A program made the position numbers and the translations under genes. From Bacteroidaceae bacterium (GTDB taxonomy: Bacteria > Bacteroidota > Bacteroidia > Bacteroidales > Bacteroidaceae), in NCBI GenBank assembly GCA_017962495.1, contig JAGCVH010000071.1:1-46684 (forward strand): a DNA stretch of 46,684 bases, written 5' to 3'. Below, piece by piece: positions 1 to 46,684 of this stretch (positions are counted from its first letter, which is position 1; every line of letters begins with the position of its first letter). The notes under the pieces were generated by a model. The model saw nothing but the letters and a program-made list of their open reading frames with translations, was not told where the DNA came from and ran no database searches.

Positions 1-2
1 AA

Positions 3-1892
3 GTGAAAGTTGAAATAAACAGTTGGCTGCCCACCACGCGGCGCGAAATGGAACTGAGGGGATGGGACAGAGCGGATGTAATCCTTTTTTCGGGAGATGC
101 CTATGTAGATCACCCCTCGTTCGGTGTGGCCGTCATCGGGCGCATTCTGGAGGCAGAAGGATTGCGCGTGGCCATTGTGCCGCAGCCCGATTGGCATGGC
201 GACCTGCGCGACTTCCGTCGGTTGGGAAGGCCCCGCCTGTGGTTTGGCATATCGCCTGGATGCATGGACTCCATGGTGAACAAATACACCGCTGCCCGCC
301 GACTGCGCTCGGAAGATGCCTATTCACCCGACGGACGGCACGACATGCGTCCGGAGTACCCTACCATCGTCTATTCACAAATCCTGCGCAAGCTCTACCC
401 CGATGTACCCATCGTCCTGGGCGGCATCGAGGCCAGCCTGCGACGTCTCACTCACTACGATTATTGGCAAGACAAATTTCTACCAAGCATCCTCCTGCCT
501 TCTGGAGCAGACCTGATAGTCTATGGCATGGGAGAAAAGCCTACTCTCGAGATTGCCCGCCGTCTCATGCAGATGATTGACGACTACGACCCAAGTCTTT
601 CCTACGACGAACAAGGGGCTTCCTGCATAGGACGTAAGGCTTTTACCAAAGCACTGTTGGGCGAGAACCAGATTCCGCAGACGGTACAGATTCTCCCCTA
701 CAGACCCACCTCCTTCCCCTCCCTTAAAGGGAGGGGGGCAGATACTCTTGCAGATGAGGGGAATGCAGTAATTACTCCCTTCCCTTTAAGGGAGGGGTCG
801 GGAGAGGGTCTTCTTTTTCTTTATTCCCACGAAGAATGTCTTGCCGACCCGAAGAAACAGGCAGAGAACTTCCGACACATCGAGGAAGAAAGCAATAAAC
901 TGCACGCCCAGACACTCATCCAGCAGGTTGGCGAACAATTCGTCGTTGTCACTCCACCCTATCCGCCCATGAGTACGGAAGAACTCGACCACTCGTTCGA
1001 CCTTCCTTACACACGTATGCCCCATCCCAAGTATGGAGGCAAACGCATACCTGCCTATGAGATGATTCGCCATTCCGTATGTCTTCATCGCGGATGTTTT
1101 GGCGGTTGTGCCTTCTGCACCATTTCTGCACATCAGGGAAAGTTCATTGCAAGCCGTTCAAAAGAAAGTATACTCAGGGAAGTAAAGGCAGTCACCGAGA
1201 TGCCTGACTTTCGTGGATACATTAGTGACCTTGGTGGTCCGTCGGCAAATATGTATCAAATGGGAGGCAAGGACAAGAACTTGTGTGCTCAATGCAAACG
1301 GCCTTCGTGTATCCATCCTCGCATCTGTCCTAACCTGAATGGCGACCATCGTCCTTTGCTCGACATTTATCGGGCTGTAGACAAAGTGCCTGGCGTGAAG
1401 AAAAGTTTCATCGGAAGTGGTGTACGATACGACCTCCTACTCCACGACTATAAGGATGAAACCCTGAACCGTGCAGCACGAGAATATACACAGGAACTCA
1501 TCACACGCCACGTGAGCGGACGACTGAAGGTTGCTCCCGAGCACACTGAACCGCATGTGCTGCAACTCATGCGCAAACCACCGTTCGAGCAGTTCCATCG
1601 CTTCAAAGCCATCTTCGACCGCATTTGTCAACGGGCAGGCCTGAGGCAACAAATCATCCCCTATTTCATCAGTAGTCACCCAGGTTGCAGAGAACAAGAT
1701 ATGGCACGTCTGGCAGAGGAAGTGCGTCCACTGGGCTTCCATCTCGAGCAGGTGCAGGACTTCACTCCCACCCCTATGACCGTCAGCACTGAAACATGGG
1801 CAACGGGTTATCATCCCTACACGCTCGAACGCGTCTTCTCGGCAAAATCGCCCGAAGAGAAGAAGCGACAAAAGCAATACTTCTTTAAGTAA
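3..1892 (+). CDS. ygiQ: YgiQ family radical SAM protein
   Basis: This is a large radical SAM protein of the YgiQ (UPF0313) family, whose substrate is not established. The N-terminal half has the family's B12-binding-like fold (GDAYVDHPSFG near residues 31-41, GGIEASLRR near 140). The [4Fe-4S] cysteines C365, C369 and C372 sit in HRGCFGGCAFC, and a Cys-rich segment follows near residues 430-450. The reading frame opens with GTG at base 3, two bases inside the window, so the true start may lie upstream. Residues about 236-269 are a low-complexity insert encoded by an intergenic-type palindromic repeat (705-808) that I do not expect in the family. Family assignment is secure; function is unknown. 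Confidence 0.9.
   Translation: MKVEINSWLPTTRREMELRGWDRADVILFSGDAYVDHPSFGVAVIGRILEAEGLRVAIVPQPDWHGDLRDFRRLGRPRLWFGISPGCMDSMVNKYTAARRLRSEDAYSPDGRHDMRPEYPTIVYSQILRKLYPDVPIVLGGIEASLRRLTHYDYWQDKFLPSILLPSGADLIVYGMGEKPTLEIARRLMQMIDDYDPSLSYDEQGASCIGRKAFTKALLGENQIPQTVQILPYRPTSFPSLKGRGADTLADEGNAVITPFPLREGSGEGLLFLYSHEECLADPKKQAENFRHIEEESNKLHAQTLIQQVGEQFVVVTPPYPPMSTEELDHSFDLPYTRMPHPKYGGKRIPAYEMIRHSVCLHRGCFGGCAFCTISAHQGKFIASRSKESILREVKAVTEMPDFRGYISDLGGPSANMYQMGGKDKNLCAQCKRPSCIHPRICPNLNGDHRPLLDIYRAVDKVPGVKKSFIGSGVRYDLLLHDYKDETLNRAAREYTQELITRHVSGRLKVAPEHTEPHVLQLMRKPPFEQFHRFKAIFDRICQRAGLRQQIIPYFISSHPGCREQDMARLAEEVRPLGFHLEQVQDFTPTPMTVSTETWATGYHPYTLERVFSAKSPEEKKRQKQYFFK
705..808. repeat. Palindromic repeat element inserted in the ygiQ frame
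   Basis: The block starts with a perfect inverted repeat, CCCCTCCCTT at 716-725 and AAGGGAGGGG at 727-736 around a single A. It ends with a second one, TCCCTT at 781-786 and AAGGGA at 788-793. Related GC-rich palindromes occur between genes at 13811-13851 (sharing the word GGGAGTAATTAC in opposite orientation), 14610-14655 and 31639-31680, and inside metH at 32205-32234. Here the element keeps the frame open and codes for about 34 residues. Confidence 0.75.
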
Positions 1893-1958
1893 CCTTCCCC
1901 CTACTCCCCCCTTCTTCGCAGTTCCAAGCAATCTGCATCTCGGAAAAAACAAATTTTG

Positions 1959-1990
1959 TTTGTTTATTCCCTCGCTTTGCATTATCTTTG
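1959..1990 (+). promoter_or_regulatory. Bacteroidota-type promoter for the DUF4494 gene
   Basis: TTTG at 1959-1962, a 20-base spacer and TATCTTTG at 1983-1990 match the Bacteroidota sigma consensus exactly. Transcription would start near 1995-1998, giving a leader of about 165 bases before the gene at 2162. Confidence 0.8.
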
Positions 1991-2027
1991 CATTCCGATT
2001 AACATCACTATTATCTATTATCTATAC

Positions 2028-2160
2028 GCTCAGCACTTGTGACGCTTGCGTAGCGAAGTCGGAGCAAGAACTATCCGCTCGGCATCCCGAAGGGTGACGC
2101 TTTTAGAGCGAAGCGAGAAAAGAACTATTATCTATAAACTATTATCTATAAACTATCCAA
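2028..2160. repeat. Intergenic repeat block in the DUF4494 leader
   Basis: The leader holds two copies of a GACGCTT-containing repeat and then tandem ATTATCTATAAACT units at about 2124-2155. A close relative lies at 16638-16683 downstream of the tRNA; both share GCTCAGC, GACGCTTGCG and GGAGCAA in the same order. A weaker relative is at 13612-13660. No coding function is seen. Confidence 0.55.
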
Positions 2161-2161
2161 T

Positions 2162-2602
2162 ATGGCACAATGGTTTGAATGCAAGATCCGTTTCGACAAA
2201 ACGATGGACGACGGAAAGATTAAGCGAGTGACAGAAGCATATATGGTGGACGCCCTTACCTTCACTGAGGCAGAACGCCGTTTCCTCGAGGAGGTGGAAC
2301 CCTACGTAAGTGGCGACTACGAGGTGGCAGACATCAAGAAGTCGAAGGTTGCCGAACTGATGACAAGCAACGACGCTAATGACGACCGTTGGTACAAGGC
2401 CAAGGTCACCTTCATCACCCTCGACGAGAAGACAGCTGTGGAGAAACGCACCTCGCAAAACATACTCGTGCAGGCGCAGAACCTCAAAACCGCTGTTACC
2501 AATCTGGAGAAAGGTATGGCAGGCACTATGGGCGATTGGGAACTGACCGCCATGAATGAGACCGCTATACTGGATATCTTTCCATATAAGAAAGAAGATT
2601 AA
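2162..2602 (+). CDS. DUF4494 domain-containing protein
   Basis: This 146-residue protein matches the DUF4494 family, which I know from Bacteroidales: an N-terminal WFECKIRFDK strand, a central VTFITLDEKT strand and a C-terminal AILDIFPYK. There is no signal peptide or membrane segment, so it is probably cytoplasmic. The ATG at 2162 follows a long repeat-rich leader behind a perfect promoter. It lies between ygiQ and yggS on the same strand; the downstream gap is filled with repeats, so an operon with yggS is uncertain. The function is unknown. Confidence 0.85.
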   Translation: MAQWFECKIRFDKTMDDGKIKRVTEAYMVDALTFTEAERRFLEEVEPYVSGDYEVADIKKSKVAELMTSNDANDDRWYKAKVTFITLDEKTAVEKRTSQNILVQAQNLKTAVTNLEKGMAGTMGDWELTAMNETAILDIFPYKKED

Positions 2603-2603
2603 G

Positions 2604-2739
2604 GGCTAAGGGCTAAAGTCAAAGGTCAAAAGTCGTGGATGCAATTTGGGCTTTAGCCTTTGGCCAAGAGCAAAGCTCGCAGTTAGCCTTTTGCCATCCC
2701 GAAGGCTAAGGGCTAAAGGCTAAAGAATAAGGATTAAGA
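2604..2739. repeat. GGCTAAAG-type low-complexity intergenic repeat
   Basis: The gap between the DUF4494 gene and yggS is built from variants of GGGCTAAAGGCTAAAG in direct orientation, with inverted copies such as CTTTAGCC near 2651. I see no promoter, gene or clear terminator in it. Confidence 0.6.
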
Positions 2740-3405
2740 ATGATAAAGGAAGAGATTCGCAGTATTACAGCCGAACTTCCCGATGGCGTGAAACTGGTTG
2801 CCGTTTCGAAGTTCCATCCGGAAGAGGCCATCATGGAGGCTTATGAGGCAGGTCAGCGGGTGTTTGGCGAAAGTCATGTGCAGGAGATGCAACGCAAGCA
2901 CGAGTCGTTGCCATCGGACATCGAATGGCACTTCATCGGACATCTGCAGACCAACAAGGTGAAATACATCGCACCATACGTAAGCCTCATTCATGCCGTC
3001 GACACACCTAAACTGCTTGCCGAGATAAGCAAACAGGGACAGCGATGTGGACGCCAGATTCCCTGCCTCCTGCAATTGCATGTGGCACAAGAGGAAACTA
3101 AGTTCGGTTTCACTCCCGACGAGGCGGAAGCCTTCCTGGCCCAAGGCGAATGGCGCCAGATGACAGGGGCGCAACTATGTGGCATCATGTGTATGGCCTC
3201 GCTCACTGACGATGAAGAACAGGTGGCACGCGAGTTCGAAGTGGCACGAGAGTTTTTCATCCACGCACGCGATACCTATTTCTCTGATTCCCCATCCTTC
3301 TGCGAATGTTCGTGGGGAATGTCGGACGACTACCACATCGCCCTCCAGCATGGTTCCACAATGGTGCGCATAGGAAGTCGCATCTTCGGACAAAGACAAT
3401 ACTGA
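2740..3405 (+). CDS. yggS: YggS family PLP homeostasis protein
   Basis: This 221-residue protein belongs to the YggS/PROSC family, single-domain PLP-binding barrel proteins that maintain pyridoxal phosphate and amino acid balance in the cytoplasm. The lysine in LVAVSKFHP is the family's PLP-binding residue. HFIGHLQTNKVK, the central LLQLHVAQEETKFGF, and the C-terminal GSTMVRIGSRIFG are all typical. The length is normal. The ATG directly follows a repeat-filled gap. Confidence 0.95.
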   Translation: MIKEEIRSITAELPDGVKLVAVSKFHPEEAIMEAYEAGQRVFGESHVQEMQRKHESLPSDIEWHFIGHLQTNKVKYIAPYVSLIHAVDTPKLLAEISKQGQRCGRQIPCLLQLHVAQEETKFGFTPDEAEAFLAQGEWRQMTGAQLCGIMCMASLTDDEEQVAREFEVAREFFIHARDTYFSDSPSFCECSWGMSDDYHIALQHGSTMVRIGSRIFGQRQY

Positions 3406-3428
3406 AGAACGAAGGTATATAACTGACA

Positions 3429-3460
3429 GCAGAAAACCACCCTAATTTCTGCACATTTTA
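3429..3460 (+). terminator. Probable terminator after yggS
   Basis: GCAGAAA at 3429-3435 pairs with TTTCTGC at 3446-3452 and is followed by a short T-rich run. It lies between yggS and the next promoter. Confidence 0.5.
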
Positions 3461-3513
3461 TCCCTTATTGTGTTAAAATCAACACGATAGGGGATTATTT
3501 ATTGCACAAAAGT

Positions 3514-3545
3514 TTTGGTAATGTGCCAAATATGTTGTAACTTTG
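3514..3545 (+). promoter_or_regulatory. Promoter of the tandem acyl-CoA synthetase operon
   Basis: TTTG at 3514-3517, a 20-base spacer and TAACTTTG at 3538-3545 match the consensus. An in-frame start at 3515 would lie inside this promoter, which supports ATG 3578 as the real start. Confidence 0.8.
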
Positions 3546-3577
3546 CACAGATTTCATTAAAACGAGCAAAAAATATT

Positions 3578-5251
3578 ATGGAGACAGCCGGAAGCTTTAA
3601 CCAAATAATAGCTGAGGCCATACAGAAGTTCTGGGATTGCGATTCAATGAGCGACTACGGGATGGCTACACTTCAGTATAAGGATGTGGCACGTATCATT
3701 GAAAAGCTACACATTCTTTTCGAGCAAAGCGGTGTGAAGCCGGGCGACAAGGTGGCTCTTTGTGGTAAGAACCAATGCCGTTGGGGTGCAGCATTCTTTG
3801 CTATCACCACATACGGTGCTGTGGCAGTTCCCATTCTCCACGAGTTCCATCCTGAGCAGATTCACGATATCGTGAACCACTCGGATGCACGCTTGCTCTT
3901 CATCGAAGACAAGATTTTCAATGAACTCTCAGTGGACAAGATGCCAAACCTTGAGGGAATACTGAGCATAATAGACTATCATCTCTTTGCCAGTCGCAGC
4001 GAACAACTGACCTATGCACGTGAGAATCTGAACCGTTTGTTCGGCGAGAAGTTCCCGATGAATTTCCGCAAACATCACATCAACTACTATAAGGATAGTC
4101 CTGACGAACTTGCCATCATCAACTACACGAGTGGTTCTACGGGCAATTCCAAGGGTGTGATGATTCCCTACCGTGCTATATGGAGCAACCGCGAGTTTGC
4201 ACATGCCAACATCGGTCACGTGATATACCAAGGTCAGAACATCTTGTCGATGCTACCATTGGCACATACCTACGCAATGGCTTTCGAATTCATCTATTCC
4301 TTCTCAAACGGAGCCCACATATTCTTCCTGACAAAACTGGCAAGCCCCACCGTATTACTCAAGGCACTTGCTGACCTGCGACCCTGTTGCATCTTCGTGG
4401 TCCCACTCATCATCGAGAAAGTGGTGCGTAAGGCAGTACTTCCAAAGGTTCAGGACATCAAGATGCGACTCCTGCTGAAGACACCCGTTGTGGGCGACCA
4501 CATCCGCAAGAAGATTTGCGAAGGTCTAACTAATGCACTTGGTGGTAATTTCTTCGAGATAATCATTGGCGGTTCGGCACTGAACAAGGAAGTTGAGGAT
4601 ATCCTTCACGATATCGGCTTCCACTACACCGTAGGATACGGGGCTACGGAGTGCGCCCCATTACTGGCCTACGCTCCATGGGATTCGTATGTACCTGGAA
4701 GTTGCGGACGACCTGTACCTCGCATGGAACTCAGGATTGATAGTCCCGACCCCGAAAACACACCTGGTGAGATTCTCGCGCGCGGCATGAACGTGATGCT
4801 GGGTTACTATAAGAATGAGGAAACCACACGCGAAACGCTTAGGGACGGATGGTACCATACTGGCGACCTGGGCGTGATGGACAAGGAAGGCAATGTCTTC
4901 ATCAAGGGGCGTTCGAAGAATATGCTGCTGGGAGCCAACGGACAGAACGTATATCCCGAGGAGATAGAAGACAAACTGGTGAGCCTGCCGCTCGTAAGCG
5001 AATGCGTGGTCATCCAAAAGGGAGAAAAGTTCTACGGGCTGGTCTATCCCGATCCCGAAAAGGTGAAAGAACTCGGACTCTCGCGCTCAGATATCGAAGC
5101 CATTATGGAGCAAAATCGCAAGAGCCTCAATCTCATCATCCCAGCCTACTGCGCCATATCTGGCATTCACCTGATGGACGAGGAGTTCGAGAAGACGCCA
5201 AAGAAGAGCATACGCCGCTTCAAGTATATGGATTATCCCATTCCTGTATAA
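3578..5251 (+). CDS. AMP-binding acyl-CoA synthetase, copy 1
   Basis: This is a 557-residue adenylate-forming enzyme of the long-chain fatty acid-CoA ligase type, which activates a carboxylic acid with ATP and transfers it to CoA. Visible motifs are the P-loop YTSGSTGNSKGVM, the adenine motif GYGATECAP, YHTGDLG, the hinge KGRSKNMLLGANGQNVYPEEIE region, and a C-terminal catalytic lysine in TPKKSIRRFKY. The start ATG 3578 gives the same N-terminus (METAGSFNQ) and the same length as the next gene. The two copies are 43 bases apart and form an operon. The acyl substrate cannot be read from sequence. Confidence 0.92.
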   Translation: METAGSFNQIIAEAIQKFWDCDSMSDYGMATLQYKDVARIIEKLHILFEQSGVKPGDKVALCGKNQCRWGAAFFAITTYGAVAVPILHEFHPEQIHDIVNHSDARLLFIEDKIFNELSVDKMPNLEGILSIIDYHLFASRSEQLTYARENLNRLFGEKFPMNFRKHHINYYKDSPDELAIINYTSGSTGNSKGVMIPYRAIWSNREFAHANIGHVIYQGQNILSMLPLAHTYAMAFEFIYSFSNGAHIFFLTKLASPTVLLKALADLRPCCIFVVPLIIEKVVRKAVLPKVQDIKMRLLLKTPVVGDHIRKKICEGLTNALGGNFFEIIIGGSALNKEVEDILHDIGFHYTVGYGATECAPLLAYAPWDSYVPGSCGRPVPRMELRIDSPDPENTPGEILARGMNVMLGYYKNEETTRETLRDGWYHTGDLGVMDKEGNVFIKGRSKNMLLGANGQNVYPEEIEDKLVSLPLVSECVVIQKGEKFYGLVYPDPEKVKELGLSRSDIEAIMEQNRKSLNLIIPAYCAISGIHLMDEEFEKTPKKSIRRFKYMDYPIPV

Positions 5252-5294
5252 CAGATATAATTAACAGAAACGAACAAATTTACTATTATATAAT

Positions 5295-6968
5295 ATGGAA
5301 ACAGCTGGAAGCTTTAACCAATTTATATTTGACGCCATTCAGAAGTATTGGGATCAGGATGCGATGTCGGACTATGGAGTCTCGACCCTGCAATACAAGG
5401 ACGTGGCCCGCATCATCGAGAAACTGCACATCCTGTTCCAGCATAGCGGCGTTCGTCCCGGCGACAAGGTGGCGCTGTGCGGTAAGAACCAATGCCGTTG
5501 GGGTGCAGCTTTCTTTGCCATCACCACTTACGGCGCAGTAGCAGTACCCGTGCTGCATGAGTTCCACCCTCAGTCCATTCACGACATTGTCAACCACAGC
5601 GATGCCAAGCTGCTCTTTGTCGAGGACAAGATATACCAGAATCTCAATCCCGACGAGATGCCTCAGTTGGAAGGCATCCTCAGCATCATCGACTACCACC
5701 TTTTTGTATCGAGAAGCGAACTGCTGACCTTTGCCCGCGAGAACCTCAACCGCCTGTTTGGCGAGAAGTTCCCGATGAACTTCCGCAAGCACCACATTGC
5801 GCCCTATTATGCCGACCAACCCGAGGAGATGGCCATCATCAACTACACCTCGGGTTCGACGGGTAACTCCAAGGGTGTAATGATTCCCTATCGCGCACTC
5901 TGGAGCAACCGCATGTTTGCCGAAGAGGTACTGGGCAGCACGATAACACAGGGCAAGAAGATGCTTTCTATGCTGCCATTGGCCCACACCTACGGTATGG
6001 CGTACGACTTCATCTACGCCTTCACCAAAGGCGTACACATCCACTTCCTCACCAAACTGGCCAGTCCCACTGTCCTCATGAAAGCTTTGGCCGACATTAA
6101 GCCCTGCATACTCATTGTCGTACCGCTCATCATCGAGAAGGTTGTCCGCAAGGCCATCATGCCTCGACTGCAAGACCCGAAGATACGCATACTGATGATG
6201 ACTCCCGTCATTGGTGATCGCATACGCCGCAAGATATGCGACGGACTGACCAAGGCATTGGGAGGCAACTTCTACGAAGTAATCATCGGAGGCTCGGCAC
6301 TGAACAAAGAGGTAGAGGACGTATTGCACGACATCGGCTTCCGCTACACGGTGGGCTATGGTGCAACGGAGTGCTCCCCCATCCTGGCCTATAGTGACTG
6401 GAAGACCTTCGTCAAGGGCAGTTGTGGACGTCCTGCACCGCGCATGACCTTGAAGATTGACAGCTCCGACCCCGAACACGTACCTGGTGAGATTCTTGCC
6501 CAAGGCATGAACGTCATGCTGGGTTACTACAAGAACGAGGAGGCTACACGCGATACGCTGAAGGATGGTTGGTACCACACGGGCGACCTGGGCATCATGG
6601 ACCACGATGGCAATGTATTCATCAAGGGACGCTCGAAGAACATGCTCTTGGGAGCCAACGGACAGAATGTCTATCCCGAGGAGATCGAGGACAAACTCGT
6701 AGGTCTGCCTTTGGTAGGCGAGTGCGTCGTCATACAGAAAGGCGAGAAGTTCTACGGACTGGTTTATCCCGATCCCGATAAGGTTAAAGAGCTGGACCTC
6801 ACTACGTCTGACCTCGAAACCATCATGGAACAGAACCGCAAGGACCTCAACCTTATCATTCCCAACTACTGCAGCCTGAGTGGCATACGCCTGATGGATC
6901 AGGAGTTTGAGAAGACACCTAAAAAGAGCATCCGCCGCTTCAAGTATATGGACTACCCCATCGACTGA
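5295..6968 (+). CDS. AMP-binding acyl-CoA synthetase, copy 2
   Basis: This tandem paralog has 557 residues, the same length as copy 1, and is very similar throughout. All motifs are kept: YTSGSTGNSKGVM, GYGATECSP, YHTGDLG and TPKKSIRRFKY. Differences cluster near residues 90-130, 180-200 and 280-300, which may reflect a changed acyl pocket. It has no promoter of its own in the 43-base gap, so it is probably co-transcribed. A terminator follows at 7000. Confidence 0.92.
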   Translation: METAGSFNQFIFDAIQKYWDQDAMSDYGVSTLQYKDVARIIEKLHILFQHSGVRPGDKVALCGKNQCRWGAAFFAITTYGAVAVPVLHEFHPQSIHDIVNHSDAKLLFVEDKIYQNLNPDEMPQLEGILSIIDYHLFVSRSELLTFARENLNRLFGEKFPMNFRKHHIAPYYADQPEEMAIINYTSGSTGNSKGVMIPYRALWSNRMFAEEVLGSTITQGKKMLSMLPLAHTYGMAYDFIYAFTKGVHIHFLTKLASPTVLMKALADIKPCILIVVPLIIEKVVRKAIMPRLQDPKIRILMMTPVIGDRIRRKICDGLTKALGGNFYEVIIGGSALNKEVEDVLHDIGFRYTVGYGATECSPILAYSDWKTFVKGSCGRPAPRMTLKIDSSDPEHVPGEILAQGMNVMLGYYKNEEATRDTLKDGWYHTGDLGIMDHDGNVFIKGRSKNMLLGANGQNVYPEEIEDKLVGLPLVGECVVIQKGEKFYGLVYPDPDKVKELDLTTSDLETIMEQNRKDLNLIIPNYCSLSGIRLMDQEFEKTPKKSIRRFKYMDYPID

Positions 6969-6999
6969 GAGGCGAATTGATTTACTAACTTCAACATCG

Positions 7000-7028
7000 A
7001 GGCGGCTCACATGAGTCGCCTTGTTTGT
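7000..7028 (+). terminator. Terminator after the acyl-CoA synthetase pair
   Basis: AGGCGGCTC at 7000-7008 pairs with GAGTCGCCT at 7013-7021 around the loop ACAT, with one G-T wobble, and is followed by TGTTTGT. Confidence 0.75.
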
Positions 7029-7111
7029 AGGTGTTTCCTTTGCCTCGCATACGACAGAATAAAGCACGACGACGTTAAACTTTTTCCGCTTTGCGACGTC
7101 ACATAATAAAG

Positions 7112-7126
7112 AATTGACGGTCAATT
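7112..7126. promoter_or_regulatory. Perfect palindrome before the GH9 gene, candidate operator
   Basis: AATTGAC and GTCAATT flank a single G (7112-7126), 17 bases before the GH9 start codon. A 15-base perfect palindrome at this place is a reasonable binding site for a dimeric regulator of the carbohydrate cluster. No regulator gene is adjacent, so the role is inferred. Confidence 0.4.
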
Positions 7127-7143
7127 ATTTATCTACAAGCAAA

Positions 7144-9612
7144 ATGAAGGTCTATAAACATTTTGCCCTGCTGGCAGCGTTGTGTTGTACAACGCTATCA
7201 GCAGTTGCACAAGACCTGCTCCTAAACGATCTCGAATACTTCGAGCGGCAGGGTGTGAATGTGTTAGTGTTTAGCAATAGTTTTAACGGCGGGTTCAACG
7301 ACGAGAAGAACTCTGGTATCGAAATCATCCACCACGGGGTGCGAACCGTGCAAGGTGGTGCTGTTCGACTGAACAATACTCCTGAACAGTGGGATTTGGT
7401 GCCGAAGATGGTAAGCCGGAAAGTCGATAAGGCGAATGGCACAATAGAGGTGGCTATGCGTTACGACGATTACGACTTCGATAGCCGCGTGGTAGTCACT
7501 GCAAAGGGAAAGACGGTGGAGATTGCCGTCTGGCTCGATAAGCCCGTACCCGAGAAGCTGGCGGGTGAGGCAGGTTTCAATCTGGAGTTCCTGCCCTCGC
7601 AATACTGGCTGAAGACCTACAGGGTCGATGGCCGCTTGGGACGCTTTCCCCGCTATGCCACCAGTCTGACGACAACGCGTCCGAACAGCGAGAAGCCGCG
7701 TCAGTTCAAGGGTTTCAAGACCTACGACGATCGCGGGACAGAACGCTTCGTCGACCCCATTCCCTTCGAGACAGGCCACTCCTTCACCTTTGCCACCGAT
7801 TCGCCTGAACGCATGATTCGCATCACGAGCGACGACTCCGAACTGCGACTCTACGACGGACGGATGTTGGCGCAGAACGGATGGTTTGTGCTACGCAGCG
7901 TGCTGCCTGCAGGCAAGACGGGAAAGGTGGTCACATGGATGGTGGAGCCACATGCTATCCCCAACTGGATACGTGAACCCAACATTGGTTTCTCACAGGT
8001 GGGCTATATGCCTGAGTTGCCGAAAGTGGCAGTCATCGAACTCGATAAGAAAGACACCCCGTTGTCTGCAGCCTCACTCCTTCGCATCAAGGACGACGGC
8101 ACTACGGAAGTTGCCTATCAGGGGGCTGTCACAACCTGGGGACCATACTTTAAATATAATTATGTAAAGTTCGACTTCTCGCAGGTATCCGAACCAGGTG
8201 TGTATTGTATAGAATACGGCAAGACGCGCACCAACGACTTCCTCATCGACGAACATGTTTATGACAAGATTACCGATGCCACAACCGACGTGTGGGTTCC
8301 CATCCACATGAACCACATGTATGTGACGGAGGGCTATCGCACTTGGCACGGGGAACCGTTCAAGGAGGGTTACCTGCAAGCGCCTGAGAGCGACCACTTC
8401 GACCTTCACCGACAAGGTCCAACTACGGACACGAAGTATAAGCCCCTTGAACTCATTCCGGGTTTGAACGTAGGCGGTTACTTCGATGCAGGAGACTTCG
8501 ACATCGAGACGGGTTCCAACATCAGTGTCGTACACAATTTCATTCGCACATGGGAGCTCTTCCATCCGCAAAGAGACGAGACCTTCGTGAGCGAGGAGCA
8601 ACGGTATGTCGAGCTGCACCGCCCTGATGGTGTACCCGACATTCTGCAGTTCATCGAGCACGGCCTGCTCAACCTCCTTGCCCAAGCCGAGCAGATAGGA
8701 CACATGGCCTCTACCCTATCCAACAGCGTACTCGACAACTACCACCATCTTGGCGATGCTGCCAGCATCACCGATGGTTTGCACTACGACCCCAGCCTGA
8801 AACCCTATGAAGTCAGTGCCGACGGGAAGCGTAGCGGTACACCCGACGATATGTGGGCGTTCACGACCCGCAATCCTAACCTTGACCTGCAAGCAGCCGA
8901 TATGTTCTCGGCAGCAGCCCGTGTGCTGAAGGATTCCAACAAGGACCTTGCCGAGCGTGCCCTGAAGCAGGCAGAACGCCTGAGGAAGGAAGCCGAGGAA
9001 CTGCAAGCGAAACAGAGAAACAGCAATGCACGAAACCGTCGTCCCAATCGCCCTGCACGCAGCATCTGGGAGACCCTCGACCGCAATGTGTCCTCAGGCC
9101 TGCAACGCGCACTCGACTCTATTCCGCTCAAGGACGAAGCCTACCGCCTGCGCCTGCGCCCTTACGTGCAGCGCTATGCTGAATACATCGACAGCCTTGC
9201 CCAACAGAATCCTTACGGTGTACCCATTGGCCTCGGGAACTGGGCTGGCAGTGGTCCGTTGCTCAACTTCGGCACCACCGTCTGCATCGCTCGTCGCTAC
9301 TTCCCCGACATCATTACACAGGAGGCTGTGGTGCGCACCGCCAACTGGCTCTTTGGCTGTCATCCCTACCATAACTATTCGTTCGTGGCCGTTGTCGGAG
9401 CAGCACGCCCCAAACAGGTGTTCTATGGCAACAATCGTGCCGATTTCTCGTTCATCCCAGGCAATGTGGCACCTGGACTCCTCTTCCGCAAACCCGACCA
9501 CTTCGAGAACTTCGACGACTGGCCTTTCCTCTGGGGACAGAACGAAGGAACCATCGCCGGCAACACCCAGTATGTCATCTTTGCCTCCGCGCTGAAGGCC
9601 GTTGTTAAGTGA
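7144..9612 (+). CDS. Secreted glycoside hydrolase family 9 protein
   Basis: This 822-residue protein looks like a GH9 endoglucanase-type inverting hydrolase acting on cellulose or related beta-glucans. The start ATG 7144 gives a signal peptide (KHFALLAALCCTTLSAVAQ). An N-terminal beta-rich region (about 24-280) precedes a CelD_N-like Ig domain (about 285-375, beginning GFSQVGYMPE), then the GH9 barrel. The catalytic-base motif DAGD is at residues 448-451 and the acid Glu at E801 in NEGTIAGNTQ; HPYHNYSF is also typical. A charged helical insert at about 600-645 (ALKQAERLRKEAEEL, then Arg/Asn-rich) is unusual. It leads a cluster with a lactonase, a flavoprotein and a GH28. Confidence 0.88.
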   Translation: MKVYKHFALLAALCCTTLSAVAQDLLLNDLEYFERQGVNVLVFSNSFNGGFNDEKNSGIEIIHHGVRTVQGGAVRLNNTPEQWDLVPKMVSRKVDKANGTIEVAMRYDDYDFDSRVVVTAKGKTVEIAVWLDKPVPEKLAGEAGFNLEFLPSQYWLKTYRVDGRLGRFPRYATSLTTTRPNSEKPRQFKGFKTYDDRGTERFVDPIPFETGHSFTFATDSPERMIRITSDDSELRLYDGRMLAQNGWFVLRSVLPAGKTGKVVTWMVEPHAIPNWIREPNIGFSQVGYMPELPKVAVIELDKKDTPLSAASLLRIKDDGTTEVAYQGAVTTWGPYFKYNYVKFDFSQVSEPGVYCIEYGKTRTNDFLIDEHVYDKITDATTDVWVPIHMNHMYVTEGYRTWHGEPFKEGYLQAPESDHFDLHRQGPTTDTKYKPLELIPGLNVGGYFDAGDFDIETGSNISVVHNFIRTWELFHPQRDETFVSEEQRYVELHRPDGVPDILQFIEHGLLNLLAQAEQIGHMASTLSNSVLDNYHHLGDAASITDGLHYDPSLKPYEVSADGKRSGTPDDMWAFTTRNPNLDLQAADMFSAAARVLKDSNKDLAERALKQAERLRKEAEELQAKQRNSNARNRRPNRPARSIWETLDRNVSSGLQRALDSIPLKDEAYRLRLRPYVQRYAEYIDSLAQQNPYGVPIGLGNWAGSGPLLNFGTTVCIARRYFPDIITQEAVVRTANWLFGCHPYHNYSFVAVVGAARPKQVFYGNNRADFSFIPGNVAPGLLFRKPDHFENFDDWPFLWGQNEGTIAGNTQYVIFASALKAVVK

Positions 9613-9620
9613 ATAATTCC

Positions 9621-10704
9621 ATGAAACTGAAAGCGTTATCTATCATGCTTACATGCAGCACCTGCATCATGCAGGCACAGGAGTCTGTCACGATGCTCGT
9701 AGGGTCGTACACCTATGGTGGCAGCAAGGGCATCTATTCCTATCGTTTCAATCAAGCAACAGGTGAAGCGGAGGCTTTGAACTCTTTGGAGATGAAGAAT
9801 CCGTCTTACCTGACTATTTCCCCTGACGGGCGTATGGTGTATGCCGTCAGCGAGACCAACGATGCTTCGGCTTCGCTGAACATCATCAGCCTGAATAAAG
9901 ACGGAAGCATGCGACTCTTGGATACGAAGCCGACGCAGGGTGGCGACCCCTGCTATGTGGCCGTACAGGGACAGACTGCCCTCACTGCCAATTACTCGGG
10001 TGGCTCTATGAGTGTATTCAATCTGAGTCAGCATGGGACAAAGGCCGAACTCTCCACACGATTCCTGGGTGCCATTGGCGGTCCTGACCTCTCGCGTCAG
10101 CAGGTTCCCCATGTTCATTGCGCTTGCTTCACCCCTGATGGGCAATATGCGCTGGCTACGGACTTCAGTGCCGACCGCATACTCTCCTACCGCCTTACAC
10201 GACAAGGGCTTATAGCCAACGGAGTTGCCGCTACTGTCAGTGCCGACTCCGGACCACGGCATCTGGTTTTCAGCAACGATGGACGTTTTGCCTATTTGAT
10301 GAGCGAACTGTCAGGCAAGGTGACGGTCTTCCGGTATGAGAAGGGCCAACTGCAAAGACTTCAAGAGATAGTTTCCGACAGTGTGGGAGCACGCGGTGGT
10401 GCCGATATCCACCTGAGTCCCGACGGCAAGTTCCTTTACTCGAGCAACCGCCTTCAAGCCGAGGGCATCGCCATATTCTCTGTTGACCAGCAGACGGGCT
10501 TGCTCACCCGCATAGGCTATCAACCAACAGGGGCACATCCCCGACAGTTCAACATCACCCCCAACGGCCAGTTCCTGCTTTGCTGTTGCCGCGATAGTGA
10601 CAAGATACAGGTGTTCCGTCGCGACCTGCAGACAGGAGCTCACCGACACCCATCGCGACATACCTGTAAGCAAGGCCGTATGCGTACAATTCACAACCCG
10701 CTAA
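9621..10704 (+). pseudogene. 6-phosphogluconolactonase (YbhE-type beta-propeller), 3' frameshift
   Basis: This is a seven-bladed beta-propeller lactonase of the YbhE/Pgl type with a signal peptide (MKLKALSIMLTCSTCIMQAQ) and the conserved PHVHCACFTPDG, SGPRHLVFS and GAHPRQFNI motifs. The frame is intact to about base 10637. After that the family's C-terminus continues in the next frame: from CTC at 10639 it reads LTDTHRDIPVSKAVCVQF and stops at TAA 10702-10704, 19 bases before the next gene. The unshifted frame instead runs to 10745, into the next gene, with an unrelated tail. A loss of two bases (GAGAG to GAG) or a gain of one near 10638 explains it. ATG 9621 was chosen over GTG 9609 because it gives the signal peptide. 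Confidence 0.82.
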
Positions 10705-10723
10705 CAAACAATGACTCACGACA

Positions 10724-11449
10724 ATGGATAGAAGAAGTTTTATAAAGAAAGCGACGCTGGCAGCAGCCGGTGCCGTAGCAGTGTCTCCCTTATCGGCAAT
10801 GCTGAACGCAGAGGGTGGCAAGAGTGGAAAAGTGCTACTCATTAATGGCAGTCCGCGCCCCGATGGCAACACCTTCTGCTGCCTGCAGGAAATAGAGGCA
10901 CAGTTGCAGAAACATGGTGTGGAGTCGGAAATCGTGCAGATAGGCCGCAACCCTGTACGCATGTGCATCAACTGCGGCGGGTGTCATCGCAATGGAGGCA
11001 AGGGTTGTGTGTTCGACGACGACATGTGTGCCGTGATAACCCAGAAGATAGCCACTGCCGACGCCCTCATCGTGGGCACTCCCGTCTATTACGGTCAGCC
11101 CAACGGGGCCATCCTCTCCCTCATGCAACGCTTATTTTACTCTGCCGGACACCTCGTGCAGAACAAGCCTGCTGCGGCCTTGGCAGTATGCCGTCGTGGT
11201 GGCGCTACTGCCACCCTCCAGACCATGAACATGATGTTCGAGATGATGAACATGCCCGTCGTCACCTCACAATACTGGAACATAGCCTACGGAGCAGGCA
11301 AGGGAGAAGTGAAACTCGACACCGAAGGTATGCAGACGATGCGAACCCTCGCCACCAACATGGCCTTCCTGCTGCAGAAGATACACGCCGACGGCAAGTC
11401 GGCTCCACAGCGCGACGAGAGGCCGACTTTCATGAACTTCATCCGGTAA
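10724..11449 (+). CDS. Tat-exported flavodoxin-fold NADPH-dependent FMN reductase
   Basis: This 241-residue protein begins with a twin-arginine signal (MDRRSFIKKATLAAAGAVAV), so it is folded with its cofactor before export to the periplasm. A flavodoxin-like domain follows: LLINGSPRPDGNT is the FMN phosphate loop, VGTPVYYGQPNG a second flavin loop. A cysteine cluster, CINCGGC followed by GKGC, resembles iron-sulfur flavoproteins, but cluster binding is not proven. It sits between a lactonase and a GH28, suggesting a redox step in periplasmic sugar handling. That role is inference. Confidence 0.82.
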   Translation: MDRRSFIKKATLAAAGAVAVSPLSAMLNAEGGKSGKVLLINGSPRPDGNTFCCLQEIEAQLQKHGVESEIVQIGRNPVRMCINCGGCHRNGGKGCVFDDDMCAVITQKIATADALIVGTPVYYGQPNGAILSLMQRLFYSAGHLVQNKPAAALAVCRRGGATATLQTMNMMFEMMNMPVVTSQYWNIAYGAGKGEVKLDTEGMQTMRTLATNMAFLLQKIHADGKSAPQRDERPTFMNFIR

Positions 11450-11464
11450 CACAGCCTTTCCCCT

Positions 11465-12895
11465 ATGTCCAAACACCTTTTCCTCTCCTTCCTGCTTAGT
11501 CTGACACCCTTGTTCGCGTGCGCCAGCCAATGGGACGACGCGCTCTACCGCCGCATCGAACAGAGCATTCAGCCTCCTCGCTTCGGCACACAGACCGTGG
11601 TCATCACCCGCATGGGTGCCAAGCCATCGGCCACAGCCGTCAAGAACCAGCGAGCCATACAGCGAGCCATCGACCGTTGCTCGCGCAAGGGAGGAGGCCG
11701 CGTCATCGTGCCTGCCGGAAAGACATTCCTCACTGGAGCCATCCAACTCAAGACGGGCGTGTGTCTGGTCGTCGAGGAAGGGGCAGTCCTACGCTTTGCT
11801 TTCCAACCCGAACTCTACCCCATCGTCGAAACGTCGTGGGAGGGACTCGACTGCTACAACCTATCGCCTTGCATCTATGCCTTCAAGGCGACCGATATCG
11901 GCATCTCAGGGAAAGGGACCATCGACGGTAGTGGTACACGCGAGACCTGGTGGCCTTGGTGCGGAGCAGAACGCTACGGGTGGCAACCCGGCATAGTGAG
12001 TCAGAGTCAGGGAGGACGCAAGCGCCTGTTGCAGAACGGCGAGGACGGTGTGCCGATGCTCGACGACAACGGACAGCGCAATGCCTTGCGCACCTTCACC
12101 CCTGCCGATGGAATGCGTCCCCAGCTCGTCGGCCTGAATCAGTGCCAACGATTACTCATCGAAGGCGTCACCCTGTTGCGCTCGCCCTTCTGGGTACTCC
12201 ATCCGCTGAAGTGTACCGATGTTCACGTGCGCGACGTCCACTTTGAGAACGACGGACCTAACGGCGACGGATGCGACCCAGAGTCGTGCGACCGCGTGCT
12301 CATCGAAGACTGTTTCTTCAACACAGGCGACGACTGCATCGCCATCAAGAGCGGACGCAATGCCGACGGCCGCCTGCGCAACATGCCCAGCCAGAACATC
12401 ATCGTCCGACGTTGCGTGATGAAGAACGGACACGGCGGCGTGGTCATCGGGTCAGAGATAAGCGGTGGTTGCCGTAACGTATTTGCCCACGACTGCGACA
12501 TGGACTCGCCAGCCTTGGAACGCGTGCTTCGCATCAAGACGAATACCTGTCGGGGCGGTGTTGTCGAAGGCATACACATGCGCGACATCCGCGTTGGGCA
12601 GTGCCGTGAAGCCGTGCTTAAGATCAACCTCAACTATGAGCCTCGCGAGCAGTGCTGCCGCGACTATCCCCCTACGGTCAGGAACATCGTCATGGAGAAC
12701 GTCACCTGCCGGCAATCGCGCTATGGTGTCCTCATCACGGGTCTCGAGGACAGCACACTGGTCAGCGATGTAGAGGTCAGGAACTGCCGTTTCGACGGCG
12801 TGGAGCGTGGCAACAGCATCACGGGCAAGACCCACGACATCCGTTTCCACAACCTTTATGTCAACGGAGTGAGCAGCGAGAGCAGAGCGCAATAA
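11465..12895 (+). CDS. GH28 polygalacturonase-type enzyme
   Basis: This 476-residue secreted protein has a signal peptide (HLFLSFLLSLTPLFACAS) and a right-handed beta-helix of glycoside hydrolase family 28. The catalytic aspartates are visible: D289 and D290 in NTGDDCIAIKSG, plus a further Asp in the segment DGPNGDGCDPES near residue 265. H323 lies in GHGGVVIGSE and R356-K358 in RIKTNT. The expected substrate is galacturonan (pectin). It starts 15 bases after the flavoprotein gene and ends the cluster. Confidence 0.92.
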   Translation: MSKHLFLSFLLSLTPLFACASQWDDALYRRIEQSIQPPRFGTQTVVITRMGAKPSATAVKNQRAIQRAIDRCSRKGGGRVIVPAGKTFLTGAIQLKTGVCLVVEEGAVLRFAFQPELYPIVETSWEGLDCYNLSPCIYAFKATDIGISGKGTIDGSGTRETWWPWCGAERYGWQPGIVSQSQGGRKRLLQNGEDGVPMLDDNGQRNALRTFTPADGMRPQLVGLNQCQRLLIEGVTLLRSPFWVLHPLKCTDVHVRDVHFENDGPNGDGCDPESCDRVLIEDCFFNTGDDCIAIKSGRNADGRLRNMPSQNIIVRRCVMKNGHGGVVIGSEISGGCRNVFAHDCDMDSPALERVLRIKTNTCRGGVVEGIHMRDIRVGQCREAVLKINLNYEPREQCCRDYPPTVRNIVMENVTCRQSRYGVLITGLEDSTLVSDVEVRNCRFDGVERGNSITGKTHDIRFHNLYVNGVSSESRAQ

Positions 12896-12919
12896 TTTCT
12901 CGACCGCAGGTCATTCATC

Positions 12920-12985
12920 CCTTCTAATTTGGCATAAATCTTATGCCGTAAGCATGTATTTCTGCCGCATAGAAGGAATTTTCCC
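12920..12985 (+). terminator. Hairpin structure after GH28, probable terminator
   Basis: CCTTCTA at 12920-12926 pairs with TAGAAGG at 12970-12976 and encloses a strong hairpin, GGCATAA at 12931-12937 with TTATGCC at 12941-12947. A T-rich stretch follows, before the next promoter. Confidence 0.5.
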
Positions 12986-12993
12986 CCATTTTA

Positions 12994-13025
12994 TTTGATA
13001 TTGCTCTCGGTTTTCACTATATTTG
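12994..13025 (+). promoter_or_regulatory. Promoter of the toxin-antitoxin pair
   Basis: TTTG at 12994-12997, a 20-base spacer and TATATTTG at 13018-13025. The first start codon is at 13057, giving a leader of about 25 bases. Antitoxin autoregulation is likely by analogy, but I see no clear operator. Confidence 0.8.
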
Positions 13026-13056
13026 TCCCTCGAAGAAGATAAAATGTGATACAACT

Positions 13057-13287
13057 ATGGCTAATGTAGCAATACCCTCTCAAGGGCAGATTTTGGTCAA
13101 CATCGAAGATATGTCAATGTTGAAAGATATCAAAAAGGCCATCAGTTTGCTGAAAGGTGTAGGCAAAATTACTATTCCGCGGACTAAGCGACTCTCGTCT
13201 TATGAGCGTTCCCTTCGTGATCTCGACGAAGGTCGCGTGTATGAATACGATAGTCTGGACGACCTTATCAAGGAGATAGAGGGATGA
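13057..13287 (+). CDS. Putative antitoxin of a type II toxin-antitoxin pair
   Basis: This 76-residue protein lies directly upstream of a YafQ-type toxin and overlaps it by 4 bases (ATGA), the usual antitoxin place. An N-terminal strand-like segment (QILVNIEDMSMLKDIKKAI) precedes a basic middle (ITIPRTKRLSSYERSLRD) and an acidic C-terminus (YEYDSLDDLIKEIEG) of the kind that wraps a toxin. I do not recognise the DNA-binding fold with certainty. The call rests on size, order and overlap. Confidence 0.75.
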   Translation: MANVAIPSQGQILVNIEDMSMLKDIKKAISLLKGVGKITIPRTKRLSSYERSLRDLDEGRVYEYDSLDDLIKEIEG

Positions 13288-13580
13288 GCACGAAATACAA
13301 ACTGCGCATCACCGGTGAGTGCAAGCAGAACATGAAGCTATGTATGCGTCGTGGCTTACCGATGGATGAGCTATGGACGGTCGTGGGTAAACTTCTCAAC
13401 GGTGAGCAACTTGAAGAAAAATATCATGCACATATTCTCACTGGTGACCGCAAGGGGCAATGGGAATGTCATATCCGTCCTGATTGGCTCCTAATATGGG
13501 AAATACAAGGCCAAGAGCTTGTTCTTATATTACTGAATACAGGCTCACACGCAGATCTTTTCGGAAAGAAAAAACGATAA
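13284..13580 (+). CDS. YafQ/RelE-family mRNA interferase toxin
   Basis: This 98-residue protein has the YafQ signature: a basic N-terminal helix region, H-x-L-x-GDRKG, CHIRPDWLLIW, and the C-terminal NTGSHADLF with the histidine that is catalytic in YafQ. Such toxins cleave mRNA in the ribosomal A site and are held by the upstream antitoxin. All family residues I can check (the DW pair, the final His and Phe) are present, so it should be active. A cell-stress or plasmid/island-stabilising role is inferred from the family. Confidence 0.88.
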   Translation: MSTKYKLRITGECKQNMKLCMRRGLPMDELWTVVGKLLNGEQLEEKYHAHILTGDRKGQWECHIRPDWLLIWEIQGQELVLILLNTGSHADLFGKKKR

Positions 13581-13693
13581 TCACCAGCGTGTAAGCGCTT
13601 CAACCGTTAAAAGTTGCCTTGCTTCGCTTCGCTACGCAGCAAAGCCCTTGCTAACATAAAGTGCTGCTAATCAGAAAAAAAACATCGCTTTTC

Positions 13694-13724
13694 TTTGTCC
13701 AATTAAAACATTTTTGTACCTTTG
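13694..13724 (+). promoter_or_regulatory. Promoter before a short two-hairpin transcript
   Basis: TTTG at 13694-13697, a 19-base spacer and TACCTTTG at 13717-13724. No start codon of a recognisable gene follows; a strong terminator comes only about 45-75 bases later. Confidence 0.65.
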
Positions 13725-13730
13725 CACCAC

Positions 13731-13802
13731 ATTCATTCGAAATGTATTTTTCATAACTTTGTTTATGAAATATGCCCACCTGCGAAGGCGGGCATATTTT
13801 TT
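13731..13802 (+). ncRNA. Candidate small RNA of about 70 nt
   Basis: Between the promoter at 13694-13724 and a strong terminator, the predicted RNA of about 70 nt has two hairpins. The first is TTTCATAA with TTATGAAA (13749-13770 region). The second is the terminator stem 13769-13798. No open frame of useful length exists in it. I do not recognise the family. Promoter and terminator are seen; expression is inferred. Confidence 0.45.
13769..13802 (+). terminator. Strong plus-strand terminator with GCGA tetraloop
   Basis: AATATGCCC at 13769-13777 pairs with GGGCATATT at 13790-13798. An inner CCT/AGG stem is closed by the loop GCGA, a GNRA tetraloop, and six Ts end at 13802. The reverse direction has no T run, so it serves plus-strand transcription. 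Confidence 0.8.
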
Positions 13803-13810
13803 AGCTTAGG

Positions 13811-13851
13811 ACTCTCCCCCAATCCATCCCTGTTAAGGAGGGGAGTAATTA
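13811..13851. repeat. GC-rich palindromic repeat, copy near smalltalk
   Basis: CTCTCCCCCAATCC followed by GTTAAGGAGGGGAG belongs to the same family as the element inside ygiQ. It shares GGGAGTAATTAC with the sequence at 770-783 in opposite orientation. It overlaps the stop codon of the smalltalk gene. Confidence 0.5.
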
Positions 13852-13956
13852 CGCATAGCAGGCTGAAACGCCTGCGGCAGTTGTGAGAGCCGCGATTAGT
13901 GCGGTCAAGAGCTTCCAGAGGAAGCGACAAAGTTCACGTTTACGTTCTTGGTTCAT
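13849..13956 (-). CDS. Smalltalk protein (35 aa)
   Basis: A 35-residue peptide, MNQERKRELCRFLWKLLTAL then IAALTTAAGVSACYA, fits the Bacteroidales 'smalltalk' family: basic N-terminus, one hydrophobic helix (about residues 12-28), and a small C-terminal tail with Cys33. It is predicted to be membrane-inserted or exported. It lies 94 bases downstream of the HU-HIG gene on the same strand, the order usually seen in this family. The amidase gene that normally follows is missing here. Its function is unknown. Confidence 0.8.
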   Translation of the reverse strand: MNQERKRELCRFLWKLLTALIAALTTAAGVSACYA

Positions 13957-14050
13957 GGTTGTAAAGGTTAGTGGTTAGTGGTTAACTAGTTTTTCTAGTT
14001 CTACTAGTTCGTCTAGTTCCCTAAAAGCTTGGGCTTCGAGCCCCAAGCTT

Positions 14051-14599
14051 TTAGGGAGTTACATCTCCGGGATCACCACTGCCAGAGCCACCACTCGAGT
14101 TGCCACCGCTGGGGGTGATGCTTTCGGTGGTTTCGCCAGCAGCTACGCGAGCCTTTTCGTCCTTCTTCGCCTGCATCTGAGCGGCACGAGAACCGACGTA
14201 CTCGAACTCCGTGTTCGTGTTCAGCTGGTGGATCATCTCGTTGTCAGGGTTGAAGGTCACACGCACACCCGTGATGTTGGCGGCGGAGAACTCCTCGTCC
14301 ATGTCAGCACCCGAGCACTTCAGGCTGACGCCGAACTTGCCGAGGCCGTTGAGCAGCACGCCATAACCACCCTGCAGACACTCCACGATGCACTCCACTG
14401 CGTCCTGCAGCACACCGTAGATGGTGCCCTTGGAGAACGAGCTTCCGTGCTCCTTGATGTGCTTTGCCAAGAGGTCGAGGTCGATGGTCTCGCGTTCCTG
14501 TCGGAATGCCACAATTTCCTTTTCACTGTCCTTCTCCGAAGGATTCTTCAATCGCAATCCCAGGGAATAGGGAATTGCACCAATAATTCTGTTTGCCAT
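14051..14599 (-). CDS. HU-HIG family DNA-binding protein with Gly-rich tail
   Basis: This 182-residue protein fits the HU-HIG family (HU domain fused to a wHTH, Ig or Gly-rich motif). Residues 1-125 form the HU-like core: an N-terminal strand ANRIIGAIPY, helices LDLLAKHIKE and GVLQDAVECIVECL, and the beta-arm region VLLNGLGKFGVSLKCSG. The last 35 residues are a disordered Ser/Gly tail (SGGNSSGGSGSGDPGDVTP). It is transcribed with smalltalk from a promoter 340 bases upstream. Chromosome or phage-like DNA compaction roles are suggested for relatives, but its role is unproven. Confidence 0.85.
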   Translation of the reverse strand: MANRIIGAIPYSLGLRLKNPSEKDSEKEIVAFRQERETIDLDLLAKHIKEHGSSFSKGTIYGVLQDAVECIVECLQGGYGVLLNGLGKFGVSLKCSGADMDEEFSAANITGVRVTFNPDNEMIHQLNTNTEFEYVGSRAAQMQAKKDEKARVAAGETTESITPSGGNSSGGSGSGDPGDVTP

Positions 14600-14609
14600 A
14601 GTTGTAATA

Positions 14610-14655
14610 ATCGGCCCCCTTCCGACTTCCCCCTCAAGGGGAAGAGAACCATTCT
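14610..14655. repeat. GC-rich palindromic repeat in the HU-HIG leader
   Basis: TTCCCCCTCAAGGGGAAG is the core inverted repeat, close to the family present in ygiQ and metH. It would fold in the 5' leader just before the HU-HIG start codon. Confidence 0.5.
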
Positions 14656-14938
14656 TTAATGATTAATAATTTACTTTCGAGTCCTCTCTTGGGGGTTCTT
14701 GCTCTGGCAAGCGAGGGAGAGGCTGCTCTTGTGTCGAGATTCGGCTTTTAGGTGTCCCGGGAATCGTATCTTTGTTCGTGGCGCCCTGAACGCAGATACG
14801 CAATGCATTGAACCTAATCTCGCCTTTTGACCTTCGGTCGAGCCTGCTTTCGTTCGGCAAATGTCAAACGCGTTTTGACTTTGCACTCACTTAATCGCAG
14901 CCTTCGACCTGCCTTGTGCCCTTGTTCCTTTGCTATTG

Positions 14939-14970
14939 CAAAGATAGTAAAATTTTTCGACATGGCCAAA
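14939..14970 (-). promoter_or_regulatory. Promoter of the HU-HIG/smalltalk transcript
   Basis: Read on the minus strand: TTTG (14967-14970), a 20-base spacer, TATCTTTG (14939-14946). The spacing is exact. The leader to the start at 14599 is about 330 bases. Confidence 0.75.
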
Positions 14971-15091
14971 AATATCTATAATATTTTTGCGGTCGGAGGG
15001 AAGAAATTTCACTTACTTGGAAACCAAGTTGTAAAGGGCTGATAATCACACGTTTATACATGCTATCATTTACTCCCGACTATGCACATCT

Positions 15092-15124
15092 GCTACAGTG
15101 CTACAGTGCTACAGTTGCTACAGT
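15092..15124. repeat. Iteron-like direct repeats GCTACAGT
   Basis: GCTACAGT occurs at 15092, 15100 and 15108 head to tail and again at 15117 after one extra T. The inverse, ACTGTAGC, occurs twice at 15237-15244 and 15245-15252. The two sets flank an AT-rich palindrome. Confidence 0.7.
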
Positions 15125-15158
15125 TGTTTTAAAGTCATTTCTTGCCTCAATTTTATGC

Positions 15159-15200
15159 TTATACTTATATATATTATATATATAATTTATATAAGTATAA
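15159..15200. repeat. AT-rich perfect inverted repeat
   Basis: TTATACTTATATA at 15159-15171 is the exact reverse complement of TATATAAGTATAA at 15188-15200, and the 16-base centre is also only A and T. It lies midway between direct and inverted GCTACAGT repeats. Confidence 0.75.
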
Positions 15201-15236
15201 ATTTCTCCTTTGAACTTTTGAAATAGGGAAAATCAA

Positions 15237-15252
15237 ACTGTAGCACTGTAGC
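15237..15252. repeat. Inverted pair of the iteron 8-mer
   Basis: Two head-to-tail ACTGTAGC units face the four GCTACAGT units at 15092-15124. Confidence 0.65.
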
Positions 15253-15320
15253 GCTCATGTCTCACCTTGGCTTTCCCGATGTTGTTGACTCCTACATCTA
15301 AGAATAAATTGTCTAGGGGG

Positions 15321-15352
15321 ATTGTGAGAATTGCAATTAATTCGTATATTTG
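15321..15352 (+). promoter_or_regulatory. Probable promoter of the Dam methylase remnant
   Basis: ATTG at 15321-15324, a 20-base spacer and TATATTTG at 15345-15352, ten bases before the ATG of the Dam remnant. The -33 box is one base off consensus. Confidence 0.55.
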
Positions 15353-15361
15353 TGGGCGAAT

Positions 15362-15451
15362 ATGAAAGAGAAGCAGACTATAGCAGGACCATTCCTAAAA
15401 TGGGTTGGAGGCAAAGGTCAGTATTCTCCTTGCTCCCATCTTCTCTCATGA
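15362..15451 (+). pseudogene. Remnant of a Dam-type adenine DNA methyltransferase
   Basis: The 29-residue frame begins MKEKQTIAGPFLKWVGGKGQ. FLKWVGGKGQ is the N-terminal SAM-binding motif I of D12-class (Dam/M.DpnII) adenine methyltransferases. It then breaks into nine unrelated residues and stops at 15449-15451. The other 250 or so residues of the enzyme are absent. The promoter and start codon are still in place, so this looks like a 3' deletion joined to the following fragment. Confidence 0.75.
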
Positions 15452-15472
15452 TTCCCATGAAATACTACCACG

Positions 15473-15640
15473 ATGCCCGATAACGACAATTTCCTCGCCC
15501 CCAAAGGTAACTACAAGAACCTTATTGCATTCCAGAAAACGGAGTGCATCTACGATATTACGCTTTATTTTGTCGAGCACTATCTTCCAAAGATTGGCGA
15601 CCGAACGGTGGATGTGGAGTGGTGTGGAATGATAGAATGA
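15473..15640 (+). pseudogene. Truncated four-helix-bundle suffix protein
   Basis: A 55-residue frame matches the N-terminus of Bacteroidales proteins annotated with a 'four helix bundle suffix domain': FLAPKGNYKNLIAFQKTE, then IYDITLYFVEHYLPKIGDRT. After DRTVD the family sequence stops and the frame ends with WCGMIE. The rest of the bundle (normally well over 100 residues more) is missing. It sits directly behind the Dam remnant. Whether the short product is made is unknown. Confidence 0.65.
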
Positions 15641-15642
15641 GA

Positions 15643-15678
15643 ATCAGGGCGACTCACTATCGCGTGGGTCGCCCTGAT
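15643..15678. terminator. Terminator-like hairpin between remnant genes and rubrerythrin
   Basis: ATCAGGGCGAC at 15643-15653 pairs perfectly with GTCGCCCTGAT at 15668-15678, and four more inner pairs leave a six-base loop. The minus-strand exit is moderately T-rich, so it probably ends the rubrerythrin transcript. Confidence 0.65.
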
Positions 15679-15716
15679 GTTGTAATTGCGCTTTGCGCTC
15701 TGCTCTCGCTGCTCTA

Positions 15717-16274
15717 TTACTTGCTGAAGTAACGCTTCAGGAGGCCAGCGAAGCCAGCACCGTGACGGGCTTCGTCCTTAGCCATCTCATGCACGGTGTC
15801 GTGAATGGCGTCGAAGCCTGCGGCCTTGGCGTTCATGGCGATGCGGAACTTATCCTCGCATGCACCTGCCTCAGCAGCAGCACGCTTCTCGAGGTTGGTC
15901 TTGGTGTCCCAAACACACTCGCCAAGGAGTTCGGCAAAGCGGCTTGCGTGGTCGGCCTCTTCGAAAGCGTAGCGCTTGAAGGCTTCTGCTATCTCGGGAT
16001 AGCCCTCACGGTCGGCCTGACGAGCCATAGCCAGATACATTCCCACCTCGCCGCACTCACCATTGAAGTGGTTGCGCAGGTCCTGAATCATTTCCTCACT
16101 AACGCCCTCGGGCTTGCCGTCACCAATCTTGTGTACGGTGGCATAAGTCATTTCAGCATCTTCCTTCAGTTCTGAGAACTTGCTGGCAGGGGCTTTACAG
16201 ATGGGGCAACGCTCGGGTGCCTCGGTGCCTTCATGAACATATCCACAAACGGCACAAATAAACTTCTTTGTCAT
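15717..16274 (-). CDS. rbr: Rubrerythrin with N-terminal rubredoxin domain
   Basis: This 185-residue cytoplasmic protein reduces hydrogen peroxide in anaerobes. It has the domain order of reverse rubrerythrins: an N-terminal rubredoxin-like iron site ([10 protein letters not shown] and CPICKAP, residues 8-30), then a four-helix ferritin-like diiron domain with the carboxylate/His ligands ([31 protein letters not shown]). It is a single-gene unit between a hairpin terminator and its own promoter. Confidence 0.93.
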
Positions 16275-16315
16275 AACTGTTTTTTAAGTTTAGGTAAACA
16301 ATAAGGTTTCTGGGA

Positions 16316-16346
16316 CAAAGATAATACATTTATATTAATAATTAAA
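16316..16346 (-). promoter_or_regulatory. Probable rubrerythrin promoter
   Basis: The minus strand reads TATCTTTG at 16316-16323. TTTA stands 19 bases upstream (16343-16346), one base off the TTTG consensus. Confidence 0.55.
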
Positions 16347-16484
16347 GAATAAAATGAAAAAATAAAGGAAAGTACAATGTACAGCTCCGTAACGGAGCAA
16401 GAATGAATATGAGGGTCAACATTATACAATATGGAGGTAAAAATCAGAATTTTATGGCATATTGACACTTTTTTCCGTTCTTTT

Positions 16485-16516
16485 TTTGGCATTGCGCTCG
16501 ATTTGCACTATCTTTG
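16485..16516 (+). promoter_or_regulatory. tRNA-Gly promoter
   Basis: TTTG at 16485-16488, a 20-base spacer and TATCTTTG at 16509-16516, with the tRNA starting 12 bases later. Confidence 0.8.
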
Positions 16517-16527
16517 TCTCTCGAAAT

Positions 16528-16600
16528 GCGATAGTAGCTCAGTTGGTAGAGCATTGGCTTCCCAAGCCGAGGGTCGCGGGTTCGAGTCCCGTCTGTCGCT
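16528..16600 (+). tRNA. tRNA-Gly (anticodon CCC)
   Basis: A full cloverleaf can be drawn. The acceptor stem is GCGATAG with CTGTCGC (one T-G pair), the D arm GCTC...GAGC, the anticodon stem TTGGC/GCCGA with loop TTCCCAA, and the T arm GCGGG/CCCGT with TTCGAGT. The anticodon is CCC, which reads glycine codon GGG. CCA is not encoded. Confidence 0.93.
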
Positions 16601-16637
16601 CTATATGAGGTGGACCTAAACCTTACCCTAAACCTCA

Positions 16638-16683
16638 GCGCTCAGCCCGCAGGGACGCTTGCGCAGCAGAGCGGAGCAAAAAC
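16638..16683. repeat. GACGCTTGCG-type intergenic repeat, second copy
   Basis: GCTCAGC, GACGCTTGCG and GGAGCAA occur in the same order and near-equal spacing as at 2028-2080. It fills most of the gap between the tRNA and nadE. Confidence 0.5.
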
Positions 16684-16698
16684 CTTAAAAACAGACCT

Positions 16699-18627
16699 AT
16701 GAATTACGGTTTTGTTAAAGTGGCTGCGGCTGTCCCTTCTGTTAAAGTTGGTGACCCGAAATTCAATGTCGAACAGATTGAATCCCTCATTATTCAGGCC
16801 AACAACCAAGGTGTAGAAATCATTGTCTTTCCGGAACTTTCGATTACCGCATACTCGTGCGGCGACTTGTTCTTCCAGCAACTGCTGTTGGACGAAGCCG
16901 AAATGGCACTCATCAACCTGATGAATTTCACGCGTAGCATGAACATCATCAGCGTCATAGGTATGCCCGTGCAGTTTGGCGGTGGGTTGGTGAACTGTGC
17001 TGCCGTACTGCAGAAGGGAAAACTGCTGGGACTTGTACCCAAGACGTTTATTCCCAACTACAAGGAGTTCTACGAGCGTCGCTGGTTCCAGAGTGCTGCC
17101 GACCTGGAGGAAGGCAATGTGCTCATCTGCGGACAGCAGGTGCTGGTTAGCGCAAAACAAGTGTTCAAGACCCCGTCGTGCACCTTCGGTATAGAGATAT
17201 GCGAGGACTTGTGGGCTCCTATCCCACCCTCTTCGATGCTGGCACTGAAGGGGGCGGAAGTCATCCTGAACCTGAGCGCCGACACAGACGCGGCAGGAAA
17301 GTATGAATACATGAGTGGTCTGGTTAGACAGCAAAGCGCTCGCCTGCTGGCAGGTTATGTCTTTACGAGTTGCGGCTTTGGAGAGAGTACCCAGGACGTA
17401 GTGTTCTCGGGCAAGACGCTCATTGTGGAAAACGGCGAACTGCTGAAAGAAGGTCCACGACACTCTATGGAAGAGATTATGACCATCAGCGAGATTGACG
17501 TGGAACGCCTGCGTGCCGAACGCCGACGCAACACGACCTTCAACGCCAATGCGGCTCTGATTTGCGACTGCCCTATGCGCGTCGTGGAGACGGCAAGCAT
17601 GATCCAGGAGACCATAGCACTGACGCGTGACATCAATCCCCATCCCTTCATCCCCGCCGAAGAAGCAGAGCGCGACGAACGTTGTGAGGAAATCATCACC
17701 ATACAATGCGATGGATTGGCCAAGCGCATCGTACACACCAACTGCGAAACCGTGGTGGTGGGCATCTCGGGCGGACTGGATTCCACATTGGCCCTGCTGG
17801 TTTGCGCCCGCACTTTCGATCGTCTGGGAAAGAGTCGTCGAGGCATCATCGGCATCACCATGCCTGGCTTCGGCACCACCGACCGCACATACACCAACGC
17901 CATCCGACTGATGCAGCAACTGGGCATAACCATCCGCGAAATCAGCATCAAGGAGGCTTGTTTGCAACACTTCCGCGACATCGGCCACGACCCCGAACAG
18001 CACGATGTAACTTACGAGAACAGTCAGGCTCGCGAACGCACCCAAATACTCATGGATGCTGCAAACCAGATGAACGGCCTCGTGGTGGGTACGGGTGACC
18101 TTTCAGAGTTGGCACTGGGTTGGGCGACATACAACGGCGACCACATGTCGATGTACGGTGTCAACGGTTCAGTACCCAAGACGCTCGTGAAACATCTCGT
18201 GCACTGGATAGCCAGACACATCGGAGACCAAACCACATGCAACACCCTGCTCGACATTATCGAGACACCCATAAGTCCTGAGCTCATCCCTGCCGACAGC
18301 GAAGGAAACATCCGACAGAAGACGGAAGACCTGGTGGGACCGTACGAGTTGCACGACTTCTTCCTCTACCACATGTTGCGCAGTGGCTACCATCCCCGTA
18401 AGCTGTTCATGCTGGCACAACGTGCCTTCAAGGGAAAGTTCGAAGACGAAGTCATTAAGCACTGGCTCACCACCTTCTGCAGGAGGTTCTTCTCGCAACA
18501 ATTCAAGCGTTCATGCCTTCCCGACGGACCGAAAGTGGGCAGTATATCGCTTAGTCCAAGAGGAGACTGGCGTATGCCCAGCGATGCCTCGGCAGAAATG
18601 TGGCTAGCTGAGTGCAAAGACCTGTAA
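16699..18627 (+). CDS. nadE: Glutamine-dependent NAD+ synthase
   Basis: This 642-residue enzyme makes NAD+ from deamido-NAD+, ATP and glutamine. The N-terminal nitrilase-like glutaminase domain (1-290) has the catalytic triad E46 (VFPELS), K115 (VPKTFIPNYKE) and C168 (GIEICEDLW). The C-terminal synthetase domain has the PP-loop SGGLDS at 357-362 and GTGDLSELALGW near 470. Length and both domains are complete. It stands alone between the tRNA and the HU gene. Confidence 0.96.
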   Translation: MNYGFVKVAAAVPSVKVGDPKFNVEQIESLIIQANNQGVEIIVFPELSITAYSCGDLFFQQLLLDEAEMALINLMNFTRSMNIISVIGMPVQFGGGLVNCAAVLQKGKLLGLVPKTFIPNYKEFYERRWFQSAADLEEGNVLICGQQVLVSAKQVFKTPSCTFGIEICEDLWAPIPPSSMLALKGAEVILNLSADTDAAGKYEYMSGLVRQQSARLLAGYVFTSCGFGESTQDVVFSGKTLIVENGELLKEGPRHSMEEIMTISEIDVERLRAERRRNTTFNANAALICDCPMRVVETASMIQETIALTRDINPHPFIPAEEAERDERCEEIITIQCDGLAKRIVHTNCETVVVGISGGLDSTLALLVCARTFDRLGKSRRGIIGITMPGFGTTDRTYTNAIRLMQQLGITIREISIKEACLQHFRDIGHDPEQHDVTYENSQARERTQILMDAANQMNGLVVGTGDLSELALGWATYNGDHMSMYGVNGSVPKTLVKHLVHWIARHIGDQTTCNTLLDIIETPISPELIPADSEGNIRQKTEDLVGPYELHDFFLYHMLRSGYHPRKLFMLAQRAFKGKFEDEVIKHWLTTFCRRFFSQQFKRSCLPDGPKVGSISLSPRGDWRMPSDASAEMWLAECKDL

Positions 18628-18693
18628 AAAAGAAGGCGAAGAAAGCTTTTTGCCCCATTTTTTCCTTAAATTATTAAAAAAAGACGCATTTCA

Positions 18694-18725
18694 CTTGATA
18701 ATATAAATAAGAAACATTAACTTTG
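18694..18725 (+). promoter_or_regulatory. Promoter of the HU gene
   Basis: CTTG at 18694-18697 (one base off), a 20-base spacer, and TAACTTTG at 18718-18725, 41 bases before the start codon. Confidence 0.7.
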
Positions 18726-18766
18726 TGGTTATTAACACACTAAAATAATATTAAAAACACACAATC

Positions 18767-19042
18767 ATGACAAAGCAAGAGTTAGCAAAAAAGGTTGCTG
18801 CAATGACAGGAGTTGACCAGGCAACAGCACTGGTATGTGTTGAAGGAGTTATGGCTGCCATCAAGGATAGTCTTATCCAAGAGGAACCCGTGTACCTACG
18901 CGGTTTCGGTAGTTTCATCCTAAAGAGGCGTGCAGAAAAGACCGCGCGAAACATTTCAAAAAACACGACAATTACCATCCCTGCCCACAACATCCCTGCT
19001 TTCAAACCCTGTAAGGATTTCCTCACTCAGGTAAAGAACTAA
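18767..19042 (+). CDS. HU/IHF-family DNA-binding protein
   Basis: This 91-residue protein has the compact HU/IHF fold: helices TKQELAKKVAAMTG and ATALVCVEGVMAAIKDSL, then YLRGFGSFILKRRAEKTARN, where the arm begins. The IP in TITIPAHNIPAFKP contains the proline that intercalates in DNA minor grooves. It is a nucleoid protein that bends DNA. It has its own promoter and terminator, unlike the larger HU-HIG protein at 14051. Confidence 0.95.
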   Translation: MTKQELAKKVAAMTGVDQATALVCVEGVMAAIKDSLIQEEPVYLRGFGSFILKRRAEKTARNISKNTTITIPAHNIPAFKPCKDFLTQVKN

Positions 19043-19069
19043 CAGGAAGAAAAAGAAAGCGATGAATCC

Positions 19070-19102
19070 AAGCCCTGAGCGAAAGTTCAGGGCTTACTTT
19101 TT
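19070..19102 (+). terminator. Terminator after HU
   Basis: AAGCCCTGA at 19070-19078 pairs with TCAGGGCTT at 19087-19095, followed by ACTTTTT. Confidence 0.85.
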
Positions 19103-19114
19103 CCAGAAAGACTT

Positions 19115-19996
19115 ATGAAACACACCATCCAAAACCAGTGGCTTTCAGTTACCGTTGACGAACACAGTGCGGAAATGCGAAGCCTGTTGCGCCAGACCGA
19201 CCAATGCGAAATGCTTTGGCAGGGCGATGCCAAGTATTGGGACGGGCAATCCCCAGTCCTATTCCCTACCGTGGGACGTGTCTATAATGATCACATCCGT
19301 CATCAAGGCATCATCTACCCGATGCCAAAACACGGATTGGTAAAAGACATGGACTTTACCCTCACGGCTAAGGACGAGGACTCGCTTACCCTGAGTGTGA
19401 GGAGCACCAAAAAGACTATGCGGCATTATCCCTTCCCCTTCTACCTCTCCATTGAATATCGGCTTGAAGGCAAGCAGTTGAGTGTTTCCTTTACCGTTGA
19501 AAATCTTTCGGACGAGCCCTTACCCTTCCACCTTGGCGCACACCCTGCCCTCAACCTGCCAGCTTTCTGCGAGCAAGATGCCGTGCATGGTTATTTAGGC
19601 TTTGACGTGAGGGAACGCCTCGTTAGCAATGGTCTGAAGCCTGGTGGTTATCTGTGGCCAGAGGGTTCGTTCCCTGTTCCTTTGGATGAGCATAGCCTGA
19701 TGACGCTAACCAACGAAACCTTCCTTTGCGACACCATTCTGGATTCGCGTCATCTCGCACGCGCGTGTACGTTATATAATAAAGGTAAAGAGCCCATTGT
19801 CCGAGTGAACTTCGACAGTCAAGTGCTGGCCTTGTGGGCTCCCAATGGAGGACAAGCACCCTTTGTATGCATCGAACCTTGGTGGGGTTGTTGCGATGAA
19901 GCGGAATACGAAGGAGAATTTGCCGAACGCCCTTGGACCAACATGGTAGACCCAAAGGATAAGAAAACGTTAAGCTACACGATTACTTTAATTTAA
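19115..19996 (+). CDS. Aldose 1-epimerase family protein (LacX-like)
   Basis: This 293-residue cytoplasmic protein of the galactose mutarotase superfamily interconverts sugar anomers; the exact sugar is not known for this LacX-like branch. Typical features are LFPTVGRVYND, the histidines in MPKHGLVKD and FHLGAHPALNLP, and the C-terminal CIEPWWG. It lies 72 bases after HU, beyond a terminator, and is convergent with rarA (45 bases apart). Confidence 0.88.
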   Translation: MKHTIQNQWLSVTVDEHSAEMRSLLRQTDQCEMLWQGDAKYWDGQSPVLFPTVGRVYNDHIRHQGIIYPMPKHGLVKDMDFTLTAKDEDSLTLSVRSTKKTMRHYPFPFYLSIEYRLEGKQLSVSFTVENLSDEPLPFHLGAHPALNLPAFCEQDAVHGYLGFDVRERLVSNGLKPGGYLWPEGSFPVPLDEHSLMTLTNETFLCDTILDSRHLARACTLYNKGKEPIVRVNFDSQVLALWAPNGGQAPFVCIEPWWGCCDEAEYEGEFAERPWTNMVDPKDKKTLSYTITLI

Positions 19997-20041
19997 GAAG
20001 TAGGAGTTTATCACTTGATGCTTCACATCGAGCCTGCTCCA

Positions 20042-21325
20042 TCACTTCTTCCATTCTTTGAACCTTTCGCCCCAAAGCTGACGCATGCGCTCGCTGAGTT
20101 TGTTCTCGGCGGGATTCTGTTGAGGATGCCAGAAGCGAGCATCCTTCAGTGCGTCGGGCAGGAATTGCTGCACTACGAAGTTGCCTTCGTAGTCATGGGC
20201 ATATTTGTAACCCTCACTATAGCCCAGCTCCTTCATCAGTGCGGTTGGGGCATTACGCAAGTGCAAGGGAACGGGTTGATTTCCACTGCGACGCACCTCT
20301 TCCAATGCTGCCCCAATGCCCATATAGGCAGAGTTACTCTTCGGACTTGTAGCCAGATAGACAGTAGCCTCGGCAAGAGGGATGCGGCCTTCAGGCCAAC
20401 CTATCTTCATCACCGTGTCAAAAGCTGCATTCGCCAACAGCAAAGCGTTTGGATTGGCCAAACCAATGTCTTCTGAAGCACTGATAACCAGACGACGGGC
20501 AATGAAAGCGGGATCTTCGCCACCTTCTATCATGCGTGCCAACCAATACAGTGCGCCATCAGGGTCACTGCCTCGAATGGATTTGATGAAGGCCGAGATG
20601 ATGTCGTAATGCATCTCCCCATCCTTGTCATAGGCCAGAGGATTCTGCTGCAGGCGTTCTGTAACCAGGTCGTCGGTAATAACGAGTGTTTCGCCCTTGC
20701 TTAGAGGTTCGGATAGCAAGTCGAAGATATTCAGCAACTTGCGTGCATCGCCTCCACTAAAACGCAACAGAGCTTCCGTCTCCCGAAGCTCGATCTTGAG
20801 GTCACGCAACACCACATCCTTTTTTATGGCACGACGAGCCAGTTCCAAGAGGTCGTCCTTGCCAAGACTTTTCAACACATAGACCTGACAACGGCTCAGC
20901 AAAGGACGTATGACTTCGAAAGAGGGATTCTCCGTGGTGGCACCAATGAGCGTGATTATACCTTGTTCTACGGCACCCAGCAAACTATCTTGCTGGGATT
21001 TGGAGAAACGATGGATTTCGTCGATGAACAATATGGGACTGGCGGTATTGAAAAAGCGATTCGACTTGGCCTTCTCAACAATCTCACGCACATCCTTTAC
21101 GCCACTGGTCACAGCCGAGAGGGTGTAGAAAGGAGTCTGCAACTGATGGGCAATGATGGAAGCCAAGGTAGTCTTGCCCACCCCTGGAGGTCCCCAAAGG
21201 ATGAAACTGGCAACATGGCCCGACTCAATCATCCGACGGAGTACAGCCCCCTCGCCTACCAAATGTTTCTGCCCAATGTAATCGTCGAGCGACGTTGGGC
21301 GCATTCTCTCTGCCAATGGTTGCAT
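20042..21325 (-). CDS. rarA: Replication-associated recombination protein A (AAA+ ATPase)
   Basis: RarA/MgsA is a clamp-loader-like AAA+ ATPase acting at stalled replication forks. The 427-residue protein has Walker A GPPGVGKTT, Walker B LFIDEIH, arginine-containing sensor segments, and the C-terminal tetramerisation region (EDIGLANPNAL, NQPVPLHLRNAPT). The start at 21325 (MQPLAERMRPTS) was chosen because the longer in-frame start at 21346 would lie inside the -7 box at 21334-21341. The mRNA would be almost leaderless. Confidence 0.95.
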   Translation of the reverse strand: MQPLAERMRPTSLDDYIGQKHLVGEGAVLRRMIESGHVASFILWGPPGVGKTTLASIIAHQLQTPFYTLSAVTSGVKDVREIVEKAKSNRFFNTASPILFIDEIHRFSKSQQDSLLGAVEQGIITLIGATTENPSFEVIRPLLSRCQVYVLKSLGKDDLLELARRAIKKDVVLRDLKIELRETEALLRFSGGDARKLLNIFDLLSEPLSKGETLVITDDLVTERLQQNPLAYDKDGEMHYDIISAFIKSIRGSDPDGALYWLARMIEGGEDPAFIARRLVISASEDIGLANPNALLLANAAFDTVMKIGWPEGRIPLAEATVYLATSPKSNSAYMGIGAALEEVRRSGNQPVPLHLRNAPTALMKELGYSEGYKYAHDYEGNFVVQQFLPDALKDARFWHPQQNPAENKLSERMRQLWGERFKEWKK

Positions 21326-21333
21326 AACAAATG

Positions 21334-21393
21334 CAAATATACGCATTTATTGTGAATTGTGAATTATGAATTACGAATTATTTTGTACCTTTG
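21334..21393. promoter_or_regulatory. 60-base divergent promoter module (rarA / glycosyltransferase)
   Basis: On the minus strand a -7 box TATATTTG (21334-21341) faces rarA. On the plus strand TACCTTTG (21386-21393) faces the glycosyltransferase. Each lies exactly 20 bases from the same AATT at 21362-21365, which takes the -33 position for both. The interior is made of heptads AATTGTG, AATTATG, AATTACG, AATTATT. The module aligns without gaps to 27008-27067. Confidence 0.75.
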
Positions 21394-21398
21394 CAGAG

Positions 21399-22514
21399 AT
21401 GAAAATACACGTCGTCAGTTTCCAAGTCCCATATCCCGCCAATTATGGTGGGGCCATCGATGTGTTCTACAAGTTAAAGGCCTTGCGGGAAAGGGGATAT
21501 GAGGTGGTACTGCACACCTATGTGTATGGAGACCGGCACGAAGAGCCCGCACTGGAACAAGTATGCAGCAAGGTGCATTATTACCCGCGCAAGACGGGAT
21601 GGTGCAAGCAGTTCTCCGCCCTACCTTATATTGTTACCACGCGCGATAGCCAGCAATTACTGAAAGACCTGTGCGAGGACGATGCCCCTATCCTATTCGA
21701 AGGCTTACACACTTGTTTCTTCCTTAACCATCCCCTCTTAGCACGGCGGAAGAAGATAGTACGCATGCACAACGTTGAGCATAAGTACTACTGGCGTCTT
21801 GCCCAGCAATCGGGTTGGAACTGGCGTACGATTTACTACACAATAGAGAGTCTGCGCCTGCGATGCTTCGAACGTCAGTTGCGACACGCCGATCTCATAT
21901 GCGCTATCACCAAAGCCGACATGCAGGCCATCGAACAGATGGTTCCAGGCAAGAAGGTTATCCACCTCCCCGTCTTCTTCGATGCGACATTCCCCTCCAC
22001 TACGACGCCAACCGAACCCTTTGTGCTGTATCACGGGAATCTGGCCGTAGAGGAAAACCAACGGGCAGTGGAATACATCTTCCGACACATCGTCCCGCGC
22101 TGTCCCGATGTCAGGTTTGTTATTGCCGGACGCAACGCCCAATTCAAACACATCCCCAATAATGTTCAGATCATAGACAGTCCCTCGGACGAGCAACTCG
22201 ACCAACTTTTGCGTACCGCACGCATTCACCTGATGCTCACTTTCCAGCCTACTGGTATCAAATTGAAACTACTGAACACACTTGTGCGCGGAAACGGACA
22301 CATCATTGCCAATCACGACATGCTGTACGGCCACTCCTTTGGACGATTCTGCACGCGCGCCGACAAGCCAGAGAACATAGTGGAAGCCGTTTATAATCTA
22401 ATAAACACCGATTTACCCGCCAAAGAATTGGAGAAAAGACAGGCATACCTTATAAAAATCAAAAAGGCCGGAATCTCACGACTCAGCCTTTTTCAAATAG
22501 GTATTAGTTTTTAA
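21399..22514 (+). CDS. Glycosyltransferase (GT4-like), C-terminus runs through a terminator
   Basis: This 371-residue GT-B-fold transferase lacks a signal peptide; it probably works at the inner face of the membrane on an envelope glycan. Visible are the N-terminal nucleotide-fold start HVVSFQVPYPANYGGAIDVFYKL, RMHNVEHKYY, a second domain beginning FVLYHGNLAVEENQ, FVIAGRN, and FQPTGIKLKLLNTLVRG at the donor site. ATG 21399 is five bases after the -7 box. The last 20 or so residues are encoded across a terminator hairpin (22461-22493), so the normal 3' end has probably been lost. Confidence 0.85.
   Translation: MKIHVVSFQVPYPANYGGAIDVFYKLKALRERGYEVVLHTYVYGDRHEEPALEQVCSKVHYYPRKTGWCKQFSALPYIVTTRDSQQLLKDLCEDDAPILFEGLHTCFFLNHPLLARRKKIVRMHNVEHKYYWRLAQQSGWNWRTIYYTIESLRLRCFERQLRHADLICAITKADMQAIEQMVPGKKVIHLPVFFDATFPSTTTPTEPFVLYHGNLAVEENQRAVEYIFRHIVPRCPDVRFVIAGRNAQFKHIPNNVQIIDSPSDEQLDQLLRTARIHLMLTFQPTGIKLKLLNTLVRGNGHIIANHDMLYGHSFGRFCTRADKPENIVEAVYNLINTDLPAKELEKRQAYLIKIKKAGISRLSLFQIGISF
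22461..22499 (+). terminator. Terminator inside the 3' end of the glycosyltransferase frame
   Basis: AAAAAGGC at 22461-22468 pairs with GCCTTTTT at 22486-22493. The stop codon of the frame, at 22512-22514, lies beyond it. Confidence 0.65.
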
Positions 22515-22650
22515 GGTAAAAAGATTGTTTTTTAGAATAACTGCTGCAAATTTAGCCCTTTTTAACTCCTGCTCCAAATTATTTCGTATGTTAAATAACA
22601 TAATTTTACATTTCCAATCACATAATGACCTATTTTTGCCTAAAATTCAT

Positions 22651-22658
22651 TACCTTTG
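22651..22658 (+). promoter_or_regulatory. -7 box before glnS
   Basis: TACCTTTG at 22651-22658 fits the -7 consensus, 36 bases before ATG 22695. No good TTTG stands 19-21 bases upstream. Confidence 0.45.
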
Positions 22659-22694
22659 CATCATAAAAGAAGAAAAATAAAACAAGTCAAAGCT

Positions 22695-24491
22695 ATGGCA
22701 TATACAGAAAATAACGAGAATAGCGAAAAGAAATCGCTCAACTTCATAGAACAAAAGATTGAGGCAGATTTAGCTGAGGGGAAAAACGAAGGAAGAGTAC
22801 AGACACGCTTCCCACCCGAACCTAACGGTTACCTACACATCGGACATGCTAAAGCCATCGCAATGGACTTTGGCGTAGCAAAGCGCTATGGTGGCATCTG
22901 CAATCTTCGCTTCGACGACACCAACCCGCAGAAGGAAGACACGGAATACATCGAAAGCATTGAGCAGGACATCCGCTGGCTTGGCTATGAATGGGCCAAC
23001 GTGTACTACGCCAGCGACTATTTCCAGCAGTTGTGGGACTTTGCCGTGTGGCTCATCAAGCAAGGACGAGCCTACGTCGATGAGCAGTCGGCCGAAGTCA
23101 TTGCCCAGCAGAAAGGCACAATCACGAGCCCTGGTACGAACAGTCCCTTCCGCGACCGTCCCATAGAGGAGAACCTGCAACTGTTCGAGTTCATGAATAG
23201 CGGTAAGTGCGAACCTGGCACACTCGTGCTCAGAGCCAAAATTGATATGGCTCACCCCAATATGCTCTTCCGCGACCCGCTCATCTATCGCGTGCTGAAC
23301 ATCCCGCATATCCGCACGGGCAACAAGTGGAACGCCTATCCCATGTATGACTTCACGCACGGACAGAGCGACTATCTCGAGGGAGTAACCCATTCGCTTT
23401 GCACACTCGAGTTCGTGGAGCATCGACCCCTCTACGACCTGTTTGTGCAGTGGATGAGAGAATGGATTGCCGATTGTGGAGCAAATGCAGAAAGCGGAAG
23501 CAAACTCGCAACGCTCAACTCCCAACTCTCGACTTACCAAGGTCCACGCCAGACAGAGTTCAACAAGCTCAACCTCTCCTACACGCTCATGTCGAAGCGC
23601 AACCTGCTGGCACTTGTCAACGAAGGAATGGTGAGCGGTTGGGACGATCCTCGCATGCCGACCATCTGTGGATTCCGTCGTCGCGGTTATTCGCCAGAGA
23701 GCATACAAAAGTTCATCGACAAGATTGGATACACCACCTACGACGCCCTCAACGAGATGGCACTGCTCGAGAGTGCCGTACGTGAAGACCTGAACAGCAG
23801 AGCCATTCGCGTGAGTGCCGTTCTCAATCCGGTTAAGGTGGTCATCACCAACTATCCTGAGGGTAAGACGGAACAACTGACGGCCATCAACAATCCCGAA
23901 TGCGAAGCCGACGGCACACACACCATCGAGTTCAGTCGTGAGATATGGATTGAGCGCGACGACTTCCAGCAAGTGGCAGAGAAGAAGTTTATGCGTCTTG
24001 CACCTGGCAAAGAAGTTCGCCTGAAGAATGCCTACATCATCAAGTGCGACGAGGAACATCCCTGCGACGTTGATGCCGAAGGCAATGTCACTACCATCTA
24101 CTGCACCTACGACCCTGAGACAAGGAGTGGAATGCCCGGAGCTGACCGCAAGATCAAGGGTAAGACCTTGCATTGGGTTAGTTGTCACGATGCCGTGAAG
24201 GCAGAGGTTCGCCTCTACGACCGTCTGTGGAAGGTGGAGAACCCGCGCGATGAATTGGCAGCCATCCGTGAAGCCCAGCAATGCGACGCCGTTACAGCAA
24301 TGCGCCAGATGATTAATCCCGATTGTCTGACCATACTCGACAATTGCTTCGTCGAGCCCTTTGCTGCACAGATGCCTGTGCTCTCCTACCTGCAGTTCCA
24401 ACGCATCGGATACTTCAACGTCGATACCACCAGCACGCCCGACCACCTTGTATTCAACCGAACCGTTGGTCTCAAGGACAATTGGAAATAA
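22695..24491 (+). CDS. glnS: Glutamine-tRNA ligase
   Basis: This 598-residue class I synthetase charges tRNA-Gln. HIGH is at residues 48-51 (PPEPNGYLHIGHAK), GRAYVDE follows, and the KMSKS loop is LMSKR at 298-302, the GlnRS form. GWDDPRMPT and the beta-barrel anticodon domain (from about 340) are complete. The start at 22695 (MAYTENNEN) follows the -7 box at a normal distance. Residues about 263-282, including LATLNSQLSTY, look like a translated intergenic repeat placed just before the conserved GPRQTEFNKLNL segment. Confidence 0.95.
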   Translation: MAYTENNENSEKKSLNFIEQKIEADLAEGKNEGRVQTRFPPEPNGYLHIGHAKAIAMDFGVAKRYGGICNLRFDDTNPQKEDTEYIESIEQDIRWLGYEWANVYYASDYFQQLWDFAVWLIKQGRAYVDEQSAEVIAQQKGTITSPGTNSPFRDRPIEENLQLFEFMNSGKCEPGTLVLRAKIDMAHPNMLFRDPLIYRVLNIPHIRTGNKWNAYPMYDFTHGQSDYLEGVTHSLCTLEFVEHRPLYDLFVQWMREWIADCGANAESGSKLATLNSQLSTYQGPRQTEFNKLNLSYTLMSKRNLLALVNEGMVSGWDDPRMPTICGFRRRGYSPESIQKFIDKIGYTTYDALNEMALLESAVREDLNSRAIRVSAVLNPVKVVITNYPEGKTEQLTAINNPECEADGTHTIEFSREIWIERDDFQQVAEKKFMRLAPGKEVRLKNAYIIKCDEEHPCDVDAEGNVTTIYCTYDPETRSGMPGADRKIKGKTLHWVSCHDAVKAEVRLYDRLWKVENPRDELAAIREAQQCDAVTAMRQMINPDCLTILDNCFVEPFAAQMPVLSYLQFQRIGYFNVDTTSTPDHLVFNRTVGLKDNWK

Positions 24492-24597
24492 GACTTAGGC
24501 ATACAGTCAATAAGACCTAGGTCTTCCGAAATAAGACCTAAGGTCCTCCGAAAGAAGGCCTAAGGTCTTCGGAGATAAGACCTGAGGTTCATTAAGC
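24488..24597. repeat. Tandem 21-22 base palindromic repeats after glnS
   Basis: Units beginning ATAAGACCT or AGAAGGCCT start at 24488 (partial), 24510, 24531, 24553 and 24575. Each has a palindromic core of the type AGACCTAAGGTCT followed by TCCGAA or TCGGAG. The word AAGGCCTAAGG (24555-24565) recurs twice at 44283-44314. Confidence 0.7.
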
Positions 24598-24636
24598 ATA
24601 AGACAAAGGCCTTCGTGGCCTCAAACAAACGACACA

Positions 24637-25728
24637 TTGAACGAAGACTATAATTACTTTCAAGGCAAGGATTTTCGCAAGTCACTGGCCGCCTACGAAC
24701 ACATGGTGGCAACAGGCGAACCTGCCGAGTTTGACTCCGAGACGCTGACCGACATAGCCGAGTACTATGCCATGAATCAGCGTATGGACGACGCCGACCG
24801 CTGCATCCAGTACGCCCTGTCGTTCTATCCAGACAGCGTCGACCCACAGATATTTCTCTCTCGCCAACAGATGTTCTACGGCCATCGTGCAGAAGCTTGG
24901 CGCATTTGCAATGCGATTACCGACCAGGACGATAGGGAGGTCATCTTTCTGAAGGCCGAGCTCCACTTCTACTTCAATGAGAGTCAGAAGGCATTCGATC
25001 TGCTTCTTCAGGAATACCAAAAAGCAGACGACGAAGAAGCACCGGATTTCCTTTACGACAGCATCGCCCTGTGCAAGGATTACGGCTTTGGCGACAAGGC
25101 TATGGAATGGGTGACGCTGTTGCGTAACGACTTTCCCGACTACGACGAAGCCATTGCCCTGCAAGCCGAGATTCATAACTATCGACGCGAATACAACAAG
25201 GCCATTGCCCTGCTTGAGGCCAACATCCAACACGTGCCATTCGACACGCAAGCCTGGTTGCAAATGGCGGAGGCCTACCTTTGGCTCGAACAATACACCG
25301 AAGCCACTGAGGCGACAGAATACGCACTTGCCATTGAACCCGACAACGCTCAGGGCATACTCATGATGGCCAATATCCTGCTCGACAGCAACCGCCTGAA
25401 CGAGGCACACGAGTATTACGGCCGTTTCCTGAAGAGTTTCCCCAACGACGAGCGAGCAAACTATCTCGATGCACAATGTCTCATCGATGCCGGTCAGTAT
25501 GAAGCCGCCATCCAACGTCTGGAACGCTTGGCGCAAACCAGCTTCACGATACGTGGTCATGTTCTGTCCTATCTGGCTTTCTGCCACGCACAACTGGGTC
25601 ACGACGAGCAATCGCTCCACTATCGCCAACAGGCTGAGAAGGAGGAGTTCAACAACCTATCGTCACTCTTTCCCGACCTCTATCCGGGACCAGACCTGAG
25701 TATCAATCCCGACGACTTGCCCTTCTGA
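24637..25728 (+). CDS. Tetratricopeptide repeat protein, cytoplasmic
   Basis: This 363-residue protein is built of TPR helices throughout (for example LAAYEHMVATGEPAEF, AEYYAMNQRMDDADRCIQYAL, TEATEYALAIEPDNAQGILM, EAHEYYGRFLKSFPND). It has no signal peptide or membrane segment and an acidic charge. TPR proteins act as protein-binding scaffolds; the partner is not known. The start codon is TTG at 24637, chosen because the sequence from MNEDYNYFQGKDF is already helical-repeat-like; the first in-frame ATG is at 24703. A strong terminator follows. Confidence 0.8.
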   Translation: MNEDYNYFQGKDFRKSLAAYEHMVATGEPAEFDSETLTDIAEYYAMNQRMDDADRCIQYALSFYPDSVDPQIFLSRQQMFYGHRAEAWRICNAITDQDDREVIFLKAELHFYFNESQKAFDLLLQEYQKADDEEAPDFLYDSIALCKDYGFGDKAMEWVTLLRNDFPDYDEAIALQAEIHNYRREYNKAIALLEANIQHVPFDTQAWLQMAEAYLWLEQYTEATEATEYALAIEPDNAQGILMMANILLDSNRLNEAHEYYGRFLKSFPNDERANYLDAQCLIDAGQYEAAIQRLERLAQTSFTIRGHVLSYLAFCHAQLGHDEQSLHYRQQAEKEEFNNLSSLFPDLYPGPDLSINPDDLPF

Positions 25729-25749
25729 CCTGAGGGCATAGACATAGCA

Positions 25750-25792
25750 AAGGGGCTACGTCAATCATCCGACGTAGCCCCTTCTTTGTCTC
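25750..25792. terminator. Strong bidirectional terminator between TPR gene and ribH
   Basis: AAGGGGCTACGTC at 25750-25762 is the exact complement of GACGTAGCCCCTT at 25771-25783, with an eight-base loop. T-rich sequence follows on the plus strand. Confidence 0.9.
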
Positions 25793-25808
25793 TTTTCGTT
25801 TGTCTCGC

Positions 25809-26300
25809 TTAACTCAACTGACGACTGAAGTCCACCATTTTGATAGCCGTGATGGCACATTCGTCGCCCTTGTTTCCGAGCATACCGCCCGAACGAGCCT
25901 CGGCTTGCTCCATATCGTTGCACATGAGCAATCCGTAGATGACGGGGATGTTCCCCTGCCTGTTCAGTTCAGCAAGCCCTTGGGTAGTACCTTCACATAT
26001 GTAGTCGAAATGCGGAGTATCGCCTCGCACCACACATCCGATGGCAATGATTGCATCGAAACGATTGCTGTTTAACATGCGTGATGCACCAAAGACGAGT
26101 TCGAAACTACCAGGAACGGTAAGCACGGTGATGTCCTCTTCCTTTGCTCCATGTTTCTGCAAAGTCTCATAGGCACCCTTGAGCAGTCCGCCCGTCACCT
26201 CCTTGTTCCATTCCGAAACGACGATACCAAAGCGCATTCCCTCTGCCGACGGAACGCTTTGCGAATCGTAATCCGAAAGGTTATGAAAAGCTGTAGCCAT
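25809..26300 (-). CDS. ribH: 6,7-dimethyl-8-ribityllumazine synthase
   Basis: This is the penultimate enzyme of riboflavin synthesis, 163 residues long. It condenses 5-amino-6-ribitylaminouracil with dihydroxybutanone phosphate and usually forms a 60-mer shell. Family motifs include [30 protein letters not shown] and GNKGDECA. The start codon overlaps the ancestral stop codon of the upstream TPR gene (TAATG), so the two were translationally coupled. That upstream frame now stops 51 bases earlier at an amber codon, which may lower ribH coupling. Confidence 0.95.
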
Positions 26301-26968
26301 TATTTAGCAGCCCTAACGCGCTCGATGTACTTGTCAATCTCTTGACCCTGCTAGCTGGAACGATAGTTGGCCTTCACCTCCTCATAGAGCTTCAGAGCCT
26401 CGTTAGCCTTGCCGTCAGCTTCCAGGAGTTCAGCAGCCTGCACCAAATAGATAGGTGAAAGCACAACGTTGTCAGCTTTCTTTGCGGCCTTCTTCAGTGT
26501 CTCCACTGCCTTATCGTTCTGACCGAGCTGAGCATACACGTTACCCAAAGCACCCAGTGCTGCAGGGCTAATCATCTCGTCCTTCTTCGTATCAAAGTCC
26601 TTCAGGTACTTCTCGGCATCCTCGAACTTTTCAGTATGGAAGGAAGCCAGACCTGCATACAACTTAGCCAAGTTACCCGACTTGGTGCGACCATACTTCT
26701 TCACCACCTCAGCGAAACCCAGCACCTGCTGACCATCGCCCGTGAGAGCTTTCTCGAACTGACCCTGCTGGAACAGTTGCTCGCAGGGGAACAAAGCCTC
26801 GGCGGCTTTCTGGTTACGGCGCTCCAGATAGTTACTAATCAGGATGGCAGCAATGATTGCAACAATCAAAACTCCCACGCAGATAGCGATTTTCTTTAAG
26901 TTTTTCTGTACAAAGGATTCTTCCTCAACGACGGGCTGAGCCGCGCCATTCTTGTTGTTTTTTGCCAT
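26300..26968 (-). pseudogene. Membrane-anchored TPR protein with premature amber codon
   Basis: The intact ancestral frame would encode 222 residues: a cytoplasmic N-tail, one membrane helix (about residues 29-46, IAICVGVLIVAIIAAILI) and periplasmic TPR repeats (KLYAGLASFHTEKFEDAEKYL, ALGNVYAQLGQNDKAVETL). A TAG at 26351-26353 stops it after 205 residues. Beyond it the same frame stays open for 16 codons that look genuine ([16 protein letters not shown]) to TAA at 26300-26302, overlapping the ribH ATG. The truncated protein keeps most of its TPRs and may still work, so 'pseudogene' marks the lesion rather than proven loss. Whether it is a real mutation, a sequencing error or a suppressed stop is open. 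Confidence 0.75.
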
Positions 26969-27007
26969 TTTTATTTAGTTTTATTTTGTTATACGCATAA
27001 AGTCGTG

Positions 27008-27067
27008 CAAAGGTACAAAATAATTGTGAATTACGAATTACGAATATCGAATTATTTTGTATCTTTG
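27008..27067. promoter_or_regulatory. 60-base divergent promoter module (TPR-ribH / recF)
   Basis: The minus-strand -7 box TACCTTTG is at 27008-27015 and the plus-strand -7 box TATCTTTG at 27060-27067. Both lie 20 bases from a shared AATT at 27036-27039. The arms are near-perfect inverted repeats (AATTATTTTGTATCTTTG on the right, its complement with one change on the left). The centre holds AATTGTG, AATTACG, AATTACG, AATATCG, AATTATT heptads. Confidence 0.8.
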
Positions 27068-27094
27068 TGTCCAAATGCATCCAAATGTATCCAA

Positions 27095-28213
27095 ATGATA
27101 CTTACCCGCCTTTCCATACTCAACTATAAGAACATCGAGCAGGCCGACCTCGAGCTGTCTCCCGGCATCAATTGCCTAATCGGACAGAACGGCGAGGGAA
27201 AGACCAACCTGCTGGACGCGATTTATTTCCTATCGATGTGCAAGAGCGCGACCACGAGCATCGATTCGTCGTGCATCCGTCACGGAAGCGAGTTCATGAT
27301 GATTCAAGGCCAGTATGAAAGGGAGGACGGAAGTCCTGAGGAAATATACTGCGGACTCAAACTCGGACAGAAGAAGGTCATGCGTCGAGGCAAGAAGGCC
27401 TACAAGCGCCTGGCCGAACACATAGGTCTCATTCCCGTCGTCGTCGTCAGTCCGTCCGATGGCGAACTCATCAGCGGAGGCAGTGAGGAGAGACGCCGCT
27501 TCCTCGACATCGTCATCTCGCAATGCGAACCAGCCTACATCGACTCGCTCATTCGCTACAACAAAGCCTTGCAACAGCGCAATGCCTTGCTGAAGATGGA
27601 AGATGCCGAGCCCGACCCCGAACTGCTGTCCCTTTGGGAGGAGGCTATGGCTCGCGAGGGTGAGTTCATCTATCAACGCAGAGCCCATTATGTCGAGCAA
27701 CTCATCCCTACTTTCCAGCGCTACTACTCCACCATCTCAAACGGGGCAGAGGAGGTGGGACTTCGCTATGTCAGCCATTGCCAGCGAGGACCACTCCTCG
27801 AGGTGATACAGCGCGACCGCCACAAGGACCGTGCCGTAGGCTACTCGCTTCACGGCATACATAAGGACGAACTGGAAATGACGCTCGGCGGCTATCCCAT
27901 CAAGCGCGAAGGAAGTCAGGGACAAAACAAGTCGTACTTGATAGCACTCAAACTGAGCCAATTCGATTTCCTTCGTCGCACGGGCAGTCGCACCACCCCC
28001 ATCCTGCTGCTCGACGACATTTTCGACAAGCTCGATGCCACTCGCGTGGAGCAAATCATGCGACTCGTCTCAGGCGAAGACTTCGGACAGATATTCATCA
28101 CGGACACCAACCGCGACCACCTCGACCAGATTCTGAACCTCGTTTCAGGCCAGTATCGCCTCTTCCATGTCCACGCTGGATCGTTCAACGAGAAAGAGAA
28201 CCTTAATCCCTGA
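27095..28213 (+). CDS. recF: DNA replication and repair protein RecF
   Basis: This 372-residue ABC-type ATPase loads RecA at single-strand gaps. Walker A GQNGEGKTN starts at residue 30, the signature region is GSQGQNKSYLIALKL, and Walker B is LLLDDIFDKLD. ATG 27095 was chosen because it directly precedes the conserved MILTRLSILNYKN. Three 10-base repeats (27068-27097) each carry an ATG, one in every frame, and only the third begins RecF. The gene is 5 bases from the DciA-like gene, forming an operon. Confidence 0.95.
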   Translation: MILTRLSILNYKNIEQADLELSPGINCLIGQNGEGKTNLLDAIYFLSMCKSATTSIDSSCIRHGSEFMMIQGQYEREDGSPEEIYCGLKLGQKKVMRRGKKAYKRLAEHIGLIPVVVVSPSDGELISGGSEERRRFLDIVISQCEPAYIDSLIRYNKALQQRNALLKMEDAEPDPELLSLWEEAMAREGEFIYQRRAHYVEQLIPTFQRYYSTISNGAEEVGLRYVSHCQRGPLLEVIQRDRHKDRAVGYSLHGIHKDELEMTLGGYPIKREGSQGQNKSYLIALKLSQFDFLRRTGSRTTPILLLDDIFDKLDATRVEQIMRLVSGEDFGQIFITDTNRDHLDQILNLVSGQYRLFHVHAGSFNEKENLNP

Positions 28214-28218
28214 AGCCG

Positions 28219-28509
28219 ATGAGAAGGAGGAAAGCCTTGCCACTGGGCGAAATCATTCGCCATTACCTGCGTCAAGAGGGATTGGAAACCCCACTCAACG
28301 AAGTCCGAGCCATCAAAGCCTGGCCCGAAGCAGCCGGTCCGCTCGTTGCCCGCCTCACTGGCGATGTCTCCTTCCGTCATGGAATCTTATACGTGAAAAT
28401 CACTCGTCCTGCCCTTCGACAAGACCTTATGATGGAGCGCTCCTACCTCATCAGCAAAGTCAATGCCGCCGTCGGTGCTCAGGTTGTGCAGAATATTGTC
28501 TTCTATTAA
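28219..28509 (+). CDS. DUF721 (DciA-like) protein
   Basis: This 96-residue protein has the DUF721 fold related to DciA, the ancestral loader of the replicative helicase DnaB: LGEIIRHYLRQEGLETPLNE, then IKAWPEAAGPLVA, and a KH-like VKITRPALRQDLMMERSYLISKVN. It follows recF by 5 bases, the neighbourhood typical for this family. Helicase loading is inferred from the family. Confidence 0.85.
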   Translation: MRRRKALPLGEIIRHYLRQEGLETPLNEVRAIKAWPEAAGPLVARLTGDVSFRHGILYVKITRPALRQDLMMERSYLISKVNAAVGAQVVQNIVFY

Positions 28510-28537
28510 ACGCGCTTTTAAAGTTCTAAGTTAAAGA

Positions 28538-28577
28538 GAATCGAGACACCCAAAGGCATCTCGATTCATATGTTTTT
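28538..28577 (+). terminator. Terminator of the recF operon
   Basis: GAATCGAGA at 28538-28546 pairs with TCTCGATTC at 28559-28567, followed after ATATG by five Ts. Confidence 0.75.
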
Positions 28578-28599
28578 GCGCGAAACACTATCTCATTAT

Positions 28600-29660
28600 T
28601 CACTCTTCAATAGGCCCTGCCACCATCACCGCCCTCACGGGTTGACCATAACTGCGACTGGTGTTATTATTGGTTATCGTACCCATTTCAAAATAAAAAC
28701 GACACGCGTTGTATGGGTACAGACCTATCGTTCGCGTCATGTAACTGCCCATTACCCCAACTCGGTAAGGCGTAGTTCCATTATACATTCCTGCGGCAGG
28801 CAGGAAGATGTAGTTGCCATTCTTCTTACTCGTAATCTTCAGTCCATAGACATTGTTCACCATCATCCATACAGCGGTGGTGTATGTGCCGTTTAGGAGT
28901 TCTGCGAACTGCTCCTCACTCGGTGTGCGCCATTTCGAACCCCATAGGACGCAGGCCGCGTCGTCGGCTGTTTCCAGTTCCGTCAGCGCGTCCGTGAAGC
29001 CCTCATATCCATTCGCACCATTCTGGCAATACTTGGTCAGCGTGCTCATCGTCCCCTTACAATACTTATATGTACTCCAGTCATAGTTGCTCTTCGTCTC
29101 CGTCTCGCCCAGGCAAAGTAGTCGCCAAAGTCTTCTGGACTCATTGCCCCGATGTTGCAGGTAGCCCATAGCGTGCCACTGGGCAGACCAAGATCGACAT
29201 ACAAGTGCGTTCCCACAGCCACGGGTTCTTTCGTATATTTCACGTAGGTCTGCGTCGCATAGTCCACCGCCAGCAGGTACTCCTCCTCCACCTCATTCAG
29301 CACGATGCTCCTCACGGGAAGTCCTTGGGCGTTGAATATCATGAGCGTTCCCTGATAGGGTCGGAACTTATAGGTGAAGCCCGCGCCGAAGTCCGTCGTC
29401 CCATCCTCGTTCAGGGTAAACGAAGTCCCCTCAGGCGTGTACCACTTGCCCACCACCATACTGTTGTCCACCCCGTAAGGTTTGCCGCCGATGTCGATGG
29501 TCTCCACGGGCGACTTGCCCAGTATCACGTTCACCAATGACGTCACATCCGAGATGGTCACCTGCTCATCACTATTCATATCGCCCTTCACTATGGTCTG
29601 GGCATTTGCCGTCGTCACGACAACGAGCAACAACGACAAAAACAGCTTCCTCATATTCAT
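28600..29660 (-). pseudogene. Secreted dockerin and FSMP-domain protein, frameshifted
   Basis: The two halves read from different frames. The N-terminal part (start 29660 or 29654) has a signal peptide (RKLFLSLLLVVVTTANAQ), a dockerin-type repeat (GDMNSDEQVTISDVTSLVN) and a beta-rich segment (KWYTPEGTSFTLNEDGT), then the start of a Fibrobacter succinogenes major paralogous domain: HLYVDLGLPSGTLWATCNIG to DYFAW. The domain resumes one frame over as GETETKSNYDWSTYKYC and ends GQPVRAVMV. The junction is a run of three Cs at 29108-29110 (three Gs in the coding strand) where family sequence FAWGETE needs four. A one-base deletion in a homopolymer is the simplest explanation. It overlaps no other gene. 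Confidence 0.8.
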
Positions 29661-29694
29661 GACACTTCTATTCTTCTTGCGCGCTCTTAAGAGA

Positions 29695-30870
29695 TTATTT
29701 CCCTGCCCCACCGAACAACTCATCGAGCAAGGTATAGAACGCGGGGCTCTCGCCAACGATGCCCTTCACGATCTTACCGTCAGGACCGATGACAATCTTG
29801 GTGGGGAAACCCGTCACACCATAGTCGTCCAGTACGGTGGACTTGTCTGGACAGTAAACGTGCAACCAGGGCAGTTCGTACTTCTTCACGGCAACTTTCC
29901 ATTTCTCATCCGTATCATTGCAGTCCACACCCACAATCTCGAACTTGCCGGGATATTTGGCGTAGTATTCTTTCATCTGAGGAAATCCCTTGATGCACCA
30001 ACCACACCACGAACCCCAGAAGTCCAGCACCACATACTTGCCACGCAGCGACGAGAGTGCAAACGGCTGTCCGTTGATATCGTTGAGCGTGAACTCAGGA
30101 GCGTCCAGTCCGCTGGCCATCTTTTTTTCTGCCTCCTTTTCTTCGGTCCAGGCCTTCGCGCGCGCCTCTCTTTCAGCCAGCCAACTGTCGTAGAACGGTT
30201 TCATGCGTCCCTCGCGAACCGACACGTCGAAGCATGCAATTGCCTCCTTCAACCTGTCGAGCCCATCGATGTTATTCACCAGAAGCACGCCATCGAAGTT
30301 CCTTAGCAGGAATACGGCTGCCTCCTGTTTGGGGTGAGCCTTGATGTAATCCATCACCGACTGCTGGTAACGCGCGACGCTGGGCTGATAGACTTCTTTG
30401 TAGAACTTCGAACCTTCCTCCTCACTCATATTGTCGTCTGCCACCAACTTGCTTAATTTGTCGGCATTGATCTGCAATTCCTTGACGGCACTCTCACGAA
30501 AGAGGTCCACCTGATGATAGTCGGAATAGAATCCAGTCCCGTCCACGTCGTAACGCGTGTTGTCGGTCGCCCACAGACGCATCTCCTCGCCTCCCACTAA
30601 GGGAACGTTAAAGAACGTGGCGGTCATGTCGCCGCGAAAAAATCTGGGCTGGACCAGTATAGCCGTGCAGGGAGTATCCACTTTGAGTTCGAACTTAAAC
30701 TTACCATCTTTGCCTATGAAGGTCTGCTCCCCATGGCCGGACCGGTAAACCACTAGCGTGTCACCAAAGTCTTTGACGTCGATTTTCACCTTCAGTTTAC
30801 CATCATTCTTTGCAGCCCATCCGCACATGGCGACGACTACGAGCAACGCGCTCAGAACTAATCTTTTCAT
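29695..30870 (-). CDS. TlpA-like thioredoxin-fold protein (WCGWC), exported
   Basis: This 391-residue protein has a signal peptide (KRLVLSALLVVVAMCGWA), an N-terminal DUF4369-like beta domain (about 25-120), a helical linker (about 150-250) and a C-terminal TlpA/ResA-like thioredoxin domain with the active site WCGWC and the cis-proline segment GVTGFPTKIV. It should act as a periplasmic thiol-disulfide reductase. It is followed 34 bases later by the broken dockerin gene on the same strand. The partner is unknown. Confidence 0.88.
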   Translation of the reverse strand: MKRLVLSALLVVVAMCGWAAKNDGKLKVKIDVKDFGDTLVVYRSGHGEQTFIGKDGKFKFELKVDTPCTAILVQPRFFRGDMTATFFNVPLVGGEEMRLWATDNTRYDVDGTGFYSDYHQVDLFRESAVKELQINADKLSKLVADDNMSEEEGSKFYKEVYQPSVARYQQSVMDYIKAHPKQEAAVFLLRNFDGVLLVNNIDGLDRLKEAIACFDVSVREGRMKPFYDSWLAEREARAKAWTEEKEAEKKMASGLDAPEFTLNDINGQPFALSSLRGKYVVLDFWGSWCGWCIKGFPQMKEYYAKYPGKFEIVGVDCNDTDEKWKVAVKKYELPWLHVYCPDKSTVLDDYGVTGFPTKIVIGPDGKIVKGIVGESPAFYTLLDELFGGAGK

Positions 30871-30891
30871 AGTTTACTTGAATATCCACGG

Positions 30892-30923
30892 CAAAATTAC
30901 GAATAAGCGAGAGGATTTGCAAA
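30892..30923 (-). promoter_or_regulatory. Promoter of the TlpA-like gene
   Basis: Minus strand: TTTG at 30920-30923, a 20-base spacer, TAATTTTG at 30892-30899, 21 bases before the start codon. Confidence 0.8.
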
Positions 30924-30977
30924 CAAATCAAAGTTTTCTGTCGAATGTAAGGTCAATAATAACTTTTTTTAAGATAA

Positions 30978-31027
30978 TGTTCGTTAGCAATCGAGCCTAT
31001 GTTCGATGGCAATCAAACCTATGTTCA
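30978..31027. repeat. 22-base tandem repeats upstream of the TlpA-like gene
   Basis: Two 22-base units start at 30978 and 31000 with TGTTCG and GCAATC in the same register; a third partial unit (TGTTCAAAT) starts at 31022 and overlaps the stop codon region of the folate gene. They sit about 55 bases upstream of the -33 box, a place where an activator could bind. Confidence 0.6.
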
Positions 31028-31564
31028 AATTATCACCTCGCAGACGGGGATGTCGTGGGGCTCGAAGGGAATGGTGTCGAGGAGTTGGAAGGGGAAGCAG
31101 ATGCCCAGGGTATAGGTATGTGGGAGGCGAGGAAGGAGACGATCGTAATAGCCACGCCCTCGACCCAAACGGTGACCTGTGCGGTCGAATGCCATACCGG
31201 GAATGAGAGCAAGTTCAATCTGCTGGTATTCCTCTAAAGGGAAGTCCTCACCAATGGGTTCGAGGATGTGGAAAGCGCCTTCGCGAAGGTTCTCTTTACC
31301 CCTAAAGTGTTTCAGCACCAGATCATCGCCAACTACCACTGGCAGAAGGACTTGTTTGCCTTCCAGCAATGCTTCATCGAGCAGGGATTGCAGGTCAGGT
31401 TCGTCGGGCAAAGCATGATAGAGTAGGACGGTACGAGCCGACTCCCAACGAGGCATTGCAAGTACCTTCCGACATATTTCGGCGGACCATGTGGGGAAGT
31501 TGGCTTGGTGTTCAGCCTTTCGTCCTCTTATCTTTCTCCTAAGCTCTGTCTTTATATTTACCAT
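31025..31564 (-). CDS. 5-formyltetrahydrofolate cyclo-ligase
   Basis: This 179-residue enzyme uses ATP to convert 5-formyl-THF to 5,10-methenyl-THF, feeding one-carbon units back to the folate pool. The N-terminal basic KTELRRKIRGRK holds the phosphate-binding lysine. The C-terminal GMAFDRTGHRLGRGRGYYDR is the family signature. It lies downstream of metH on the same strand, which fits a folate/methionine link, but a 116-base repeat-filled gap separates them. Confidence 0.93.
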   Translation of the reverse strand: MVNIKTELRRKIRGRKAEHQANFPTWSAEICRKVLAMPRWESARTVLLYHALPDEPDLQSLLDEALLEGKQVLLPVVVGDDLVLKHFRGKENLREGAFHILEPIGEDFPLEEYQQIELALIPGMAFDRTGHRLGRGRGYYDRLLPRLPHTYTLGICFPFQLLDTIPFEPHDIPVCEVII

Positions 31565-31638
31565 TTACAATGTACAAAGTACAATTTGACCATTTGATTT
31601 ATTTACAATTTATTTACCCTCTCAGCGTCTATAGTAAA

Positions 31639-31680
31639 GCCCTCGCCCCAACGGGGAGAGCGGGGAGAGGGGCTAATTGA
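31639..31680. repeat. GC-rich palindromic repeat between metH and the cyclo-ligase
   Basis: CCCTCGCCCCAACGGGGAG followed by AGCGGGGAGAGGGG folds on itself and belongs to the family seen in ygiQ. It ends one base before the metH stop codon. Confidence 0.5.
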
Positions 31681-34416
31681 TTAGAATAGCTTGGGTTTGC
31701 GACGACGAGCCTCATCGAGTGTAAGGATGTCACTTTCCTCTCTAGTGTTCTGCTGTCGCAGGTGTTCCTGTTCCGCCTTGAGAGAGTGCAACGCCTCGAC
31801 ACGGGTCTCAGGGGCAAGAAAACGAGCCGCCTGTGGAGCATTCTGACTGGCATCCTTTACCCAGATAACAGGACCTTCATAGACGGGCGCTATCTTCAAT
31901 GCCGTGTGAAGCGGACTGGTGGTGGCGCCGCCTATCATGACAGGTATGGAAATCCCTGCCTCGCGCAACTGACTGACGACGCGTATCATCTCCTCGAGCG
32001 AAGGGGTGATAAGGCCCGAAAGACCAATGACATCGGGATGAACCTCAAGCGCCTTTCGCACAATGTCTTCGGCAGGCACCATCACGCCCATGTCGATGAT
32101 TTCGTAGCCGTTGCAAGCCATTACGACACTGACGATGTTTTTACCGATGTCATGAACGTCGCCCTTCACCGTAGCCAATAAAACACGCCCCGCAGACTTA
32201 ACACCCTCTCCTTTAGAGAGGGCTGGGGAGAGATAACTCACCGCCTGTTTCATAGTGCGAGCCGTCTTGACCACCTGGGGGAGGAACATCTTTCCCTCGC
32301 CAAAGAGTTGACCAACGAGGTTCATACCCTGCATGAGTGGACCTTCGATGATGCTGACTGCATCGGGATAGGTCTGCAAGGCCTCGGCTAGGTCGGCCTC
32401 CAGATTGTCACTGTTACCACGACGCAAAGACTCGATTAGGCGCTGGGAGACTGGGAGGATTGCTGGTTTGTGGGATGCGACGGAGTTATCGGAGTATTCT
32501 GAATGGTCGAAGTTATCTGAGGCAAAGGCTATCAGCCTTTCGCTTGCCTCTGCTGACGGACGGAGGATAACAGCCTCGAGCATCTGCAGAAGGTCGGCAG
32601 AAATGTCGCTGTACATCACCTTGGAAGCAGGGTTCATGATAGCCATGTCCATCCCATGCTGACGAGCATGATAGAGGAAAACCGCATGCATGGCTTCGCG
32701 CAGGAAGTTGTTGCCTCGGAAGGCAAAGGAAAGGTTGCTGATGCCTCCACTGATATGTACGAGAGGCATGTGTTGGCGAATCCAGTCGATGGTGCGAATG
32801 AAGTCGAGGGCGTATGTATCGTGTTCGGGAATACCCGTACAGATGGCTAAGACATTGGGGTCGAAGATGATGTCGCAGGCATTGAAGTCTGCCTGTTCAG
32901 TAAGTAAACGATATGAGCGCTCGCAAACGGCTATGCGCCGTTCGTAGGTAGTGGCCTGTCCTTCCTCGTCGAAGAGCATCACAACGACTGCCGCCCCCAA
33001 ACGCTTTAACTCGCGGGCATGGGCAAGGAACACCTCTTCACCCTCCTTCAGCGAAATGCTGTTGACAATAGACTTGCCTTGCAAACACTTCAAAGCCGCG
33101 CGTATGACCTCCCAGTTGCTGGAGTCTATCATCACAGGAACCCGAGCGATTTCGGGGTCGCTTGTAAGCAGGTTAAGGAAGGTGGTCATCTCATGACGAG
33201 CATCCAAGAGTCCGTCGTCCATGTTGATGTCGAGGACCATAGCACCTGCATCGACCTGCTGGCGAGCAATGGAGAGTGCCTCGTCATAATTCTTCTCATT
33301 GATGAGCCGCAGGAACTTGCGACTGCCTGCCACATTGCATCGTTCTCCAACATTGATGAAGCCAACCTCGGGAGTGAGCACAAGAGGCTCTAAACCGCTG
33401 AGGCAAAGCATAGGCTTTGCCAGTTCTGAGTGCAGAGTTCTGGGTTTTGAGTTATCTTTGCACTTTGAATTATGAACTGGCGAAACCTTTGAACTGGAAT
33501 TAGCCAATCTGGCTAGTTCCCTGATGTGTGCAGTTGTCGTGCCACAACAGCCTCCAATGATGTTAACCAGACCTTCATCGACGAAATGACGAACCTCCTC
33601 GAGCATCATCTCAGGTGTCTGGTCGTACTCTCCAAAGACATTGGGCAAACCGGCATTGGGGTAAGCACTGATGTAGAAAGGAGAGAGGCGAGCCAACGTG
33701 CGAAGATTGGGCAGCATGTCACGAGCACCAAACGAACAGTTGAAACCAACACTAAGAACAGGAGCATGGGAGATGCTGATGAGAAATGCCTCGATGGTCT
33801 GCCCCGTTAGCAGGCGACCCGATTTGTCGCTAATGGTCACGCTGAGCATCAGGGGGACACGACGTCCCACCTTCTTCATAGCCTCCTCTGCCGCATAAAT
33901 ACCAGCTTTGGCGTTAAGTGTGTCGAATATGGTCTCCATCAGCAGGGCATCTACCCCACCCTCTATGAGTGCCTCCATTTGCTCGATATAAGCTTCAGAA
34001 AGTTCATCGAAGGTGATGGCTCGCAAGCCTGGGTTCTCGACATCAGGACTTAGCGAACAGCTCTTGCTCGTAGGACCAACACTTCCGAGGACGAAGCGAG
34101 GTTTGTCTGGTGTCGAGTATTTGTCGGCGGCTTCGCGTGCAATACGTACTGCAGCCAGGTTGATATCGCGGACCAGATGTTCGCTGTGATAATCGGCGAG
34201 AGAGATGCGTTGGGCGTTAAAGGTGCAGGTAGTGATGAGGTCTGCTCCTGCCTCGAGGTATTGTTCGTGAATGTTGCGAATGATGTCGGAGTCAGTCAGG
34301 CATAGCAAGTCGCCCAGCCCTTTCCCCTTAGGAATCATCGTTCCCATTGCACCGTCGAGGCAAAGTATTCGCTTTTCCAGTTCAGAGTGCAACCTTTTAC
34401 CTACCATACCTTTCAA
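31681..34416 (-). CDS. metH: Cobalamin-dependent methionine synthase without reactivation domain
   Basis: This enzyme transfers the methyl group of 5-methyl-THF to homocysteine through B12. The 911 residues hold three of four MetH modules: the homocysteine/Zn barrel ([23 protein letters not shown]), the folate barrel ([20 protein letters not shown]), and the B12 module with DVHDIG ([13 protein letters not shown]). The C-terminal SAM-dependent reactivation domain is absent; the protein ends KLF. Residues about 729-737 (SPALSKGEG) are encoded by a palindromic repeat (32205-32234). The linker after the first barrel is low-complexity and repeat-like. It starts 5 bases after smpB. Confidence 0.94.
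32205..32234. repeat. Palindromic repeat inserted in the metH frame
   Basis: CCCTCTCCTTTAGAGAGGG is the palindromic core. It codes for the SPALSKGEG linker just before the B12 domain and belongs to the same family as the repeat in ygiQ. Confidence 0.6.
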
Positions 34417-34421
34417 ACAAT

Positions 34422-34895
34422 TTAATAGTTTTTCTTAAAGCTTCTGGAAATTTCCCTCCTGTCTTCCTTTTCCTTCAATGTCTCGCGCTTGTCGTATTCC
34501 TTCTTACCGCGAGCTATAGAGATGTCAAGCTTGGCACGTCCGTTTTCGTCTATATATAATAAGGTAGGCACAAGGGTGAAACCTGGTGCCTTGAGCGATG
34601 AAGCAATCTTGCGAATCTCACGGCGATTGAGCAGAAGCTTACGGTCGCGACGCTCTACGTGGTTGTTGTAAGACCCATGTTCGTAATGAGCAACGTACAT
34701 GTTCTTGACCCACACCTCGCCTTGAATGATGACACAGTAGGTATCGACGAGACTTGCCTTACCTGCTCGGATGCTCTTAATCTCCGTGCCTGTCAGGACA
34801 ATGCCCGCCGTGTAATCGTCCAACAAGAGGTAGTCGAATGCTGCCCGCTTGTTCTTGATGTTCACCTTGCTTACAAATGCCTTCTTCTCCGCCAT
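34422..34895 (-). CDS. smpB: SsrA-binding protein SmpB
   Basis: This 157-residue protein brings tmRNA to stalled ribosomes. The OB-fold motifs [35 protein letters not shown] and the basic C-terminal tail [20 protein letters not shown] are all present. ATG 34895 is preferred to an in-frame TTG at 34904, which would overlap the upstream stop codon. It is the middle gene of a DMP19-smpB-metH transcription unit. Confidence 0.96.
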
Positions 34896-34900
34896 ATCAC

Positions 34901-35404
34901 TCAATTCTCAACTATCGCGAATCCACTCATGTTTTCGTCGATATAATGCGCCACGATGCTAGTTACCTCAGGTTCCATCTCGATGAAGGAATCGTCCAAC
35001 TCGTCGAATTCCTCGAATTGCTCGTACAAGGCCATGAACTCCTCGTCGGTGCAATCCTGCGTCAAAGGTTCGGCATACTTCTCATAAAGTCGGCGTCCGT
35101 CGTAGATGAGGTTGCACATCTCCTTTGCTCCCCACATGCGCATGGCTTTGGCAAAGGGATTGAGAAAGATGAAGGGACCATACCCGTTGTGGATGAGCTG
35201 GATGAAACCACCCTCCATCACCTCGTTACGTACAATCTGATAGGCCAACAGCGTTATCTGGTCGGCTGAGAGTTGCTGCATCGTCTCCGCAGTCAGTTCA
35301 CCGCCAACGGCTTGCAGAATGCGGTCACAAAAGAGATCCATAAAAGCCTCGTTGCCACCTTGAGCCGCACGAACTATATCATTTTCAAGTATCTTAACTT
35401 CCAT
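34901..35404 (-). CDS. DMP19/DUF4375 family protein
   Basis: This 167-residue acidic protein resembles the DMP19 (DUF4375) family: [24 protein letters not shown] is the family core and the C-terminal third is very acidic ([19 protein letters not shown]). In Neisseria DMP19 mimics DNA and binds a repressor, but the role here is unknown. ATG 35404 stands 8 bases after the -7 box (35413-35420), giving a nearly leaderless mRNA; a longer start at 35425 would lie in the promoter. Confidence 0.82.
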
Positions 35405-35412
35405 AGCAGGTG

Positions 35413-35444
35413 CAAAAGTACACATAAATTACGAATTACGAATT
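35413..35444 (-). promoter_or_regulatory. Heptad-repeat promoter of the DMP19-smpB-metH unit
   Basis: On the minus strand TACTTTTG (35413-35420) is 20 bases from AATT at 35441-35444, within three AATTACG heptads. The geometry equals one half of the modules at 21334 and 27008. The right half is degenerate and has no outward -7 box. Confidence 0.65.
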
Positions 35445-35474
35445 ACGAAACACAAAAATAAAATTAAAAAAATG

Positions 35475-35506
35475 TTAGGATATATAATATATTTTAGGTA
35501 TTTTTG
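35475..35506 (+). promoter_or_regulatory. Promoter of the GGGtGRT pair
   Basis: TTAG at 35475-35478 (one base off), a 20-base spacer, TATTTTTG at 35499-35506, about 43 bases before the start. Confidence 0.6.
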
Positions 35507-35549
35507 CGAAGAAAATATAGTTACTACAACTTATTAACAAGTAATTTTT

Positions 35550-36251
35550 ATGGTTTACAGTAAAGAAGTACAGAACATGTGTTGCGTGGCCAAAGGCCCC
35601 AACCATGGTCCCGCTCCCATCCCAGAGGAAGGCAAGTGGGTACAAGCAAAAGAGATTAAGGACATCAGCGGCCTGACTCACGGCATTGGTTGGTGTGCTC
35701 CTCAACAGGGTGCTTGCAAGTTAACCCTGAACGTGAAGGATGGTATCATCGAGGAAGCACTCATTGAGACCATTGGTTGCTCGGGTATGACCCACAGCGC
35801 TGCTATGGCCAGTGAAATCCTGCCTGGAAAGACATTGCTCGAAGCCCTGAACACCGACCTCGTATGCGACGCCATCAACACCGCCATGCGTGAGTTGTTC
35901 CTGCAGATTGTCTATGGCCGCACACAGAGTGCATTCTCTGAGGGTGGTCTTATGGTAGGTGCAGGTCTCGAAGACTTGGGCAAGGGCCTCATCTCGCAAA
36001 TGGGTACTCTCTATGGTACAAAGGTTAAGGGTACACGCTACCTGCAACTGACTGAAGGCTACATCACAAAGATGTTCCTCGACGAGGACGACCAGGTTTG
36101 CGGATACGAATTCGTTCACATGGGTAAGTTCATGGACGCTATCAAGAAAGGTGTTCCTGCCGACGAAGCCCTGAAGAGTGTTACAGGCACATACGGTCGC
36201 ACAAAGCCCGAGGACGGTGCCGTTAAGAGTATTGATCCACGTAAAGAATAA
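35550..36251 (+). CDS. NifU-like iron-sulfur scaffold family protein
   Basis: This 233-residue cytoplasmic protein belongs to the iron-sulfur scaffold-like family that accompanies GGGtGRT proteins. An IscU/NifU-like core can be seen: GWCAPQQGACKLTLNVKDGIIEEALIE region, IGCSGMTHSAAMASEI, and a later AFSEGGLMVGAG. The cysteines CCVA, GWCAP, GAC and GCSG could hold a cluster. It is followed after 12 bases by the GGGtGRT gene, with the only clear Shine-Dalgarno-like AAGGAGG (36250-36256) of the window between them. The biochemical role of the pair is unknown. Confidence 0.85.
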   Translation: MVYSKEVQNMCCVAKGPNHGPAPIPEEGKWVQAKEIKDISGLTHGIGWCAPQQGACKLTLNVKDGIIEEALIETIGCSGMTHSAAMASEILPGKTLLEALNTDLVCDAINTAMRELFLQIVYGRTQSAFSEGGLMVGAGLEDLGKGLISQMGTLYGTKVKGTRYLQLTEGYITKMFLDEDDQVCGYEFVHMGKFMDAIKKGVPADEALKSVTGTYGRTKPEDGAVKSIDPRKE

Positions 36252-36263
36252 GGAGGAACTGCT

Positions 36264-37283
36264 ATGATACGTGAAGTAAAATTTGAAAGCCAAGACCGTC
36301 GCATCAAGCAGATTCTTGCTTGTCTGAATAAGCACGGCATCGCTTCCATCGAGGAAGCCAACCAGATTTGTGAAGCCGCAGGCCTTGACCCCTACAAGAC
36401 TTGTGAGGAGACCCAAATGATCTGCTTCGAGAATGCCAAGTGGGCATACGTTGTAGGTTCCGCTATCGCACTGAAAGAAAAGGCTAAGAACGCCGTAGAA
36501 GCCGCCAACTACATTGGTGAGGGTCTGCAGGCATTCTGCATCCCTGGCTCTGTTGCCGACGACCGCAAGGTGGGTATCGGCCATGGTGAACTGGCTGCTC
36601 GTCTGCTCACTCCCGAAACCAAGTGCTTCGCCTTCTTGGCTGGCCACGAGAGCTTTGCTGCAGCAGAAGGTGCTATCAAGATTGCACAGATGGCTAACAA
36701 GTCGAGACCAGCCGACAAGCCCCTGCGTTGCATCCTCAACGGTCTGGGTAAGGACGCTGCTATGATCATCAGCCGCATCAACGGTTTCACCTATGTGCAG
36801 ACACAGTTCGACTATTTCACTGGTGAACTGAAAGAAGTTAAGCGCATTGCTTACTCTAAGGGTCCCCGTGCAGCAGTGAACTGCTATGGTGCCGACGATG
36901 TTCGTGAAGGTGTTGCCATCCTGTGGAAGGAAGATGTTGATGTCAGCATCACTGGTAACTCTACCAACCCCACTCGTTTCCAGCACCCCGTTGCAGGAAC
37001 CTATAAGAAAGAGCGCATTCGTGCCGGCAAGCCCTACTTCTCAGTAGCTTCTGGTGGTGGTACTGGTCGCACGCTGCATCCCGACAACATGGCTGCAGGT
37101 CCCGCTTCTTACGGCATGACCGACACACTGGGCCGTATGCACAGCGATGCTCAGTTCGCAGGTTCCAGCTCAGTGCCTGCTCACGTTGAGATGATGGGCT
37201 TCCTGGGCATTGGTAACAACCCCATGGTTGGTTGCTCTGTAGCTTGTGCCGTTAATGTTGACTTGGCTCTGAACCACAAGTAA
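36264..37283 (+). CDS. GGGtGRT protein
   Basis: This 339-residue cytoplasmic protein is named after its motif, here ASGGGTGRTLHPDN near residue 262. It also has GLGKDAAMIISRINGF and C-terminal NPMVGCSVACAVNV, with cysteines that could bind metal. Codon choice in both genes of the pair is noticeably more biased than in neighbours (for example GGT and GCT use), as in highly expressed genes. No function is known to me; an iron-sulfur or redox role is suggested only by the partner. Confidence 0.9.
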   Translation: MIREVKFESQDRRIKQILACLNKHGIASIEEANQICEAAGLDPYKTCEETQMICFENAKWAYVVGSAIALKEKAKNAVEAANYIGEGLQAFCIPGSVADDRKVGIGHGELAARLLTPETKCFAFLAGHESFAAAEGAIKIAQMANKSRPADKPLRCILNGLGKDAAMIISRINGFTYVQTQFDYFTGELKEVKRIAYSKGPRAAVNCYGADDVREGVAILWKEDVDVSITGNSTNPTRFQHPVAGTYKKERIRAGKPYFSVASGGGTGRTLHPDNMAAGPASYGMTDTLGRMHSDAQFAGSSSVPAHVEMMGFLGIGNNPMVGCSVACAVNVDLALNHK

Positions 37284-37318
37284 TTGAGATTCGAGACCAA
37301 CACACAGTAACTCTGTCG

Positions 37319-37365
37319 AAGCCTCCTGTGAATCTTCGGAGTCGCAGGGGGCTTTACTTTTTTAG
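37319..37365 (+). terminator. Terminator of the GGGtGRT operon
   Basis: AAGCCTCCTG at 37319-37328 pairs with CAGGGGGCTT at 37345-37354 (one G-T), followed by ACTTTTTTT. Confidence 0.85.
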
Positions 37366-37392
37366 AAACGATTAACATTAAATCATCTACTT

Positions 37393-38481
37393 ATGAAGAA
37401 AGAATCTTTCCTCACTATCATTGTTGCGGCAATGGTGATTGCGCTCACGGGCTGTAGCAAAGGATATAGAATAGAAGGAACTATCGAAGGTGCGAATGAT
37501 GGCGACACCGTTGCTATTATGACTTTTGACGGGAAGGGACTGGACACGTTGCACCTGGCCATCGTGAAGGACGGCAAGTTTGAAGCGGCAGGAAGCGTGG
37601 ACAGCATCACCAATGCAATTGCCGACTATAAGGGACAAGCCAGTACGCAATTCTTCCTGGAGAATGCAGACATTAAACTCGAGGCAGATGCCAACGAAGG
37701 GACAATGGCCGCACGAGGCACTCTCATCAATGACCGCAACACAGAGTTGTACGACAAGATGCTGGCGTTGAACAAGGAGATGTCGGAACTGTTCGAGAAG
37801 GCAAACGACAACATGACAGAGGCGGAACAAGAGACTCTGCAGAAGAAGGCTCAGGAGTACAGCGGAAAGATGGAGAATACCATGAAGCAATTCATCCGCG
37901 ACAACGTGTCAAATTATGCTGGTCAGTTCTATCTTGCAAACTATGCCTCGGACTTTGGCGATGAGTTCATCAACGAGATGTTGGCAGCTGTACCTGAGAA
38001 GGACAAGAACTCCTATGCCTTGAAACAATTGCAGAAAGACATGGAGGCCAAAGGCGTAACTGCTATTGGTAAAGAGTTTACGGACTTTAGTGCTTCCACC
38101 CCCGACGGTGAGACTCTGGCTCTAAGCGATGTGGCAAAGGAGGCAAAGGTGCTGATGATTGACTTCTGGGCATCGTGGTGTGGTCCCTGTCGTAGTGAAA
38201 TGCCTAATGTAAAGGAAGTTTACGAGCGTTTCCACGACCAAGGTTTTGAGATTCTCGGCGTAAGCCTCGACGATGATGCGTCTGAATGGAAGAAGGCTAT
38301 CGAGGAACTGGGAATGGCTTGGCCTCAAGTCTCCGACCTCGGTGGATGGCAGTCGAAGCCTGCTGGCATCTATGCCATTCAGGCTATCCCTGCAACCGTG
38401 TTCATCAAGGATGGCAAGATTGTTGCTCGCGACGTTCGTGGCGAAGACCTTGCACCTAAGGTTGAAGAGTTGCTGAAATAA
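37393..38481 (+). CDS. TlpA-family thioredoxin lipoprotein (WCGPC)
   Basis: This 362-residue lipoprotein has a signal with lipobox LTGC (Cys19). A DUF4369 domain (about 25-110; YRIEGTIEGANDGDTVAI), a helical middle (about 115-220) and a TlpA thioredoxin domain with WCGPC and the cis-Pro segment AIQAIPATVFIKDG follow. It is predicted to be a membrane-anchored periplasmic thiol-disulfide oxidoreductase. Its architecture parallels the protein at 29695, but that one is not lipidated and has CGWC. It stands alone between two terminators. Confidence 0.92.
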   Translation: MKKESFLTIIVAAMVIALTGCSKGYRIEGTIEGANDGDTVAIMTFDGKGLDTLHLAIVKDGKFEAAGSVDSITNAIADYKGQASTQFFLENADIKLEADANEGTMAARGTLINDRNTELYDKMLALNKEMSELFEKANDNMTEAEQETLQKKAQEYSGKMENTMKQFIRDNVSNYAGQFYLANYASDFGDEFINEMLAAVPEKDKNSYALKQLQKDMEAKGVTAIGKEFTDFSASTPDGETLALSDVAKEAKVLMIDFWASWCGPCRSEMPNVKEVYERFHDQGFEILGVSLDDDASEWKKAIEELGMAWPQVSDLGGWQSKPAGIYAIQAIPATVFIKDGKIVARDVRGEDLAPKVEELLK

Positions 38482-38504
38482 CTTGCACTCCACTCCTATC
38501 ATCA

Positions 38505-38542
38505 ATAAGGGCACCGCTTTACTGCGATGCCCTTATCTATTT
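38505..38542. terminator. Terminator between converging genes
   Basis: ATAAGGGCA at 38505-38513 pairs with TGCCCTTAT at 38528-38536, with an inner CGC/GCG stem. Confidence 0.75.
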
Positions 38543-38556
38543 AGAATCATAAATAA

Positions 38557-40056
38557 TTACTTCTTCGCGGCAGGCTTCTTTGCAGGAGCCTTTTTCTTTG
38601 GTTCGGCCTTCTTGGCGGATGCCTTCTCTGCTATTGTTGGCTTTGCAGGTTCTTTCTTAGCTGGTGCCTTTTTCTCAACCTTCTTGACAGGGGCTTTCTT
38701 CACCTCGCGCTTGGGCTCTTCGGCAATCTTCTTAACAGGTTCCGCAACATCAGGTGCAGGCTCGTACTTCTCAAGACGAGCACGCAGACGACTAATCTCC
38801 TTGTCCTTAACACTGATTTCCTCACCCTGGTTGTGGATGGTGGTGTAAAGGGCATTGAGTTCATCGCTTTCTACTTCCATGGGGAAGAGATCCTGTACAC
38901 GCTTGATAAAGTCGCCGAGGATGTTCATGTAGTTGGTGAAGGCATCGTAAGGCGAATCATAGAAACTGCGGAACATGCCAACGGATGCAGGCTTCGTTGT
39001 CATATAGCGGAAGTTGTTGGAAGCCTGTATGCGATCCCAGTCTTGTTTAATACGACGGTCCTTGCAAGCAAGGATGCGGTCGGCCTCTTGATAGAGCTTC
39101 TGGAAGGCTTCACGCTGCATTCCGTTACCAAGCCAGCAAGAGGTATCGCGCTCTTCATCGTTCCACGATACGGGATAAGCAACCTCCATTGGGCTTACGC
39201 TCTTGGTCTTTCCAATGATTTCGCTTGGTGTGGCAAATACTATGCCACGTTGCTTAGCCACAGCGGGCAGTGCTTTCAGAAACTCGAGGATATTGCTCGA
39301 CAGGGGTTGGAAGATACCGAGAGCACAGAGTTCCATGAAGATGTTGATGACTTGCTCATCGTCGGGAAGCTGGGCAATCCAATCTACATACTTATCGGCA
39401 AAGAGAGGATATTCGTTCCACGAAGAATCATTGAAACGCAGGGAGATATCGTCCGATAGCTTATAGTCGCGCAAAAGAAGCTTTACACTCGGGTCAATGG
39501 CGCAATGATAGAGGAAGTGAGGGCTTTTCCAACCAAGTATGTGCTTGGCACCTTCGGCAATCATACCCTTGAATCCCATGCGACCTGCCAACGCACCTAT
39601 TTCATCGGAGTAGATGAGAGAGGAGTTGCGGAGCACTTTGGGAGTGTGGCCGAACATTTCCTTAATCTTCTTGGCTTGGCGCTTGGTTTCCTCAACAAAG
39701 ACTTCTTCATTGATAAGCGAAGACAGGCCGTGGCTATAGGGTTCGGCAAGGAACTCTACACATCCCGTCTCGGCAAGTTGTTGCAGAAGTTCGATAACTT
39801 CTGGTGCATAGACTTCAAGTAACTCAATGGCGACGCCTGAGAGGGAGAAGGCTACTTTGAACTGTTTGCCATAGAGCTGAGCCATCTCGAGCATAGTAGT
39901 CAGGGCGGGGATGTAGCTCTTCTGTGCAGTTTCGGAGATGGAGCGTTCGTTCTCGTAATCGTCATAATAGTAATGGTCAGTTCCGATTTCGAAGAAGCGA
40001 TAACGCTTGAGTTGCACCGGTTGGTGAATCTCGAAATATAAACAAATGGTTTTCAT
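38557..40056 (-). CDS. GH57 family glucan enzyme with Lys/Ala/Pro-rich tail
   Basis: This cytoplasmic protein of glycoside hydrolase family 57 acts on alpha-glucans (amylase or branching type). The 499 residues start with MKTICLYFEIHQP, the first GH57 motif, and include VEFLAEPYSHG and VLRNSSLIYSDEI. Residues 1-410 are the barrel, then a short coiled coil (NALYTTIHNQGEEISVKDKE). The last 65 residues are histone H1-like (KKAPVKKVEKK, KKAPAKKPAAKK). The tail is not needed for the fold and may bind polyanions; this is inference. It is the last gene of the glycogen operon. Confidence 0.88.
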   Translation of the reverse strand: MKTICLYFEIHQPVQLKRYRFFEIGTDHYYYDDYENERSISETAQKSYIPALTTMLEMAQLYGKQFKVAFSLSGVAIELLEVYAPEVIELLQQLAETGCVEFLAEPYSHGLSSLINEEVFVEETKRQAKKIKEMFGHTPKVLRNSSLIYSDEIGALAGRMGFKGMIAEGAKHILGWKSPHFLYHCAIDPSVKLLLRDYKLSDDISLRFNDSSWNEYPLFADKYVDWIAQLPDDEQVINIFMELCALGIFQPLSSNILEFLKALPAVAKQRGIVFATPSEIIGKTKSVSPMEVAYPVSWNDEERDTSCWLGNGMQREAFQKLYQEADRILACKDRRIKQDWDRIQASNNFRYMTTKPASVGMFRSFYDSPYDAFTNYMNILGDFIKRVQDLFPMEVESDELNALYTTIHNQGEEISVKDKEISRLRARLEKYEPAPDVAEPVKKIAEEPKREVKKAPVKKVEKKAPAKKEPAKPTIAEKASAKKAEPKKKAPAKKPAAKK

Positions 40057-40084
40057 ATCATTTTATTTTTTAATTTTTATTTAC

Positions 40085-41374
40085 TCATGCGTGATAGTCA
40101 TTTACATCGAAGTAACCGCGATGGGTGAGTTGTTCGTAGCAAGAACGGATGCGTACGGCCACCTTTTCCCAGGTGATGCCATCGACTTCCTTCATTCCTT
40201 CCTCAGCCAAATACTTGTGCAAGGCTTCGTTAGTACAGATTGAATAGATAGCGTCTGCCATCGCATCGATGTCCCAATAGTCAACCTTGATGACATTCTC
40301 CAATATCTCACCACAACCCGATTGCTTAGATATGATGCTGGGGCAACCGCATTGCATAGCCTCGAGAGGCGCAATACCGAAGGGCTCTGATACAGAAGGC
40401 ATTACAAAGACATCGCTACTCTTGTACATCTCATAAACCTGACGCCCACGCTGGAAGCCGGGGAAATGACAACGGTCTGCAATACCATAAGCTGCAGCAA
40501 GATCAATCATCGCATTCATCATATCACCTGAACCCGCAAAGCAGAAACGGATATTGTGACTTCGGTTAAGTACGCGCTTGGCGGCTTCGATAAAGTACTC
40601 AGGACCTTTCTGCATGGTGATACGACCCAGGTAGGTAACCACCTTCTCGTTGGGCTTCTTCTTGGGTTCGATGGCTTGGTATTCCTCACTCAAGGGATAC
40701 ACAGCGTTGTGCATAGCCACACACTTGCGTGGGTCTTGGTGATACTGGTTGATGACCGTCTGACGCGTGAGTTCCGATACACACATGATGCAATCGGCAT
40801 GGTCCATTCCGTTCTTCTCAATCGAGTAAACAGTGGGATTCACCTTACCGCGAGAGCGGTCGAAATCGGTGGCGTGAACGTGGATGCACAAAGGCTTTCC
40901 ACTCACCATCTTTGCATGTACACCAGCGGGATATGTGAGCCAGTCGTGAGCATGAATGACATCGAACTGTTCTGAACGAGCCAGCACGCCAGCAATGATG
41001 CTGAAATTATTGATTTCCTCATGCAGATTGCTGGGATAGCCTCCGGCAAAGCCGATGCAACCGAGGTCGTCGAGACCTTGCAGATAGTTGAAGTCAGCAT
41101 AGAGGTGGTCGCGGAAACGATAATAATCCTCGGCCTTGTGACCAACGAAGCGATGCTTGATGTGTTCGTACTGGACATCACGCCAAACGACAGGCACCTG
41201 ACTCATGTTGATGATATTGAGGAATTTCTCTTCCTCGCCAGTGGGCTTGGGCATACAGAAGGTGGTTTCCACATCGCCTTGCACGCTCAGACCCTTGGTA
41301 ATACCGTAACTGGCAACGGCCAGTCCGCCATAAATCTTAGGAGGGAACTCCCATCCGAACATTAAAACTTTCAT
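40085..41374 (-). CDS. Glycogen synthase-like glycosyltransferase (GT4)
   Basis: This 429-residue GT-B enzyme starts MKVLMFGWEFPPKIYGGLAV, the sugar-nucleotide GT signature of glycogen synthase-like GT4 proteins. HAHDWLTYPAG, YLGRITMQKGPEYFIEAA and the donor-site EPFGIAPLEAMQCG are clear. The likely reaction is alpha-glucan chain extension. It lies between the GH57 and debranching enzyme genes (28 and 20 bases apart), which supports a glycogen role. Confidence 0.9.
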   Translation of the reverse strand: MKVLMFGWEFPPKIYGGLAVASYGITKGLSVQGDVETTFCMPKPTGEEEKFLNIINMSQVPVVWRDVQYEHIKHRFVGHKAEDYYRFRDHLYADFNYLQGLDDLGCIGFAGGYPSNLHEEINNFSIIAGVLARSEQFDVIHAHDWLTYPAGVHAKMVSGKPLCIHVHATDFDRSRGKVNPTVYSIEKNGMDHADCIMCVSELTRQTVINQYHQDPRKCVAMHNAVYPLSEEYQAIEPKKKPNEKVVTYLGRITMQKGPEYFIEAAKRVLNRSHNIRFCFAGSGDMMNAMIDLAAAYGIADRCHFPGFQRGRQVYEMYKSSDVFVMPSVSEPFGIAPLEAMQCGCPSIISKQSGCGEILENVIKVDYWDIDAMADAIYSICTNEALHKYLAEEGMKEVDGITWEKVAVRIRSCYEQLTHRGYFDVNDYHA

Positions 41375-41394
41375 AGTATGATGGCCTCCTTTCT

Positions 41395-43341
41395 TTAATA
41401 TTCGTTATACTTATCGAGCAACTTCACGACACGCATAATCTCAGCCACATTCATGGCGAAGGAGATGGCACCACGACCATGGAATGGCGGGTTACCGTCG
41501 AAGAGTTCGGGGATGGTGCCGATGCAGTGGTAGAAGAGTTCCTCTTCGTAACCCACCAACTGACGCTCGATGAAACTTACACGCGAACGACCGAAGACAC
41601 GCAAGCAGGCTTCCATGTAGAAGCCAGCCAACCAAGGCCAAGCTGTGCCTTGATGATAGGCATAGTCGCGTTGTTGCTGTGGACCTGTGTACATGGGATT
41701 ATATGCCCCGCTCTTAGGACTGAGCGAGCGCAAGCCCTTAGGCGTAAGCAACTCCTTGGTACAGAAGTCGAGTACGGTCTTCTTTTGCTTGGCATCAAGC
41801 GGACTATAGTCGAAGGCCACAGCAAACACCATGTTGGGACGAACTTCCCACGACATCATGTTGCCATCGACATAGTCGAGCAGATAGCCGTGTTCGTTGA
41901 GGAAGACTTCTATGAAGCTCTTTCCTGCCTTCTTGGCCTGACCTTCGAGCGGAAGTGCTTCCTTCTCGTCATTCATATAACGGCAAATCTCTGCCGAGAA
42001 CATGAGGGCGTTGTACCACAAAGCATTGAACTCAACAATATTTCCTGTTCGTGGCACGATGGGGAGTACATACGAGGAACTGTTCATCCAAGTGATGGCC
42101 TTGTCCTTACCGCCTGGAGCATAGATGAGTCCGTTGTTGTGAACTTCCAATCCAGGATGCTTGCCGGCTCGAATCCATTCCATGATGTCCTGAACCAGTC
42201 GACCGTATTTCTCGATACAAGCCTTCAGGTTCACTATCTTGCCGTACTGCTGAATGCACCATACCGCCCAGAGGAGGACGTCGGGTTGCTCCATCTCGTA
42301 AATCTTCACGCCGATGGGTTCGCCTGCAATGAACTGACGGATGGCCTTCTCGGCAGTCTTCATCACCAGCTCGTATTTCTCAATCTCGTTGTTGGTCAGC
42401 GTAAGGCCTGGCAGTGAGATGAAGAGGTCGCGAGCACGACTCTTGAACCAAGGATAGCCGGCCAGCACATAGTCTTCGCCATCGCGATGGATGATGAATT
42501 GGTGGGCAGAGTTGACCAGATTGTTATAGAAGTTGTCGCGTGGTGTGCGAACGTTGATTTCAAACTGAGCCAAGTCGGCAAGTGTGCTTGTCTTAATCTC
42601 AGAAAGGCCTGCACTGAAGACTACGCTTTCGCCATTCTTAATATTGAACTCAAAGTAACCAGGAACGTATAAGTCTTCATTGGTTGCATAACCGCGTTCC
42701 TGCTCCTTCGGGTACTCCACTCCACGATACCAGTCGGGTTGGAAGACGAACTTGTTGGGCTTGTCAATCTGCATATAGAGGTCGGGATAGCCCGGATACA
42801 TGCAAGTCTTGATTCCATTCTCCACATCGTAGTAGTCACGGCTGGCACGACTGTTCTCGTGTGTGTATTCGCGTACACTACGGAATGCGAGGAAAGGACG
42901 CAGGCGCAAGGTCGTCTCACTGTGGGCATCGAGGAGTGTGTAACGGATAATCAGTCGATTCTCGAAGTGCTGAAACACCATCTCACGACGCAAAAGGACG
43001 CCTCCCACACGGTAAATGGTAGTGGGAACTTGCAGGCTGTCGAACTCACGGATGTACTTGTGACCACGGGGTGCAAAATTGTCGCCATTGTACTTGTGCA
43101 GGCCGAGGTTGAACTCTGCTCCATGCTGAATAACCGTCGCATCGAGCGAGGACAGCAGGACATGGTTCTCATCGTCCAACTCTGGCACAGGCACAACCAA
43201 CAAGCCATGGTACTTTCTCGTGTTACAATCCACCAAGGTCGTACACGAGTAGGCTCCACTGCGATTCGATCGAAGAATCTCTTTGGGTAAGGATTCTTGC
43301 AGATTCGTCATCAGAGTCTTATCAAAGCGCAAATAACTCAT
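41395..43341 (-). CDS. Glycogen debranching enzyme (amylo-alpha-1,6-glucosidase)
   Basis: This 648-residue protein has the N-terminal GDE beta-sandwich domain (NRSGAYSCTTLVDCNTRKYHGLLV) and a C-terminal (alpha/alpha)6 barrel (YVLAGYPWFKSRARDLFISLPG, YAPGGKDKAITWMNS, YAYHQGTAWPWLAGFY). It removes alpha-1,6 branches of glycogen. It is the first gene of the operon with GT4 and GH57, and diverges from the Crp/Fnr regulator; a minus-strand -7 box TAAATTTG lies at 43382-43389. Confidence 0.92.
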   Translation of the reverse strand: MSYLRFDKTLMTNLQESLPKEILRSNRSGAYSCTTLVDCNTRKYHGLLVVPVPELDDENHVLLSSLDATVIQHGAEFNLGLHKYNGDNFAPRGHKYIREFDSLQVPTTIYRVGGVLLRREMVFQHFENRLIIRYTLLDAHSETTLRLRPFLAFRSVREYTHENSRASRDYYDVENGIKTCMYPGYPDLYMQIDKPNKFVFQPDWYRGVEYPKEQERGYATNEDLYVPGYFEFNIKNGESVVFSAGLSEIKTSTLADLAQFEINVRTPRDNFYNNLVNSAHQFIIHRDGEDYVLAGYPWFKSRARDLFISLPGLTLTNNEIEKYELVMKTAEKAIRQFIAGEPIGVKIYEMEQPDVLLWAVWCIQQYGKIVNLKACIEKYGRLVQDIMEWIRAGKHPGLEVHNNGLIYAPGGKDKAITWMNSSSYVLPIVPRTGNIVEFNALWYNALMFSAEICRYMNDEKEALPLEGQAKKAGKSFIEVFLNEHGYLLDYVDGNMMSWEVRPNMVFAVAFDYSPLDAKQKKTVLDFCTKELLTPKGLRSLSPKSGAYNPMYTGPQQQRDYAYHQGTAWPWLAGFYMEACLRVFGRSRVSFIERQLVGYEEELFYHCIGTIPELFDGNPPFHGRGAISFAMNVAEIMRVVKLLDKYNEY

Positions 43342-43439
43342 AATTGATTATGTTTTGTGTTTTTATGGATTTTCGAACACTCAAATTTAAGCAAAAAACT
43401 TCAAAGAAAGAAAGATTATGCAATTAATTTCGTTTTTTT

Positions 43440-43471
43440 CTTGTTCAGTAGAGCAAAAACACCTATTTTTG
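43440..43471 (+). promoter_or_regulatory. Promoter of the Crp/Fnr-type regulator
   Basis: CTTG at 43440-43443 (one base off), a 20-base spacer, TATTTTTG at 43464-43471. Confidence 0.65.
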
Positions 43472-43505
43472 TGTCGTAAAACATATTTTCAAGGACATAG
43501 TTGCG

Positions 43506-44207
43506 ATGGCGAAAAAGCAAGATTTGAAAAATGAAGTGATGGAAAAGCTTTCCGACCTGTGTTGCCATCTTACCGATGAGCAAAAGCAACAGATCAAGGA
43601 GGCCATCACCCTGCAGGAATACAAGAAGAACGAGGTCATCTATCACGAAGGAGACTGTCCCGACCAGCTGTTCTGCCTCATCTCGGGAAAGGTGAAGGTG
43701 TACAAGGACGGAGTCGGACACCGTTCGCAGACGATGCGCCTTTACAAGCCCGTGGAGTATTTTGGATACAGGGCTTACCTCTCGGGAGAGGATTTCCTCA
43801 CTACTGCCGCCGCATTCGAGACTTCACTTGTGGCAAAGATTCCGTTGGAACTCATCGTCTCGTTCATCAAATCGAACAACGAACTCGCGTGGTTCTTCAT
43901 TCAGACACTTGCCAAACTGCTGGGCGTGTCCGACGAGCGAACGGTAAACCTGACACAGAAGCACATACGAGGCCGACTAGCCGAATCATTGCTCTTCCTA
44001 CGCGACAGCTATGGACTTGAAGAAGACGGTTGCACACTGTCCATCTATCTCAGCCGAGAGGACCTTGCCAATCTCTCGAACATGACCACAAGCAATGCCA
44101 TACGCACTCTTAGCGGATTTGCCAGTGAGCATCTGGTGGCCATAGACGGAAAGAAGATAAAGCTCATCAACGTGGAAGAGCTGGAGAAGATTTCAAGGAT
44201 GGGTTGA
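43506..44207 (+). CDS. Crp/Fnr family transcriptional regulator
   Basis: This 233-residue regulator has an N-terminal cyclic-nucleotide-binding-like beta roll (EVIYHEGDCPDQLFCLISGKVKVYKDG) and a C-terminal winged helix (LSREDLANLSNMTTSNAIRTL), where SNAIRTL is the recognition helix. No FNR-type cysteine cluster is seen (only CC near residue 19 and C55), so oxygen sensing by Fe-S is unlikely. It is divergent from the glycogen operon and may control it; no clear palindromic site is evident to me in the 164-base gap. Confidence 0.9.
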   Translation: MAKKQDLKNEVMEKLSDLCCHLTDEQKQQIKEAITLQEYKKNEVIYHEGDCPDQLFCLISGKVKVYKDGVGHRSQTMRLYKPVEYFGYRAYLSGEDFLTTAAAFETSLVAKIPLELIVSFIKSNNELAWFFIQTLAKLLGVSDERTVNLTQKHIRGRLAESLLFLRDSYGLEEDGCTLSIYLSREDLANLSNMTTSNAIRTLSGFASEHLVAIDGKKIKLINVEELEKISRMG

Positions 44208-44280
44208 ACTTGTGACAAAGAATTAAGTGCGAAGCATGACGAACGCTTGTTCGAGGCACATCGAACTATAGGTGTAAATT

Positions 44281-44316
44281 CGGAAGGCCTAAGGCTTAAT
44301 CCGGAAGGCCTAAGGG
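44281..44316. repeat. Tandem CGGAAGGCCTAAGG repeats before miaA
   Basis: CGGAAGGCCTAAGG occurs at 44281 and again at 44302, 21 bases apart. The same word family forms the tandem array at 24510-24597. Confidence 0.65.
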
Positions 44317-44355
44317 GCAAATAAAACGAATAAGGAATCGCGAGTTGTTGAAATT

Positions 44356-45102
44356 GTGAACTACGAACTGATAACCATATTAGGCCCTACGGCAAGCGGG
44401 AAGACATCCCTGGCCGCTCACCTCTGTCATAGGATTGGAGGCGAGGTGATTAGTGCCGACAGCCGGATGGTGTATCGAGGTATGACTATAGGGACAGGCA
44501 AGGACTTGGACGATTATATCGTGGAAGAAGAGCAAGTGCCTTACCACGTCATCGATATCACGGAGGCGGGTTACCGATTCAACGTTTACGAGTTCCAGTG
44601 TGCTTTCCAGAATGCCTTTATGGACATCACAGCCCGAGGCAAGATTCCCGTCATGTGTGGCGGAACGGGGCTATACATCGAATCGGTGTTGAAGAGTTTC
44701 GAACTGGGACCAGTACGCTTCCCGGAACGCAAAAGCCTGAACATCGGAGTAAAGATTGACCGCAACCTGCGACGAGAGAAAATCACTCGAAGACTCAAAC
44801 AACGATTGGAAAACGGAATGGTGGAGGAAGTAAGGGAACTGCTGAAGCACGTCAGTGCCGAACGACTCATCCGCTATGGTCTTGAATACAAATACGTCAC
44901 CCAATATTGCATCGGAGAATTGTCTTACGACGAGATGTTCCGACAACTGGAGATTGCTATCCATCAGTTTGCCAAACGACAAATGACGTGGTTCCGTGGG
45001 ATGGAGGAAAGACGAGGCATCCCCATACACTGGATCGACGCCACCATGCCGATGGAAGATAAAGTAAATGAAATCATTAGGATATGGAACGCTGGGGAAT
45101 AA
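44356..45102 (+). CDS. miaA: tRNA dimethylallyltransferase, internally shortened
   Basis: MiaA adds an isopentenyl group to A37 of tRNAs reading UNN codons. The protein has Walker A GPTASGKT (10-17), ISADSRMVYRGM, GTGKDL, VMCGGTGLYIESVL, and the C-terminal HQFAKRQMTWFRGME. It is 248 residues long against about 300 in relatives. After KSFELGPV the sequence jumps to RFPERKSLNIGVKID, so about 55 residues that relatives carry there (NSTDVDTVKRAIRAIEI-like helices) are missing in frame. The start is GTG, and its first codons (NYEL) come from a relic of the AATTACG heptad repeat. Confidence 0.85.
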   Translation: MNYELITILGPTASGKTSLAAHLCHRIGGEVISADSRMVYRGMTIGTGKDLDDYIVEEEQVPYHVIDITEAGYRFNVYEFQCAFQNAFMDITARGKIPVMCGGTGLYIESVLKSFELGPVRFPERKSLNIGVKIDRNLRREKITRRLKQRLENGMVEEVRELLKHVSAERLIRYGLEYKYVTQYCIGELSYDEMFRQLEIAIHQFAKRQMTWFRGMEERRGIPIHWIDATMPMEDKVNEIIRIWNAGE

Positions 45103-45992
45103 TATATAGTCCGAAAAGTGGAGTATTGCGCACCCATAAACGCTGGGAGAAGATACGCCGGTACCTGAACGAACAAAGCATCGAATACGACTTCGTGCAA
45201 AGCGAAGGCAATGGTTCGGAGGAACGCCTGGGTGCCATGCTGGTGAAGAACGGATACACCACCATCGTTGTCGTAGGAGGCGATGGCGCACTGAATCGCA
45301 CCCTTCAAGGCATTCTTTCCGTTGAACCCGAGATATGGAAAGGCATCACCCTCGCCATCATTCCCAACGGACACGGCAACGACTATGCCAAGTTCTGGGA
45401 AATCGATGAAGACGACCCCATTGCTGCCGTTAACGTTGTCATTCGCCGTCGTGTGAGGAAGGTGGACTTGGGCATCCTGACTTGCAATGAACAGAAATAC
45501 TATTTCCTCAACTGCCTCAATGTGGGACTTGTGGCAAGCATAATGGACATCAAACACAAGACCTATCGCTTCTGGGGTATGTCGTCCTTGAGCTATCTCA
45601 GCAGCTTCCTCATCATGCTATTTCACCGCATGGAACACAAGGCTCGCTTCTCCGTCAACCACGAGACGATAGAAGGACACTTCATGAACATCTGCCTTGG
45701 AAACGCTCATGCCTATGGCCTCACACCCAATGCCGTACCCTATAATGGCATGCTCGACGTGACTACTGTCTCCCACCCTGCTATCTCTCAGCTGGTGGCT
45801 GGCATGTATATGCTTGTCACAGGCAAGTTCCTTACACACCGCAACGTGCGTCCTTACCGCTCGCGTCAGAAGATTCACTTCGAGGAGATTGGCAAGTCCC
45901 AGGTAAGCCTCGACGGACAAGTCATTCCCAATATACAATGCCCCTTCGACGTCGTTGTTCGTCAGGAACAAATCAACTTCATCATTCCCTAA
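45084..45992 (+). CDS. Diacylglycerol kinase-family lipid kinase
   Basis: This 302-residue protein of the DAGK/YegS catalytic family phosphorylates a lipid hydroxyl. The nucleotide motif VVVGGDGALNRTLQGI, the substrate/ATP loop IPNGHGNDYAKFW (the usual GSGND is GHGND here) and the C-terminal VSLDGQVI are clear. It overlaps miaA by 19 bases in another frame, so the two are co-translated. The lipid substrate is unknown. Confidence 0.88.
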   Translation: MERWGIIYSPKSGVLRTHKRWEKIRRYLNEQSIEYDFVQSEGNGSEERLGAMLVKNGYTTIVVVGGDGALNRTLQGILSVEPEIWKGITLAIIPNGHGNDYAKFWEIDEDDPIAAVNVVIRRRVRKVDLGILTCNEQKYYFLNCLNVGLVASIMDIKHKTYRFWGMSSLSYLSSFLIMLFHRMEHKARFSVNHETIEGHFMNICLGNAHAYGLTPNAVPYNGMLDVTTVSHPAISQLVAGMYMLVTGKFLTHRNVRPYRSRQKIHFEEIGKSQVSLDGQVIPNIQCPFDVVVRQEQINFIIP

Positions 45993-46009
45993 TATACCTT
46001 ATTATATAT

Positions 46010-46043
46010 AAAAGACAGGGGTGTCACGCTTGTGGCACCCCTG
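46010..46043. terminator. Terminator between the lipid kinase and gap genes
   Basis: CAGGGGTGTCAC at 46016-46027 pairs with GTGGCACCCCTG at 46032-46043 around GCTT, with one G-T pair. The minus-strand exit is TCTTTTA, so it mainly ends gap. Confidence 0.85.
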
Positions 46044-46068
46044 CTTGTCAATGGCTTGTCTGTAGCTA

Positions 46069-46684
<616 letters not shown>

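Follow-up and report, generated by a model that had tools for sequence, protein, structure and literature searches.

Among the described promoters closest to the elements examined here are those of the Bacteroides sigma-ABfr type, which, in the accessible text of PMC7366714, carry a TAnnTTTG box together with TTTG at −33. In Synechocystis, helically phased A-tracts lie in phase with the −10 element and the start site, and A-tracts of four bases are enriched at the helical pitch; the authors claim the first genome-wide observation of this kind, and divergent pairs are not treated in the available portion of the article (PMC9825172). Bidirectional promoters of Escherichia coli, as outlined in the available part of PMC12825309, consist of pseudo-symmetrical DNA that supports divergent transcription, with one polymerase excluding the other. 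Heptamer direct repeats of the unit TAACTGA are reported from Beggiatoaceae, Cyanobacteria and five Bacteroidetes in the accessible sections of PMC4679880. A literature search in which few subscription papers were covered found no description of helically phased divergent promoter spacing or of the 60 bp unit considered below.

The window, i.e. the whole stretch of DNA that was analysed, comprises 46,684 nt of a Bacteroidaceae contig, and we infer its host bacterium to be Prevotella-type. A sequence-only reading of the window had proposed a dispersed, possibly mobile, symmetrical promoter in which a central AATT is common to both sides as the −33 element. The account favoured here, with a probability of roughly 0.72, is that the units are ordinary housekeeping-type (TAnnTTTG) promoter pairs arranged back to back on a single helically phased ladder of A/T tracts.

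Two copies in the window and their recurrence

The geometry CAAAnnTA-N20-AATT-N20-TAnnTTTG is exact at 21334–21393 and at 27008–27067, so the identity of the two sites noted from the sequence holds. With up to three mismatches permitted, these two copies are the only matches in the window; 100 dinucleotide shuffles of the window gave a mean of 0.12 matches, and one of the 100 reached two. All four −7 boxes of the two copies match TAnnTTTG exactly, as in promoters of the Bacteroidetes sigma-ABfr type, and the −33 feature of that type, TTTG at N19/20, is absent from both.

At the first copy, the predicted −7 boxes of the rarA-side promoter (TATATTTG, 21334–21341, minus strand) and of the glycosyltransferase-side promoter (TACCTTTG, 21386–21393, plus strand), both assigned from the sequence, enclose a 44 bp spacer with a 7 bp array at 21349–21381 (about 4.7 copies, consensus ATTATGA; Tandem Repeats Finder and a period-7 scan). 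The rarA gene, for an MgsA/RarA-type AAA+ ATPase, occupies 20042–21322 on the minus strand (Pfam MgsA_C, 4.9e-73), its start codon at 21322 being the analyst's choice. The probable glycosyltransferase gene (21399–22514, plus strand) likewise has a start chosen by the analyst, at 21399 within the ORF 21366–22514; its name was read by eye from the N-terminus only, and a Pfam search gave no match at 1e-5. The second copy has predicted boxes for a TPR-ribH promoter (TACCTTTG, 27008–27015, minus strand) and for a recF promoter (TATCTTTG, 27060–27067, plus strand), with an array in the spacer at 27028–27054 (about 3.9 copies, consensus GAATTAC; Tandem Repeats Finder). The TPR protein gene (26351–26968; Pfam TPR_21, 6.3e-10) and ribH, encoding lumazine synthase (25809–26300; Pfam DMRL_synthase, 9.8e-52), lie on the minus strand, and recF (27095–28213; Pfam SMC_N, 4.3e-16) on the plus strand; matches to recF, some of them weak, occur in 57 of the 61 genus genomes searched. 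Pfam therefore backs rarA, the TPR protein, ribH and recF, and the proposal that the unit drives unrelated genes stands, the glycosyltransferase remaining without a Pfam match.

Other features of the window were apparent. A 10 bp direct repeat, TCCAAATGCA, surrounds the recF start at 27070–27097 and yields three ATGs in three frames directly after the −7 box; slippage could shift the recF start codon. Tandem repeats of 22 bp are located at 24509–24588 (3.7 copies) and 30977–31026 (2.3 copies), and a small HU/IHF-like protein, assigned by eye, is encoded at 18767–19042.

In the window's own genome (2,947,193 bases, 104 contigs) the strict pattern occurs at 12 places and its reversed-pattern control at none. 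Box pairs of 56–64 bp without the central AATT requirement occur at 42 places (control 0), 26 of them at 60 bp, 11 at 59, 3 at 61, 2 at 57 and none at 56, 58 or 62–64 bp, in a variable-gap search that may give one length per start. When the total length is widened to 43–73 bp there are 79 places vs 4 for the controls. A sample of 446,684 bases from the same genome contained seven divergent box pairs at 60 bp and two at 59 bp, and no convergent or tandem pairs at 59–61 bp. It also contained 33 divergent gene pairs; a box pair could be scored in 26, and in 10 of these it measured 59–60 bp. In shuffled regions, 3 of 134 pairs fell at 58–61 bp.

The search of relatives extends the finding beyond what had been claimed for the window: 15 of 61 genomes carry the strict pattern (reversed control 0 in all), namely 14 of the 37 genomes of the genus, own genome included, and 1 of the 24 from other families. 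Among 38 distinct copies of 56–64 bp with known surroundings (24 of the 42 in the own genome and 14 from relatives, one per matching relative), 36 lie between divergent genes by ORF calling; divergent pairs account for 177 of 1464 adjacent gene pairs in the sampled DNA. The two exceptions are locus L047, at 5275–5331 of the window, and locus L065, from another family. A gap-free symmetrical 60 bp unit thus does recur at divergent genes, far above chance. The neighbouring genes are unrelated, and include MerR/alanyl-tRNA synthetase type, FGGY kinase/MscS, OmpA/prolyl-tRNA synthetase and rarA/probable glycosyltransferase pairs; 22 of 25 neighbour proteins scanned against Pfam had a match. A scan of named genomes returned at least 117 loci, of which 80 were examined.

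Spacer content and 7 bp arrays

The central AATT is indeed present, but it is not single. In about 11 of the 12 strict copies of the own genome, as listed and judged by eye, it is part of a 7 bp-periodic run over the whole 44 bp spacer, which often holds five AATT at 7 bp spacing, N6 from each box. The spacers of other copies of equal length contain units of AAATGGT or of CCTAATC, or are free of repeats. Across copies the units thus vary widely (AATTRTG, AATTGAY, AAATGGT, CCTAATC, AAAGTTG). Period-7 arrays number 33 in the own genome and 51 in genome G017, exceeding every other period from 4 to 15, and three in genome G024. By eye and by period-7 scores, clear 7 bp arrays were found among the 80 examined loci under Prevotella, Prevotellaceae, Bacteroidaceae or other Bacteroidetes titles; copies titled outside Bacteroidetes had no such array.

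The 33 places with 7 bp arrays in the own-genome sample include many different units, and none of the 33 is in a convergent region. Additionally, a one-sided case is located at 35413–35460 of the window, where three AATTACG units adjoin a minus-strand TAnnTTTG box and there is no exact 60 bp partner.

These arrays raise the possibility that the unit is bound by a dedicated symmetrical regulator, or by a protein recognizing the 7 bp repeat, with the A/T comb described below being incidental. The exact register of five AATT with both boxes would suit such a protein, as would the prevalence of period 7 in the own genome and G017 and a nearly unchanged array-free spacer common to two species (loci L053 and L057). 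However, a single regulator sits poorly with repeat units that differ so widely between copies and with gene pairs that have no common theme; many arrays are also located away from divergent promoters (only 7 of the 33 in the own-genome sample are in divergent regions), and the helical ladder persists where arrays are missing. On balance the regulator is unlikely. Under the promoter-pair account, the 7 bp arrays would be a fast-changing spacer filler that holds the register.

Helical spacing of divergent boxes and the upstream A/T comb

The spacing analysis covered six genomes of the genus, 1,642,684 bases in all. The lengths of divergent box pairs gather around 40, 50, 60, 70, 81, 91, 101, 111 and 121 bp, and lengths of 41–47, 62–66 and 72–77 bp are empty in this sample. 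For the 141 divergent pairs of 36–159 bp the best period is 10.35 bp (R 0.56, nR2 44.3). The signal persists when lengths of 58–61 bp are excluded (n=102, nR2 19.8) and from 62 bp up (n=74, nR2 14.4), where none of 5000 uniform simulations matched it. Convergent pairs show no ladder at 10.3 bp (n=37, nR2 0.14). The ladder signal of tandem pairs is weak at most (nR2 3.1–3.3 at 10.3 bp, 1.0–1.3 from 62 bp up), and what remains of it is a peak at 36 bp, i.e. the TTTG −33 box at N20.

With period and phase fixed beforehand, the ladder was replicated in genomes outside the discovery set, both in G016 and G032 together (n=32, p=1.9e-4) and in the named-genome loci, at least 117 in number and counted with the anchor modules left out (n=51, p=9.2e-5); one of six control tests, a tandem one, reached p=0.02. 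Phasing is evident inside divergent intergenic regions (R 0.60, 125 pairs in 106 regions) and outside them (R 0.38, 48 pairs). Pairs with arrays (44, R 0.76) show it as well as pairs free of them (129, R 0.46), and its persistence in the latter led to the rejection of the heptads as its cause. The ladder was also considered as an order-wide trait and rejected, the small samples from other families being without signal; in two of these families (G039 and G051), covering 56–86 bp and 75 places among the matches listed, there is no 10.35 bp signal (p=0.37).

Judged by these spacings, the predicted −7 boxes of divergent promoters are separated by whole numbers of helical turns; 60 bp, where the box centres are five turns (52 bp) apart, is the clear favourite. 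The 60 bp unit would then be one rung of a helical ladder, a point missing from the sequence-only reading. Polymerase geometry alone could make 60 bp the tightest workable back-to-back packing, with the other rungs weak or due to chance, and the dominance of this length (26 of 42 pairs of 56–64 bp in the own genome, 22 of 141 in the six-genome sample) agrees with that. Yet the rungs from 62 bp up are phased by themselves, and the ladder also has rungs below 60 bp, at about 40 and 50 bp, which makes this explanation quite improbable.

The ladder has a counterpart upstream of single promoters. In 173 promoters from eight genomes, taken from tandem gene pairs where a divergent partner is not expected, tracts (A/T tetramers without a TpA step, with distances counted from the T of TAnnTTTG) peak at about 7, 17, 24–28, 38–39, 48, 59, 69, 80, 90, 101, 112 and 122 bases upstream; the 38–39 peak is the strongest, with a tract in 42 % of the 173. 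After 13 look-alike promoters were dropped, the remaining 160 gave R 0.37 and nR2 134 at 30–140 bp upstream, a value reached by 0 of 2000 random-offset nulls; for 80–120 bp alone, 8 of 2000 were as high. Predicted single promoters of the genus thus bear short A/T tracts every 10.3–10.4 bp over about 100 bp upstream of the −7 box. Boxes deep in genes (385) gave R of 0.13 or less and are not wholly flat (nR2 6.6).

The comb recurs in 33 Prevotella-titled loci, anchor modules excluded (30 promoters, R 0.32, nR2 29.3). The long comb is absent from small samples taken from 14 loci with titles of other Bacteroidetes (13 promoters, R 0.10) and from G051, from another family (11 promoters, R 0.06); one of the eight genomes, G014, also lacks the comb (8 promoters, R 0.08). 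Its local period drifts, being 9.55 at 40–80 bp and 11.2 at 80–120 bp. A/T-tract periodicity of about 10.5 bp is also found in random 1 kb windows and in intergenic DNA between convergent genes; the comb may therefore be a packing signal of the whole genome, with the promoters placed on it.

A comb fitted to single promoters only predicts a pair phase of 7.96 vs 8.18 observed (period 10.35), a difference of about 0.2 bp that ranges from 0.11 to 0.58 bp across periods of 10.3–10.5 bp. In a 60 bp pair, the T tract beside one box doubles as the principal upstream tract of the opposite promoter. The window copies fit the comb partly, their central AATT being half a turn out of phase. By sequence, the spacings of divergent pairs are those that bring the combs of both promoters into coincidence. 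Contacts of the alpha C-terminal domains with phased tracts, or wrapping of the upstream DNA, are routes by which polymerase can sense such tracts, and one or the other may be how they are read here.

The −33 position, the rarA site and comparison with known promoters

TTTG lies at N20 in 45 and at N19 in 17 of 187 single promoters (62 of 187 together), and AATT lies at N20 in 1 of 187. Excluding pairs outside divergent intergenic regions, TTTG at N19/20 was found on 2 of 68 sides of 58–61 bp pairs vs the 62 of 187 single promoters (Fisher 6e-8); in other divergent pairs it was found on 36 of 182 sides. The 60 bp pairs therefore appear to have mostly lost the TTTG −33 box. At 60 bp the −33 boxes of both sides would fall on one and the same tetranucleotide, and thus the class appears to manage without TTTG. 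Nor is a shared AATT supported as its substitute: besides its rarity at N20 in single promoters, it is central in only one of nine array-free 60 bp pairs, and the centre of the unit is out of step with the comb by half a turn.

The rarA promoter was compared at 30 loci, 16 of which have a divergent pair. For the lengths, locus L319 (52 and 91 bp) was left out and genome G028 added, giving 16 lengths from 16 genomes: 59 bp in four, 60 bp in six, 69 bp in two, and 61, 83, 88 and 101 bp in one each. A pair of 59–61 bp is thus present in 11 of the 16. The five other lengths fit the ladder weakly (p=0.07), with 83 and 88 bp off it. The repeat units at this site are AATTRTG-like, AATTGAY-like, AAAGTTG, AAAAGTG or none, and the far-side gene differs in some species. 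Because length is mostly constant while the unit changes or is gone between species, the geometry outlives the repeat. Separately, among the matches listed, a promoter-like stretch, TTTCGCTYGATTTGCACTAYCTTTG, recurs in the own genome at C6:6598–6647, C20:32789–32838 and C17:115587–115655, and may represent a single regulon or a repeated element; loci L302 and L311 have a similar stretch ahead of rarA.

A dispersed mobile promoter with AATT as common −33 element would explain why the 60 bp unit recurs with conserved arms and why similar AATTnnn units occur in many places, but the scarcity of AATT at N20 in single promoters, the existence of 60 bp pairs without arrays and the mostly steady length at the rarA site, the one place compared between species, under different repeat units leave it with very little probability.

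Within the favoured account of back-to-back promoter pairs, two polymerases would be unable to sit together at 60 bp, so that both genes would compete or alternate in firing; competition for one site between divergent promoters is plausible. A stronger formulation is possible, although doubtful: the pairs may form a separate class of dyad-symmetrical dual promoters that lack a −33 element. A single phased A/T comb would then serve two polymerases from one face of the helix, exclusive occupancy together with local supercoiling would couple the opposite genes, and evolution could increase their distance only by whole turns. Should the ladder prove functional, the spacing of divergent promoters could be read and tested, and it would predict workable spacer lengths; the shape of some ten turns of upstream DNA would then be important in a major genus of the gut and rumen with little-understood promoters. 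Orthologous pairs vary in spacer length and content and thus provide a natural experiment.

Several known systems share part of this organization. Like the TAACTGA repeats, the 7 bp arrays here are short and intergenic; the unit differs, and TAACTGA repeats are mostly directly upstream of start codons, with promoter register not described in the accessible sections of PMC4679880. The E. coli bidirectional promoters, as presented in the available part of PMC12825309, have their symmetry within one shared −10 element. Here, unlike in E. coli, there are two separate −7 boxes with a gap that is most commonly 44 bp, and phased spacings extend beyond 100 bp; both window copies have two separate boxes at 44 bp, not starts beside or within one shared −10. 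The −7 box is that of Bacteroides sigma-ABfr promoters as given in the accessible text of PMC7366714, and single promoters here also carry TTTG at N19/N20, whereas the 58–61 bp pairs are nearly without it (2 of 68 sides). The Synechocystis arrangement, to the extent covered by the available portion of PMC9825172, is similar in that A/T tracts recur with the helical pitch and keep a fixed register to the core promoter, here at genus level across 160 single promoters. In contrast to Synechocystis, the anchor here is the TAnnTTTG box, the comb extends for about 100 bp, and the spacing of divergent promoters appears to be quantized by it.
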